45,811 nucleotides of DNA from a virus, in IMG/VR virus record IMGVR_UViG_3300035698_014120, positions 1-45,811 of that record; one strand, given 5' to 3'. Positions 1-45,811 of the stretch are shown here, piece by piece. Both the position numbers and the translations under genes were made by a program. Numbering within the stretch: position 1 is the first letter of the stretch; the number at the start of each line of letters is the position of its first letter. The notes beneath the pieces were generated by a model. It did not search any database, was not told the DNA's origin, and worked only from the letters and a program-made list of their open reading frames with translations.

Positions 1-127
1 AAAACTGACATGAACGATACGATTACGATTAAGCGCGATGATCTTGAGGTTGTTATTACAGCAGCCTTGCAGATTGGAGAAGTCATTAGTGGAGATGCTC
101 GTAAGCGACTTGCGCCGGCTCTGATGA
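1..127. repeat. Terminal direct repeat marking a circular molecule (copy 1)
   Basis: Bases 1-127 are identical to 45685-45811. An exact 127-base overlap is what a de Bruijn assembler with k=127 leaves at the ends of a circular contig. I therefore read it as an assembly overlap, not a biological terminal repeat. The promoter of the first gene lies at the far end of the window (about 45632-45660). Confidence 0.93.
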
Positions 128-816
128 ATATGGCTGATGAGCGGGCCGTGAAGCCTGTTGCCTCTGTTGCTGATTTCACCTGGTATGGCGGTGGTGGCGG
201 TGGCGCCGGTGGCTCGAAGATGCAGGGCGTCGAGTTTGATGCTACGGATTTTGAGGCATGGACGTCTAAGCTGCTGCCGAGGCGCAAGCGATTTTCGCCT
301 GATAAGGACTTCGAAGTTGCCGTCGAGAAGGACGGGCGGATCTCAGTCTGGCGTAATGATATCGGCGCAAATTTCTTTAGTGATACTGAAGAGGCGACGA
401 AGTTTTTAGCTGCGGAGCTTGGTGCTGATCTCGGCAATGAAGTGTTCTTCTACGGCAGTCCAGAGCACCTGGATGCAGCATTTGGAATGTCAGACAATGT
501 CGAAACAGGAAGTGGTATTGAAGCCTCCTGCCCGAGTTTGCCGGCCGCAGATGGTGCCTCCCAAGTTGAAACCGATGCCGTCGAGAAGGAAGAGTGTAAA
601 TCCTTACTTGACGCACATGCTCGCCAACTTTGCGCCCGGATCGGTTTTCCTTACTGGCTCGCGACTGGAGACATGGTTGGCGTTTCTGATCGGTCCGCCC
701 GTCGGAGTATCGAGCTGGCGCGAGAGAGATTAAATGCGATGTTTGATGAAGCTGAGAATCAACTTAAACCTCTAAGTGAGCGAATTTCGCATGCTTCAAA
801 GTGGCGATGTCGGTGA
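10..816 (+). CDS. Hypothetical early protein, 268 aa, with Gly-rich linker
   Basis: I do not recognise this protein. The N-terminal 55 residues look helical. Residues about 60-68 are an almost pure glycine linker. A middle alpha/beta part (about 75-150) follows, then an acidic low-complexity stretch. The C-terminal part (about 205-250) is helical and contains DMVGVSDRSARRSIELA, which could be a helix-turn-helix-like segment, but this is weak. The start is ATG at 10. Across the circle junction it is preceded by a TTTTCA-17-TATATC promoter at 45632-45660. It is the first gene of a plus-strand early cluster and ends before a good terminator (845-875). Confidence 0.75.
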   Translation: MNDTITIKRDDLEVVITAALQIGEVISGDARKRLAPALMNMADERAVKPVASVADFTWYGGGGGGAGGSKMQGVEFDATDFEAWTSKLLPRRKRFSPDKDFEVAVEKDGRISVWRNDIGANFFSDTEEATKFLAAELGADLGNEVFFYGSPEHLDAAFGMSDNVETGSGIEASCPSLPAADGASQVETDAVEKEECKSLLDAHARQLCARIGFPYWLATGDMVGVSDRSARRSIELARERLNAMFDEAENQLKPLSERISHASKWRCR

Positions 817-844
817 GTTTATTTAACCTAACGTAGTTACGACG

Positions 845-875
845 AGCCCTGCCCTAACCGGTGGGGCTTCTTTTT
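845..875 (+). terminator. Rho-independent terminator after the 268-aa gene
   Basis: AGCCCTGCC and GGTGGGGCT pair over nine positions (two G-U) around a CTAACC loop, followed by a run of T. Confidence 0.8.
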
Positions 876-924
876 GTCTGCAATAAAATAAATAGAAGAA
901 ACCTGTGTTTTTTTCCGTTTTTAG

Positions 925-953
925 CTTTGGATGGGTAATATTGTCTCTATTTC
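925..953 (+). promoter_or_regulatory. Early-type promoter, CTTTGG-17-TATTTC
   Basis: CTTTGG (925-930), a 17-bp spacer ending TTGTCTC, then TATTTC (948-953), 41 bp before the start at 994. It belongs to the TTTTGR-17-TATWTY family found before several other genes here. Confidence 0.6.
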
Positions 954-993
954 TTTGTTGTAGCCAATCACCCTCATAAAGAAAGACAGAAAA

Positions 994-1365
994 ATGAAAA
1001 ATGCACTACTGAACGACATCGTTGTCATCGATTCATTCCAGCGCGGAGACATCACACTCGAGCAAGCGCACGAGCTTGAAAAGAGCAAAATCGCAACTTA
1101 CAAAATGGCGGTTGAGTTTGTCGATGAATTCCGTAGCATGCCATTCTACGCCGCCAAAGACTATATTAATGTTGAATACGAAACGCCGTGTGTTTCTTTC
1201 TCTGTGAGATTTGGTCTACCTCAGCTCATTCTTGCAGACGATTATGCTGAATGCTCATTCGACCCATTCCTCGACACTGACCGCGTTGTCGCGTCAGTCT
1301 TCTCTAAGATGCACGCTCGCCGTGTTCTTGACTGTGTGTATCAAAACGAGAAGGAGGCCGCATAA
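994..1365 (+). CDS. Hypothetical early protein, 123 aa
   Basis: Not recognised. It is a soluble, mixed alpha/beta protein whose N-terminal 45 residues are likely helical (DIVVIDSFQRGDITLEQAHE). It has no signal peptide, membrane segment or clear motif. It is the first gene of a three-gene operon: its TAA overlaps the ATG of the next gene by one base. It lies directly behind a recognisable promoter and was probably meant for early expression. Confidence 0.75.
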   Translation: MKNALLNDIVVIDSFQRGDITLEQAHELEKSKIATYKMAVEFVDEFRSMPFYAAKDYINVEYETPCVSFSVRFGLPQLILADDYAECSFDPFLDTDRVVASVFSKMHARRVLDCVYQNEKEAA

Positions 1366-1910
1366 TGCTGAACTTCCCAAAATACGGCCGCAATATTCAA
1401 CGGTATGCCGACGCATCGTTCAACTCAGCTTGGAAAGAGATGATAGGACTTAGCGTCAGAGATCTGCGCTCATATCACTCTGAAACCAATCCCGATGCGC
1501 CGATCGCTTTTGTGATCAAAAACACATTCGGCAAAAGTGGTCTGTCTGGTTCAGTTGCTACGCGGCTGAAATGCGATCAGGATGCACCCGAAACGGCTCT
1601 GAACCTATACCCGTTCTGGGAGGAGGAGTATCAGCGCACTGAATGGCACTCACACATCTATGCAGACTGCGCGATGAACTGGTTTTCGAGTAGATACATG
1701 ACGGCCGGTGCCGAACGTCCGTTTTACAATAAGACTGACGAGGAACTTGATCGTCTTGAAAATCTCAATGCAGATGACGCTGATGACTTCGTTCAAGTGA
1801 CGCAAGCAAGTGTTACGAATATGGCAGCACAGACTGAGAAACGGGAGCGGGCGAATGAAAGCAATCATGCGAGGCTGAACCGCATCGCTGCAACAACGAA
1901 AACCGGATGA
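1365..1910 (+). CDS. Hypothetical early protein, 181 aa
   Basis: Not recognised. The start ATG overlaps the stop of the preceding gene, showing translational coupling. The protein is soluble, with an aromatic-rich centre (about residues 85-120) and a charged helical C-terminus. Its last codons overlap the next start by four bases (ATGA). It has no nuclease, HTH or binding motif that I can name. Confidence 0.72.
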   Translation: MLNFPKYGRNIQRYADASFNSAWKEMIGLSVRDLRSYHSETNPDAPIAFVIKNTFGKSGLSGSVATRLKCDQDAPETALNLYPFWEEEYQRTEWHSHIYADCAMNWFSSRYMTAGAERPFYNKTDEELDRLENLNADDADDFVQVTQASVTNMAAQTEKRERANESNHARLNRIAATTKTG

Positions 1911-2218
1911 GCACTTTGTCAAATCATAGACTGCTTGCGCTCCGTGCAGCCTTCTTTGAGACGGAGCCTGACACGATCACACTGTTCAGCGGCTCCGTCT
2001 TGCTGACATACGGCGATGAGAAAGCACTGGTGCGCAGATCGGACTGGCAGGTCTATCAGCCGTTCGATCCGCGGGAAGCCGAGATCGTTCAGTCATACGG
2101 CGTCGCTGACCGCGCAAAGAAGGCCGTGCAGGCGCGAGAAGGTCTTTGGATGTGTCAGCACCCCGGGCCTGAGTTCAAGTGGGCTCAGGCGGCGTTCAGG
2201 CAGCGGCTCTCGCAGTGA
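1907..2218 (+). CDS. Hypothetical early protein, 103 aa
   Basis: Not recognised. It starts in an ATGA overlap with the 181-aa gene. It is a small soluble protein with a beta-rich centre (TLFSGSVLLTYGDEKALVRR). Its 3' end overlaps the 3' end of the convergent VRR-NUC gene by 23 bp, and a hairpin lies across both ends (2203-2225). Confidence 0.68.
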   Translation: MSTLSNHRLLALRAAFFETEPDTITLFSGSVLLTYGDEKALVRRSDWQVYQPFDPREAEIVQSYGVADRAKKAVQAREGLWMCQHPGPEFKWAQAAFRQRLSQ

Positions 2219-2594
2219 GAGCCGCCTCGATATGATTGATGGCGTCGTCTGGACTGCGTGCGACAATGTAGATGCCGTTCCGTGCCTCGATAGCGGCTTG
2301 AAACTTGATCTGGTCGGGGCGTTGCTTACCGGTTGCGGTTTTGACTTCGATGCCGACCCAGAGGCCGTCAAGCAGGCCAGAGATGTCAGGCTCGCCTTTT
2401 AGTCCGATCATCACCCGGCGCAGCTGTTTGAGCACTGTGAGTGGATTTTTGCCGGACATGACATCTTTGATAGCCCGTGCGATTTCAGCGGCCGGGATGT
2501 ATTGACCAACATCTCGCGTGATGAATAGCCCGCGCTTGTGATACTCTTTGCAAAGCCGAACATGAATCAGCTTTTGAATGTCGCGCTCTTTCAC
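2196..2594 (-). CDS. VRR-NUC domain nuclease, 132 aa
   Basis: This is a stand-alone VRR-NUC endonuclease of the PD-(D/E)XK superfamily, commonly found in phages next to an SF2 helicase. The signature is visible: GEPDISGLLDG (catalytic D), then WVGIEVKTATGKQRPDQIKFQ (E-x-K and the conserved Q), then GIYIVARS at the end of the fold. Its length is normal for stand-alone members. Its start overlaps the helicase stop by four bases, so the two are translated together. It probably acts on branched or junction DNA in phage replication or recombination; the exact substrate is inference. Confidence 0.9.
   Translation of the reverse strand: MKERDIQKLIHVRLCKEYHKRGLFITRDVGQYIPAAEIARAIKDVMSGKNPLTVLKQLRRVMIGLKGEPDISGLLDGLWVGIEVKTATGKQRPDQIKFQAAIEARNGIYIVARSPDDAINHIEAALTARAAA
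2203..2225. terminator. Hairpin across convergent gene ends
   Basis: GCGGCTCTC and GAGAGCCGC form a perfect 9-bp stem around GCAGT. It overlaps the stop codons of two convergent genes. There is no T tract on either side, so termination is plausible but unproven. Confidence 0.45.
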
Positions 2595-4096
2595 GACGCC
2601 AATCCCTCTATGAGTTTGAGAATATCGTCGCCCTTGCTGTCGATCTGGATGCCAGCCGCCCTTAGCTCTCCGGTCGCGAAGCGTTCTGCGACCTCGTCGC
2701 CTACGCGAACGGCGCGATCCAGGCGGGCTCTCATCTGATCGACGGCGGTCTTGAATGGGTCTTTGACGCGCTTTTGGCGAAGCATTGCGGTTCGCTGACG
2801 AATGCCCATGCCAAGATGCTTTCTCTGCTCAGCGCGGCGGGCTTTTTCTTCTTCGGCTTCTTGCTTTTTGCGATCACGATCTTGCTTTGCCATAAGACCC
2901 GCCTGGCGCCGCTTCTCTTCAATCTCAGCTGCCGATTGCTCTCTGATCTCGACAGCCTTTTTCAGACTGATCCGGAGATCCTGGCCGTTGTCAGAGCCGC
3001 ATTCTGGACAGATGCAGCCCACACCTTCCCACACGAAGAAGCAGTCTTCACAGCGGCGCACAGAGAGCCGATCGCCGTCTTCGGTCTTTGCATCATCTCC
3101 GATATCGCCGCCGTTCCGCCAGTCGCGCGCTTCGGTGAGCGTTCCGCAGCGCATCGTGTTTCCGACGTGATCGAAAACATATCCGGCGAGTTTTCCGTCA
3201 GCTGCACGCGCCGGGCGTCCGAGTATTTGAACCCAGAGATGAGGAGACGAGGTCGCACGCAGAACAATGATCGCGTGCAGTTCGGGTAGATCGAAACCGG
3301 CGCTGACACGATCGACCACGATAAGCGGCCCGCCGTCGGCAACCCACTTCAACTTTTCATCGTCATCTTTGTCGCCGCCGAGTAGGACTCGGGTTTCAAT
3401 GCCTGCCGCTTCGAACTCATCATGCACTGACCAGGCGTGCTTTTTGTTCTGGCAGAAGATCAGGGTCGGACGCCCAACACAGCCTTCGCGGTAGGACTTG
3501 ATCGCATCACCGCAAACATCTTTGGCCTCGATCTCTGCGATAACATCAGCGTCGACATAGTCGCCGTTACTCTTGCGTGCGCGGCGTAGATCGACACGAT
3601 TTGGGCAGAAGTATTTGAGCGGTGATAGAAAGCCTTGATCAGTCAGCCAGGCTGCGTCGTGACCTTCAACGTGAGCGGGAAGGACATCGAATGACTCAGG
3701 GCGCGGCGTGCCTGTGAAACCGATAACGATTGCATCCGGCGAACTCTCGATGACGCGCCCGTATTGCGCACCGGAGCCGCCCATATGAAATTCATCAATG
3801 AGCGTAATGGCGACATCACTCAGCAGATCGCGTCGGCTGTCTGCGGTCTGCACCGTCATCACTTCAATGAGTGGGTTGCCGTTAAATCGGGCGCGGAGTT
3901 GTTTGATAACTGCGGTGCGGTTGCACAGAATGCGAACACGCTTTCCTGTCTTTGCGTAGGCTTCTGCGATGATCTGAATGACGACGCTTTTGCCGTATCC
4001 ACAGGAGGCTTCGAAGAGGATGCGCTTTGCATCTTCGCGCATCACATCTCGAAGAACAGACAGATCTTTTGATTGATGTTTGCGCGGTGTAACCAT
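2591..4096 (-). CDS. SF2 DEAD/DEAH-type helicase, 501 aa
   Basis: ATP-dependent nucleic-acid helicase. Walker A is at residues 30-37 (ASCGYGKS), DEFH (motif II) at 101-104, FTGTP (motif III) at about 127-131 and QILGRPAR (motif VI) at 290-297. A zinc-finger-like cluster (C349, C352, C361, C363, C366) follows, then a highly charged coiled-coil region (about 375-430) and a helical tail. The protein looks intact. It is co-transcribed with the VRR-NUC gene and is preceded by a copy of the late-type element (4104-4131). Known phage helicase/VRR-NUC pairs suggest a role in lytic DNA replication or recombination. Confidence 0.92.
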   Translation of the reverse strand: MVTPRKHQSKDLSVLRDVMREDAKRILFEASCGYGKSVVIQIIAEAYAKTGKRVRILCNRTAVIKQLRARFNGNPLIEVMTVQTADSRRDLLSDVAITLIDEFHMGGSGAQYGRVIESSPDAIVIGFTGTPRPESFDVLPAHVEGHDAAWLTDQGFLSPLKYFCPNRVDLRRARKSNGDYVDADVIAEIEAKDVCGDAIKSYREGCVGRPTLIFCQNKKHAWSVHDEFEAAGIETRVLLGGDKDDDEKLKWVADGGPLIVVDRVSAGFDLPELHAIIVLRATSSPHLWVQILGRPARAADGKLAGYVFDHVGNTMRCGTLTEARDWRNGGDIGDDAKTEDGDRLSVRRCEDCFFVWEGVGCICPECGSDNGQDLRISLKKAVEIREQSAAEIEEKRRQAGLMAKQDRDRKKQEAEEEKARRAEQRKHLGMGIRQRTAMLRQKRVKDPFKTAVDQMRARLDRAVRVGDEVAERFATGELRAAGIQIDSKGDDILKLIEGLAS

Positions 4097-4103
4097 ACCT
4101 GAG

Positions 4104-4131
4104 ATATCAGTCCCCAGGTATGGTTTCGGGC
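4104..4131 (-). promoter_or_regulatory. Late-type element copy 1 (upstream of helicase)
   Basis: On the minus strand it reads GCCCGAAAC, seven variable bases, GGGGACTGATAT. It ends eight bases before the helicase start. CATACCTG...CAGGTATG also makes a dyad across it. It is one of six copies in the window, all in the same orientation. Confidence 0.7.
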
Positions 4132-4140
4132 TAATCCGCC

Positions 4141-4208
4141 GGTCGCTGTTCCGGCGGAAATCCGACCGTCGCTCTCTACGCTTGGTCGCTGTTCCGCCGG
4201 AAATTCGA
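4141..4208. repeat. Two 25-bp direct repeats with a TTCCGSCGGAA palindrome
   Basis: GGTCGCTGTTCCGGCGG at 4141 recurs at 4184 with two mismatches over 25 bp (4141-4165 and 4184-4208). Each copy contains the 11-bp palindrome TTCCG(G/C)CGGAA. A related 14-bp perfect palindrome lies beyond the other end of the relaxase gene at 6218-6231. These are possible protein-binding sites or boundaries of the mobilisation cassette; function unknown. Confidence 0.6.
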
Positions 4209-4225
4209 ACGCCCTGCGTAACTAT

Positions 4226-5725
4226 TTATTGGCGCTCTTGATCTTTGCCGGCGTCCTTACGAGCTGGCAAAATCTTCTCTGCGAACTCGAATGCTTTGAT
4301 CATTGCCGGATGCTTCAATAGTCCTGCATTGCGTGCAGCGTCGAAAAGTTTGTCGCGCAATTCGCCGAGTTGTCTTGCGAACCTTTGCAACCCGGCCTCT
4401 TTGACTTCGACTTCTTTTTCGCGACTTGCGACCATTGTCTCACGCTCTTTCAAGGCAGTCTCACGCACCTCTATTTGAGCCTGCATCGCCGCACGACCCT
4501 CGGCAGCTTTACGATCTTCTTCAGCCCTGCGACGTGCAGCAGCTTCATCGAGTTTGGCACGCTCAATAGCAGCGTCGGCAGCGGCTTTTGCAATCGCTGC
4601 ATCCGGCTTTCTGAGGATCTCTTCGAGAGTGCCGTAGTCGCCCTCCATCTCTTTCAAGAGTTGCTGTTTTGCGCGGCGGGTTGCATGCTCATTTCGCCTG
4701 GCTGGCTCGAGTGCGCCGATCAGTTCTAAGATGTCGAAGGCGATTTCGCGACGCTCATCATTCGGCTTGAGTGGTGATGCAGACCGACCCGCCTCGATGT
4801 CTTCGGCACGCCTTTTTAAGACCCACATTGCCTGCGCGTTCTTCGATCCTTCAGGCAGTCTCTCGGCCTTACCGATAAATCCTTCAAGGTCTGCTTCGTC
4901 GACAAGATCGTCCGCCATTTTGATCGCTTGACGACACTTTGCGGCGCGAGATTCACCGCGCACAATCTTCATATCGCGATACTCTGGACGATTGAAAAAC
5001 TCACCGATTGTGTCTTGTGCAACTTCGTATCCGGAGCGCGCCCGGCGGCCTTTCTGATCGAGCTCATTGCGAAAAAAACGATGCTCAGATGGCTTCCACA
5101 AATAGCGGCCCATCGGATGCCCCTTTGTCGTGGTTTCGCTCTGGTGGGCGATGATCGAATGGATGTGGTAGCCTTGCTCGTCGAGGTGTCCGAATGCCGC
5201 GACGAACGCATCGCCGTGCTCTTCTTTTTGCCACTTAACGACAGCCTCTTCGAACCGCTTTTCTTTAGCGGTATCGACGCGAAGCATGACGCCATCCGCG
5301 CTCAAATATTCGCGTGAGCGTTCGCTCGGGCAGTTGAGATCAGCAAGAAAATATTCGTGGTGAACAGTAAGAATAGACTGCCGCCAGGGCTGCGCTTTTC
5401 TGTCCCACGGTGCTTTCGGGCCGGCTGCTTTTACAGCACGCGCGCGGCCAGGATGTTTGCTGCGTCGGTGGCCCAAAGCCTGCGAGTCCATATTGTGTTT
5501 CGCCATATCATCGGTCTGCCGAAATAGATCCTCAAGTGCTGCGACAGAGCCGTGCGGCACTGTATTCAAATTAACGCGTGAGGCATCAACGTGGCGAAGT
5601 TTTTTGCGAACTTCGGGATTGAGGTGTTTGATGAGCGTGCGCAAATCTGAGGGGCCGCACCTTTCATATCGAAGCACAGCCGGAAAGTTTCCCAGTGCTC
5701 GTTGCTGCTGAATGTATTGTGACAT
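4226..5725 (-). CDS. MOBV-like (Mob/Pre) relaxase, 499 aa
   Basis: Plasmid mobilisation relaxase. Such enzymes nick oriT and carry the strand through a helper's conjugation pore. The metal-binding motif is clear at residues 180-189 (HLDEQGYHIH, matching the HxDExxxHxH of Mob/Pre proteins). The upstream stretch VRKKLRHVDASRVNLN resembles the family's N-terminal motif. Residues about 365-460 form a long Ala/Arg/Glu coiled coil. No coupling protein or T4SS gene is present, so the element would be mobilisable, not self-transmissible. The start ATG has AGGAGG seven bases upstream, but that SD lies in a hairpin (5732-5752). Family assignment to MOBV rather than MobA/MobL is likely but not certain. 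Confidence 0.82.
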   Translation of the reverse strand: MSQYIQQQRALGNFPAVLRYERCGPSDLRTLIKHLNPEVRKKLRHVDASRVNLNTVPHGSVAALEDLFRQTDDMAKHNMDSQALGHRRSKHPGRARAVKAAGPKAPWDRKAQPWRQSILTVHHEYFLADLNCPSERSREYLSADGVMLRVDTAKEKRFEEAVVKWQKEEHGDAFVAAFGHLDEQGYHIHSIIAHQSETTTKGHPMGRYLWKPSEHRFFRNELDQKGRRARSGYEVAQDTIGEFFNRPEYRDMKIVRGESRAAKCRQAIKMADDLVDEADLEGFIGKAERLPEGSKNAQAMWVLKRRAEDIEAGRSASPLKPNDERREIAFDILELIGALEPARRNEHATRRAKQQLLKEMEGDYGTLEEILRKPDAAIAKAAADAAIERAKLDEAAARRRAEEDRKAAEGRAAMQAQIEVRETALKERETMVASREKEVEVKEAGLQRFARQLGELRDKLFDAARNAGLLKHPAMIKAFEFAEKILPARKDAGKDQERQ

Positions 5726-5731
5726 ATTCGT

Positions 5732-5752
5732 CCTCCTTTATTGAAAAGGAGA
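5732..5752 (-). promoter_or_regulatory. SD-sequestering hairpin before the relaxase gene
   Basis: CTCCTTT (5733-5739) and AAAGGAG (5745-5751) form a perfect 7-bp stem with a 5-base loop, plus one G-U pair. In the mRNA the 3' arm is the Shine-Dalgarno of the relaxase gene. A similar hairpin precedes the sigma factor gene. Confidence 0.6.
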
Positions 5753-6348
5753 TGCTGCCTGGCTAATGTTTTCGCTCCTCTTGCTGACCTGTCTTTTTGG
5801 GCAATTTCGGGGGTTTCAAACTCACTACGAAAGTCCCGCTCAACTTCGTTGATCTTTTCTTTCGAGTTCGGAAGGGTTTGAGGCGTTGCCCCATCCCTTT
5901 CATCCCAAATCCCCACCGGGCGTCGTTGCCACTCCCCGGACCCCTGGCGTCTGCCGACAGCGTAAAGGGAGCCTTCGACCTCCCCTTACATCCCCATGAC
6001 AATGATCGCTCGCCGCTTTCCCTTGACCCTTTAGCATCTCCGATGGGGCTGTCTGCCGATCATTGGGTGGGCGCTGCCGAACCCCCTGAACCCGTCTCCG
6101 TCAGGAGGAATGGCGCGCGTGCTGCCCCTCCCCTGAACCCCTCCCAGACGACCTGCCGGTGGCCACCTGCGGTGCGCTTTGCTGATAGATATGAAATGCC
6201 ATGTGTCTCCGGCTAAAGTTCCGGCCGGAACAGGTCGCCATACAGAAAGAACCAATTAAAAACAGTGGCTTGAAAAATAGGTATCAAATCTCACTACGGA
6301 CCATCCTTCAAAGATTCACAGATCATTCCCAGACGCAACAAACTGGAG
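5753..6348. other. 600-bp non-coding leader, candidate oriT region
   Basis: I see no convincing gene here. The stretch upstream of the relaxase is GC-skewed, with repeated CCCTGAACCC-type tracts (about 6083-6145). It has an inverted repeat GTAAAGGGAG/CTCCCCTTAC (5962-5971/5980-5989, one mismatch, 8-base loop) and a perfect 14-bp palindrome GTTCCGGCCGGAAC (6218-6231). The position and hairpins suit an oriT, but I do not recognise a known nick sequence. Confidence 0.4.
6218..6231. repeat. Perfect 14-bp palindrome related to the 4141/4184 repeats
   Basis: GTTCCGGCCGGAAC. Read on the minus strand it is CTGTTCCGGCCGGAA, close to the CTGTTCCGGCGGAA core at 4147 and 4190. It and those repeats flank the relaxase gene. 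Confidence 0.55.
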
Positions 6349-6354
6349 ATGAAG

Positions 6355-6657
6355 GTGAAACCGAAAATCAAACTGATTGTCTATTCCGAAGGCGAGATCA
6401 CGCTCGAATTGAGCGCTGGCGACTATGACTACCGCATGCACTGCTGGCACGATGATGAGATGATTTTCGTCAGTGTTTATGACGGAGAATTTGCATCGCA
6501 AGGGTTCAGGTTTTGCACCGCTGCTTGTGACGATTGGGAGATGATGGGGGCAATACTTCGTGTCTTCCGTGATCATGCTTCTCCAGCGCAAATCTGCCCC
6601 TGCTGTGTCACGGCAATTTGCGGCGACATTGCAGTTGCTCAGCGTCGTATGGCGTGA
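6355..6657 (+). CDS. Hypothetical protein, 100 aa
   Basis: Not recognised. It is a small soluble beta-rich protein whose C-terminal half has several cysteines (CTAACDDW, ICPCCVTAIC), perhaps a metal site. The ATG at 6349 abuts GGAG and cannot use it. GTG at 6355 has the GGAG six bases upstream and is the better start. It is the first gene of the recombination region. Confidence 0.6.
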   Translation: MKPKIKLIVYSEGEITLELSAGDYDYRMHCWHDDEMIFVSVYDGEFASQGFRFCTAACDDWEMMGAILRVFRDHASPAQICPCCVTAICGDIAVAQRRMA

Positions 6658-6764
6658 TCGCGTTCAGCTTCGGGCCAGGCCCGACAACTATTTTCTCCAA
6701 GCATTTTGAATGCTCGGAGCCTTTCCCTAATTCCCTTGAAAGAAACAAAAAGGGAGGCGGGACA

Positions 6765-6926
6765 ATGACACTCCGCGACATTCTATTTCTCGCCGGCTCT
6801 GTGCCGAATGATGACTGGCTCAAGCTTTTAGACCGCTGGGTCCGATTCGCAAATGCAACAAGTGAAAAGGAGCTGGCTGAGGCTGAGCTAAAAGAAGTCA
6901 TTGAAGAGCTGGGGGTTGGACAATGA
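6765..6926 (+). CDS. Hypothetical small protein, 53 aa
   Basis: A short helical acidic protein (MTLRDILFLAG...ELGVGQ). The start ATG at 6765 has GGGAGGCGGG just upstream. The stop overlaps the start of the RecE-like exonuclease by four bases (ATGA), which supports a real, coupled gene. A weak TATTTT box lies at 6689-6694. Function unknown. Confidence 0.65.
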   Translation: MTLRDILFLAGSVPNDDWLKLLDRWVRFANATSEKELAEAELKEVIEELGVGQ

Positions 6927-7906
6927 CAGAGCATAAACTGGGGGTCTTCCCGGGTCTTACAAATGAGCAATATCACACTGGGCCGGGCGTCTCTAAGTCC
7001 AGCCTCGATGCGATCCGGAAGAGCCCGGCGCACTTCAAGCACAGCCGAACAGCTGAACGCAAAGGCCCCACGCCGGCGCAACGCATCGGCACGATGTTCC
7101 ACACAATCGTTCTCGAGCCTGAGACATTTTGGGACTGCTACGCCAAGCCATTCATCGCGCCCGATGGTGCTCTCTCCACGACGGCTGACATCATCGCACG
7201 ACTAAAAGAAGTCGATGAAACGCTCAAGACGACAGGCACGAAGCCAGCCCTAACGGAGCGTCTGCGCGAGGTCGATCCAACTGCCATTTTCCTTGATGAG
7301 GCGAAAGCCGCACACGCCGCCTCAGTCGGTGAAAAGGAAATCATCACATCCGAAGAACTCGCAAAAGTTGAAGCGATGCGCGACGCAGTCATGTCTCATC
7401 CGATTGCCGGAAAACTGTTCGCGCCGGGCTCAGGTGTGGCCGAGTTGAGCTGCTACTGGATTGATGGAGAGACTGGCACTCTTTGCCGCTGCCGGCCCGA
7501 TTGGTGGCGTCATGATGGTCTGATTGTGGATCTGAAATCCGCGCTCGATGCAAGCCCAGAAGGCTTTCCCAAAAGCGTCGCTGGATGGCGTTATTTCGTG
7601 CAAGACCCTTTCTACCAGGACGGCACCGCACAGGCGATTGAGCAAGGTGAAAACCCGCTCGGAATGAAGACGCCAACGGCATTCATCTTCGTCGCGTGTG
7701 AGCCGGTCGCACCCTACCCCGTAGGCGTCTACGTCGTCGATCAGGAGGGCCGCGAACTCGGCCGCATGAAGTATCGCGAAGATCTCGACACGCTCGCTGA
7801 GTGCATCGAGACCGATAACTGGCCGGCATACAGCGACAAAATCGAGAGCATTAGCCTACCCGGCTGGTTCTTGCGTCGCGAAGAATACGAAACCCAAGAG
7901 CAGTAA
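6923..7906 (+). CDS. RecE-like PD-(D/E)XK exonuclease, 327 aa
   Basis: Phage 5'-3' double-strand exonuclease of the RecE/exonuclease VIII type (PDDEXK-like). An N-terminal YHTGPGVSKSSLDAIRKSPAHF segment precedes GTMFH (H60). The nuclease core shows E174, RPDWW (D193) and DLK (D203-L-K205), then a conserved Q around 227. In phages such a nuclease resects ends for a single-strand annealing protein. The very next gene is a Sak4-like ATPase, so the two probably form the phage recombination pair. Length and motifs look intact. Confidence 0.9.
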   Translation: MTEHKLGVFPGLTNEQYHTGPGVSKSSLDAIRKSPAHFKHSRTAERKGPTPAQRIGTMFHTIVLEPETFWDCYAKPFIAPDGALSTTADIIARLKEVDETLKTTGTKPALTERLREVDPTAIFLDEAKAAHAASVGEKEIITSEELAKVEAMRDAVMSHPIAGKLFAPGSGVAELSCYWIDGETGTLCRCRPDWWRHDGLIVDLKSALDASPEGFPKSVAGWRYFVQDPFYQDGTAQAIEQGENPLGMKTPTAFIFVACEPVAPYPVGVYVVDQEGRELGRMKYREDLDTLAECIETDNWPAYSDKIESISLPGWFLRREEYETQEQ

Positions 7907-7919
7907 AAAAGGAAACAAA

Positions 7920-8858
7920 ATGGGTATTCTACAGATCAGAAAAGCAAAGCGCGAAGGCGCACGAATGGTCATCGGCTATCAAGGTATCTCCGGTAGCGGT
8001 AAGACGATGACTGCAATCCTGACTGCCTACGGGCTTGCAGGCTATGACAGTAGCAAAGTCGGCTTTCTCGACACAGAGAACCGCCGCGGCTCTCTCTATG
8101 CTGACGTCTTGAAGAATGAAGCGGGCGAGGTTCAGCCATTCCTGATCGGTGATTTGACTGCACCGTTCACGCCCGATCGCTACGCCGATGCAATCAAAGA
8201 GTTCGAAGATGCTGGCGTCGAAGTGCTTGTCATCGACTCTGTATCGCATGAGTGGGGCGGAAATGGCGGCTGCCTCGATATCGCTGCCAATCTCAAAGGC
8301 CCTCAGGCTTGGAAGATCGCAAAAGGCGCTCACAAACGCTTTATGAACGCGCTCCTCCTCTCATCGATGCACATCATCGTCTGCATCCGTGAGACGGAAA
8401 AGGTCGACTGGACCAATCCGAAAGACCCAATCAAACTTGGCCTCCTTCCGATCCAGGAGAAAGAGTTCGTCTATGAACTCACCGCGTCCCTGCAAATGCG
8501 TGAGAACGGTAAGGCGCAAGGCGTTCTGAAATGCCCGGAAGAGTTGCTGCCAATCCTGGGTCGCGGCAAAGGCTATATCACGCCCGCTGACGGTAAGGCA
8601 CTGCGCGATTGGGTTGATGGCGCAAAGGTCGAAAACCCGAAGGTTCTGCAATGGCGTGATCGCCTGCTTGCAGTGACGGAGAAGGGCGAGACGTTCATCA
8701 CTGAGGCATGGTCAAAGGTGCCTGCCGATATTCAGTCCGCGCTTGGTGCTGATTTTCAGGCAACGCTGATCTCATCTGCAAAAGCATTCGATGATCAGTT
8801 AAAGACAGCCAGCAAGGGTGACGACGAGCTCGACGCGCTAAACGCTTCGATCGGCTGA
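7920..8858 (+). CDS. Sak4-like RecA-fold single-strand annealing ATPase, 312 aa
   Basis: P-loop ATPase of the AAA_24/Sak4 type: Walker A GISGSGKT at 22-29, FLDTENRRGS following beta-2, and Walker B VLVIDSVSHEW at about 100-110. Sak4 proteins are short RecA-like phage annealing proteins that work with SSB and an exonuclease. Here the exonuclease lies directly upstream and ssb lies downstream. The SD AAGGAAACAAA precedes ATG. The C-terminal 90 residues are helical and probably family-specific. Confidence 0.87.
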   Translation: MGILQIRKAKREGARMVIGYQGISGSGKTMTAILTAYGLAGYDSSKVGFLDTENRRGSLYADVLKNEAGEVQPFLIGDLTAPFTPDRYADAIKEFEDAGVEVLVIDSVSHEWGGNGGCLDIAANLKGPQAWKIAKGAHKRFMNALLLSSMHIIVCIRETEKVDWTNPKDPIKLGLLPIQEKEFVYELTASLQMRENGKAQGVLKCPEELLPILGRGKGYITPADGKALRDWVDGAKVENPKVLQWRDRLLAVTEKGETFITEAWSKVPADIQSALGADFQATLISSAKAFDDQLKTASKGDDELDALNASIG

Positions 8859-8861
8859 AAT

Positions 8862-8889
8862 ATGGCCCCCGGCGAAATCTGGGGGTCAT
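8862..8889 (+). terminator. Hairpin terminator after the Sak4-like gene
   Basis: ATGGCCCCC pairs with GGGGGTCAT (one G-U) around a 10-base loop, followed by TTATTTCC. The T tract is weak. Confidence 0.6.
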
Positions 8890-8961
8890 TTATTTCCACT
8901 GGCCGTTGCCGGAATCAATATGTTGCGCTATCACCACGGGAAAGCCCGAGGAGCGGTATAC

Positions 8962-9630
8962 ATGGCGTGCGAAGAAGCAAACGCGGATCTCCGCAAATTT
9001 CTGAACGGAGATAAATTCGCGACCGTGATGGCTGATCCTCCTTGGCGATTCCAGAACAGGACTGGAAAGATCGCTCCCGAGCACAAGCGCCTTGCTCGGT
9101 ATCCGACGATGGAACTCGACGAGATTTGCTCGCTACCCGTAGCTGAGCATCTTGAAGACCGGGCGCACTGCTACCTCTGGGTGCCGAACGCCTTGCTTCC
9201 AGACGGTCTAAAGGTGCTCGAAGCCTGGGGCTTCTCATACAAGTCCAACATTGTCTGGGAAAAAATTCGCAAGGACGGTGGCCCCGACGGGCGTGGCGTC
9301 GGCTTCTACTTCCGGAATGTCACGGAGATCCTTCTGTTTGGTGTTCGCGGTAAGGATGTCCGGACACTTGGGCCTGGCCGTAGCCAAGTAAACTACATCG
9401 AAGCGTCCGAGCCTGACGGAGACGTTGTAAAGACGCGCAAGCGTGAGCACAGCCGCAAGCCAGATGAGCAATATCAGATCATCGAATCCTGCTCATGGGG
9501 TCCGCGTCTTGAGCTATTTGGTCGAGGCGTGCGCGACGGCTGGACAGTCTGGGGGAACCAGGCTGATGCCGACTACAAGCCCACTTGGAAAACATACGCG
9601 CACAACAGCGGCGTAACGGCGGCTGAGTGA
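8962..9630 (+). CDS. MT-A70 family DNA N6-adenine methyltransferase, 222 aa
   Basis: SAM-dependent adenine methyltransferase. The catalytic motif DPPW is at residues 25-28. The MT-A70 hallmarks LWVPNALLPDGLKVLEAWGF and the IVWEK strand follow, then NVTEILLFGVRG and the C-terminal ELFGRGVRDGWTVWGNQ. I chose ATG 8962 because GAGGAG sits eight bases upstream; an in-frame ATG at 8920 has no SD. The next gene, three bases away, is a BglII-like restriction enzyme, so this is probably the protecting methylase of a type II system. Confidence 0.9.
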   Translation: MACEEANADLRKFLNGDKFATVMADPPWRFQNRTGKIAPEHKRLARYPTMELDEICSLPVAEHLEDRAHCYLWVPNALLPDGLKVLEAWGFSYKSNIVWEKIRKDGGPDGRGVGFYFRNVTEILLFGVRGKDVRTLGPGRSQVNYIEASEPDGDVVKTRKREHSRKPDEQYQIIESCSWGPRLELFGRGVRDGWTVWGNQADADYKPTWKTYAHNSGVTAAE

Positions 9631-9633
9631 TTT

Positions 9634-10386
9634 ATGTCTGACGATGATGACGACCTCGCTGGCGAGGATGAAGATGATGGTAAGGTTTCGGCGGGTAAGA
9701 TTTCTGATCACGCTACGCTCGTAGACGCAAATTTTGCCGCTCCACTGCGGTCAAAGTTTGAGATCTATAGCTACCGAAATGCTGCCAACATTTTGGCACA
9801 GAGTTTTCCTGATCAGTATGCAGACATCACCTCGGCGCTTACGAAGATGGCCGTGACAAAAGAGATGATCCGGATGCCGGGCGGGAGCAAAGGTCCGATA
9901 GCCAAGCATATTGACACTCTATTCACGGACGACTGGATCGAAACCCGGATTTCTGCCGACCTCCACGTAAAACTTTTACATGCAAAGCGATCAAAGAACG
10001 ACACGATAGTCAGTCAATATACGCGTGAAGGCTATCTCGACGGTCACCGCATTGACTTCGTTCGAGGAAGAGTTGCTCTCGACGTGGAGTGGAACAGTAA
10101 AGACCAGACCTATGATCGTGATCTTTACGCCATGTCAGCATTCTATGATGCAGGCGCGATTGATGTAGGAGTGATCATCACTCGTGGATCTTCGCTCGAC
10201 GGCACATTCTTCCGGAGCCTGGGCAAGGTTCTTGATAAGGACGGCAACGAAGGCGCGTCTGAGGTCTACAAAAAATATGGAGCATCGACGACGTGGATGG
10301 GCAAGCTCTTGTATCGCTTGGATGCGGGACGGAACGGCGGCTGCCCCATACTCGCGATTGGGATTACGCCCAACGGCGTTGTCTGA
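9634..10386 (+). CDS. BglII/BstYI-like type II restriction endonuclease, 250 aa
   Basis: The region HRIDFVRGRVALDVEWNSKD (139-157) followed by RDL, FYDAGAIDVGVIITR (170-184) is typical of the BglII-type endonuclease family. D141, D150/E152 and N154/K156 are candidate active-site residues; that family uses atypical third residues. The N-terminus is an acidic tail of about 18 residues. The protein is full length. It follows the MT-A70 gene by three bases and ends before a strong terminator. Members cut GATC-centred sites; the specificity here cannot be read from sequence. It could serve in superinfection exclusion and plasmid retention. Confidence 0.85.
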   Translation: MSDDDDDLAGEDEDDGKVSAGKISDHATLVDANFAAPLRSKFEIYSYRNAANILAQSFPDQYADITSALTKMAVTKEMIRMPGGSKGPIAKHIDTLFTDDWIETRISADLHVKLLHAKRSKNDTIVSQYTREGYLDGHRIDFVRGRVALDVEWNSKDQTYDRDLYAMSAFYDAGAIDVGVIITRGSSLDGTFFRSLGKVLDKDGNEGASEVYKKYGASTTWMGKLLYRLDAGRNGGCPILAIGITPNGVV

Positions 10387-10421
10387 CTCAATTCGGCTGA
10401 CTGCCACCTACGGAATCGAAA

Positions 10422-10455
10422 AAAAGAGCTCGTTCAGTTTTGGACGGGCTCTTTT
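10422..10455 (+). terminator. Strong terminator after the restriction gene
   Basis: A 14-bp stem AAAAGAGCTCGTTC / GGACGGGCTCTTTT with two G-U pairs and an AGTTTT loop. TTTTGG (10438-10443) inside it plus TACCTC 18 bp on may serve as a weak early-type promoter for ssb. Confidence 0.85.
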
Positions 10456-10494
10456 CGTCTCTACCTCCTGATCAGAGCAAACAAGGAGGCCATC

Positions 10495-10923
10495 ATGGCA
10501 GGCAGCGTCAATAAAGTTATCATCATCGGCAATCTGGGTGCAGACCCTGAAGTTCGCGAGTTTTCCAACGGCGGTAAGGTGTGCAACCTGCGCATCGCAA
10601 CGTCAGAGAGTTGGAAGGACAAGACTTCCGGCGAGCGCAAAGAAAAGACAGAGTGGCATTCTGTCGCCATCTTCTCTGAACCGCTGGCCCGGGTAGCCGA
10701 GCAGTATCTGAAGAAGGGCTCCAAGGTCTACGTCGAAGGCCAGCTGGAAACCCGCAAGTGGCAGGATCAGGCTGGTGCTGACAAATACAGCACTGAAGTG
10801 GTGCTGCGGCCGTTCAGCTCGACGCTGACGCTGCTCGACAGCAAGGGCGCGGGTGGTGCCCCCTCCCCTGCCCCGGACGGCAATGCTGGCGCGCGTCAGG
10901 TAGACGACGAGATCCCGTTCTAA
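10495..10923 (+). CDS. ssb: Single-stranded DNA-binding protein, 142 aa
   Basis: An OB-fold SSB that coats single-stranded DNA during replication and recombination. The start [19 protein letters not shown], the core [36 protein letters not shown], and the acidic tip DDEIPF that recruits partner proteins are all present. The linker is short. The wording is close to alphaproteobacterial chromosomal SSBs, suggesting the host group. The SD is AAGGAGG. The gene stands alone between two terminators, consistent with its own promoter. Confidence 0.97.
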
Positions 10924-10934
10924 GTAATAAAACA

Positions 10935-10965
10935 GAAGCCTCGCAAAATAAAACTGCGGGGCTTC
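10935..10965 (+). terminator. Terminator after ssb
   Basis: GAAGCCTCGC and GCGGGGCTTC form a 10-bp stem (one G-U) around an 11-base A-rich loop, followed by ATTTAAT. Confidence 0.75.
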
Positions 10966-10984
10966 ATTTAATCTCGTCAAATCG

Positions 10985-11013
10985 TTTTGTATCGACGAAA
11001 TTGTCTCTATTTT
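10985..11013 (+). promoter_or_regulatory. Early-type promoter, TTTTGT-17-TATTTT
   Basis: TTTTGT (10985-10990), 17 bp ending TTGTCTC, then TATTTT (11008-11013), about 60 bp before the ATG at 11074. The -10 context matches the promoter at 925-953. Confidence 0.6.
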
Positions 11014-11073
11014 CTTTTCAGGAGAGCCCGACACTCTCCTTCCCGCCTCAACTTTAACATTGAGGAGAATAAC

Positions 11074-11658
11074 ATGTCAGAAATAGATCCAGACCGCGAA
11101 GTCGAAGACCTTCTTCGTATTGCGATCACAGCCGGGGCTTATATCGGCAGCCGCATCGAAGCGAAGCTGCAAGATAAGCCAGAAGCGAAAAAAGACTTCA
11201 AGCAGAAGTATGCTGGCGACTGGCTGCGTGCTGGCGACATTGCACGGCAGAACTGCACATCAAAAGATCCGATTGCAAAAGACCTGGTGCAATATGAAGC
11301 GATGTATCGCGCCCGCGGACGACATGCATTGAAGCCCGGCGCAAGCAAGTTGGAAAGCTTTCCCGGCCTCAAGAACTCATTCCATACGACAGCGGGCTAT
11401 GTGCTCCTACGGCGCGCCTATGAGGCTGAAACAGGCCGCAGTGCAGTGACTGGTGAGCGACTGAGACGCGATGAGATCGCAATCCGCTCAAAGGATTTGA
11501 AGCCCTACTGGAAAGAAGAGGCACAACTCCTCGCAGGCAAAAACTCGGTCGATAGCCGCCCGCGCCAGCGTGCCGAGGCATTCATCGAAAGCAGTTCACG
11601 CGCCGCCGATATGCCGCTCAAAGTAAAACGCAAAAAGGCGGTTCAGCTCTCACGCTGA
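11074..11658 (+). CDS. Hypothetical protein, 194 aa
   Basis: Not recognised. It is a basic, largely helical soluble protein with a charged C-terminus ending in KVKRKKAVQLSR, suggesting nucleic-acid contact. The start ATG 11074 has TGAGGAG seven bases upstream; an in-frame start at 10987 would lie in the promoter and is unlikely. It is the first gene of the operon that runs towards the partition genes. Confidence 0.7.
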   Translation: MSEIDPDREVEDLLRIAITAGAYIGSRIEAKLQDKPEAKKDFKQKYAGDWLRAGDIARQNCTSKDPIAKDLVQYEAMYRARGRHALKPGASKLESFPGLKNSFHTTAGYVLLRRAYEAETGRSAVTGERLRRDEIAIRSKDLKPYWKEEAQLLAGKNSVDSRPRQRAEAFIESSSRAADMPLKVKRKKAVQLSR

Positions 11659-11701
11659 ACCCCCTGCCCTCCCCACAAATCCCAATGAACAGGAAAACAA
11701 A

Positions 11702-12181
11702 ATGAAAAACTTTATCGCAATCATCGCACTCGCAATGGCACTCTCAACACCAACGACTTCAACCGCCGGACGGTATGACGCCGAGGTCGCTATTAGCTGC
11801 CCAAATCCGAACTCTCCCGCACCCATGCGTATCGCATACGATCACATCACGACTCTGACTTGCGCTGAACAGACACGCATCACGACACGGGCGCGTGAGT
11901 TCAGCGACATTGCCGGCAGATACACGATGTATGCAGCGGCGATGCCATCATACATCAATGTCGGAAACGACGGAGAGCAGCGTATCAACCCGCAGAACTG
12001 CCAGTTGCAGATCCTTGCAAACGCATATTCAGAAGCAGCAACGGCGTTTGCGATTTTGCCTGCAAACACCTTCGCTCAGTATGAAGCGTCAGCCGAGCAG
12101 CGTTACTCATATGTCAAAAGAGTGCTGACCGCTAAATATGCTGCAAACCGAGACATCTGCCCGCACAGCGGAAATATCTGA
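11702..12181 (+). CDS. Secreted/periplasmic hypothetical protein, 159 aa
   Basis: The N-terminal 22 residues form a signal peptide (MKNFIAIIALAMALSTPTTSTA, likely cut after TAG/A around residue 22-23). The mature part has four cysteines that could form disulphides and a helical centre. I do not recognise the family. As a secreted cargo protein expressed near the plasmid genes it might alter the host surface or block superinfection, but that is a guess. A strong terminator follows. Confidence 0.72.
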   Translation: MKNFIAIIALAMALSTPTTSTAGRYDAEVAISCPNPNSPAPMRIAYDHITTLTCAEQTRITTRAREFSDIAGRYTMYAAAMPSYINVGNDGEQRINPQNCQLQILANAYSEAATAFAILPANTFAQYEASAEQRYSYVKRVLTAKYAANRDICPHSGNI

Positions 12182-12190
12182 TCCAAGATG

Positions 12191-12213
12191 CCCCCGCTTT
12201 TTGCGGGGGTTTT
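12191..12213 (+). terminator. Strong Rho-independent terminator
   Basis: CCCCCGC-TTTTT-GCGGGGG followed by TTTT. Confidence 0.85.
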
Positions 12214-12250
12214 CATTTCGTGTATAGAAAATCCGGCCAAGGTTGCTTTT

Positions 12251-12550
12251 ATGATTGATCCTAATGACTGGCCTTTTCCTCCTCTTCAAGTGCTCGATGC
12301 TGGCCACCTCGACCTCCCATTTTGGGATGAAGACGGAGAGACACCGAGGCCTGCATGGGTCTCACGCATTATCAAGAGTTGGGCGTGCGGGCTTGTCCCG
12401 ATCGTGCAGTTCATTGAGACTTATGAGGAGCATTGGCGCTACTTCCCAGCATTCTCTCTCGACGGCGTCGAGTGGAGCTGGCGCGATGATGACAACGGCG
12501 TCTGGACGCTTGTTCACGTCGAAGGGATGGTCGAGTATCTGACCGGCTGA
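12251..12550 (+). CDS. Hypothetical protein, 99 aa
   Basis: Not recognised. It is Trp-rich and acidic, ending WSWRDDDNGVWTLVHVEGMVEYLTG. The ATG at 12251 gives a sensible protein; an in-frame upstream start at 12188 would overlap the terminator and is rejected. It sits between the terminator and the partition site, so it may have its own promoter. Confidence 0.6.
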   Translation: MIDPNDWPFPPLQVLDAGHLDLPFWDEDGETPRPAWVSRIIKSWACGLVPIVQFIETYEEHWRYFPAFSLDGVEWSWRDDDNGVWTLVHVEGMVEYLTG

Positions 12551-12555
12551 AGCGG

Positions 12556-12670
12556 CATCAATTGCCTACACAACCCATCACAACACATCAAATGGCATCA
12601 TTACACATCAAGTGATTACACTTGACAACACATCACATCGCATTGCATCATCTCATGTGTAAGCACATCA
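12556..12670. repeat. Phased CATCA array, candidate centromere (parS/parC) and parA operator
   Basis: CATCA pentamers begin at 12556, 12576, 12586, 12596, 12606, 12646 and 12666 (CATCG at 12636), all in the same phase modulo 10 bp, with one extra CATCA at 12631. Ten-bp phasing puts every pentamer on the same DNA face. Type Ib partition systems use such short direct repeats bound by ribbon-helix-helix proteins. The array lies immediately upstream of parA and contains its promoter. Confidence 0.8.
12622..12651 (+). promoter_or_regulatory. Probable parA promoter within the CATCA array
   Basis: A perfect TTGACA (12622-12627) is followed at 18 bp by CATCAT (12646-12651). The -10 is itself a repeat unit, so the RHH protein bound to the array would repress the promoter. 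Confidence 0.55.
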
Positions 12671-12685
12671 CACGGAGTCGTATCA

Positions 12686-13354
12686 TTGCCTGTCATTTCA
12701 TTTGCAAGCAGTAAAGGTGGGGCTGGTAAGACCACCAGCTCTATCGTTCTGGCTACGACGTTCGCTGGCGGCCGCGGCGTGGTTCTCATCGATGCCGATC
12801 CTGCCGGTAGGGCCACATCTTGGTCTACGCGTTCACCTTTGCCGGAAAATCTCGAGGTAATACGGAGTCAGGGTGAGCGTCACATTCAAGATGAGATTGA
12901 AAAGGCACGCGACCGAGCGACCTTTGTCATCGTTGATCTTGAGGGTGCCGCAACACGCGTAAACGCCTACGCGATGGCTGAAAGCGATCTCGTCATCATT
13001 CCGATGGGAGATGAGCAGCAGGACGCTGACGCGGCCATTGAGACGCTTGCCCAGGTCAAGCAGGAGGGTAGGGCGCTAAGGCGCGAGATACCTGCTGCCG
13101 TCCTATTCTGCCGGACAAAGGCTGCGGTGAAGTCACGCCTGGCTAAAGAACTCAATCACGAGATGAGGGGTGCGGTTTTGGCGTTCAAAACCGAACTCAA
13201 CGACCGAACAGCCTTTTCTTCGCTTCACAGTCTCGGCGGTGGACTAGAAGGAATGAACCCCTCCGATGTAGGGGGACTGGAAAAAGCGATCAGCAACGCA
13301 AACGATTTTGCTTCTGAAGTTATCGATATTCTGGCGGAGATGAAAAATGGCTAA
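12686..13354 (+). CDS. parA: ParA-type partition ATPase, 222 aa
   Basis: A small type Ib ParA that drives segregation of the extrachromosomal genome. The deviant Walker A KGGAGKTT is at residues 10-17, DADPAGRATSW in the A' region and FVIVDLEGAATR in Walker B. There is no N-terminal HTH, as expected for the ParF-like class. The start codon is TTG at 12686, with CGGAG eight bases upstream. The stop overlaps the next start by eight bases. The CATCA array upstream and the RHH gene downstream complete the cassette. Confidence 0.93.
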   Translation: MPVISFASSKGGAGKTTSSIVLATTFAGGRGVVLIDADPAGRATSWSTRSPLPENLEVIRSQGERHIQDEIEKARDRATFVIVDLEGAATRVNAYAMAESDLVIIPMGDEQQDADAAIETLAQVKQEGRALRREIPAAVLFCRTKAAVKSRLAKELNHEMRGAVLAFKTELNDRTAFSSLHSLGGGLEGMNPSDVGGLEKAISNANDFASEVIDILAEMKNG

Positions 13355-13619
13355 ACTCGATTTCTCTAAACTCGATGAGCCGGTTGTAAGCAAAAAAACA
13401 TCTCAGCCAGCAGGGCAGGGGGCTCAACCGAAATCAAAACCTCCAGTCGAACGTTGGCCCAGCCGGGAGCCCATTCAAGAAGGTCAATTCACAGTTAGAG
13501 CAAAGCTCGAGACAATCGAACGGTTCAAGACCATGTGCCGCCCCGAGGGTGGTGGCCGTTTCACATATGGAGAGATGCTCGACAAGCTCATGGATATTGC
13601 TGATAGGGCGTCGAAGTGA
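13347..13619 (+). CDS. Ribbon-helix-helix-like partition partner of ParA, 90 aa
   Basis: A small basic protein in the ParB position of a type Ib system. The N-terminal 45 residues are disordered and Lys/Pro/Gln-rich. The C-terminal part QFTVRAKLETIERFKTMCRPEGGGRFTYGEMLDKLMDIAD fits an RHH fold (beta strand, two helices). ParG-like proteins of this build bind phased short repeats upstream of parA and stimulate the ATPase through their flexible tail. The family assignment rests on position, size and predicted fold, not on a recognised sequence match. Confidence 0.78.
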   Translation: MAKLDFSKLDEPVVSKKTSQPAGQGAQPKSKPPVERWPSREPIQEGQFTVRAKLETIERFKTMCRPEGGGRFTYGEMLDKLMDIADRASK

Positions 13620-13819
13620 CCAAGACATACAACAACAGCTACTGGATGAGCCTCACTCCTGATCAGGAGCTGGAATCAGCTAAGGCGCAATTTCAAAGCA
13701 TTGTTGGTCGGTCGAAGTCTTCATCTTTGCCTGCGGATTTGTCTTACGCTGCTTTCACAATATCCGGTCGTATCATGGAACTTGAAGAACAACTTGGTAT
13801 CACTCACGTCGATGATTGA
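13616..13819 (+). CDS. Small hypothetical protein in par operon, 67 aa
   Basis: Begins at GTG 13616, overlapping the stop of the RHH gene by four bases. It is soluble and mostly helical, with an acidic end. No family recognised. Tight coupling makes a third partition or copy-control component possible. It is the last gene before the iterons. Confidence 0.55.
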   Translation: MTKTYNNSYWMSLTPDQELESAKAQFQSIVGRSKSSSLPADLSYAAFTISGRIMELEEQLGITHVDD

Positions 13820-13899
13820 GCTTCAAGTCTTTCATTATTCAAGATTCTAAGATTCAGGGCCGATTTAGCCAATCTTGCCATAAGGATAGCCGATTTAAT

Positions 13900-14002
13900 G
13901 TGAGGAAACCGGGGTTTTCGGTGAGGTATTCGGGGAATAATGTGAGGAAACCGGGGAATAGTATGAGGTTTTCGGGGGCTTAATGTGAGGTTTTCGGGGC
14001 AA
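13900..14002 (+). repeat. Five iterons, consensus GTGAGGWWWYCGGGG
   Basis: TGAGG of the repeats starts at 13901, 13922, 13943, 13964 and 13986, a period of 21, 21, 21 and 22 bp. Two sequence types alternate: GAGGAAACCGGGG and GAGGTTTTCGGGG (one GAGGTATTCGGGG). The TTTTCGGG core also occurs in the six late elements. Confidence 0.9.
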
Positions 14003-14011
14003 GCGAGAAAC

Positions 14012-14020
14012 TTATCCACA
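14012..14020 (+). promoter_or_regulatory. DnaA box TTATCCACA
   Basis: Perfect match to the consensus DnaA box, 10 bp after the last iteron; it implies use of host DnaA at this origin. Confidence 0.85.
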
Positions 14021-14097
14021 GGTGTGATCGGCGGAAATGTGAAACCTTCTGCCAAACTCAATTCACATTTGCAACTTTTCGATGTAGCGTCCGACTC

Positions 14098-14985
14098 ATG
14101 GCAGATGATCTTCGCACCCTTGATCTTACTCCGTCGCACGATGAGGCGATAAAACCGTCTGAACTCATTCAGATCACGGGTCATCAGCAGCTTTCACTCA
14201 ACGCAAGAAGGGCTATTACGGTGCTTTGGCATACCGCGCATCGCCAAGGCATTGAGGAGGGCAGGGACTACGTTATCGAGCTTTCAGCCCTTCGTCCTGA
14301 CGGCCACAAGGGCTCGGAAATGATCGAGGAAGCGGTCGTCTCACTCATGCAGACGATCCTAACTGTGAAGCTTTCGGGGGGAAAAACCCGGCGTGTTCAG
14401 TTTCTTGGCGGAAACGACATGGACGATCCGGGTCGGCCGTCCGGTGTGATGACCTACAGCTTCGATAAGCGCCTCGTTGAAATTTTGCGGGATAGCTCAA
14501 TTTGGGGCCGGATCGCCCTTCCAGTTCTGATGGCGTTTTCGAGTAAATATGCCGTCAGCCTCTACGAAAATGCGAGCCAGTTCTCAAATCTGAGTCGGAA
14601 GATCCATCAAGACTATCTTCTCGATGACTTCCGTCAGATGCTTGGTGTGGAGGAGGGAAAATACCCCGCATTTGGGGCACTTAACAAGCATGTGCTCAAA
14701 CCTTGCATTGATGAGATCAACGCTCTTGCACCGTTCAATGTCTCTATTATCCCGACAAAAACTGGGAAAAAGGTAACCGGCATTAGGATGGGCTGGTGGC
14801 GTAAATCGGAAGACGAACTCAAAGAGGCATATGCCGAAGCCCAGCGTCCGAGAGTGGGGCGCAGAGCGCGCATTACAGGCCGAGTTGAGCATGTAGCGCC
14901 AATGGCTTCGATTGAGAGTATGAGCCGGAAAGCTCGTTTGGAGCAGCGACAGACTTCCCCGAATTCCTCACTTTTAGAAGACTGA
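14098..14985 (+). CDS. repA: Rep_3-family replication initiator, 295 aa
   Basis: Initiator protein that binds the iterons. Two winged-helix domains are visible: the first runs to about residue 130. The hallmark KYAVSLYENASQF (about 151) follows, with FRQMLGVEEGKYPAFGALNKHVLKPCIDEINALAPFN split across the second domain and KTGKKVTGIRMGWW closing it. Length matches the family. The C-terminal 50 residues are basic and disordered. The gene lies directly downstream of the iterons, so autoregulation is likely. It explains maintenance without an integrase. Confidence 0.95.
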   Translation: MADDLRTLDLTPSHDEAIKPSELIQITGHQQLSLNARRAITVLWHTAHRQGIEEGRDYVIELSALRPDGHKGSEMIEEAVVSLMQTILTVKLSGGKTRRVQFLGGNDMDDPGRPSGVMTYSFDKRLVEILRDSSIWGRIALPVLMAFSSKYAVSLYENASQFSNLSRKIHQDYLLDDFRQMLGVEEGKYPAFGALNKHVLKPCIDEINALAPFNVSIIPTKTGKKVTGIRMGWWRKSEDELKEAYAEAQRPRVGRRARITGRVEHVAPMASIESMSRKARLEQRQTSPNSSLLED

Positions 14986-14989
14986 GCGT

Positions 14990-15106
14990 ATGAACACATT
15001 CGAAGTCATACTAAGCGTCGCATCACTCACAGCCGCAGCGGCGACGGTGTGGTTTGTGAAGCATTTGATCAGGACGGCGGGCCGGGATAGACCGTCAGGC
15101 CGATAA
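14990..15106 (+). CDS. Possible small membrane peptide, 38 aa
   Basis: Starts four bases after the rep stop and encodes one hydrophobic helix (VILSVASLTAAAATVWFVKHL) with a basic tail. The SD is weak (GAAGACTGAGC). It might be a copy-number or toxin-like peptide, or a chance frame. Confidence 0.3.
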   Translation: MNTFEVILSVASLTAAAATVWFVKHLIRTAGRDRPSGR

Positions 15107-15126
15107 TGCGTTTTATGTAATATAGG

Positions 15127-16008
15127 TCAGGTGAAGGCGTAGTTTGCGTCTTCGATTTCTTGTGCAGCATTGGCCCTGGCGACACGAAGCTCAGCTGCGT
15201 AATCGCCTTCGCCGTATTTCTCAAGAACCTGATCATATGTGTATGAATGCGGCATACACTGGCCATCACGCATATCTGTCAGCATCGTTACACCAGACCA
15301 CTCACCAGCGGTCAAATCAGTATCTTCTGGCGGCTTCATACATCCAAGCTTGCCAACGATAATACGATCACCATCAGCGCACCAATCCATCAAAAGGCCG
15401 TATGTATGCTCATGCACGCAGAAGAATGACCGGTGGCGGTTTTTCATTGAAGATAGAGCGGCTGGCTGTTTCTTCGTCCCGGTCTTTTGGTAGTGAGCAA
15501 AGCCGATCTTTTCGAGCCAGAAGTAAGTGCCAAGGGGCACCCAGTTGAAGCCGAGTTCCTCTGCAAACACTTGCAGCAGATCGTGACCCCATTTCCCTTT
15601 TTGACCCTCTCCGCCCTTGGTCTCCGGACGCCGACGCCAGCGTTCTTCGTGATTGCCTTCGAGTAGCACCCACATCGGCTCATACATGCGGCCGTGATGC
15701 CTTGAGCGCTTGTGCTTTGCATTCGCAGCTTTGACGGCAGATTGCAGGGTGCGCAGAGCCTCTTTGAAGTCCAGCGCATCTCTCCAAGCCCGCGCACCGT
15801 CGAAGCGTTCAATCCAGGTTGTGACGTTGGCAAACTCACCGACATCGCCCATGACGATCACAAAATCAGGTTTTAAGTCCTGGATCATCTTAGCGATAGC
15901 TCTGATGCGATCGAGTGTCCGGTATGTTTCACTGTTCCGAACATGCAAATCTGGGATGATTAGCGCAGTCTTGCCGGCTGTGATCTGAATGAGTTTTCCG
16001 AAGTCCAT
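15127..16008 (-). CDS. Calcineurin-like metallophosphoesterase, 293 aa
   Basis: The metal-binding motifs are present in order: IPDLH (D20, H22), VIVMGDVGEFANV, EGNHEERW and the later VHEHTYG. Phage phosphoesterases of this kind act on nucleic-acid ends or nucleotides; the substrate is unknown. I chose ATG 16008 with GAAGAG upstream; a TTG at 16023 is possible. It is the last gene of the late strand, downstream of the spanins. Confidence 0.85.
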   Translation of the reverse strand: MDFGKLIQITAGKTALIIPDLHVRNSETYRTLDRIRAIAKMIQDLKPDFVIVMGDVGEFANVTTWIERFDGARAWRDALDFKEALRTLQSAVKAANAKHKRSRHHGRMYEPMWVLLEGNHEERWRRRPETKGGEGQKGKWGHDLLQVFAEELGFNWVPLGTYFWLEKIGFAHYQKTGTKKQPAALSSMKNRHRSFFCVHEHTYGLLMDWCADGDRIIVGKLGCMKPPEDTDLTAGEWSGVTMLTDMRDGQCMPHSYTYDQVLEKYGEGDYAAELRVARANAAQEIEDANYAFT

Positions 16009-16070
16009 CTTACTGCTCTTCAATGATTACTTTTCAAGGACTTAGGTAAAAAACCACACATCCAAAAATA

Positions 16071-16340
16071 TTATTCAGAAATCGCGTCATCAACGTAGCG
16101 ACGGACGGCTGCGAGCTTACCGCGGCAGTCTGCACCGGACTCTGATAGATCAAGAATGAACTCGGCCACATCGGCTTGCGTGTATGCCCCGCCTGGTGCT
16201 TTTGGGGCAGCCTGACAGCGTAGTAGGGCAGCAGGCGGGCTCACGGGCTGCGGAACGCGAACAATGCGCTCTACGGGCTCCTGAGGCGTCGCGCAGGCTG
16301 TCAGCGTAATAGCCAGGACGATTGCTGCAAGGTATCTCAT
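16071..16340 (-). CDS. Rz1-like outer-membrane spanin lipoprotein, 89 aa
   Basis: A lipoprotein signal peptide ending LTAC (lipobox, Cys16), then a Pro-rich stretch (VPQPVSPPAALL) typical of o-spanins, and a short helical C-terminus. It starts in a four-base overlap with the stop of the i-spanin gene. Together they would fuse the inner and outer membranes in the last step of lysis. Confidence 0.8.
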   Translation of the reverse strand: MRYLAAIVLAITLTACATPQEPVERIVRVPQPVSPPAALLRCQAAPKAPGGAYTQADVAEFILDLSESGADCRGKLAAVRRYVDDAISE

Positions 16341-16669
16341 CTCAGTGCCTCCAGGGCTGCATCAAGCACCGGAGCGACATCACCGTCTTCAAGACCAACC
16401 AGGCTATCACGGGCAGCGCGATATTGCTCTGACAGAGCCTCCTGACGCTCAATATCAGCCTCAATTGCTGCAATCGCCCTTGTCTGTCTTTCTGCCTCGG
16501 CTGCGGCTTCTTTGCGGATCGTCTCGATCTCTGCGCCAGCGTCGGACAGTTCCTGTTCAAGTTTGAAAATGCCAGCATCCTGCGCCCTGATTTCAGAGCG
16601 CATATCGAGAAACAGCCAGGCGATTGCTGCCAGCGCGAGCCAAGGCGCGATACGAAATACGGTAATCAT
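16337..16669 (-). CDS. Rz-like inner-membrane spanin, 110 aa
   Basis: MITVFRIAPWLALAAIAWLFL is a single N-terminal membrane anchor, followed by a long Glu/Ala/Arg coiled coil, the build of Rz. Start ATG 16669 overlaps the stop of the preceding gene by four bases; longer in-frame starts lie inside that gene and are rejected. Paired with the adjacent lipoprotein. Confidence 0.8.
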   Translation of the reverse strand: MITVFRIAPWLALAAIAWLFLDMRSEIRAQDAGIFKLEQELSDAGAEIETIRKEAAAEAERQTRAIAAIEADIERQEALSEQYRAARDSLVGLEDGDVAPVLDAALEALR

Positions 16670-17094
16670 CTGTAAAACCTCGAACGCGTGAGCCAGGGCG
16701 ACGGCAGGCCGAAGTATTTGCAGCGGTGCATCACGTCGGCATATGACTGATTGCGCAGCGCTTCTTCTGGCACGACTTGCACGAGCCAATCATAGAACTC
16801 GAACACACCGTCAGCGCGCTTGATGGGTTTGCCCCAGTCGACCTTTGCCGGTGCGTCGCGCCCATCCCGATCACCGATATACCACCTAATCTCGCGTGGT
16901 GAGCAGTTCGACCGTAAGCGCTCAGAGGTGCCGGAAACGATCGAGTAATCATCAAGATCTGGATGCTGAACGGCAGTCCAAATTGTTGCTGTCTTTGCAG
17001 CCGGAAACAGGCGGCCTTCGATACGGCCTGGCCCGATGACCGCAACAGATGCGATGATCATGACAAGCCAGAAATACTTGCGGGCGAAACTCAT
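16666..17094 (-). CDS. Lysis-cassette membrane or secreted protein, 142 aa
   Basis: The N-terminal residues 7-24 form a hydrophobic segment (FWLVMIIASVAVIGPG), a signal anchor or signal peptide, followed by a soluble Trp/Arg-rich domain with two cysteines. Not recognised. It is translationally coupled (four-base overlaps) to the holin-like gene and the i-spanin, so a role in lysis or its timing is plausible. Confidence 0.68.
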   Translation of the reverse strand: MSFARKYFWLVMIIASVAVIGPGRIEGRLFPAAKTATIWTAVQHPDLDDYSIVSGTSERLRSNCSPREIRWYIGDRDGRDAPAKVDWGKPIKRADGVFEFYDWLVQVVPEEALRNQSYADVMHRCKYFGLPSPWLTRSRFYR

Positions 17095-17504
17095 TCATTG
17101 CCATCCTTTGGCGATTTCGATTTGATCCAGTTTTCGGCAAGCGTAATGAATGCACTCGATGATGCACTCAGAAGCTTCCTGAAAAATAAGGGCCACCACC
17201 TCATTATCTCGATTGTCAGTTCGTGGCCTACGAACGCCAAAATAATACCGATTCCGAGTGTCGAGTGAATGCCGAGATCCCAAAATTCAGCAATCGGTGG
17301 GGTGCTGTAAATCGACACAAACGGGCCGACAACATAGCGTGCGATGCTTTGCTTCCGTGATTTCGCGGGCGTCTCGTTGACGAGATTTTTGACAACTACC
17401 GACATAGCGATCGCGAACCAAAAGCTGATCTGAAATCTGTATGTCTCGAGAAAATCCAACACTAAATCAACACCCCACCGCAGCGAGATAGATAGCCGCT
17501 GCAA
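17091..17504 (-). CDS. Holin-like membrane protein, up to 137 aa
   Basis: Two to three hydrophobic segments (about residues 25-40, 58-68 and 83-98) and a charged C-terminal tail (KSKSPKDGNE), lying between the amidase and spanin genes, are the marks of a phage holin. No family is named with confidence. The start is uncertain: TTG 17504 overlaps the amidase end by 38 bp, while an internal GTG (about 17462) would begin VLDFLETYRF. Confidence 0.7.
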   Translation of the reverse strand: MQRLSISLRWGVDLVLDFLETYRFQISFWFAIAMSVVVKNLVNETPAKSRKQSIARYVVGPFVSIYSTPPIAEFWDLGIHSTLGIGIILAFVGHELTIEIMRWWPLFFRKLLSASSSAFITLAENWIKSKSPKDGNE

Positions 17505-17997
17505 GGGCTTTCTTGTTATTATCTGCTACTGCACAGTCTCCGGCATTGTCGCCAAAGTAAGGCTCAAGCAGGAGTGCAGGCGCCTTGCCAGACACGAGGC
17601 TCTCATAGCCACGGCCTTTCACAGTTGCGTTGCGGATTTTGACGCCGCGATCCTTCAAACCGAGCGTCTTAACGATTGCAGCATGAACTTTTGCAGCAGC
17701 TTTCAGGCTACCTTTCGATCCGGATGAAAATGTCTCAGTCCCGGTTCCACCGCCTGCATTAAAGTGAGGCTCAATGCTAAGATCGCAGCCCCATGCGTCA
17801 ACACGCGCATAAACCTCTTCGATCTCGCGCTTGTAGGGCAGCGAGCCTTTGCGATGAAAAATCTTAATGTTTTTAGGATCGTGCGCGGCAATCATTTCTG
17901 CCAGGTCGGTGTTCCAAGCGTGCTCTTGCACACCGTCAACGCACCGCACAGCGCCGCCATCTTCAAAACTATGGCCGACAACAATAGCAATACGCAT
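17467..17997 (-). CDS. Endolysin: Amidase_3-type N-acetylmuramoyl-L-alanine amidase, 176 aa
   Basis: Cuts the amide bond between muramic acid and the peptide of peptidoglycan. Probable zinc ligands are H9 (VVGHSFEDGGAV), E25 (QEHAWN) and H78 (IEPHFNAG), with catalytic E145 (LLLEPYFGD). No cell-wall-binding domain and no signal peptide are present, so a holin is needed for release. It is the first gene of the lysis cassette and stands behind late-type element 2 (18025-18052). Confidence 0.9.
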   Translation of the reverse strand: MRIAIVVGHSFEDGGAVRCVDGVQEHAWNTDLAEMIAAHDPKNIKIFHRKGSLPYKREIEEVYARVDAWGCDLSIEPHFNAGGGTGTETFSSGSKGSLKAAAKVHAAIVKTLGLKDRGVKIRNATVKGRGYESLVSGKAPALLLEPYFGDNAGDCAVADNNKKALAAAIYLAAVGC

Positions 17998-18024
17998 TCG
18001 GAAACCTCTATCTACTTAATGTAG

Positions 18025-18052
18025 ATATCAGTCCCCAAATGCGTTTTCGGGC
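18025..18052 (-). promoter_or_regulatory. Late-type element copy 2 (upstream of lysis cassette)
   Basis: Minus strand: GCCCGAAAA, seven bases, GGGGACTGATAT, 27 bp before the amidase start. CCCGAAA and TTTGGGG are imperfect arms of a dyad. Confidence 0.75.
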
Positions 18053-18054
18053 GT

Positions 18055-20655
18055 TTAGCGAACCTCTTGAATAGTTTTGATTGGTGCAGTTAAGCTATAT
18101 CCGACACTAAACTCACCGGTTGGCGTATCTGTGTAGAAGATATCTTTTGATCCATCAATCCAACCAACGGTGCGTCCGATATCTGTTGCCAAAATCCGAC
18201 GCGTTCCAGCCGCGCCCGTTTGCGGCATATCTGGAATGGACTCCATAGAGTTAAAGTCCAATGTCATAGATACCTGACCATTGTCATCGACAGTCAGAAA
18301 GCGCTTCAGGCGATTTGAATATGAAACATCAGACCAATCTTCAAGTCTACCAATCAGTGAGTGGCCATCCTCACGATAGTTGATAAACGCACCGTCACTA
18401 TAAAGAGCATACATTTCGTCAAGCGCGAATAGTTTTACGACAACAGCATCTGCCGCAATAAGATCTGCGGGGCGCGGGATAACTTCCCAATCGCTCATGT
18501 CAGATTTGGAGATGGAGATATTGATACCGTCGGAAACAATGACACCCGCGGTGCCAGCCTCCATATAATATGGCGCAGAAATACCGCAGTCTGATACATA
18601 CATTGTTAGCCCATCTTTATTCTCATAGATGCGCTCAGATGCGGCGATAAGGAACCGCTTATTTTTAACATCTCGAGTTATAGCATGAACGAACTCATCA
18701 CGCCTTGCTCTCACTGACGTAGAGACGTTATCAAAGTATGCGTCTTTTGTGCCGGTGATATTGATCTCAAATTCCGTGCTCGACGGTGTATCAAATGAGA
18801 GGCTCTTGTTCTGCCATGTGCCGTCCGCATCCACTTCGATGGATTTGCTTTGGCCTGTGATTTCTTCGTCACTGCCGTAGTTAGTTGTGGTCATATACAC
18901 AGTTCCGCCCGCATATGCACCAGAAAGCGATAGATAAAAATGATCGACATCATCAATAGAAACGCGAACAGCTCCAGCGTTTGTCAATCCCTTGTAGATT
19001 GGAACAACTTGCCCGTCTGTGAACTGATTAAGCGTGTTACCATACATAGCAACATCCTTAATAGGCTCAATTGAAGCATTAGAAACCCAAACTTTATCAT
19101 CCGCCCTTCCATCGACTCCTTTGGCGATAAGGCCGATATCGAATGCACCCTTTGCGCTGACGGGCTGACCATTCCGAGAGAAAGAAACTTTGAAGATATT
19201 CTCAATATCATTTGCCAAGATCGCAGAAAAATTAAGACCATGACCGTCCGATCTCGGTCGAATTGTAATGGTCTTATTGTAGTTGTCATGCCTGATGATC
19301 TCCCACTTTACATCGTAAAGAAGACCAGTCGGCGCCCGAAACTGGTTCCTTACAAAGAAATAGGTTCCTTCGCCCTTGATTGTATTGGTGTCTGTAGATC
19401 CAGCATAAAATCCAGTATTAGCAAAATCAAAATGCTGGAAGTTTCCCATTGTCGACATAGGAAGGATTTCAGTAGCAGTCAAAATCGCATTAGAAGAAAC
19501 CTCTGCAAGCATGTCAGCTGAAACAGTGAACACGCCCGCCGGAACGTTGAGGCGGCGCGATAGAGAGTATTGTGCAGTGCTTACATCAACACTTGCATCT
19601 CGCGCCAAGTAATACTGACCACCCGATTGCTGGGGAGGCTGAACAGTATCAAGAACGACTGGCGTATCCTGACCGTCAGACTCCCACTCTGACAAATCGC
19701 CAGACTCAAAATCACCGTTTGGCAGTGGGATAGCCGCAGACTGCCTCGATTTAAGCTCGATGTTATTCCAACGGTCGGATGCGTCGTATAGATACACCTT
19801 ACCGGCTGCCCTTGCGAGAGTGCCAACGCCGCCGAGAGCTTCAATCTGAACCAAGGTATCCGGCGCTGTCCGGATCTTAGTCCAAGTCCGTCCGCAATCT
19901 TCGGAAATAGAAAAGTAGTCGGAATGCAGAGCCACCAGAATACCAGCCTTAGCCTGTGGCTGCGTCGGAACCATTTCCTCGCCAGTTTCCGGATCGGTGT
20001 AAGTGTTATCAGGCTGGTTGTCAGAAGGATCTGGCGCACCGTCTTCTTCGTCGATCTCTTCTGGCTCTTCTGTCGCGTCTGGATCGACTTCTTCCGGATC
20101 TTCCGAGACAATAGCGAGGTGCGTTGCATTGACCCACCACTCTCCGGTGCGCTCGATGTAGGTCAGCTCAAAGAGGTCGGCAGTGCCAGATGGGCGCGGA
20201 TTTAGAGGCTGACCGTCGCCGGACCATTTTACATTTGCAGGCCATGTGACTGCGCAATCGACGGACGCAAAAACAATGGCCGTCATTTTCCAAAACCGTG
20301 TCCGAGGCTTTTTAGCATCTCCGGAAAAATCGAACGGCACCTGATCGGATGGAACTGACTGAGACTTGCTGAGCGAGATATTCAGAGAGCTGCCGCCCCG
20401 GATAATATATGCGCAGCCGTCAGAAGGCTCCAAGTTGTAGCCGTCACCGTCTCCGTATCGCGCAGTCATTGCAATATTTGAAAGCTCAAAGTTGCGATGA
20501 ATGGTCTGACCGTGATCTTCATGACCGCGTGTTGAGACCTCGAATTCTTGCCCTTCAATGACAAGCTCGCCGCCGGTGCCGACAACAACAGGGTCAGGGC
20601 GCGCCCCAATCTCCCGGACAAGACCTTCACTTACAATTTTGCGTTCGAATGACAT
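18055..20655 (-). CDS. Large tail fibre/tail spike protein, 866 aa
   Basis: Probable receptor-binding protein at the end of the tail operon. An N-terminal virion-attachment part (about 1-195) is followed by an acidic Asp/Glu/Pro linker (about 195-235). A region with an Asp-box-like SEDCGRTWT comes next, then a carbohydrate-binding-like jelly-roll start NGDFESGDLSEWESDG (about 310). The rest is a beta-rich region with a second propeller-like part at the C-terminus. It overlaps the next upstream gene by one base. Domain names are inference from local motifs. I cannot say which sugar or surface it binds. Confidence 0.78.
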   Translation of the reverse strand: MSFERKIVSEGLVREIGARPDPVVVGTGGELVIEGQEFEVSTRGHEDHGQTIHRNFELSNIAMTARYGDGDGYNLEPSDGCAYIIRGGSSLNISLSKSQSVPSDQVPFDFSGDAKKPRTRFWKMTAIVFASVDCAVTWPANVKWSGDGQPLNPRPSGTADLFELTYIERTGEWWVNATHLAIVSEDPEEVDPDATEEPEEIDEEDGAPDPSDNQPDNTYTDPETGEEMVPTQPQAKAGILVALHSDYFSISEDCGRTWTKIRTAPDTLVQIEALGGVGTLARAAGKVYLYDASDRWNNIELKSRQSAAIPLPNGDFESGDLSEWESDGQDTPVVLDTVQPPQQSGGQYYLARDASVDVSTAQYSLSRRLNVPAGVFTVSADMLAEVSSNAILTATEILPMSTMGNFQHFDFANTGFYAGSTDTNTIKGEGTYFFVRNQFRAPTGLLYDVKWEIIRHDNYNKTITIRPRSDGHGLNFSAILANDIENIFKVSFSRNGQPVSAKGAFDIGLIAKGVDGRADDKVWVSNASIEPIKDVAMYGNTLNQFTDGQVVPIYKGLTNAGAVRVSIDDVDHFYLSLSGAYAGGTVYMTTTNYGSDEEITGQSKSIEVDADGTWQNKSLSFDTPSSTEFEINITGTKDAYFDNVSTSVRARRDEFVHAITRDVKNKRFLIAASERIYENKDGLTMYVSDCGISAPYYMEAGTAGVIVSDGINISISKSDMSDWEVIPRPADLIAADAVVVKLFALDEMYALYSDGAFINYREDGHSLIGRLEDWSDVSYSNRLKRFLTVDDNGQVSMTLDFNSMESIPDMPQTGAAGTRRILATDIGRTVGWIDGSKDIFYTDTPTGEFSVGYSLTAPIKTIQEVR

Positions 20656-22322
20656 TAGATATTAACCCCTTGCGGCACTTCTACTGATCCGGAAATAGAG
20701 ACAAAAACCTCATGTTCAAAATCACCAGAGGTGGCCGGTGTCGCTTTTATTGTGATTTTTGTGGGACCTGGTGTTTCGCCAGAAAGGAATGCGGCAGCCT
20801 GTTCTGCGCCGGCGTTCTCGATCGATACGTCAATGCGACCTTCAACACTTTTCGGCGTTCCAGACTCAACCTCAATAGCCAGATCTTCGCCTGCATCAGT
20901 GCCGGGGCACGCTGCAATAGTGCCGCTCATCCACTGCCGCCCATTGCTCCAAAAGAGGCTGTATCCGATCAGCCGTCCGTTTACTGAGCCGCCTGGGATC
21001 AGGGGGTGCGCGATCGTCGCAGTGCAGTCTTCCGTGATAAGCGAAGGGTCTGGCATGTCGCACTCGAACTCGACAGTCACGCAGCGAGACGCAACACGCG
21101 CCCTTGCACGAACCCGCTCGACAGCGTGCGCCAAGGCTTGCTGACCGCGTGTTGATCGAAAGAAGGACGACACGCGCCGGCTACTCAAATAAGAGGTCTC
21201 ACCAGAGAGCGACCATTTTGCTGCGTCTCTTGATGAGCCGGAGTAGTGATCTTCACGAGCGGTGTATACGCTTGACCCATCGACTACCTCATCGCCTTCA
21301 TTGTAGTCTTTATTTGCCTGCCAACTCGACGCAGATGACCGCTCAGAGATATCGCGTAGTGCAACCGTTTCGATCTCCTCTTCACCTTCCGCCGCGCCGT
21401 CTTGCAGCGATACCGGAAAAGAAAACTCGGACGTCTCCGTGCGGTTAGTCTCAAAGTTGTGCTCGATAGAAAGGCTAAGATCCATCTCAGCCACGGTCAG
21501 ATACTGTTTTTCAAGTCTTCCGTCGAACGCAGGATCGAGTTCGTTTCCAGGTGTAGTTCCAAATCGAGAATGCTTTGTCTCGACTGGCTTGAAAACGAGC
21601 ATCTTCTGAGCCGCAGAGCCGCGGATGACGCTAAAACCTGAACCGATACCCATCCCTGCTCTTGGAAATCCAGACTTAATATCGCTCATGTTCGCAGTTG
21701 TGAAATCGCGGAAGACGTTACCGCTGTGCAGATTAAATACCTGCCTGACGGCCTGTTTCCACTTCGCCGTGAGTTCGATACCAAAACTCGGCGCAACGGG
21801 CTGACGATCGTATGAGATGCTATCAGTATGCGGCAGGATCGACAGATTTGTAGAGCCAGACAAAGCATCGACAACAGACACGCCACCGGTGCGCGAGTAA
21901 GCAAGGATTGAGCTGCGTCCGGCGAGGATTTCAGCCCAGTCATCTTCGCTGCCTTGAGGCACGAACAGGGTGTCCCAAAAGGGTGCCTGCTTCATATCTT
22001 CTGCAAGTAATGCAAGAAGCTCATCGAGATCGGCGGGACGTGCAACAGCTTCCAAATCAACAGTGCGGCCGACTGCACCGCGAGGCACACTCGACAGCGT
22101 AGCATCTGCAATCAACTTGCCAGCGGATGATAGAAAAACCCGCTTATTCAAAAGCGCTGAAATCGGCGTGCGTGGATTTTTGACGCGCATACGAATGACA
22201 GGCAACTCCCCATCATTGCATTCAATCTCCAAATCAAGTGCATCGAGATCGCGCCGGGTATGAGTGAACTTATTAAAAACCTCATCATCTCCAACTAATG
22301 CGATATATGGGGCTGCTCTCAT
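20655..22322 (-). CDS. Tail tip/hub-like protein with carbohydrate-binding insert, 555 aa
   Basis: Position after the tape measure and before the fibre, large size and beta-rich composition suggest a tail-tip hub. Around residues 335-370, SSWQANKDYNEGDEVVDGSS...YTAREDHYSG resembles a CBM5/12 (chitin-binding type 3) fold with its W...Y..GD.V....Y pattern. The rest matches no family I can name. Start and stop overlap both neighbours, consistent with one tail operon. Confidence 0.7.
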   Translation of the reverse strand: MRAAPYIALVGDDEVFNKFTHTRRDLDALDLEIECNDGELPVIRMRVKNPRTPISALLNKRVFLSSAGKLIADATLSSVPRGAVGRTVDLEAVARPADLDELLALLAEDMKQAPFWDTLFVPQGSEDDWAEILAGRSSILAYSRTGGVSVVDALSGSTNLSILPHTDSISYDRQPVAPSFGIELTAKWKQAVRQVFNLHSGNVFRDFTTANMSDIKSGFPRAGMGIGSGFSVIRGSAAQKMLVFKPVETKHSRFGTTPGNELDPAFDGRLEKQYLTVAEMDLSLSIEHNFETNRTETSEFSFPVSLQDGAAEGEEEIETVALRDISERSSASSWQANKDYNEGDEVVDGSSVYTAREDHYSGSSRDAAKWSLSGETSYLSSRRVSSFFRSTRGQQALAHAVERVRARARVASRCVTVEFECDMPDPSLITEDCTATIAHPLIPGGSVNGRLIGYSLFWSNGRQWMSGTIAACPGTDAGEDLAIEVESGTPKSVEGRIDVSIENAGAEQAAAFLSGETPGPTKITIKATPATSGDFEHEVFVSISGSVEVPQGVNI

Positions 22323-22666
22323 TCCGTCGGTTCCGCTTCCATTTCAATCCAGGCTAAATCAGCCTCAATCCAGATATAGTCCCCGGCGTCTGGCTGCGGA
22401 AATGGAGCCTGCCAGTCGTAGTTTTCGTCAAGAGACCAAGATGGGAATGGTTGCGGGGTAATGAATACGTCAGGACCTCCGAGATAAAGCATTCCCGGTG
22501 CAGCGTATTGTTTACGAATGGAGTTGTTATATGAGGTTTGAACCCAATGACCGCCGAGTCCGAGGTCGTCGCGAAGATATTTCTCGCCACGATGCTCTTG
22601 AACATCCGGGACGCGAACAACTAAGACAACAACCTCATCATCGCTTAATCCTGCAAAATTAGCCAT
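22319..22666 (-). CDS. Small conserved tail protein of marine-phage type, 115 aa
   Basis: The pattern GGHWVQTSYNNSIRK, GMLYLGGPDVFITPQPFPSW, LDENYDWQAPFPQPD is one I know from small structural proteins of many marine phages, including cyanophages, where it is usually linked to tail fibres. Function is not established. It sits between the Gly-rich adhesin-like gene and the tip protein. Confidence 0.75.
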   Translation of the reverse strand: MANFAGLSDDEVVVLVVRVPDVQEHRGEKYLRDDLGLGGHWVQTSYNNSIRKQYAAPGMLYLGGPDVFITPQPFPSWSLDENYDWQAPFPQPDAGDYIWIEADLAWIEMEAEPTE

Positions 22667-24049
22667 TTATTCAATCCTGTATGTGACTATAATGAAGCCA
22701 GATGCACCGTTCCCGGCGTTAGGCGCAGCATCGAACAAGGCTCCTCCACCACCTGATCCCGTATTTGGCTCGCCGTTCTGAGAGGCATTACCCCCTCCAT
22801 GCGTAGCAGTTCCAGCGACGACGGCTGCCTGAGATTGCCCACCGGCGCCACCTCCGCATACGGAAAAAGTTCTATCACCGAGTATGATATCTAAACCAAT
22901 TCCTCCATTTCCTGAGACTCCGGTTGATGCATCGCCGCCTGGCCCCCTGGCACCACCGCCCCCGCCCATTCCAGATAAGTCGTAGTTTGACCCCTGGATG
23001 TGAGCATATCCTCCACGATTTCCGAAATATTTGATTCCAGTGCCTGGAGAGATTGTTGAACTCGGAAAAGCCGTAGAACCGCCACCACCTGACCCACCAT
23101 CTCTTTTTGTTCCAACCGTAGCAGAGTCGTAAGAGATACCACCCCCTCCACCAGATGCAGAAAGCCCAAGAAAAGAGGAGTTACTACCGCGAAATCCGTG
23201 CATGTTTGCAGTGCTCGAACTACTATAACCGGCGGCACCACCCGACCCTACGATTGCAGCGTGATCTCCTGCTTCAGCGTAAGTCGACATTTGGTAAAAA
23301 CCACCGGCACCACCACCACCACCGCCAACACCACCGGTTCCACCCTCAGCACCACCACCACCACCTGCCGCGATATAAGTGGTTAAATCTCCAGGATACG
23401 TGACGCTTAGCAAACCCGACGAGGTGAACCTATGAGCTCGCCACTTCGCTCCATTTTCCTCTACATATTCCCAAACTTCATCACCACCGACCGCCTCTAC
23501 AAGCTCACTTGGAAGAGTTGGGGTATTATCAACAACCTCAACCGACGCCCCAATCTCCTCACCAGAAATCGACCAGCGCGCGTCTGCCTTTCTTTCTTTG
23601 TTCGAGTTTGAAAAGCCGTTCACCATGATCGTTAGGATCGGACGGTATGAGAAATACGCCGCGCCAGGCACGTTCAGCGTCTTGCCCTCTGGCCGAGACA
23701 GAATGCGGCCGTCAGCAGAGTGGGCAACGATAGAGCCGGGCACAGGATCGCGTGTCAGGGTCACAGACGGACCCGGCTCGATGAACTCGGCCGGATAGTG
23801 AACCGTGATGACAGAGCCAGGGAAAATCCCAGTCAGAGCAGGCGCATTGTGATCGGTGCAAGAAATCGAAACGGCATATGAGTCAAAGCCGTCATATTTC
23901 AGATTGATCAACGTTCCGTCGATAGCCCGCTCAGCCTGATATGATCCGGAAATAGGCTCATGCGAAGTGTCAATGAAACGAGACGAGCCAACGACGATAG
24001 GGATCTCGACATTGTCTTTGAAAATGCGAAGGTTGGTTTTAGTTGTCAT
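22667..24049 (-). CDS. Glycine-rich tail adhesin-like protein, 460 aa
   Basis: The N-terminal 230 residues are beta-rich and probably attach to the tail. From about residue 230 the chain is extremely glycine-rich (repeated GGGGG, GGGGGAGG, GGNASQNG). It ends in NAGNGASGFIIVTYRIE, a closing motif typical of Gly-rich phage tail domains. Gly-rich sandwich folds of this kind (as in phage S16 gp38-like adhesins) present variable loops to host receptors. The start overlaps the tape measure stop by four bases. Confidence 0.78.
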   Translation of the reverse strand: MTTKTNLRIFKDNVEIPIVVGSSRFIDTSHEPISGSYQAERAIDGTLINLKYDGFDSYAVSISCTDHNAPALTGIFPGSVITVHYPAEFIEPGPSVTLTRDPVPGSIVAHSADGRILSRPEGKTLNVPGAAYFSYRPILTIMVNGFSNSNKERKADARWSISGEEIGASVEVVDNTPTLPSELVEAVGGDEVWEYVEENGAKWRAHRFTSSGLLSVTYPGDLTTYIAAGGGGGAEGGTGGVGGGGGGAGGFYQMSTYAEAGDHAAIVGSGGAAGYSSSSTANMHGFRGSNSSFLGLSASGGGGGISYDSATVGTKRDGGSGGGGSTAFPSSTISPGTGIKYFGNRGGYAHIQGSNYDLSGMGGGGGARGPGGDASTGVSGNGGIGLDIILGDRTFSVCGGGAGGQSQAAVVAGTATHGGGNASQNGEPNTGSGGGGALFDAAPNAGNGASGFIIVTYRIE

Positions 24050-25662
24050 CTGAATGGTCTCGGAATACTTGTCGGTCTGGCCGACGATTTCTTATTCACA
24101 TGATTAGCAAGTGCTTTCGCAGCATCCTGATCACGCCCGATATCGCTGAACATTTGATCGCCAATTCTGATATTTACTGGAGAACCAGAGAATACCTTCT
24201 CACTCGAAGTCGGACCGATGGCTTTCATCGTCTGAGTTGGTGATTTGCCTTTGATCCAATCTGGAACTGAGTCAGTGATCCAGTTCCAAGCTTCGCGGAT
24301 ATACCCGGCAGTTTTATAGAGAGCCGTGCCAAGTCCGATAACGGCTGCAATGATGACACCAAACTCAACCGCCGCAGTTGCCAGAACGCCTGCAATAGGC
24401 CCGATCACTAAAAACAGAGCACCCAATGCTAAGATGATTGGGCCGATAACAGCGACCAAGCCTGCAATGATACCGCCCCATTTCAGCATTTCCGGCGATG
24501 CGTTTTCGCGCACCCACTCGATCACTTCTTTAATGCGATCCAAAAATCCCGAAAGCGTCTCAAGAATACCGGCGCGCACCATGTCAACGCCGATAGCTTT
24601 GATGGCATCACCGACGCCACGAGCAGACTCACGGAAGGCTCTAATCTTTTTGAGGTCATCAAGCGTCATGAATGAGCCGCTATCCTCGGCGGCCTGACCA
24701 AGGCGGTTTAGTTCGGCAGATCCGCCTGCGAGCAGTGGAACGAGGCGAGTAGCATCGCCGGCAAGCCCCTCCAACAGGAACGACAGCTCTTCGATACCGC
24801 CACCGCTCTTAATGACCTTATCGACAAGTGTTTCGAGAACATCCAAAGAGTCTTTACCGGTAAAAAGCTTCTTCGCAGCAGCCTTAATCTTTTTGTCGTC
24901 GCCAATGATATTTTTTGAAACCAAGCCCAGATCGACGGCAACCGTTTCCATGAAATCCACAAGCGGCCCTGCGCCTGTCAACTTAATATCGCCAAGGCGG
25001 TCGTTCATATCCTTTAGGATGTCGCCAGCCTTTTCACTATCAAAGCCAACATCGCGGATAGCAGCCGCAAACCGCTGAAATCTCACCAGGTCAGCATCGT
25101 TCTGATCAAGGCCAGCAACCTGGGCCCCGATTTGAAGCGTCTGCGCACGCTCATTGATACCAGATACAGCAGCACCACCAGCAGCAGCACCAGAGGCAAC
25201 AGCAGCACCAGCCGCGACGCTCGCCTTCTTGCCGATGCCGATCATCTTACTGCCGATCCGGTTTAGGCTTTTGCTGATCTTCTCGGCAGTGGTTGATGTA
25301 TCTCTGCCGATTGAAGCATTGATGCGCCGGATCTTTGTTTCGGCATTTTGGAAACCATTCGCGTAGTCACGGGTTGTGATTGCGCCAGATGCCTTGAGCT
25401 TCTTTAACTCATCTTGTGTTTTTCTTAAGGCCTCAATCTGCTTATCCGCAAGAGCCTCAGAATTTGTGCTCAAAGACGTCAATACCTGGCTGGCAGTTCG
25501 TGCGGTTTTCTTAACGCTATTTCCAGTAGACGAAACAGCGCTTTCAGTAGCGCTGGCCGCGTCAGAAACTCCATTGATTGAACCGGCAAGCTTCTTCATG
25601 CTTCCGATAGCGCCGTCTACCGACGCCTTGATAGCAACTACGAGTGGTTTGCGGCTGGCCAT
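24046..25662 (-). CDS. Tail tape measure protein, 538 aa
   Basis: A long helical protein after the tail-chaperone genes. Coiled-coil N-terminus (about 1-150), a hydrophobic Gly/Ala stretch (AGAAVASGAAAGGAAVSG), and a membrane-like block around 395-460 (IIAGLVAVIGPIILALGALFLVIGP) are typical of tape measures. At roughly 0.15 nm per residue the tail would be about 80 nm, short for a siphovirus. It ends in a basic tail (RPTSIPRPFR). Confidence 0.85.
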   Translation of the reverse strand: MASRKPLVVAIKASVDGAIGSMKKLAGSINGVSDAASATESAVSSTGNSVKKTARTASQVLTSLSTNSEALADKQIEALRKTQDELKKLKASGAITTRDYANGFQNAETKIRRINASIGRDTSTTAEKISKSLNRIGSKMIGIGKKASVAAGAAVASGAAAGGAAVSGINERAQTLQIGAQVAGLDQNDADLVRFQRFAAAIRDVGFDSEKAGDILKDMNDRLGDIKLTGAGPLVDFMETVAVDLGLVSKNIIGDDKKIKAAAKKLFTGKDSLDVLETLVDKVIKSGGGIEELSFLLEGLAGDATRLVPLLAGGSAELNRLGQAAEDSGSFMTLDDLKKIRAFRESARGVGDAIKAIGVDMVRAGILETLSGFLDRIKEVIEWVRENASPEMLKWGGIIAGLVAVIGPIILALGALFLVIGPIAGVLATAAVEFGVIIAAVIGLGTALYKTAGYIREAWNWITDSVPDWIKGKSPTQTMKAIGPTSSEKVFSGSPVNIRIGDQMFSDIGRDQDAAKALANHVNKKSSARPTSIPRPFR

Positions 25663-25665
25663 TTA

Positions 25666-25878
25666 TTACAACTTATCAAAATCAAAGGTATCAGGATCGT
25701 CTTCACCGCTCATATCCATCAAGATTTTTTCAAATCCCTTATCGTCTGCATGTTGAGCGGCGCGGGCGATTATCATCATCTCTTGCAGTTCATTCATTCG
25801 ACGCTCGGCCCTTGCTTTATCGAAGGCTAAGAGCTGCGGCATCGACATCGAATATGGATCGTGGCCGGAAGCAGACAT
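25666..25878 (-). CDS. gpT-like tail assembly chaperone part, 70 aa
   Basis: A short acidic helical frame between the gpG-like gene and the tape measure, as for lambda G/T. It has its own ATG at 25878, but its frame stays open upstream across the end of the gpG-like gene in the -1 frame. It may be made as a frameshift fusion. Confidence 0.65.
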   Translation of the reverse strand: MSASGHDPYSMSMPQLLAFDKARAERRMNELQEMMIIARAAQHADDKGFEKILMDMSGEDDPDTFDFDKL

Positions 25879-25895
25879 CCGTTCGAAAAGGGCTA

Positions 25896-26306
25896 TTAGC
25901 TCTTCAGAACTTCCACGCCGGCCTTCGCTTCCAAGTTCTGAAGTCCGGCGAGGATCTTTTCCAAGATACCATCAGGAATAGAGTGCTCCATGATCGCAGC
26001 CAAAATATCAGCCTCTTCATCGAGGCAGAGCGTGGCTTCTCGGATTTCTGAAACTTCAGACCGAAGACCTGATGCAAAAAGCGTATCAATGACATCAGGG
26101 CCGGCATTACCGATCGCAGCAATCAGACGACCAGAGGCACCATCATCTTCATCATTCCAGGCCGCTACAACGCCGGGGGCGGATTGCATTAGTCGGAAAA
26201 TATCGCGTGATGTCAGTCGATAAATATCAACAGATTGACCGCGGAGTTTGATAGAGCCAGCAGGAATGTCTGCCGGCGCTACCTTAGCAAGTTCAGAGAA
26301 ACGCAT
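25896..26306 (-). CDS. gpG-like tail assembly chaperone, 136 aa
   Basis: In the position and size class of lambda gpG, between tail tube and tape measure. The sequence VDIYRLTSRDIFRLMQSAPGV and an acidic helical C-terminus fit a tail assembly chaperone that coats the tape measure. The -1 frame is open over the last 100 bases or so, with a candidate slip at 25956-25962 (minus-strand GGAAAAG). Confidence 0.75.
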   Translation of the reverse strand: MRFSELAKVAPADIPAGSIKLRGQSVDIYRLTSRDIFRLMQSAPGVVAAWNDEDDGASGRLIAAIGNAGPDVIDTLFASGLRSEVSEIREATLCLDEEADILAAIMEHSIPDGILEKILAGLQNLEAKAGVEVLKS

Positions 26307-26326
26307 TGTTATTCCCAGTCAGTTTA

Positions 26327-27088
26327 TTATTCAGCGTCGATTTCAACGAAACGGCCGAAAGGAGCATCGGGCGAGTTCGGGTTCGAAATAACATCACCGG
26401 AGAGCGACAAAGTGATTTTGCCGGTGTCTTCTTGAACAACAGTCAGATCGCCGTCCGGAATGACGTTGATGAGGCATTTCTCGAGCTTGAACCGCTTACC
26501 GCCGCGCTTTTGCTTTTGAACAACCAGCAACTCACCAGTAATGCCGTTCGGGTTTTCCAGAATGTTGGCGACGAGACGACCATCACCTGCGACGATCTCA
26601 GGGGCGTCAAATGTGATATCTACGGTTGCCTGGACGGTAAGGAACTCAATCGTTCCGGCGCTTGCATCGAGTGCGTAATCAATACCCGCTTCGAGATCGG
26701 CAGAACCGTCAGTGACGATTACATTGCTCACGTTGAGAAATTTGAGATCAATCAGATCGCCGTCTTCGACATTGGCTGCCGTAAGGTTTTCGGCCAGAGC
26801 AGCGGTCTGAAGATATGCTTTTTCATCAGAAGCATTGACCAGGCACCAGTTGCGAGCCGAACTCTCACGAAGAACGAAAGAGATCTTTGCACTCGATTCA
26901 GTTGTCTCGACATCTTCTTTGACTTTTACGCCAGAGCCGCTTGCCCAGTAGTCTTCGCGCGTCGTTTCAATACTGCGAGACAGGCTTTCGAGGTGTCCAA
27001 GGTTCCGGAAACTGGTCTTACCAGTGGGGCGGAAATAAGCCCATCCAGACATGTTGCGGACGTTTTTGATGTTTGCGGCACTTGCCAT
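26327..27088 (-). CDS. Major tail tube protein, 253 aa
   Basis: Beta-rich tail tube subunit, placed just before the chaperone genes as in lambda-type tails. The N-terminus MASAANIKNVRNMSGWAYFRPTG, the long hairpin-like ETTREDYWASGSGVKVKE and the ordered beta strands support this. It has its own late-type element (27122-27149) directly upstream, consistent with a need for high expression. Confidence 0.83.
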   Translation of the reverse strand: MASAANIKNVRNMSGWAYFRPTGKTSFRNLGHLESLSRSIETTREDYWASGSGVKVKEDVETTESSAKISFVLRESSARNWCLVNASDEKAYLQTAALAENLTAANVEDGDLIDLKFLNVSNVIVTDGSADLEAGIDYALDASAGTIEFLTVQATVDITFDAPEIVAGDGRLVANILENPNGITGELLVVQKQKRGGKRFKLEKCLINVIPDGDLTVVQEDTGKITLSLSGDVISNPNSPDAPFGRFVEIDAE

Positions 27089-27121
27089 TGGTAGCTCCCG
27101 GGGAATAATCTCTTACAAGAG

Positions 27122-27149
27122 ATATCAGTCCCCAAAAGCAGTTTCGGGC
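27122..27149 (-). promoter_or_regulatory. Late-type element copy 3 (upstream of tail tube)
   Basis: Minus strand: GCCCGAAAC, seven bases, GGGGACTGATAT, then CTCTTGTAAGA. It ends 33 bp before the tail tube start. Confidence 0.78.
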
Positions 27150-27151
27150 GG

Positions 27152-27583
27152 TTAGTCCCGTTCAATTTCCATTGTCATCGAAACAGCAAATCCAGCGACG
27201 CCAGGCTTATCCTCGATAACGATTGGCAACTTCGACATCTCTGGCTTTGTGCCTTCGCGGATCAAGTCCAATAGGGTGGAGTTTTCAATGGCGGCGCGCA
27301 GGACTGCCCATTTTTCATTCAACTCTGCATATACAGCCATGGGATCTGTTCTGTTGATAATCACCTCGATCGTCGGTGAAATCTTCCAATATACAGTCCA
27401 ACCATCTACCGGCATTCCGTCATCTTCGATCACCTCTTCTTCGCCAGTGTCGACAAATACCATAGGCAGATCATCCTGACCGGGATCATATGGGAAATTG
27501 ATTTCAACTGGCAAATCAAGGACACCGGCGATCCGGATTATTTCATTTAGTGCAGCCTCAACAGCATCTACTTTATCGGCCAT
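27152..27583 (-). CDS. gpU-like tail terminator, 143 aa
   Basis: Size, order and pattern (LPMVFVDTGEEEVIED...IEVIINRTDP) fit a tail-terminator/minor tail U-type protein that caps the tail tube. The ATG at 27583 overlaps the preceding gene end; a TTG just before it is possible. Assignment rests mainly on synteny. Confidence 0.65.
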   Translation of the reverse strand: MADKVDAVEAALNEIIRIAGVLDLPVEINFPYDPGQDDLPMVFVDTGEEEVIEDDGMPVDGWTVYWKISPTIEVIINRTDPMAVYAELNEKWAVLRAAIENSTLLDLIREGTKPEMSKLPIVIEDKPGVAGFAVSMTMEIERD

Positions 27584-28073
27584 CAATCAACTCCTTTTCA
27601 ATCAGTTCAACATAATCATTTAGGTTGCCCTCTGCGATGTCAGAGAGACGCTTAGTCTTGTCGACAGCTTTTCTCTTAATAGTTTGTGCGATAAGAGCGA
27701 TTGGACGCGCCTTTTCGCCTTCACCCTCAAAAAGGAACATTCGTCCATTCACAGCGGCGACAAAATCGCCGTCCAGTTTCCGATATTCCTTTTTCAGGTT
27801 GATGCGGAGGCCGTGCCCTGGCTTCGCTTTCGCGATAGAGCCGTATTCACGAGATCGCGCATCGGGGCCGACATCTCGATGAACAAGCGTCCCGGTGCGA
27901 AATACTTTGTATTTCATTTGCTTTTTTCGGATTGAACTTACTTTTCCGAGAGTTTTTTTAGCCTCACGAATGTTTTTAGCACCGATCTTGCGTCCGGCTC
28001 TTTTCCGAGCATTCAGGGCATCACGATCAAACTGATCCATGAACTTCTTCGCGTCCCATCCATCAAGTGCCAT
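27573..28073 (-). CDS. Minor tail/tail-completion protein (gp10/gpZ-like), 166 aa
   Basis: A very basic protein (RKRAGRKIGAKNIREAKKTLGK at the N-terminus) with RSREYGSIAKAKPGHGLRINLK, reminiscent of HK97 gp10/lambda gpZ tail-completion proteins. It sits between head-tail adaptor and tail terminator, as expected. Confidence 0.68.
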   Translation of the reverse strand: MALDGWDAKKFMDQFDRDALNARKRAGRKIGAKNIREAKKTLGKVSSIRKKQMKYKVFRTGTLVHRDVGPDARSREYGSIAKAKPGHGLRINLKKEYRKLDGDFVAAVNGRMFLFEGEGEKARPIALIAQTIKRKAVDKTKRLSDIAEGNLNDYVELIEKELIDGR

Positions 28074-28080
28074 AACTACC

Positions 28081-28662
28081 TCAGACCAACAGTTTCAGCA
28101 TAGCCAGGCCGTCCGGCAAAACGCGCGATACAGACTGTTGCTTGCCGGAAATACGAATAGCGGTGCCTGCCTTCACATCACCGACGTCAGCAACTCTCAC
28201 AGCGATCATTGCGCGGCTTACGATGATGCGAGTGCCATCCCGCCCAATCTCTTCGATTTCAACGGAAGGCATGACGTTAGCGGAGATTGTCAGCCAGTTG
28301 CCGTCAAGTTGCAGACCGATTTCCTGATCAAGTGGAATGTCGCCGGACGCGTCAAAAACAGCGATAGCCTCGCCTTCAATCCGTTCGAGCTTAATGTCAG
28401 ACAGACCAGGCACAGACGACGGCATTACAGCGTCAATGCGGTATGTCGCGCCCTCTGCGTTGATTGTGCCACCGCGGCGCAGTCGAGCGTCTGCAAGCAC
28501 GACGCCAGACGCGTCAGAGCCGATCAACTGATCGCGCCGGGATGTGCGAAATGCCTTGTCAGACTCCTGAACAAGAACGCGCAGATCAAACTCATGCGGC
28601 GTGCGGCGGTAGACGCCCGGCACGGTCGGCATTGCGTCGAAAAGGTCTTGTCCAAAATCCAA
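28081..28662 (-). CDS. Head-tail connector-region protein, 193 aa
   Basis: Not recognised by sequence. It is the first gene after the capsid gene and its terminator, where head completion or FII-like proteins lie. The start is TTG 28662 with TAGGAG about eight to nine bases upstream. Beta-rich. Confidence 0.6.
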   Translation of the reverse strand: MDFGQDLFDAMPTVPGVYRRTPHEFDLRVLVQESDKAFRTSRRDQLIGSDASGVVLADARLRRGGTINAEGATYRIDAVMPSSVPGLSDIKLERIEGEAIAVFDASGDIPLDQEIGLQLDGNWLTISANVMPSVEIEEIGRDGTRIIVSRAMIAVRVADVGDVKAGTAIRISGKQQSVSRVLPDGLAMLKLLV

Positions 28663-28679
28663 AGCGTGTGGCTCCTATG

Positions 28680-28709
28680 AAAAAGGCCCCGCCGTTTGCG
28701 GGCGGGGCC
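28680..28709 (-). terminator. Strong minus-strand terminator after the capsid gene
   Basis: GGCCCCGCC / GGCGGGGCC, a perfect 9-bp stem with a 7-base loop, followed on the minus strand by TTTTT. It would lower expression of head-tail genes relative to the capsid. Confidence 0.88.
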
Positions 28710-28747
28710 TGGTAGTAAGGGCTGGGGTGGCAGCCCTAACTTAGTTC

Positions 28748-29746
28748 TTAGGCAGTGACCGAGCGGGCACCGATCAGGCACTCAGGCTGAGTGACATAGT
28801 GGATCGGCAGCGAAGCGATCTCTACGCCGTAGCCTTTGCCGTATGGCAGAACCTCAGGTGTCGCGTAGAGCGGCAGGCCGAGGGTGTTGGAAGCCTCAGG
28901 GTTGTCCAGAGGGGTGTAGGCAGTGCGGAACAGGCCAGGGACGCCAGCAGGAACCGTGCGAACTTCGTCATCACCGATGGAAGCGCCGAAGTAAGGAACG
29001 TGCACAGCGTCGAAGGCTTCGAAGTTGGCGCGCTGACCGCCAGCACCTGCGCGGTTGACCGCACCGTCCTGAAAACGCTCATACAGACCTGCAACCGCGT
29101 CGGAAGTGCGGAAGTCGCGCCAAGCGTTCTTGCCGTAGACATGAACGATGTCGGTAGCAACATCAGCATTCACGCCGAGACCGGTGCGGGAGTAATCGCC
29201 CATGTCAGCGTAGAAGTTCTGAAGCGTCTTGCGGTCAGCAGTAGCGAAGTCGATCAGGACATCGTCAGGCTTAGCAACACCGGCAGCATCGTAGAAGTCG
29301 AAGATCTCGGAAACGCCGTCTTTGGCATACTGAACACCTTTGATTGCACCAAAGCGCAGGTTCTCGTGTGTGTAGTCGATGGAGCGAGTAACCGGGCTGG
29401 TGTGCTGGCTCAGAACCGTTTCGAAGGTCTCGAGTTCGTCTTCTTCGCCGAATGCGCGGACATCCTGAATGTCGCCGGCGGAGATGTTGACGACGCGGCC
29501 AAGCTTGACAGATGCGATCGGATACACAGCGCGGCCATTGATGCCGCCGAGCGTGGATGCAGGAGCAACCTGGTTGCGTGCAGTGGGGTCGATAAGCTCA
29601 AGGCCGGACTGGCCGCGCTCGATCATGACGGTCGCGGCGCGGATGCGCTCGATCGTAAACATACGAGCCAAGAAGGTATCGACGGGTGTCCGCTTGTTGA
29701 CCGCAGCGGTCAGCTTTGCGAGCGTGAAGTTGTCTTTATTGAACAT
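28748..29746 (-). CDS. Major capsid protein, lambda gpE-like, 332 aa
   Basis: The opening MFNKDNFTLAKLTAAVNKRTPVDTFLARMF, the conserved TVMIERGQSGLELI, and the RFGAIKGVQYAKDG and YVTQPECLIGARSV stretches (fragments of the E-loop and C-terminal strands) fit the phage major capsid protein E family. ATG 29746 with CGAGG eight bases upstream is the start; a longer in-frame start has no support. It follows the protease/scaffold gene and is followed by a strong terminator. Confidence 0.92.
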   Translation of the reverse strand: MFNKDNFTLAKLTAAVNKRTPVDTFLARMFTIERIRAATVMIERGQSGLELIDPTARNQVAPASTLGGINGRAVYPIASVKLGRVVNISAGDIQDVRAFGEEDELETFETVLSQHTSPVTRSIDYTHENLRFGAIKGVQYAKDGVSEIFDFYDAAGVAKPDDVLIDFATADRKTLQNFYADMGDYSRTGLGVNADVATDIVHVYGKNAWRDFRTSDAVAGLYERFQDGAVNRAGAGGQRANFEAFDAVHVPYFGASIGDDEVRTVPAGVPGLFRTAYTPLDNPEASNTLGLPLYATPEVLPYGKGYGVEIASLPIHYVTQPECLIGARSVTA

Positions 29747-29763
29747 GCTTTTAGCCTCGTTGT

Positions 29764-30789
29764 TCAGATTTTGCCGAAGTTGGCGTTCATTGCCGCAATG
29801 GATGCGTTCCAAGGTGCGGGTGCTTTGCGCTGCGACGCCGTCTCGACATTCGGCCGTGCAGTCATCACCGGCGCGTTGACCGCGTCGGATTTCATTTTCG
29901 CAACGATCGGATCGACCGGAGCGGGTGTTTCGATTTCAGGCTCAACTGGTTCCGTGATCAGGCTGCCCGCGCTTTTCAGATCTTCAGCAACATCGGCCGA
30001 GACGCTCATCGAAATGGTTTTCCCATTCACGCAAAGCTCAACCGAAACGAGTTCAGGTGTCTCTACGACGGTGTCATCTTCAACAGCGACTTCAGTTTCA
30101 GTCGCGACAGTGTCGAGAGTGACTTCATCGAGCAAATCCATCGGAACATTTGCGAACTCGCGCAGATCCTCTTCGTCAACTTCGGCAGACATCGAAATAT
30201 CAACCACAGATCCGAAGAAACCCGCCTCAACAGCCTCCTGGCCGAGGAACCACTTTTCCTCATCCATCCAAGCCTCAATGACAGAAAGATCTTGTCCGCT
30301 AACGTCGGCGTAGATTTGAGCGGCCTGAGCGTTGATCGTATCGCCAAGTGCTGCAACTTCGCGCAGGTCTTTCGTGCGACCGACAACGCCAATCGTTGCC
30401 TGATGGATCATGAAACGTGCATTTGCGCCGATGCGCCGAGTTTCGCACGCACAGATAATCACAGACGCAGCAGATGCCGCGATACCCAGAACAGTTCCGG
30501 TTGTTTTGCCTTTTGCGGCCTTGATCGTATCAACGATCGCCATCGCCTCGACAATATCTCCGCCGCGGCTATTAACCTGAATGTCGATATTGGAAGTTTC
30601 AGAGTCGATTGCTTCAAACTGAGAAATGAAATCCTCGGCAGTTTGTTCCCATGCGTCGATGCTACCAAAAATGCGGATTGTGAAATCGGTTTCACTACCC
30701 TCCATCTTCGCGATGTCGAAACCACCAGGCCTGCCAGAAGAAACAGGCGCTTTGGTGTGATAAAGTGCAATTGCGTCGTGTTTACTCAT
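29764..30789 (-). CDS. ClpP/S49-like head maturation protease with C-terminal scaffold-like region, 341 aa
   Basis: Serine protease: VNSRGGDIVEAM (oxyanion region), GIAASAASVI (catalytic Ser, about residue 107-108) and RFMIHQA (catalytic His). The C-terminal 140 residues are acidic, Val/Glu/Pro-rich and probably act as scaffold, ending PAPWNASIAAMNANFGKI. This matches lambda gpC/Nu3 organisation, here as one chain. The start lies 27 bp from late element 4. Confidence 0.9.
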   Translation of the reverse strand: MSKHDAIALYHTKAPVSSGRPGGFDIAKMEGSETDFTIRIFGSIDAWEQTAEDFISQFEAIDSETSNIDIQVNSRGGDIVEAMAIVDTIKAAKGKTTGTVLGIAASAASVIICACETRRIGANARFMIHQATIGVVGRTKDLREVAALGDTINAQAAQIYADVSGQDLSVIEAWMDEEKWFLGQEAVEAGFFGSVVDISMSAEVDEEDLREFANVPMDLLDEVTLDTVATETEVAVEDDTVVETPELVSVELCVNGKTISMSVSADVAEDLKSAGSLITEPVEPEIETPAPVDPIVAKMKSDAVNAPVMTARPNVETASQRKAPAPWNASIAAMNANFGKI

Positions 30790-30815
30790 CGGACTTCCCG
30801 TATTACTTACAAGAG

Positions 30816-30843
30816 ATATCAGTCCCCTCCGCGCGTTTCGGGC
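30816..30843 (-). promoter_or_regulatory. Late-type element copy 4 (upstream of protease/capsid)
   Basis: Minus strand: GCCCGAAAC, seven bases, GGGGACTGATAT, then CTCTTGTAAG. In this copy the flanks also form a hairpin CCCTCCGC/GCGGAGGG. Confidence 0.78.
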
Positions 30844-30849
30844 GGAGGG

Positions 30850-32496
30850 TTAGGTATTTTCTTTGACTGGATTGGTGAGCGCTCTATATTCCGCAATCTC
30901 AGTGGTTTCCCATCCGAGGTTTTGCGAGATCATCCGATCTGTCCAGTGATCTGGAATAGGCTTCAACCCACTCTCAATATTCCGGATCAGATCAGAAAGC
31001 CTCTCTGCAAGAACCCGAGCCGGGTCATCACCCTGGCGGCGGATGATGTCGCTATTCGTGGCGAACTCTGCATCGACCTCAGTCTTCCAGCTCGCCACTT
31101 CTTGCGCCCGGTGCAGGTTCGGAAACGGCTGACCAACAAAGTCGACATCAAGGAAGTCATCAAGGGTCGTGCCCGCGGGCGGCGTCCAAAGGCCCTCTGC
31201 ATAAGCAAGACGGACAAAGGCATTCCAGACCGGAATATTGAACATCGCATTGAAGTCACGGCGCCATGAGTCAATCTGACGCTCAAACTGTTGCGCGATG
31301 CCTTTGTAAATGCGGTCGTTCAAGCCGGCCACATCACCGAACAAAAACTCCATCGGAATATTGACCGACGATGCGATCGCAAGTTTGATCTCGCGCACAA
31401 AGGGAGCGAAAGTGTTTCCGCTTTCGGCAGGCGACGTCATCTGGATTTCAGCGCCGTGCGGCAGTGTCGCAACCGATCCATCGGTCGCAGGTGCTACAAA
31501 ACGCTCAATCGGTGCCTGAACTTCTTCGTCCTGGCCGTTGTAATATTTACCCGTCGCCGGATCAAATGACACATCAGCCAGTTCGGCTTTTTCGTCGTCG
31601 GTAAGATCTGGTAGTTTCAGCCAGTAAGCGATGTTTGACGTTAGGATTTTGCGTGTGAGCTCTGCGCCGTAGTAGCGCTCTAAATCGCTGATTTTGATCA
31701 GGGCGCGGGTCAGCCAAGGCTCGCCGCGCATTGCGCCTGCCTCATTCTGCTTCATCACATGCAGGAGAAGATCGGAAGATACCTTGAAGACCTGCCCTTG
31801 CGACGTTGCTTTATAGCCGTTCGAGCGATCGCCTGGATGCTCTTTGTAGACATAGAAGTCAGTCACATAGTTTTGGTCATCGACCAGCTGACCGGCCTTT
31901 GCATCGGAGATGAAGGGCGTTTCAGTCGGAACCATCTCTGTGGGAAGGATCTGAACTTGCATAGGCACAGCAAGCCGTTCGGCAACCTTGCCAGTTCTGA
32001 ACCGAAGATAGGCAAAGCATTCGCCGCCAATCCACCATTCACGCCAAGCCTGCTCTTGAACAAAGCCGAAATCGCCGAGACATTCAGCCCCTGCCCGCTT
32101 CGTCCAACGCTTCCAAAGTTTCATAAGCTTCTGGTCGGAACAGACCGGCGACATACCCTTACCAATGCCGTAAGCGACGGAGACATCAACGGGGCGAGCC
32201 GCAAATCCATTCATACGCACGGCATAGCGAACCATGCTCACAATCGAAGAATGGTTCCTGGTCAGTGCAGAGGCGACGGCCTCACCATTGCCTCGGGCGA
32301 AGTCTTTGCGATCAGCGAGAGCGCGTCCAAAGTCGTAATCCATCCGTGCAGTCGGCGTGGCTGTAAACGAAACAGAAACTGGCGTCATCGCAGTCGAAGA
32401 CATCATCGAAATGCGGCCGGAATGATTTGGAACCGGTGCGGCCTGCATCGTTGCGGTAGACCTGGAACGATTTGGCTGTGTTCTTTTTCTTGACAT
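30850..32496 (-). CDS. Portal protein, lambda gpB family, 548 aa
   Basis: Forms the dodecameric DNA entry ring of the procapsid. A disordered basic N-terminus (1-50), then MDYDFGRALADRKDFARGNGE, SIVSMVRYAVRMNGFAARP, a conserved AECLGDFGFVQEQAWREWWIGGE and SSVNIPMEFLFGDVAGLNDRIYKGI are typical of lambda-type portals. Length is normal. Co-transcribed with the gpW-like gene three bases upstream. Confidence 0.93.
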   Translation of the reverse strand: MSRKRTQPNRSRSTATMQAAPVPNHSGRISMMSSTAMTPVSVSFTATPTARMDYDFGRALADRKDFARGNGEAVASALTRNHSSIVSMVRYAVRMNGFAARPVDVSVAYGIGKGMSPVCSDQKLMKLWKRWTKRAGAECLGDFGFVQEQAWREWWIGGECFAYLRFRTGKVAERLAVPMQVQILPTEMVPTETPFISDAKAGQLVDDQNYVTDFYVYKEHPGDRSNGYKATSQGQVFKVSSDLLLHVMKQNEAGAMRGEPWLTRALIKISDLERYYGAELTRKILTSNIAYWLKLPDLTDDEKAELADVSFDPATGKYYNGQDEEVQAPIERFVAPATDGSVATLPHGAEIQMTSPAESGNTFAPFVREIKLAIASSVNIPMEFLFGDVAGLNDRIYKGIAQQFERQIDSWRRDFNAMFNIPVWNAFVRLAYAEGLWTPPAGTTLDDFLDVDFVGQPFPNLHRAQEVASWKTEVDAEFATNSDIIRRQGDDPARVLAERLSDLIRNIESGLKPIPDHWTDRMISQNLGWETTEIAEYRALTNPVKENT

Positions 32497-32498
32497 GA

Positions 32499-32753
32499 TT
32501 ACTCCGCCAGCGGGCGTCTGATTGAATAGAGGGAATAAGTTGCTGGAATTCGGCCACTCACCGATGCAACTTTGCGACGGATCTCTGACTGGATTTCATT
32601 TGCAACAACGAGCATCGATGCAGGGCTGGCATACGAAAATGTTTGGCCGTTATAGCCAAACGAAAGGACGCCCTTGGCGCGCCTATCCATGATGGTATTT
32701 TTGAGACCTCGAAGATATTCTAAGTCTCTATCTGCCCAAAGGCCTTCGGCCAT
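32499..32753 (-). CDS. gpW-like head-tail joining protein, 84 aa
   Basis: A small basic protein between TerL and portal, the exact place of lambda gpW. LEYLRGLKNTIMDRRAKGVLSFGYNGQTFSYASPASMLVVANEIQSEI fits the gpW pattern of a helix, a short beta hairpin and a helix. The SD is AGGAG. Late element 5 precedes it. Confidence 0.82.
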   Translation of the reverse strand: MAEGLWADRDLEYLRGLKNTIMDRRAKGVLSFGYNGQTFSYASPASMLVVANEIQSEIRRKVASVSGRIPATYSLYSIRRPLAE

Positions 32754-32780
32754 CGATACTCTCCTGTGATCTTACAAGAG

Positions 32781-32808
32781 ATATCAGTCCCCGAAGACTG
32801 TTTCGGGC
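32781..32808 (-). promoter_or_regulatory. Late-type element copy 5 (upstream of gpW/portal)
   Basis: Minus strand: GCCCGAAAC, seven bases, GGGGACTGATAT, then CTCTTGTAAGA. CCCGAA/TTCGGG forms a perfect 6-bp dyad here. Confidence 0.78.
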
Positions 32809-32832
32809 AGCGAAAGAAAGACAGACAGGCAG

Positions 32833-34914
32833 TTAGAAGTGCCGAAACCGAATGAGCTGACGCGGCGCAGTCGTTGCCGGCTCAGATTTGCCAACATTCG
32901 GATTTCTCGGCACAACAATCTTGACAGGTTCCTTGACAGTTTCGACCTCTGCATCGTCGACGATTTCTGCATCATCAATGACAACATCAGAGACAGCATT
33001 CGGAGACCGATACCGCTGATTTCCGTCGAACAGCTTGCGCCACTTCATACCGCCGGCGAGTTGCGTCATTCCGTAAGACAGTGCCAACACATACACCAAG
33101 TCATCGAACGGTTCATTGCCGTTGCGCCCCTTACCCTTCGGGCCTTTCCAGATTGTCGTGCCCGGGCGGTTTGGAACCGGAAATTGCTTCTCGAGCAAAA
33201 GCCGTTTCAAAAACCATTCAGCCTGGGTGTCGTCAGACAGGTTGACCGAGCCATCAATCGAGTTTGCGTTGAACTCGATCGCGCCGTCAGTCAGCAGCGG
33301 AGCCAGCTCATCTTTGGCGAGGTCAACGTCGATGGTGTAGAGAAAGTTGTTCTTCTTCGATGAACCGGTTGGCCAGATCGTCCGACCACGCGCACCGTTA
33401 CCCTTTGACTCACCGCGCACGGCAAACCAATACTTGCGCTTTAGTCGGTCGTTCTTACGCATCCGTGCAAGCCACTCGACAACGCGGTTGCTATCACCGC
33501 CGTTATGATCGATCGCAAGACCATCAGCATGACGCGGGCGCCCGTTCTCATCAATGAATGTGCGGGTCGCAAGTTTTTCCAACGCATTCCAAGCACGCTC
33601 ATCAGATTGTGGAAACTCATCAAGCACCCAGTGCCCAACTTGAAACAACCGGCGATTTGGGCCGAGCGCATACAGACTGGCCTCAAGATACGAGTCAGCC
33701 TCATCTGCGCCGCCTCTCTGACGGTCTACGCCCCAAAGTAGGGCAACAGCCCAGGATGGGACGTCAACGCCTTCTCCGAGGTCTACAATCGAGTTGGAGA
33801 GCGTATCGAGATCACCGGTCTCTTGTCCGGTGTTCTGACTGAACGGGAGCCCGAGAACTTCGTTCTTAAATGACTGGATCTGAGACGGGCCTGCGCCGCA
33901 CGCTTCAAGCCATTCGCGCACCATATTCTGCCAGCTGGCTTTCGGCGCATATGAATACCACTGCCAAACATAGTAGCCGCGGCGTGTCTTGATCTCCGGA
34001 CGGTGTGCAATCCAACGCCCTTCTTCAGTCATGCTCTTCTTTTCGTGATGCTCGATGCGGCAGCGTTCATCCAAGTCAGGATTATGGCACTCATACCAGA
34101 CCTCAGACGGATCTTCTTTGTTCCAGCGCATACCGCCAACACTGTCAGCTTCGCCCCAATGCGGCGTGAACTCATGGCCGCAGTGCGGACAAGTCACATA
34201 ATAGTGGCGTTGATCGCTCTCAAGAAAAAGGCCGTGAATGCGTCCGCCTTCTTCCGCCGGAAACTTTGGCGTGCTGATCGCCGCAATCGTAGAGTCCCAG
34301 TATTGATATCCACGACGCCGGGCGAGATCCCACTTACTACCGCCACCCTTCACGGGCGCGAAGCCAAGTGCATCGAACTCATCGAGATAGATTGGCTTAA
34401 CGGTGTGATCTCGGAAGTTGTCTTCGCTCTCAGCACCCAAAACCATGATAGACGCGCCGTTGCGAAACTTGCGCTCTGTCTTTTTTTCGGTGCGCTTGCC
34501 GGCCGCCGTTAGGAACATCAACTCGGAAACTTCCGGAACTGATCTCGAACGTGGGTCAAAGCGACGCTCCATATAGCGCTCTGCGTCAGCCTCTTTGGGG
34601 CGATACATCAAGACCGGCGACGGCTCATAATGGATTTGCTTTTGGATCGCCTGGTTCATGCACTCGGAGATACCTTGCCGAGCCGATTTCATCACAACAA
34701 CTTCGGGCACTGTGACGTCGCAGAACGCGTCCAGGATTTCGACCTGAAAAGGATAAGTCTTCCACGGAATGACTTTGTCGCCCTCAACGAGCACACCGTA
34801 TTTATCGGCATACTCGGAGCCGGTCATCGCTGGCTTTGGTGTGAAAAGTCGTGAAGTGATCGCCCGGAATTCAGCCCTGGCGTTCTGCTTCATCGCTTTC
34901 CGAAATGGAGACAT
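32833..34914 (-). CDS. Terminase large subunit, lambda GpA family, about 693 aa
   Basis: Packaging motor and nuclease. The ATPase shows the GpA-type Walker A variant KSARQGISECMNQ and Walker B PIYLDEFDALGF. The zinc-binding CPHCGHEF is followed by further Cys. The nuclease half has ALLWGVDRQRGG and LAIDHNGGD. GpA-type terminases cut at cos sites. I take ATG 34914 (MSPFRKAMKQNARAE); another ATG at 34893 is possible and neither has a strong SD. It overlaps the TerS gene. Confidence 0.94.
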   Translation of the reverse strand: MSPFRKAMKQNARAEFRAITSRLFTPKPAMTGSEYADKYGVLVEGDKVIPWKTYPFQVEILDAFCDVTVPEVVVMKSARQGISECMNQAIQKQIHYEPSPVLMYRPKEADAERYMERRFDPRSRSVPEVSELMFLTAAGKRTEKKTERKFRNGASIMVLGAESEDNFRDHTVKPIYLDEFDALGFAPVKGGGSKWDLARRRGYQYWDSTIAAISTPKFPAEEGGRIHGLFLESDQRHYYVTCPHCGHEFTPHWGEADSVGGMRWNKEDPSEVWYECHNPDLDERCRIEHHEKKSMTEEGRWIAHRPEIKTRRGYYVWQWYSYAPKASWQNMVREWLEACGAGPSQIQSFKNEVLGLPFSQNTGQETGDLDTLSNSIVDLGEGVDVPSWAVALLWGVDRQRGGADEADSYLEASLYALGPNRRLFQVGHWVLDEFPQSDERAWNALEKLATRTFIDENGRPRHADGLAIDHNGGDSNRVVEWLARMRKNDRLKRKYWFAVRGESKGNGARGRTIWPTGSSKKNNFLYTIDVDLAKDELAPLLTDGAIEFNANSIDGSVNLSDDTQAEWFLKRLLLEKQFPVPNRPGTTIWKGPKGKGRNGNEPFDDLVYVLALSYGMTQLAGGMKWRKLFDGNQRYRSPNAVSDVVIDDAEIVDDAEVETVKEPVKIVVPRNPNVGKSEPATTAPRQLIRFRHF

Positions 34915-35464
34915 CGAAGTCAGTATCGTCATCTGGCAAAAACTCTTTAGGGATCTGTGTCGTGCGCGGAGTTCGCGGCTTGTCTGTATCAAGCGTCACG
35001 CGCTCAAATGCAGCATCTCGGGATTTGCGGAGCCTGATAGCAACCTCGGCCTCAGTCAAAATGCGGTTTGAGAAATCACTAACCAGAACCGACTCTTGAC
35101 CTTCCCAGGCTGCGCGTAGTGATCCGGCCTCTTCCGCAAGCAATGCGGCGGCGTCTTCGATCAGAACGATCTTCCCCCTCAGTAGCGCGAGGTTGGCTTC
35201 CTCTTTATCGGCGCGGGCTTTTGTCCATCTGACCTTTTCGGCCTCAAGCTTTTCCTTGATATCGACAGGGACGACATCGAGTTGCGCTGCCAAAAAGTTT
35301 TGAATGGTAGCGACAAGATCATAGACGCCACGCTTGCCCATTCTGACCGCGATACCGTCGTTAGCGAGGTTCTGAACATGACGCTCTGTGACGCCGAGCG
35401 CGGCCGCAACGGATGCGACGTTGCACTCTACGACCGGGCTGCTCTGTTCGCTTCTCTCAGACAT
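34871..35464 (-). CDS. Terminase small subunit, Nu1-like, 197 aa
   Basis: Recognises the packaging site. An N-terminal winged-helix (SVAAALGVTERHVQNLANDGIAVRMGKRGVYDLV) is followed by the Nu1 hallmark KVRWTKARADKEEANLALLRGKIVLIEDAAALL split over a helix, then a C-terminal acidic part that would bind TerL. First gene of the packaging operon; a candidate cos region and late element 6 lie 110-170 bp upstream. Confidence 0.9.
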   Translation of the reverse strand: MSERSEQSSPVVECNVASVAAALGVTERHVQNLANDGIAVRMGKRGVYDLVATIQNFLAAQLDVVPVDIKEKLEAEKVRWTKARADKEEANLALLRGKIVLIEDAAALLAEEAGSLRAAWEGQESVLVSDFSNRILTEAEVAIRLRKSRDAAFERVTLDTDKPRTPRTTQIPKEFLPDDDTDFDVSISESDEAERQG

Positions 35465-35572
35465 CGTCCGCCTTATTTTGTTGCGTGCTGCCTGATGAAA
35501 CGAAACGAAATGAGTTTCTAAAATTTACTCACAGACAAAACTACCGGGCCCAATAACCCCTGCATAACAATA

Positions 35573-35597
35573 GGGAGGGGGTCCCAGGGTCCCCTCC
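35573..35597. repeat. GC-rich dyad with tandem GGGTCCC, candidate cosN
   Basis: GGGTCCC occurs twice with one base between, framed by GGAGGGG and CCCCTCC. A GC-rich symmetric site next to terS is what a staggered-cut cosN looks like. Confidence 0.4.
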
Positions 35598-35602
35598 TCT
35601 AT

Positions 35603-35630
35603 ATATCTGTCCCTATTGAGGTTTTCGGGC
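35603..35630 (-). promoter_or_regulatory. Late-type element copy 6, diverged (upstream of packaging operon)
   Basis: Minus strand: GCCCGAAAA, exactly seven bases, AGGGACAGATAT. Two mismatches from the other copies. Its centre also reads as an iteron-like TTGAGGTTTTCGGG on the plus strand. Confidence 0.6.
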
Positions 35631-35663
35631 AGTTGTGCCGGAAATATGTGAGGGGAGGCTCAG

Positions 35664-35924
35664 TCAGGCCGGTGAGTGAGCGGCCTGCGTTGCTGCGATG
35701 AACTGGAGTTGCTCGTGGTTGGACATGGCGGATACGCATCGCTTGATGATGAAGCAAGCAGTCCTCAAAAGATCACCTCTATCCATGTCGCGCAGTATCC
35801 TGCCTGATGGACGGAAGTGCCCAAAGTCGCGCCTACGACATCGAATGTAGACCCAGGGCACTATTCGAGGCGACGGCTGGACGATAATCAACTCCACCTC
35901 CATGGGATCAATCTCTATCTTCAT
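35664..35924 (-). CDS. Hypothetical protein, 86 aa
   Basis: Not recognised. It is basic and Arg-rich (YIRCRRRDFGHFRPSGRILRDMDRGDLLR) with a helical C-terminus, so it may bind nucleic acid. Its start overlaps the stop of the gene above by four bases, tying it to the small-gene operon. Confidence 0.6.
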   Translation of the reverse strand: MKIEIDPMEVELIIVQPSPRIVPWVYIRCRRRDFGHFRPSGRILRDMDRGDLLRTACFIIKRCVSAMSNHEQLQFIAATQAAHSPA

Positions 35925-36181
35925 CCCAGAACTCGCGTATCCGGGATTTGAACTTTCCCCTTTTCAACGTCATCCGAGCCAGTGATCACACATCCACACA
36001 TCGTGTATGTTCTTGCCGACGGGAGCGGGCGATACTTCCATCGCATCTCATCCTTGAATGCAGTGAACTCATCCTCGTTCATGACGATGGCGAAGAACTC
36101 ATCATCCGAGATCGGAGATTTTATGCCACGCTCAGCTTGGACTTGGCGGATGATGGCGAGAAGTTTGTCGAGCAGGCTCAT
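35921..36181 (-). CDS. Hypothetical protein, 86 aa
   Basis: Not recognised. The N-terminal helix LLDKLLAIIRQVQAERGI is followed by an acidic middle and TYTMCGCVITGSDD. Four-base overlaps on both sides show translational coupling. Confidence 0.62.
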   Translation of the reverse strand: MSLLDKLLAIIRQVQAERGIKSPISDDEFFAIVMNEDEFTAFKDEMRWKYRPLPSARTYTMCGCVITGSDDVEKGKVQIPDTRVLG

Positions 36182-36423
36182 ACTGCACCGCCAATCCGAA
36201 CACTCGAAACGCAGTTATCGAGATCATATCTTGGTTGTGAGGTCTCGAGCACCTCAAGTGAACTTGCCCCATCATCCCAAACGACAGTCACGCCGTCAGA
36301 CGAAAGAGCCTCAATCCACATACACTCATGGCGTCCTGTGAATGCCAGGCCGTGCTGTTCGCAGATGCGAGCATAGGCATCGAGGAATGCCTTAACTTGG
36401 TCTTGATTTGTTTCGGCTCTCAC
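36178..36423 (-). CDS. Hypothetical protein, 81 aa
   Basis: Not recognised. Starts at GTG 36423 with GGGAGAGAG upstream. Helical N-terminus (QVKAFLDAYARICEQHGLAF) then a beta-rich part, possibly a small alpha/beta ligand-binding fold. First gene after the promoter at 36448-36476. Confidence 0.62.
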   Translation of the reverse strand: MRAETNQDQVKAFLDAYARICEQHGLAFTGRHECMWIEALSSDGVTVVWDDGASSLEVLETSQPRYDLDNCVSSVRIGGAV

Positions 36424-36447
36424 TGTCTCTCTCCCTGTCTTTCAAGG

Positions 36448-36476
36448 GAAATAGAGACGCCTAAGCCTGATCCAAA
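36448..36476 (-). promoter_or_regulatory. Early-type promoter, TTTGGA-17-TATTTC
   Basis: TTTGGA (36471-36476), 17 bp ending GCGTCTC, TATTTC (36448-36453), 25 bp before the GTG start at 36423. Confidence 0.62.
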
Positions 36477-36477
36477 A

Positions 36478-36903
36478 TCAGAACCTATCATTCACCGAGA
36501 TAATCTCGAGCTTTGCATGCGCCGACATCATATCCAGACGATCACTGATCATCCTGATCGCTGCCATCTTTGTCCACCCATATTCCGGATCAAGCACGAA
36601 CATAATGCAACCAGGCACTACAAAGTCGCCGTAGACGATCTGCATCATCACCGGCTCATCAGTAGGTTTGAATGATATGAGGTTTGGATTGAACCTTATC
36701 GCGCTTCGTCCAGCAGCATAAGCAACGGCCGCAGCAAGCAGTTCAGGCGTCAGCGATGGATACTGCGCATAGAGATCATCAGGACTGATTGCACCGGCCT
36801 CATCAGCAATCTCCAACGCGCTGAGACGGGTGCCGAGCAATGTAGGGATGCCGCCCCTGATGTCGGGGTCTATGACGATGAGTGGGTGGGCGGTATCAGT
36901 CAT
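36478..36903 (-). CDS. DUF433-domain protein, 141 aa
   Basis: HPLIVIDPDIRGGIPTLLGTRLSALEIADEAGAISPDDLYAQYPSLTPELLAAAVAYA is split here only by notation: HPLIVIDPDIRGGIP, TRLSALEIADE and YPSLTPELLAAAVAYA are hallmarks of DUF433, an HTH-like domain often found in antitoxins. The C-terminal 70 residues are an unrelated alpha/beta part. ATG 36903 overlaps the stop of the upstream gene by eight bases. A toxin-antitoxin role is possible but no partner toxin is evident. Confidence 0.78.
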   Translation of the reverse strand: MTDTAHPLIVIDPDIRGGIPTLLGTRLSALEIADEAGAISPDDLYAQYPSLTPELLAAAVAYAAGRSAIRFNPNLISFKPTDEPVMMQIVYGDFVVPGCIMFVLDPEYGWTKMAAIRMISDRLDMMSAHAKLEIISVNDRF

Positions 36904-37174
36904 CAATCTTAACCCATCCATCTGCAATCAACTGAACGGCGGCATGGTTCGACACATCGCGCACTTCATACATCTCGTGATTATCGTCTTTGTCTGCGAT
37001 CATTGCAAAATCGTCAGGCAAAGGATCACTGTCCCAGTCGAGGTGGGTTGGGCTGCGGAGGCGCATTAGCCCTTTTCTTTCTTGCGGTGCTTCGATGCCG
37101 AGATCAACAGAAGTATCAATCCGCCCACGCGATGCAGTGAATGCAGCTTTGAATGGGTCTGTCTCATCGATCAT
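36896..37174 (-). CDS. Hypothetical protein, 92 aa
   Basis: Acidic, Asp-rich protein (DWDSDPLPDDFAMIADKDDNHEMYEVRD), probably with a small alpha/beta core at the C-terminus. Not recognised. Coupled to the DUF433 gene by an eight-base overlap. Confidence 0.6.
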   Translation of the reverse strand: MIDETDPFKAAFTASRGRIDTSVDLGIEAPQERKGLMRLRSPTHLDWDSDPLPDDFAMIADKDDNHEMYEVRDVSNHAAVQLIADGWVKIDD

Positions 37175-37222
37175 GACGGGATCATAACACGGATGCGGGG
37201 CGACTAAACCCGGCCTTTTATT

Positions 37223-37501
37223 TCAGCGGCAATGAACGCCTTCCGGAAACGGCTCTGTCGTATAGCCTGCATAGGCCTCACGGAACATTTGCTCAGCCTT
37301 CGCCTTATTGCCGAGCTGACACTGCTTCATAGCGGCTGTCGTCTGCTCAGCGTGCCTGTTGTGCTTATCGCGCCAGTAGGTGTTGCTTTGCGCAGACGGT
37401 GCATACACATCCGTCCGAATAATGTGAGCAGTAGGCGCTTCATCTTTGCAAGCCGACAGTGCGAGCAACATGACGGCGGCGATTGTGATCTTCAGTTTCA
37501 T
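37223..37501 (-). CDS. Small lipoprotein, 92 aa
   Basis: MKLKITIAAVMLLALSAC is a lipoprotein signal peptide with lipobox LSAC (Cys18). The mature part is helical with two more cysteines (KQCQLG, GVHCR). Family unknown. A phage-encoded lipoprotein in an accessory cluster could take part in superinfection exclusion, but this is only a suggestion. Confidence 0.72.
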   Translation of the reverse strand: MKLKITIAAVMLLALSACKDEAPTAHIIRTDVYAPSAQSNTYWRDKHNRHAEQTTAAMKQCQLGNKAKAEQMFREAYAGYTTEPFPEGVHCR

Positions 37502-37502
37502 T

Positions 37503-37694
37503 TTATACCTCCGACTTCCGCCGAAAAATATTCACAAACTCGCAACGAATGACGTGAAGCCACAATGCGCCAATACCGGCACAAGCGACCGAAGATACTG
37601 CAATGTCCAAATATTCCATCGCTGCCAGGCCAAGCCAAACTGCGATGTATGTGTATGACGCAATCGAGATTGCTGAAATGAAGTGTCTGCCCAT
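37503..37694 (-). CDS. Small membrane protein, 63 aa
   Basis: Two hydrophobic segments (about residues 6-24 and 28-47) and a basic C-terminus (CEFVNIFRRKSEV), so two passes with both ends likely inside. Preceded by AAAGGGAG and by its own promoter. The lipoprotein gene follows one base later. Confidence 0.68.
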   Translation of the reverse strand: MGRHFISAISIASYTYIAVWLGLAAMEYLDIAVSSVACAGIGALWLHVIRCEFVNIFRRKSEV

Positions 37695-37717
37695 GTTCTT
37701 CTCCCTTTGTTTTAAGG

Positions 37718-37746
37718 GATATAGTCAGTATTTCACGCTCTCAAAA
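37718..37746 (-). promoter_or_regulatory. Early-type promoter, TTTTGA-17-TATATC
   Basis: TTTTGA (37741-37746), 17 bp ending ACTGAC, TATATC (37718-37723), 24 bp before ATG 37694. One of the best matches of the family. Confidence 0.68.
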
Positions 37747-38072
37747 TGGATCAGCTCATGATTGCTAAGCGTCGATCGATAAGCATCGTCAGCGCGTGCA
37801 ACCATCTCTGATTTTTCCGGTTCATCAACAAATCCCTCGGCGCGGATCATATCAACGACGCCGAAGTAAGCGTGCATCCTTACGTCCCAGCCGAGACCAG
37901 CCAAGACACGCTCTGCATCACTCTGAGCGCCGTCGCCTTTGCAGACGCAAGTGACATTAGCGATATAGCCGTCATGACAGCCCGCAATGACAGCAGCCTC
38001 GCAGCCGTGGCGACGCTCAAGCCACAACTGCAAGCACATCACGTCATAGCGCAGTGCTGCATCGTCAATCAT
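37725..38072 (-). CDS. Hypothetical protein, 115 aa
   Basis: Soluble Cys-rich protein (MCLQLWLERRHGCEAAVIAGCHDGYIANVTCVC over two strands). Not recognised. I chose ATG 38072, which overlaps the upstream stop as ATGA; an ATG 15 bp earlier is less likely. The promoter of the next gene lies across its 3' end. Confidence 0.62.
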   Translation of the reverse strand: MIDDAALRYDVMCLQLWLERRHGCEAAVIAGCHDGYIANVTCVCKGDGAQSDAERVLAGLGWDVRMHAYFGVVDMIRAEGFVDEPEKSEMVARADDAYRSTLSNHELIHFESVKY

Positions 38073-38326
38073 CGTGCCCGGACCCATAGCGCCATTTTCG
38101 CCTCTTCCGGATCTATGCGGTTGTCCGAAGTCACAGCCGGTCTGTTTTGATGATACTCAACATCAGCCCGAATGCGATCACACATTGCTTGCACCGCGGC
38201 ATCGCTCGGCTCTGACGCTGCGGCCTCGCGAGCGCGACGTGCATAGATCCGTGCCTCAACAACCGCAGAGATCGGTAGCGCCACAATCACTGCGATAAGT
38301 CCTACAAGTGTTAGTGCATCGTCCAT
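38069..38326 (-). CDS. Small single-pass membrane protein, 85 aa
   Basis: One N-terminal membrane helix (LTLVGLIAVIVALPISAVVEA) followed by a charged cytoplasmic helix. First gene after the promoter at 38354-38382, with GGGAGACAG as SD. Function unknown. Confidence 0.65.
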   Translation of the reverse strand: MDDALTLVGLIAVIVALPISAVVEARIYARRAREAAASEPSDAAVQAMCDRIRADVEYHQNRPAVTSDNRIDPEEAKMALWVRAR

Positions 38327-38353
38327 GTCTGTCTCCCTGTCTTTCTTTCAATG

Positions 38354-38382
38354 AATATAGTGCCTGGCCAGTCAGCTCGAAA
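38354..38382 (-). promoter_or_regulatory. Early-type promoter, TTTCGA-17-TATATT
   Basis: TTTCGA (38377-38382), 17 bp ending CAGGCAC, TATATT (38354-38359), 28 bp before ATG 38326. Confidence 0.65.
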
Positions 38383-38958
38383 CAAATGGCGTTGAAAGAC
38401 AGACAAAACTCACCTCATCAGATCAGCCTATGATTTTTCCCAATCGACAAGGAATTCCAAGCTTGGCCACCCCATTTCCGACTTATTTGCACGTTTTGCA
38501 GCAGCCGAAATCCCGAAAAGCCCGATTTGCGAGATTTTCGCGTCAATGAAAACAATGACTTACAGATTTTTTACACGTTCTGCACTTACGCGCATGGGGC
38601 TGACTGGATCTCATCGTTGAGGTTTTCAGAATATAGAAGGAGGGGGGACTACTTACTTACTTAACATCTCGCACGCGCAAGTGCAAAATGTGTAAAAAAG
38701 CCATAAGCCGCTGAAAAGGCTTGATTTTTCAGGACGCCAAAAACGCCACAAAGCTGCCAAAAGCAGATCTTTTCAAAACTTTTTTATTCAATACTTTCAG
38801 GTGTTTACAGGTTTTTTACACATTTTACACACTTAGTGCTGCACTTTTTGCAGTTTTTCATTTTTGGATCACCCCATCTCCTTCCTACCTCTGATTGGCA
38901 GGCACAACGATGCCTCGATGTCAAGACCAATAACACAAACGCCTGAGGTAGGTAGAAA
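38383..38958. other. 575-bp non-coding AT-rich region with TTTTTTACAC repeats
   Basis: No gene seen. Divergent region between the small-gene operon and the DUF3987 gene. Related sites lie at 38483-38500 (TTATTTGCACGTTTTGCA), 38567-38593, 38674-38699 (inverted) and 38812-38838. It also holds an iteron-like GTTGAGGTTTTCAG (38617) and a tract of ACTT repeats. It may be a second, lytic origin or a repressor-operator region. Confidence 0.6.
38567..38838. repeat. Three TTTTTTACACRTTYTRCAC sites (one inverted)
   Basis: Copy A 38567-38593 (+) and copy B 38674-38699 (-) match in 23 of 26 positions and face each other across 80 bp. Copy C 38812-38838 (+) keeps TTTTTTACAC and a diverged right half. A partial fourth copy is at 38483-38500. 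Confidence 0.7.
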
Positions 38959-40713
38959 ATGAACATGACGACAAACAAAGAATTCGACATTGACGCTGCT
39001 GCCGAGGCAGCCCTCGATGCCGTATTCGGACCGAGCTCGGAGCCAGTCTATGAGGCCGACATGGACGGCTATCCAGAAACTTCAGAGAAGCCAATCGTTG
39101 AGCCACTCGATCTTTTCGGCGACACATCGCTGACTGGCCGTCAGGAGCTGACGCCAGGGATGCTGCCGCCGGCGATCTACGATTACTCAAAAGACTGCGC
39201 AGAGATCATGGGCATCAATACCGGTGCCATTGCGCTCGGATGCCTCGTTGCTGCCGGCACCGCAATCCGCGAGAAATGGGTCATTCAGCCGAAGATCAAT
39301 GACTACAACTGGAAAGAGCGCGCGATCCTATGGGGTGGTGTCTCCGGAAACACTGGCGCAAAGAAGACGTCGGCGATCAACGCATCTACTGTGCCTCTCG
39401 ACATTCTCGAGAACAAATGGGACGCCGATGCCGAGGAACTCCGCCAGGATTTCTATCAAGAGAAAGCAGTCTATAACGAACTCATGAAAAACTGGCGCAA
39501 GGTGTGTCAGCAGATCCTGAAAGATGGCGGCAGTCGTATGGATCTTCCTCCTGCTCCCGAAAAGCCAGAGTTGCCGATCGTGCCGCGCCTCGTGATTAAA
39601 GATACCACGATTGAGAGCGTTATGGGTATCTGCGCGAATAACCCTGCCGGTGTCGTTCAGGTTCGCGATGAGCTTGCCGAATGGCTGGCATCCTTCGATT
39701 TGTATTCCGGCGGTTCCGGCTCCCGTGATCGTGCAAAGTATCTCAGCGCCTACAACGGCAGCTCTGAAAGCATCGACCGGAAGTCCGATGAGGCCGGCCC
39801 TCTCCGTGTTGAGACATTCGCGGTGTCAGTTCTCGGCGGCATTCAAGACGATCTGGTGCGCAAGAACTTCCAGAACACTGCGGCCGACGGCTTCATCGCA
39901 CGCTTCCTCTTCGTCCGGGCTGAGATCATGGATGGATGTGACCGCACACCGAACAAGAAGGCGATCGCGGCCTACATTTCACTAATCCACAAGCTGACCG
40001 AACTGGAAGTTCAGGAGGAGAATAATGAAAGCCCTATCGTCACTATGTCGCTGGGTGCTGCAAAGGTGCGTGAGCGCGTCGAGGCATTGTCACGGGCTCT
40101 AAACAACAACCCACTAATCACGAAGGGTCTCGGCGATCACCTTAACAAATGGCCGGGTATCTTCTCCCGCCTCTGCCTGATTTTTCACATGATTGAGTGC
40201 GCTCAGATGGGCATCCGTCCGACAGGAAAACATGAGAGCGGTGAGCCGGTGCAAGTAAAGGAAACGACCGCTGAGCGTGCCTACACACTGATGACAGAGT
40301 ATTTCCTGCCTGAGGCTGCCCGCATCTACAATGAGGTCATGCAGGGCGATGAGGCAACCGGGCACGCCAAGTGGATTGCAGGACACATCCTTTCCGGTGG
40401 CAAGGACTTCACTCGCATTACGGCATCAGAGATCGGTCGCGCATACCGCGCGTTGAAGAGCGACACTCGCGCTTTGGATGACGCGACCCGCAAGCTGGAG
40501 TTGATGGGCTGGATCACACCGGACGTGAAAAAAGATGGACGACCATATCACCGTTCCGACATGCCGAAAATGAAATGGCGCGTGAACCCGCAGGTTCATA
40601 AGTCATTTGCAGATCGCGCAGAGATCGAGCGTCAGAACCGCCAGGCGACGAAAGATCTGATCGCAAGCGGCGCCAAGGCCATGCAGGAACTCCAAACTAA
40701 GATTAAGCGCTGA
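38959..40713 (+). CDS. DUF3987-family replication protein, 584 aa
   Basis: Belongs to the DUF3987 primase/helicase-associated family. The degenerate P-loop GGVSGNTGAKKTSAI (about 126-140) is characteristic, as are RDELAEWLASFD...YLSAYNGSSESIDRKS and FAVSVLGGIQDDLVRKNF...DGFIARFLFVR. An acidic N-terminal tail (1-50) and a winged-helix-like C-terminus (ITASEIGRAYRAL...LMGWITPD) are present. Such proteins replace or help primase-helicases in phages and plasmids. The SD GAGGTAGG precedes ATG 38959. The repeat-rich AT region directly upstream supports a role at a replication origin. Confidence 0.87.
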   Translation: MNMTTNKEFDIDAAAEAALDAVFGPSSEPVYEADMDGYPETSEKPIVEPLDLFGDTSLTGRQELTPGMLPPAIYDYSKDCAEIMGINTGAIALGCLVAAGTAIREKWVIQPKINDYNWKERAILWGGVSGNTGAKKTSAINASTVPLDILENKWDADAEELRQDFYQEKAVYNELMKNWRKVCQQILKDGGSRMDLPPAPEKPELPIVPRLVIKDTTIESVMGICANNPAGVVQVRDELAEWLASFDLYSGGSGSRDRAKYLSAYNGSSESIDRKSDEAGPLRVETFAVSVLGGIQDDLVRKNFQNTAADGFIARFLFVRAEIMDGCDRTPNKKAIAAYISLIHKLTELEVQEENNESPIVTMSLGAAKVRERVEALSRALNNNPLITKGLGDHLNKWPGIFSRLCLIFHMIECAQMGIRPTGKHESGEPVQVKETTAERAYTLMTEYFLPEAARIYNEVMQGDEATGHAKWIAGHILSGGKDFTRITASEIGRAYRALKSDTRALDDATRKLELMGWITPDVKKDGRPYHRSDMPKMKWRVNPQVHKSFADRAEIERQNRQATKDLIASGAKAMQELQTKIKR

Positions 40714-40776
40714 TCTGACAGACACCCCGGCACCGTGGGTTAATACGGGCACTACCTCGCTGCGGATGCGGCAACT

Positions 40777-40805
40777 GCCCCGGTCTTCGGATCGGGGCTT
40801 TTTTT
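40777..40805 (+). terminator. Strong terminator with UUCG tetraloop
   Basis: GCCCCGGTC-TTCG-GATCGGGGC followed by seven T. Confidence 0.93.
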
Positions 40806-40861
40806 ACGACTTAGCCGTCCTGTCATGTAATGTTCCATCAAAACGATATGGAGTATGAACT

Positions 40862-41428
40862 TTGAACGCCCATCGTATGCGCATCTACCTCGAAGAAGTA
40901 TCCACAGCCGCAGACATGGCCATGGCTCTAAGACACAACTTCCTTCGCCTCGTTGCGAATGAGGAAGATCGTCAAAGGATCACTGGATGGCTAATGCTTC
41001 AAGCGGCTCTGATGCAATATGGGATGGTCTCGAAATTTGTTTTTCCTGTGGGGAGAGCGAGTGCTGTCGCAATTGCACGCGCAGACGCGCTTAGGGATGA
41101 ACTTCAGATCGGCGACGACAGCCCGCTTAACAATCGCGATGCACGGAACGCTCTCGAGCACTTCGATGAGCGACTGGATCAATGCTTGGAAAGGCCGGAC
41201 GCCGGTGTTGTGCAGATGATTTTCGAGGATAGGGCTGGATACGACTATCTCAACAAAGATCGCTGGGTGGTTCGGCGAGCATATATTGTAGATGAGGACG
41301 TGTTCATTATGGAAGGCCCGCGTGGCGCTGGCGCAACCGAAATGCCACTCGGAGGTATATTTGCTGAGCTCGAACGTCTTGCGGAATTTGCAGAGGACCG
41401 TCTGACCGGAAAATTTCAAATCTTCTAA
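40862..41428 (+). CDS. HEPN-like protein, 188 aa (candidate defence)
   Basis: All-helical protein with R95-N-A-L-E-H100 in RNALEHFDERLD, matching the R-X4-6-H active-site motif of HEPN ribonucleases. The start is TTG 40862 with GGAG seven bases upstream. The rest is helical up to about 130, then a beta-rich C-terminus (WVVRRAYIVDEDVFIMEG). HEPN proteins often act as RNases in toxin-antitoxin and abortive infection systems. The assignment rests on the motif and helix content only. It stands alone after a strong terminator. Confidence 0.6.
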   Translation: MNAHRMRIYLEEVSTAADMAMALRHNFLRLVANEEDRQRITGWLMLQAALMQYGMVSKFVFPVGRASAVAIARADALRDELQIGDDSPLNNRDARNALEHFDERLDQCLERPDAGVVQMIFEDRAGYDYLNKDRWVVRRAYIVDEDVFIMEGPRGAGATEMPLGGIFAELERLAEFAEDRLTGKFQIF

Positions 41429-41576
41429 ATAATACCTCATCTGGCAGCTTGCTGGTTTCGTTCTCACAATATGTGGTTGCGCTTCCCCTGCGTCATGCTA
41501 AGGTGAATGACCACACGATTCTCAATGATGTGGCAGGGAGACCGTTGCAACACATAGGCAAAAGGGCTCTCCCACC

Positions 41577-42410
41577 ATGTCCAATCACTCCCCTTCAGAT
41601 CACCAGTTCCTGATCACCAATCCTCTCGAGCAACCAGGCGTCGTTCTCTCGGTCCCGCCTGGCATTCGTCCTGTAATGATTTCTGACGGATACGTTTCGG
41701 ATGTTGAAGTTCGGTGCTCATTCTGTGCGAAAAGGACCCCGCATCGCAGGGGATTCCTGGCCCCACTTCCGGACGGGTCGGTTGCTCTGCTCGGCAAAGA
41801 CTGCGCTGTCAATTTCTCCGACCTCGAAACCGTTGCCGCGATCGAGCGTGACGTCCGGCGCCGTGAGGTTTTGGCGGCCGCGAATAAGGGCATCGCCGAG
41901 TTGGCTATTGGACTTGGATCGGTAGTCGAGATTCTGGAGCGAGATTGGCTTGAAGACGAGCAGCTCGTTCATCAAGAAGTGAGACGCCTGACTAAAGTGT
42001 TTGTGTATACCAAGCCGCCGAGACTTGCCAAGCTGTCCGCGGCTGCAAAGGGTCTTCGCGAGATATTGAAGCCCGGCAGCGGTGCCACCCTGAAGCTGAC
42101 GGATATAAAGGCGAAGCGAAAGCGCGCTCTTGAGTTCATTGAGGAAGGGCTAACCGAACTGCGGGATGAATATTCGAAGCTCGAACACAACGAGGTTAGT
42201 CGTCTCTGTAAAAACGCAGAACCGGTCCGCGGCTACGTCCGATGCTTACTTGAGAAGCGGGATCTTTACGTGCTTGATTTCCCCTCCTGGGCAAATCCCG
42301 ATAAATATGAACCCAGCATGAACTTGTTCATGACGCTTCCGAAGATCACGTTCGGGGATGAAGGACCCTTGCATCGGGCGATTGCTGATGCACGGTCGGT
42401 GGTGAATTGA
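41577..42410 (+). CDS. Hypothetical protein with N-terminal Cys cluster, 277 aa
   Basis: Residues about 45-78 have CSFCAKRTPHRRGF...GKDCA, a possible zinc site. The rest is helical and charged, with a long Lys/Glu region (about 165-215). Not recognised. It sits between two HEPN-like genes with its own space on both sides, suggesting an accessory cargo gene. Weak SD (GGGCTC). Confidence 0.65.
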   Translation: MSNHSPSDHQFLITNPLEQPGVVLSVPPGIRPVMISDGYVSDVEVRCSFCAKRTPHRRGFLAPLPDGSVALLGKDCAVNFSDLETVAAIERDVRRREVLAAANKGIAELAIGLGSVVEILERDWLEDEQLVHQEVRRLTKVFVYTKPPRLAKLSAAAKGLREILKPGSGATLKLTDIKAKRKRALEFIEEGLTELRDEYSKLEHNEVSRLCKNAEPVRGYVRCLLEKRDLYVLDFPSWANPDKYEPSMNLFMTLPKITFGDEGPLHRAIADARSVVN

Positions 42411-42444
42411 TTTTTAGAACGATAACCCTAAAAATCAACATCAC

Positions 42445-42999
42445 ATGACCGAACACCCCAGCATCCACCGTCGTCGTCTTCGTATGCTCTATTCAATGAA
42501 AGACATTCAGCTCGCACTTAGCGCGGCCGATTTCCTCCTTTCATGCGATCCGGATGACCCAATCTCAAAGATCGAGTTACGGCGGTTCAAGTGCTACGAG
42601 ACAACAGCAATAGTTTCATATGCTCGCCCGTTTTCAGATTCAAAGGGTGACGTTCCGAAGCTCTCAATGAAGATGATCGGAGTAAAGCTCGATGATCAAC
42701 AGCAAGCGCTTCATGATGAATTGATGCACTTACGGAACAAAGTCGTTGCACATTCTGACGCCGAACTCATGCGGATGGTTGTGAAGCTTCGTCAGCTGGA
42801 TCTGGGTGCTGGTCAGACAATGCCGCATATCAACACATCATTTGACGAGGGTCTCGATTTTGTCGGAGACCGGGTTGAGGACCTTCTGGGCCTACTGCAC
42901 AAAGTCTACGGCGGTTTGTTTGATACACTGACTGAAGATGCTCGCGCCAACCCGAGCAAGTTCGACGTGCATCATGACTGGGTATTTCCAGAGAATTAA
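42445..42999 (+). CDS. HEPN-like helical protein, 184 aa (candidate defence)
   Basis: Mostly helical. LHDELMHLRNKVVAHSD contains R97-N-K-V-V-A-H103, an R-X5-H HEPN-type motif in the context typical of AbiV-like and similar helical proteins. No antitoxin partner is obvious. Its stop overlaps the convergent zinc-ribbon gene by four bases. Confidence 0.6.
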   Translation: MTEHPSIHRRRLRMLYSMKDIQLALSAADFLLSCDPDDPISKIELRRFKCYETTAIVSYARPFSDSKGDVPKLSMKMIGVKLDDQQQALHDELMHLRNKVVAHSDAELMRMVVKLRQLDLGAGQTMPHINTSFDEGLDFVGDRVEDLLGLLHKVYGGLFDTLTEDARANPSKFDVHHDWVFPEN

Positions 43000-43247
43000 C
43001 TCAGCGGCGACTCAGCTCTTTCAATGAACCACCCCATCGACCCTTGGTGCGGACACCTTGTGCACTTCATGTGTCGCTCAATGCTGATCAACGTCATGTG
43101 AGGCGGAAATCGGTTCAGCAGTGAGTGCGGGGCCACACTGAACCGATGATTACATGCTGGGCAGGTCACTCGAAGAACGTCTGGCGCCTCGAGATCTCTA
43201 ACACGGATTTGGAATCGTAGACCTATGGTTCGGGGCTTGTAAGGCAT
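42996..43247 (-). CDS. Zinc-ribbon protein, 83 aa
   Basis: Two knuckles, VTCPACNHRF and KCTRCPHQG, separated by about 27 residues, make a four-Cys zinc ribbon. Small basic protein, possibly DNA-binding or a structural partner. It is the only minus-strand gene in this plus-strand block and shares a short divergent promoter region (43248-43393) with the 112-aa gene. Confidence 0.65.
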   Translation of the reverse strand: MPYKPRTIGLRFQIRVRDLEAPDVLRVTCPACNHRFSVAPHSLLNRFPPHMTLISIERHMKCTRCPHQGSMGWFIERAESPLS

Positions 43248-43277
43248 GTCCGGAACATACAGCGAACATTCGGCATG

Positions 43278-43294
43278 TCATCATACAATGATGA
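43278..43294. promoter_or_regulatory. Palindrome TCATCAT-ACA-ATGATGA, candidate operator
   Basis: Perfect 7-bp arms with a 3-base centre, midway between divergent genes (zinc-ribbon and 112-aa). It could be a dimeric repressor site. Confidence 0.45.
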
Positions 43295-43334
43295 GAGCTT
43301 ACACGGCTTCGGCTGGGGCATTTTTTTGTCTGCT

Positions 43335-43363
43335 TTTTTGGTTTAGCACCGCGGGACTATTTT
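43335..43363 (+). promoter_or_regulatory. Early-type promoter, TTTTTG-17-TATTTT
   Basis: TTTTTG (43335-43340; TTTTGG with 16 bp), spacer ending CGCGGGAC, TATTTT (43358-43363), 30 bp before ATG 43394. Confidence 0.6.
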
Positions 43364-43393
43364 CATTCCAGGCCGATAAAAATGGAGAATGAA

Positions 43394-43732
43394 ATGATCA
43401 GCTTTGCACAAGATACTGTTCCAGCCGGATCATCTTTCATTCATCCGCAGACCGGCCTTCCGCGCATCACAAAGCACGCCCTGGAGCGCATGAATGAACG
43501 TTCTTGCCGTGAGCACCCATTTGCCGATGGTTTTCATCTCTGGCGCTCTCTGAGTGATACAGCGCGTATGAGCGTGATCATCGGATCATCAAGCGTATCC
43601 ATTCCAAAAATGGGTGTCAGGCTTTGCAATCGTAATGGTATTGTAGCGACCGTCGTTCCATATGAGAGTGCTGCAAAATCGTATTACACGGCTGAGCATC
43701 GCGACTTCGGATTGCGGAGCATGATCGCTTGA
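43394..43732 (+). CDS. Hypothetical protein, 112 aa
   Basis: KHALERMNERSC (helix with HALERM.ER) recalls small helical domains of DUF4258-like proteins, but I do not claim the family. The rest is alpha/beta. ATG 43394 has GGAG six bases upstream; ATG 43382 lies before that SD. First gene before the sigma factor. Confidence 0.65.
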   Translation: MISFAQDTVPAGSSFIHPQTGLPRITKHALERMNERSCREHPFADGFHLWRSLSDTARMSVIIGSSSVSIPKMGVRLCNRNGIVATVVPYESAAKSYYTAEHRDFGLRSMIA

Positions 43733-43776
43733 AACGGAAATCACCGATCCATTTCCGAGAAGCACAATCGGGGCCT

Positions 43777-43797
43777 ATCTCCTAAAAAATAGGAGGT
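43777..43797 (+). promoter_or_regulatory. SD-sequestering hairpin before the sigma factor gene
   Basis: ATCTCCTA (43777-43784) and TAGGAGGT (43790-43797) pair over eight positions (one G-U) around AAAAA; the right arm is the SD AGGAGG. Closely similar to the hairpin before the relaxase gene. Caveat: a -10-like TATCTC overlaps the left arm, so a transcript starting nearby might lack it. Confidence 0.6.
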
Positions 43798-43804
43798 TGG
43801 CTTG

Positions 43805-44596
43805 ATGGCTCATCAAAATCTAAAACAGTTTCAAAACGCCTGGGCCGTCGCCTGGAAAATCAATCGAGACGAAAACGCACGCGATCTATTGATCGATTCA
43901 TGCATGGGGCTTGTCCGCAAGCAGGCTCAAAATATGAAATGGTCAGGCGCTGCATTCAAAGAACTTGAATCGGAAGGCGTCGCTGCAATCCTCGACGCGA
44001 TCGACACATTCGATCCTACGCGTGGGCATTTTGCAGCGCACGCTTACTACAAAATCAAAGATGCTTTGCTTGTGTCTGCGCAGACGACGCGCAATCCGTT
44101 CAAAATGCCGATCAGCCGGCCGGAGAAGCAAATCCAATACAAACTGATGCCGCTCATCGCTCAATATGAGACGGCTGGGATGCCCTCCGGTCTTGCATTT
44201 GATACAGCGTGCGATGACTTGAGAATTCCGCGTGAGAGAGCTGCTGTGGCGCTGTCAATCCGCAACGCTATCAGCCTTGACGTCATGGCGACGGAAGACG
44301 GTGAGTTCCAAGAACAGATCTCGGCAGGCGGGCCATCGTCCGAGGATACTATCGAAGGCGATCGCGTCAGCAATCTATTAGCGGCCGCATATGTCGGTCT
44401 TGATGATCGTGAGCGTTCACTGATTGAGCTACGCATCACCGCCGACGTTCCGATGTCTCTTGATGCTCTCGGCGCTATGCACGGAATATCACGCGAGCGG
44501 GTTTGTCAGATTTTGCGGAAGGCAATGAAGCATTTGCGCTTTGAGTTAGAAAAACAAGGATTGGAATTGTCGGATCTTTTAAGCGCTCCTGATTAA
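43805..44596 (+). CDS. RNA polymerase sigma factor, sigma-70 family (RpoH-like group 3), 263 aa
   Basis: Region 2 (about 28-100): LVRKQAQNM, ESEGVAAILDAIDTFDPTRGHFAAHAYYKIKDALL, the core-binding and -10-recognising helices in split form. Region 3-like middle (about 105-160). Region 4 (about 190-248): LDDRERSLIELRITADVPMS and the HTH LGAMHGISRERVCQILRKAMKHL that reads the -35. It has no region 1.1. ATG 43805 follows AGGAGG by eight bases, but the SD sits in a hairpin. A phage-encoded sigma factor could direct host polymerase to the six late elements. Confidence 0.9.
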   Translation: MAHQNLKQFQNAWAVAWKINRDENARDLLIDSCMGLVRKQAQNMKWSGAAFKELESEGVAAILDAIDTFDPTRGHFAAHAYYKIKDALLVSAQTTRNPFKMPISRPEKQIQYKLMPLIAQYETAGMPSGLAFDTACDDLRIPRERAAVALSIRNAISLDVMATEDGEFQEQISAGGPSSEDTIEGDRVSNLLAAAYVGLDDRERSLIELRITADVPMSLDALGAMHGISRERVCQILRKAMKHLRFELEKQGLELSDLLSAPD

Positions 44597-44618
44597 TTTT
44601 GGTAATTCCGGCTCAGAG

Positions 44619-44648
44619 TTTGGGTCGGATATTTGCCGGGACTATTTC
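44619..44648 (+). promoter_or_regulatory. Early-type promoter, TTTGGG-18-TATTTC
   Basis: TTTGGG (44619-44624), spacer ending GCCGGGAC, TATTTC (44643-44648), 29 bp before ATG 44678. Confidence 0.58.
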
Positions 44649-44677
44649 TCTCTTAGCTAAAACAAAGAGAGAACACC

Positions 44678-45625
44678 ATGGCATCCTTCACTAAGTTTCC
44701 GAGTATTGATAGCTTTGCACACGTTTATCGTCGGCAGGCTAAATCTTTTGATCCAGCTCGCGTTGTTTATGGCGCTAAAATCAAATTGCACGGCACAAAC
44801 GCTGGTATTCGTGTATCGACAAGCGGAGAGGTTGTTGCACAATCTCGCAACCGCGATCTGTCTGTCGATAGCGACAACTTCGACTTTGCCGCGTGGCTCG
44901 AAGGCGTGAAGCCATTGTTCGCCGCATGCACACAGATCGAAGACGCTGTGTTCTTCGGCGAATGGGCTGGGCCGGGAGTTCAACCCACTGATGCTGTCAG
45001 TAAGACAGACAGACGACGCTTCTATGTGTTCGCCATCCAGATCGGCGAAATGATGCACTACGACCCGGAGTTTATCCGGCTTCTTACGCCTGCGCACCCT
45101 GACATCGAGATCCTGCCGCTCGAGTTCGAGATTTCCGTCGACTTCGGTGGCGGCACCGGTGAGATCATCGATCGCGTTAATGACGCGGTAGATGCCATCT
45201 CCACCGAAGACCCCTACATCGCCCGCATGTTCGGTGTCAGCGACGCCGGCGAAGGGCTTGTTCTCGCTCCAATCGCTCCGACCGGAATTCTCAACTGGCC
45301 AGAAGTGACATTCAAAGCAAAGTCCGAAGCCCACCGCGTTAAGAAAGCTGGCAAGGCCGTCTCCGAAAAGCTCGGCATTCCGACTGGCGCACGCGAGTTT
45401 GTCGAAGCCTTCGTTACTGATGCCCGGTGCCAGCAAGGTCTGACTGAGGCTTGCGGCGGCGTCGCTGATCCTCAGCGTATTCCTGACTTCTTGAAGTGGA
45501 TGGGCGGCGACGTAAAGAAGGAGTCGGAGGCTGAACTCATTGAGATGGGCTTGGAATGGAAGGCTGTCGCGAAGTTCGTCAATGGTGCGTCCGTGCGTTG
45601 GTTTAAGTGTCAGGCTCATGTCTGA
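44678..45625 (+). CDS. RNA ligase, Rnl2-like nucleotidyltransferase, 315 aa
   Basis: Member of the covalent nucleotidyltransferase superfamily. Motif I K36-L-H-G-T-N (AMP-accepting lysine), motif III FFGEWAG, motif IV GEGLVLAP and motif V VTFKAKSE are in order. A C-terminal helical part (about 220-315) follows. Phage Rnl2/Rnl1-type ligases reseal RNA nicked by host anticodon nucleases, a counter-defence. Substrate here is inferred. SD AAAGAGAGAAC. A long antisense frame over this gene is rejected. Confidence 0.9.
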   Translation: MASFTKFPSIDSFAHVYRRQAKSFDPARVVYGAKIKLHGTNAGIRVSTSGEVVAQSRNRDLSVDSDNFDFAAWLEGVKPLFAACTQIEDAVFFGEWAGPGVQPTDAVSKTDRRRFYVFAIQIGEMMHYDPEFIRLLTPAHPDIEILPLEFEISVDFGGGTGEIIDRVNDAVDAISTEDPYIARMFGVSDAGEGLVLAPIAPTGILNWPEVTFKAKSEAHRVKKAGKAVSEKLGIPTGAREFVEAFVTDARCQQGLTEACGGVADPQRIPDFLKWMGGDVKKESEAELIEMGLEWKAVAKFVNGASVRWFKCQAHV

Positions 45626-45631
45626 CCCCAT

Positions 45632-45660
45632 TTTTCACTATCCGATCGCGGGACTATATC
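45632..45660 (+). promoter_or_regulatory. Early-type promoter, TTTTCA-17-TATATC
   Basis: TTTTCA (45632-45637), spacer ending CGCGGGAC, TATATC (45655-45660), 33 bp before ATG 45694 (the gene at 10 across the circle junction). Confidence 0.62.
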
Positions 45661-45684
45661 CTTTTAGTAAAAACAAAGAGACGG

Positions 45685-45811
45685 AAAACTGACATGAACG
45701 ATACGATTACGATTAAGCGCGATGATCTTGAGGTTGTTATTACAGCAGCCTTGCAGATTGGAGAAGTCATTAGTGGAGATGCTCGTAAGCGACTTGCGCC
45801 GGCTCTGATGA
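45685..45811. repeat. Terminal direct repeat (copy 2), circle junction
   Basis: Identical to 1-127. It contains the first 118 bases of the 268-aa gene (from ATG 45694), which is complete at 10-816. Confidence 0.93.

Follow-up and report, generated by a model that had tools for sequence, protein, structure and literature searches.

A phage-encoded sigma factor and a phage-confined late promoter class in small temperate alphaproteobacterial phages

The sigma factor gene and its genome

Gene g59 occupies positions 43805-44596 on the plus strand of the window, that is, the complete IMG/VR virus record of 45811 bases analyzed here, and encodes a sigma-70-family protein of 263 amino acids with regions 2 and 4 and a region 3-like segment. 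The open reading frame is uninterrupted, with its ATG at 43805, an in-frame TTG at 43802, and a Shine-Dalgarno sequence (AGGAGGT, 43791-43797) ahead of the ATG. Both Pfam domains score above their gathering cut-offs (Sigma70_r2, 25.5 bits versus 24; Sigma70_r4, 45.2 bits versus 24.1), which bears out the sequence-only reading of an intact sigma factor with regions 2 and 4. The protein matches PHROG 351 ('RNA polymerase sigma factor') at 1.6e-28, and an AlphaFold model, moderately confident with a mean pLDDT of 69, has sigma factors as its structure matches, one of them E. coli sigma32 in RNA polymerase (8hkc). The region 3 segment aligns with full-length sigmas, and g59 thus does not have the ECF layout of regions 2 and 4 only. 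A putative promoter, TTCCGA-N17-TATCTC (43753-43782, plus strand), precedes the gene, and the next gene, g60 (44678-45625, plus strand), encodes an RNA ligase (Pfam RNA_ligase, PHROG 548). A search of viral contigs with g59 alone gave no match, the A1 alignment found only a Roseovarius prophage, and searches of the literature turned up no publication about these phages or their sigma factor.

The first and last 127 bases of the window are identical, and this terminal repeat indicates a circular genome of about 45.7 kb. The plus strand carries mainly replication and early-type genes, among them those for a Rep3 initiator, a ParA/VirC1-like protein, a DUF3987 helicase, and the RNA ligase, and the minus strand carries the genes for terminase, portal, head protease, capsid, tail, and endolysin. 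A direct repeat of 21-22 nt (TAATGTGAGGAAACCGGGG) is present in four to five copies at 13890-13999, immediately before the Rep3 initiator gene at 14098, and these copies are likely iterons of the plasmid origin. The initiator, the ParA/VirC1-like protein, the iteron-like repeats, and the circular genome together uphold the earlier description of the virus as a phage-plasmid. While the Rep3 and ParA/VirC1-like genes lie at 12686-14985 of the window, two relatives, the Roseovarius prophage and the phage G679, encode phage integrases (L005:565-2028 and L049:13457-14872), and no integrase was recognized among the window proteins scanned. One set of virion genes seems to accompany both integrating and plasmid lifestyles.

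Several further features of the genome are worth recording. An MT-A70 methyltransferase gene adjoins a BglII-type endonuclease gene at 8962-10386, and this methyltransferase is 85% identical to one of the distant phage G680. A strong GC hairpin with a T-run (28662-28746) separates the capsid gene from g38; its position is kept in all four phages that are compared below, and it is probably a terminator that lowers expression past the capsid gene. Two 28-nt direct repeats with the palindromic core TTCCGSCGGAA (4141-4211) lie between the helicase gene g6 and the relaxase-like g7 and may form a transfer origin or an operator. Four related 26-nt repeats (TTACAG.TTTTTTACACGTT.TGCA; 38476-38841) are located in and beside the intergenic DNA ahead of the DUF3987 gene at 38959 and may be operators for a repressor.

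Relationship of g59 to RpoH

It had been suggested from the sequence that g59 may resemble RpoH, and in general terms this is the case: size and regions correspond to those of RpoH (sigma-32, including the alphaproteobacterial RpoH1 and RpoH2), 8hkc is among the best structural matches, and the best NCBIfam match is the sigma-32 model PRK07500. However, the score of 69.7 bits in this model is far below the cut-off of 315, as is the TIGR02392 score of 58.7 bits against a cut-off of 323.1, and at the position of the RpoH box the sequence is degenerate, with EKQIQYKLM in g59 and EKQMRFHLS in r32, the sigma factor of the Roseovarius prophage, versus QRKLFFNLR of RpoH. In a tree, which is read here without the row G357_A (wrong frame), g59 and r32 form a clade with a support of 96/98 that does not join RpoH and is not firmly placed among RpoH and other alternative sigmas. 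Given the degenerate box and the missed cut-offs, the name RpoH should not be used for g59. An annotated RpoH homologue is known from Salicola phage SCTP-2, whose gene 39 product (RNAP sigma-32 factor-like protein) is 26% identical to g59 over 87% of g59, but this phage has a 440-kb genome.

The boxes of the late element described below differ from host sigma-70 boxes and also from the published RpoH promoters CTTGAA-N15-16-CCTATAT and CTTGCC-N15-16-CCTATCT (PMC4843759). The -10 box of the early promoter class, in turn, resembles published RpoH2 promoters (TATCT, PMC4843759), and one may speculate that a stress input, if any, might enter through the early promoters. The idea of a stress-triggered switch, which accompanied the RpoH comparison in the sequence-only reading, found no support in our analysis.

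Two promoter classes

CCCGAAA-N15-GATATC is present in five exact copies in the window and in none of 100 dinucleotide shuffles, which substantiates the earlier proposal of a distinct element class before late genes. All late elements are intergenic and precede minus-strand genes, each ahead of a late or replication operon. Three exact copies on the minus strand, before the portal operon g42-g41 (32780-32808), before g40-g39 for head protease and major capsid protein (30815-30843), and before the major tail protein gene g35 (27121-27149), have counterparts at the same place in three relatives. The copy before the endolysin gene g27 (18024-18052, minus strand) recurs at this position in two relatives, and in the third an element stands ahead of a non-homologous lysis-type gene; the copy before the helicase operon g6-g5 (4103-4131, minus strand) is also seen before the orthologue in G679. 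Upstream of g44, the gene for the terminase small subunit, there is a weaker element of this type (35602-35630, minus strand) with two mismatches to the four-phage consensus, and it has counterparts in the relatives.

The three relatives with the element are alphaproteobacterial phages or prophages. The Roseovarius halotolerans prophage (41,491 bp), the sole relative obtained by a terminase search, carries its elements, with the form CGAAC...GGACCGATATTCC, ahead of its orthologues of g42, g40, g35, and g27. In the 44.3-kb contig G009, GACCGGAA...GACCGATATTC precedes the orthologues of g42, g40, and g35, and an element lies 33 nt upstream of s46, the lysis-enzyme-like gene after the sigma gene of the tail operon, which is not homologous to g27. 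G679 (36.9 kb), identical to IMGVR_UViG_2884667308_000001 wherever the two were compared, has elements before its orthologues of g42, g40, g35, g27, and g6. Two other genomes, G357 and L038, do not contain the element, but they share only structural similarity and are too distant to inform on this point.

A gapless alignment of the 16 strong sites from the four phages gives the consensus GMMCGR-N17-GATATY, in which GAC(C/T) directly precedes the -10 box and +1 and +2 are A. Invariant in all 16 sites are C-32 and G-31, G-16, A-15, and C-14, and GATAT from G-12 onward; G-35 is found in 15, A+1 in 14, and A+2 in 15 of them, with R at -30 and Y at -7. GATATY can be read as the -10 box because the A at +1 falls where a sigma-70-family promoter would start. 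The late element thus has the normal layout of a sigma-70-family promoter with non-standard boxes. Two different -35 offsets, which had been considered for the Roseovarius-type sites, are ruled out by the alignment, as it gives a single frame with GNNCG at -35 to -31. The late genes of these four phages therefore have a promoter class of their own that is distinct from early and host promoters, as is characteristic of late sigma systems.

This promoter class is confined to phages. In 390 genomes of the host families, the consensus has seven matches, six of which lie in two of the present phages, and the element is otherwise nearly absent; the reversed consensus, used as a control, also has seven matches, which are scattered with one per genome. 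Among 2.9 million viral contigs, a stricter consensus matched only the Roseovarius and G679 phages. The exact window-type element matched no other viral contig, and matches of G009-type patterns in other contigs were discarded, as they lacked relevant homology and were unlike promoters. The restriction to phages argues against the view that the sigma factor redirects host genes, for example in stress or lysogeny, and plays no part at phage promoters. Known sporulation-like phage sigmas do target host networks, and the phage can do without them (PMC9429907), but those are close to host sigmas, whereas the identity of g59 to the host sigmas in the comparison is only 20-27%, and we consider such a role very unlikely.

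The early class, TTTTG-N17-19-TATNTC, has three matches in the window versus 0.22 expected. In the window alone it is weaker than the late class, but in the relatives, too, early genes are preceded by it, and the sequence-only reading of two promoter classes thus stands. Early-class promoters are seen before g46 (TTTTGG-N18-TATTTC, 36447-36477, minus strand), g50 (TTTTGA-N17-TATATC, 37717-37746, minus strand), g58 (TTTTGG-N16-TATTTTC, 43336-43364, plus strand), and g60 (TTTGGG-N18-TATTTC, 44619-44648, plus strand). The putative g59 promoter may be a variant of this class with a partly late-like -35 box, and the sigma gene of G009 is preceded by TTTTGG-N18-TATGTCC, whereas no clear early-class promoter was found before the sigma genes of the Roseovarius prophage and G679. 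The promoters before g59 and the G009 sigma gene would fit a cascade from early transcription via the sigma factor to late transcription.

Sigma factors of the group and the proposed late switch

All four phages with the late element encode a sigma factor: g59 in the window, r32 in the Roseovarius prophage (37% identical to g59), u13 in G679 (27% identical; its gene slot is that of r32), and s45 in G009, a short, unrelated type with an ECF-like look, which is the sigma of a phage that has no g59-type sigma. The more distant relative G680 has portal, terminase, and helicase in common with the group and contains four early-class promoters with a TTTTGA start and a 17-18 nt spacer, but in the 40 kb examined it has neither a late element nor, by a sensitive profile search, a sigma. 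It follows that the early class can be read without a phage sigma and that the late class travels with the sigma. A sigma factor of a Leisingera plasmid was dismissed as a further phage case, as its neighbors are metabolic genes and not phage genes. The co-conservation of sigma and element, which had been named as a check of the link between them, is thus found in four of four phages, although this co-occurrence rests on few events, as the four phages are mutually related.

The same comparison bears on whether the phage sigma might read the early class (TTTTGR...TATWTC) in an auto-amplifying manner instead of the late class, a possibility that had been set against the late-switch proposal from the beginning. 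The early-class variant before g59 itself would suit auto-amplification. However, the 40 kb of G680 that were examined contain the early class without any sigma, and early genes need to be read before any phage protein exists, so that we regard this alternative as highly improbable. A single common sigma for both classes had been considered on the basis of GGGAC, which is present at some early and late sites of the window, but most early sites of the relatives are without GGGAC, and the sigma-less early sites of G680 also speak against it.

From the comparison of sequences, we conclude that g59 is probably an early-made phage sigma factor that switches on the late genes via the phage-specific late promoter on host core RNA polymerase, with a probability of roughly 70%. 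This conclusion is well supported but unproven, and the original claim that the sigma reads the late class has been strengthened by the co-occurrence in four phages and the lack of both partners in the 40 kb of G680 examined. The sequences establish the sigma gene, the element with its canonical layout and conserved targets, and the occurrence of the element together with phage sigmas; binding of g59 to the host core, recognition of this element by g59, and the early-to-late order are inferred. The main weakness is that one of the four sigmas is of the unrelated short type and that recognition residues vary while the element barely does.

The phage sigmas differ from one another at the positions that in sigma-70 recognize the -12 base and the -35 box, and that would thus be expected to recognize the -10 and -35 boxes here. 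The sigma factors r32 and u13 are only about 27% identical, and the neighboring proteins are 76% and 63% identical; this sharp divergence of the sigma slot (L006:9334-10116 and L048:8148-8951) beside conserved flanks suggests gene exchange or fast evolution of the sigma. Region 3.0 of sigma-70 contains a segment that reads bases just upstream of the -10 box, and here the three full-length phage sigmas g59, r32, and u13 have the motif P-x-S-R-x-x-K in common. This would fit a reading of the bases before the -10 box but is suggestive only, as s45 does not have the motif. It is conceivable, albeit doubtful, that the late promoter is held nearly constant while its sigma is exchanged or re-evolved, being RpoH-like in three phages and of the unrelated short ECF-like type in the fourth.

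Variable recognition residues facing a constant element could also mean that the host primary sigma reads the late elements with the help of a phage activator that binds the GMMCGR box, with some other task for the phage sigma, and GATATT indeed retains four of the six bases of TATAAT. On the other hand, the fixed 17-nt spacer and the A at +1 suit a complete promoter, and the invariant GAC is not explained by a -10 box that is read by the host. The non-structural genes common to the phages besides the sigma are nuclease-, helicase-, relaxase-, ATPase-, and SSB-like; no other transcription-factor-like protein was seen among those common to all four, and there is thus no shared activator candidate. 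An activator-dependent host promoter is hence unlikely.

In the late-switch model that we favor, g59 would be expressed early, its promoter belonging to the early class that the host can read, and would take the place of the host sigma on the host core RNA polymerase. The resulting holoenzyme would recognize GMMCGR-N17-GATATY with the invariant GAC(C/T) and a start at A, and the operons for terminase, portal and head, tail, endolysin, and the g6 helicase would be switched on in one step.

Dedicated late sigmas are classically known from the large lytic phages SPO1 and T4. T4 gp55 is likewise a phage sigma for late transcription, but a T4 late promoter has no box other than the -10 box and requires the sliding clamp and gp33, whereas the late promoters of the present phages have a clear -35 box. 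SPO1 gp34, which works with the co-factor gp33, is a phage-encoded sigma over late genes whose promoter, CGTTAGA-N17-19-GATATT (PMC3601020), has the same GATATT -10 box as three of the four present phages. SPO1 differs in being a lytic Bacillus phage with another -35 box and, in the cited consensus, no GAC before the -10 box (PMC3601020). Both SPO1 gp34 and T4 gp55 are essential, the latter for late transcription (PMC9429907).

In summary, the present case would work like that of SPO1 or T4, but in small temperate alphaproteobacterial phages, one of which lives as a plasmid, and the sigma is accompanied by a complete predicted late regulon. The varied sigmas and the near-constant promoter provide a natural data set on the evolution of sigma specificity, and if the sigma has indeed been exchanged or re-evolved, the late element would stay fixed as the target while different types of sigma adapt to it.
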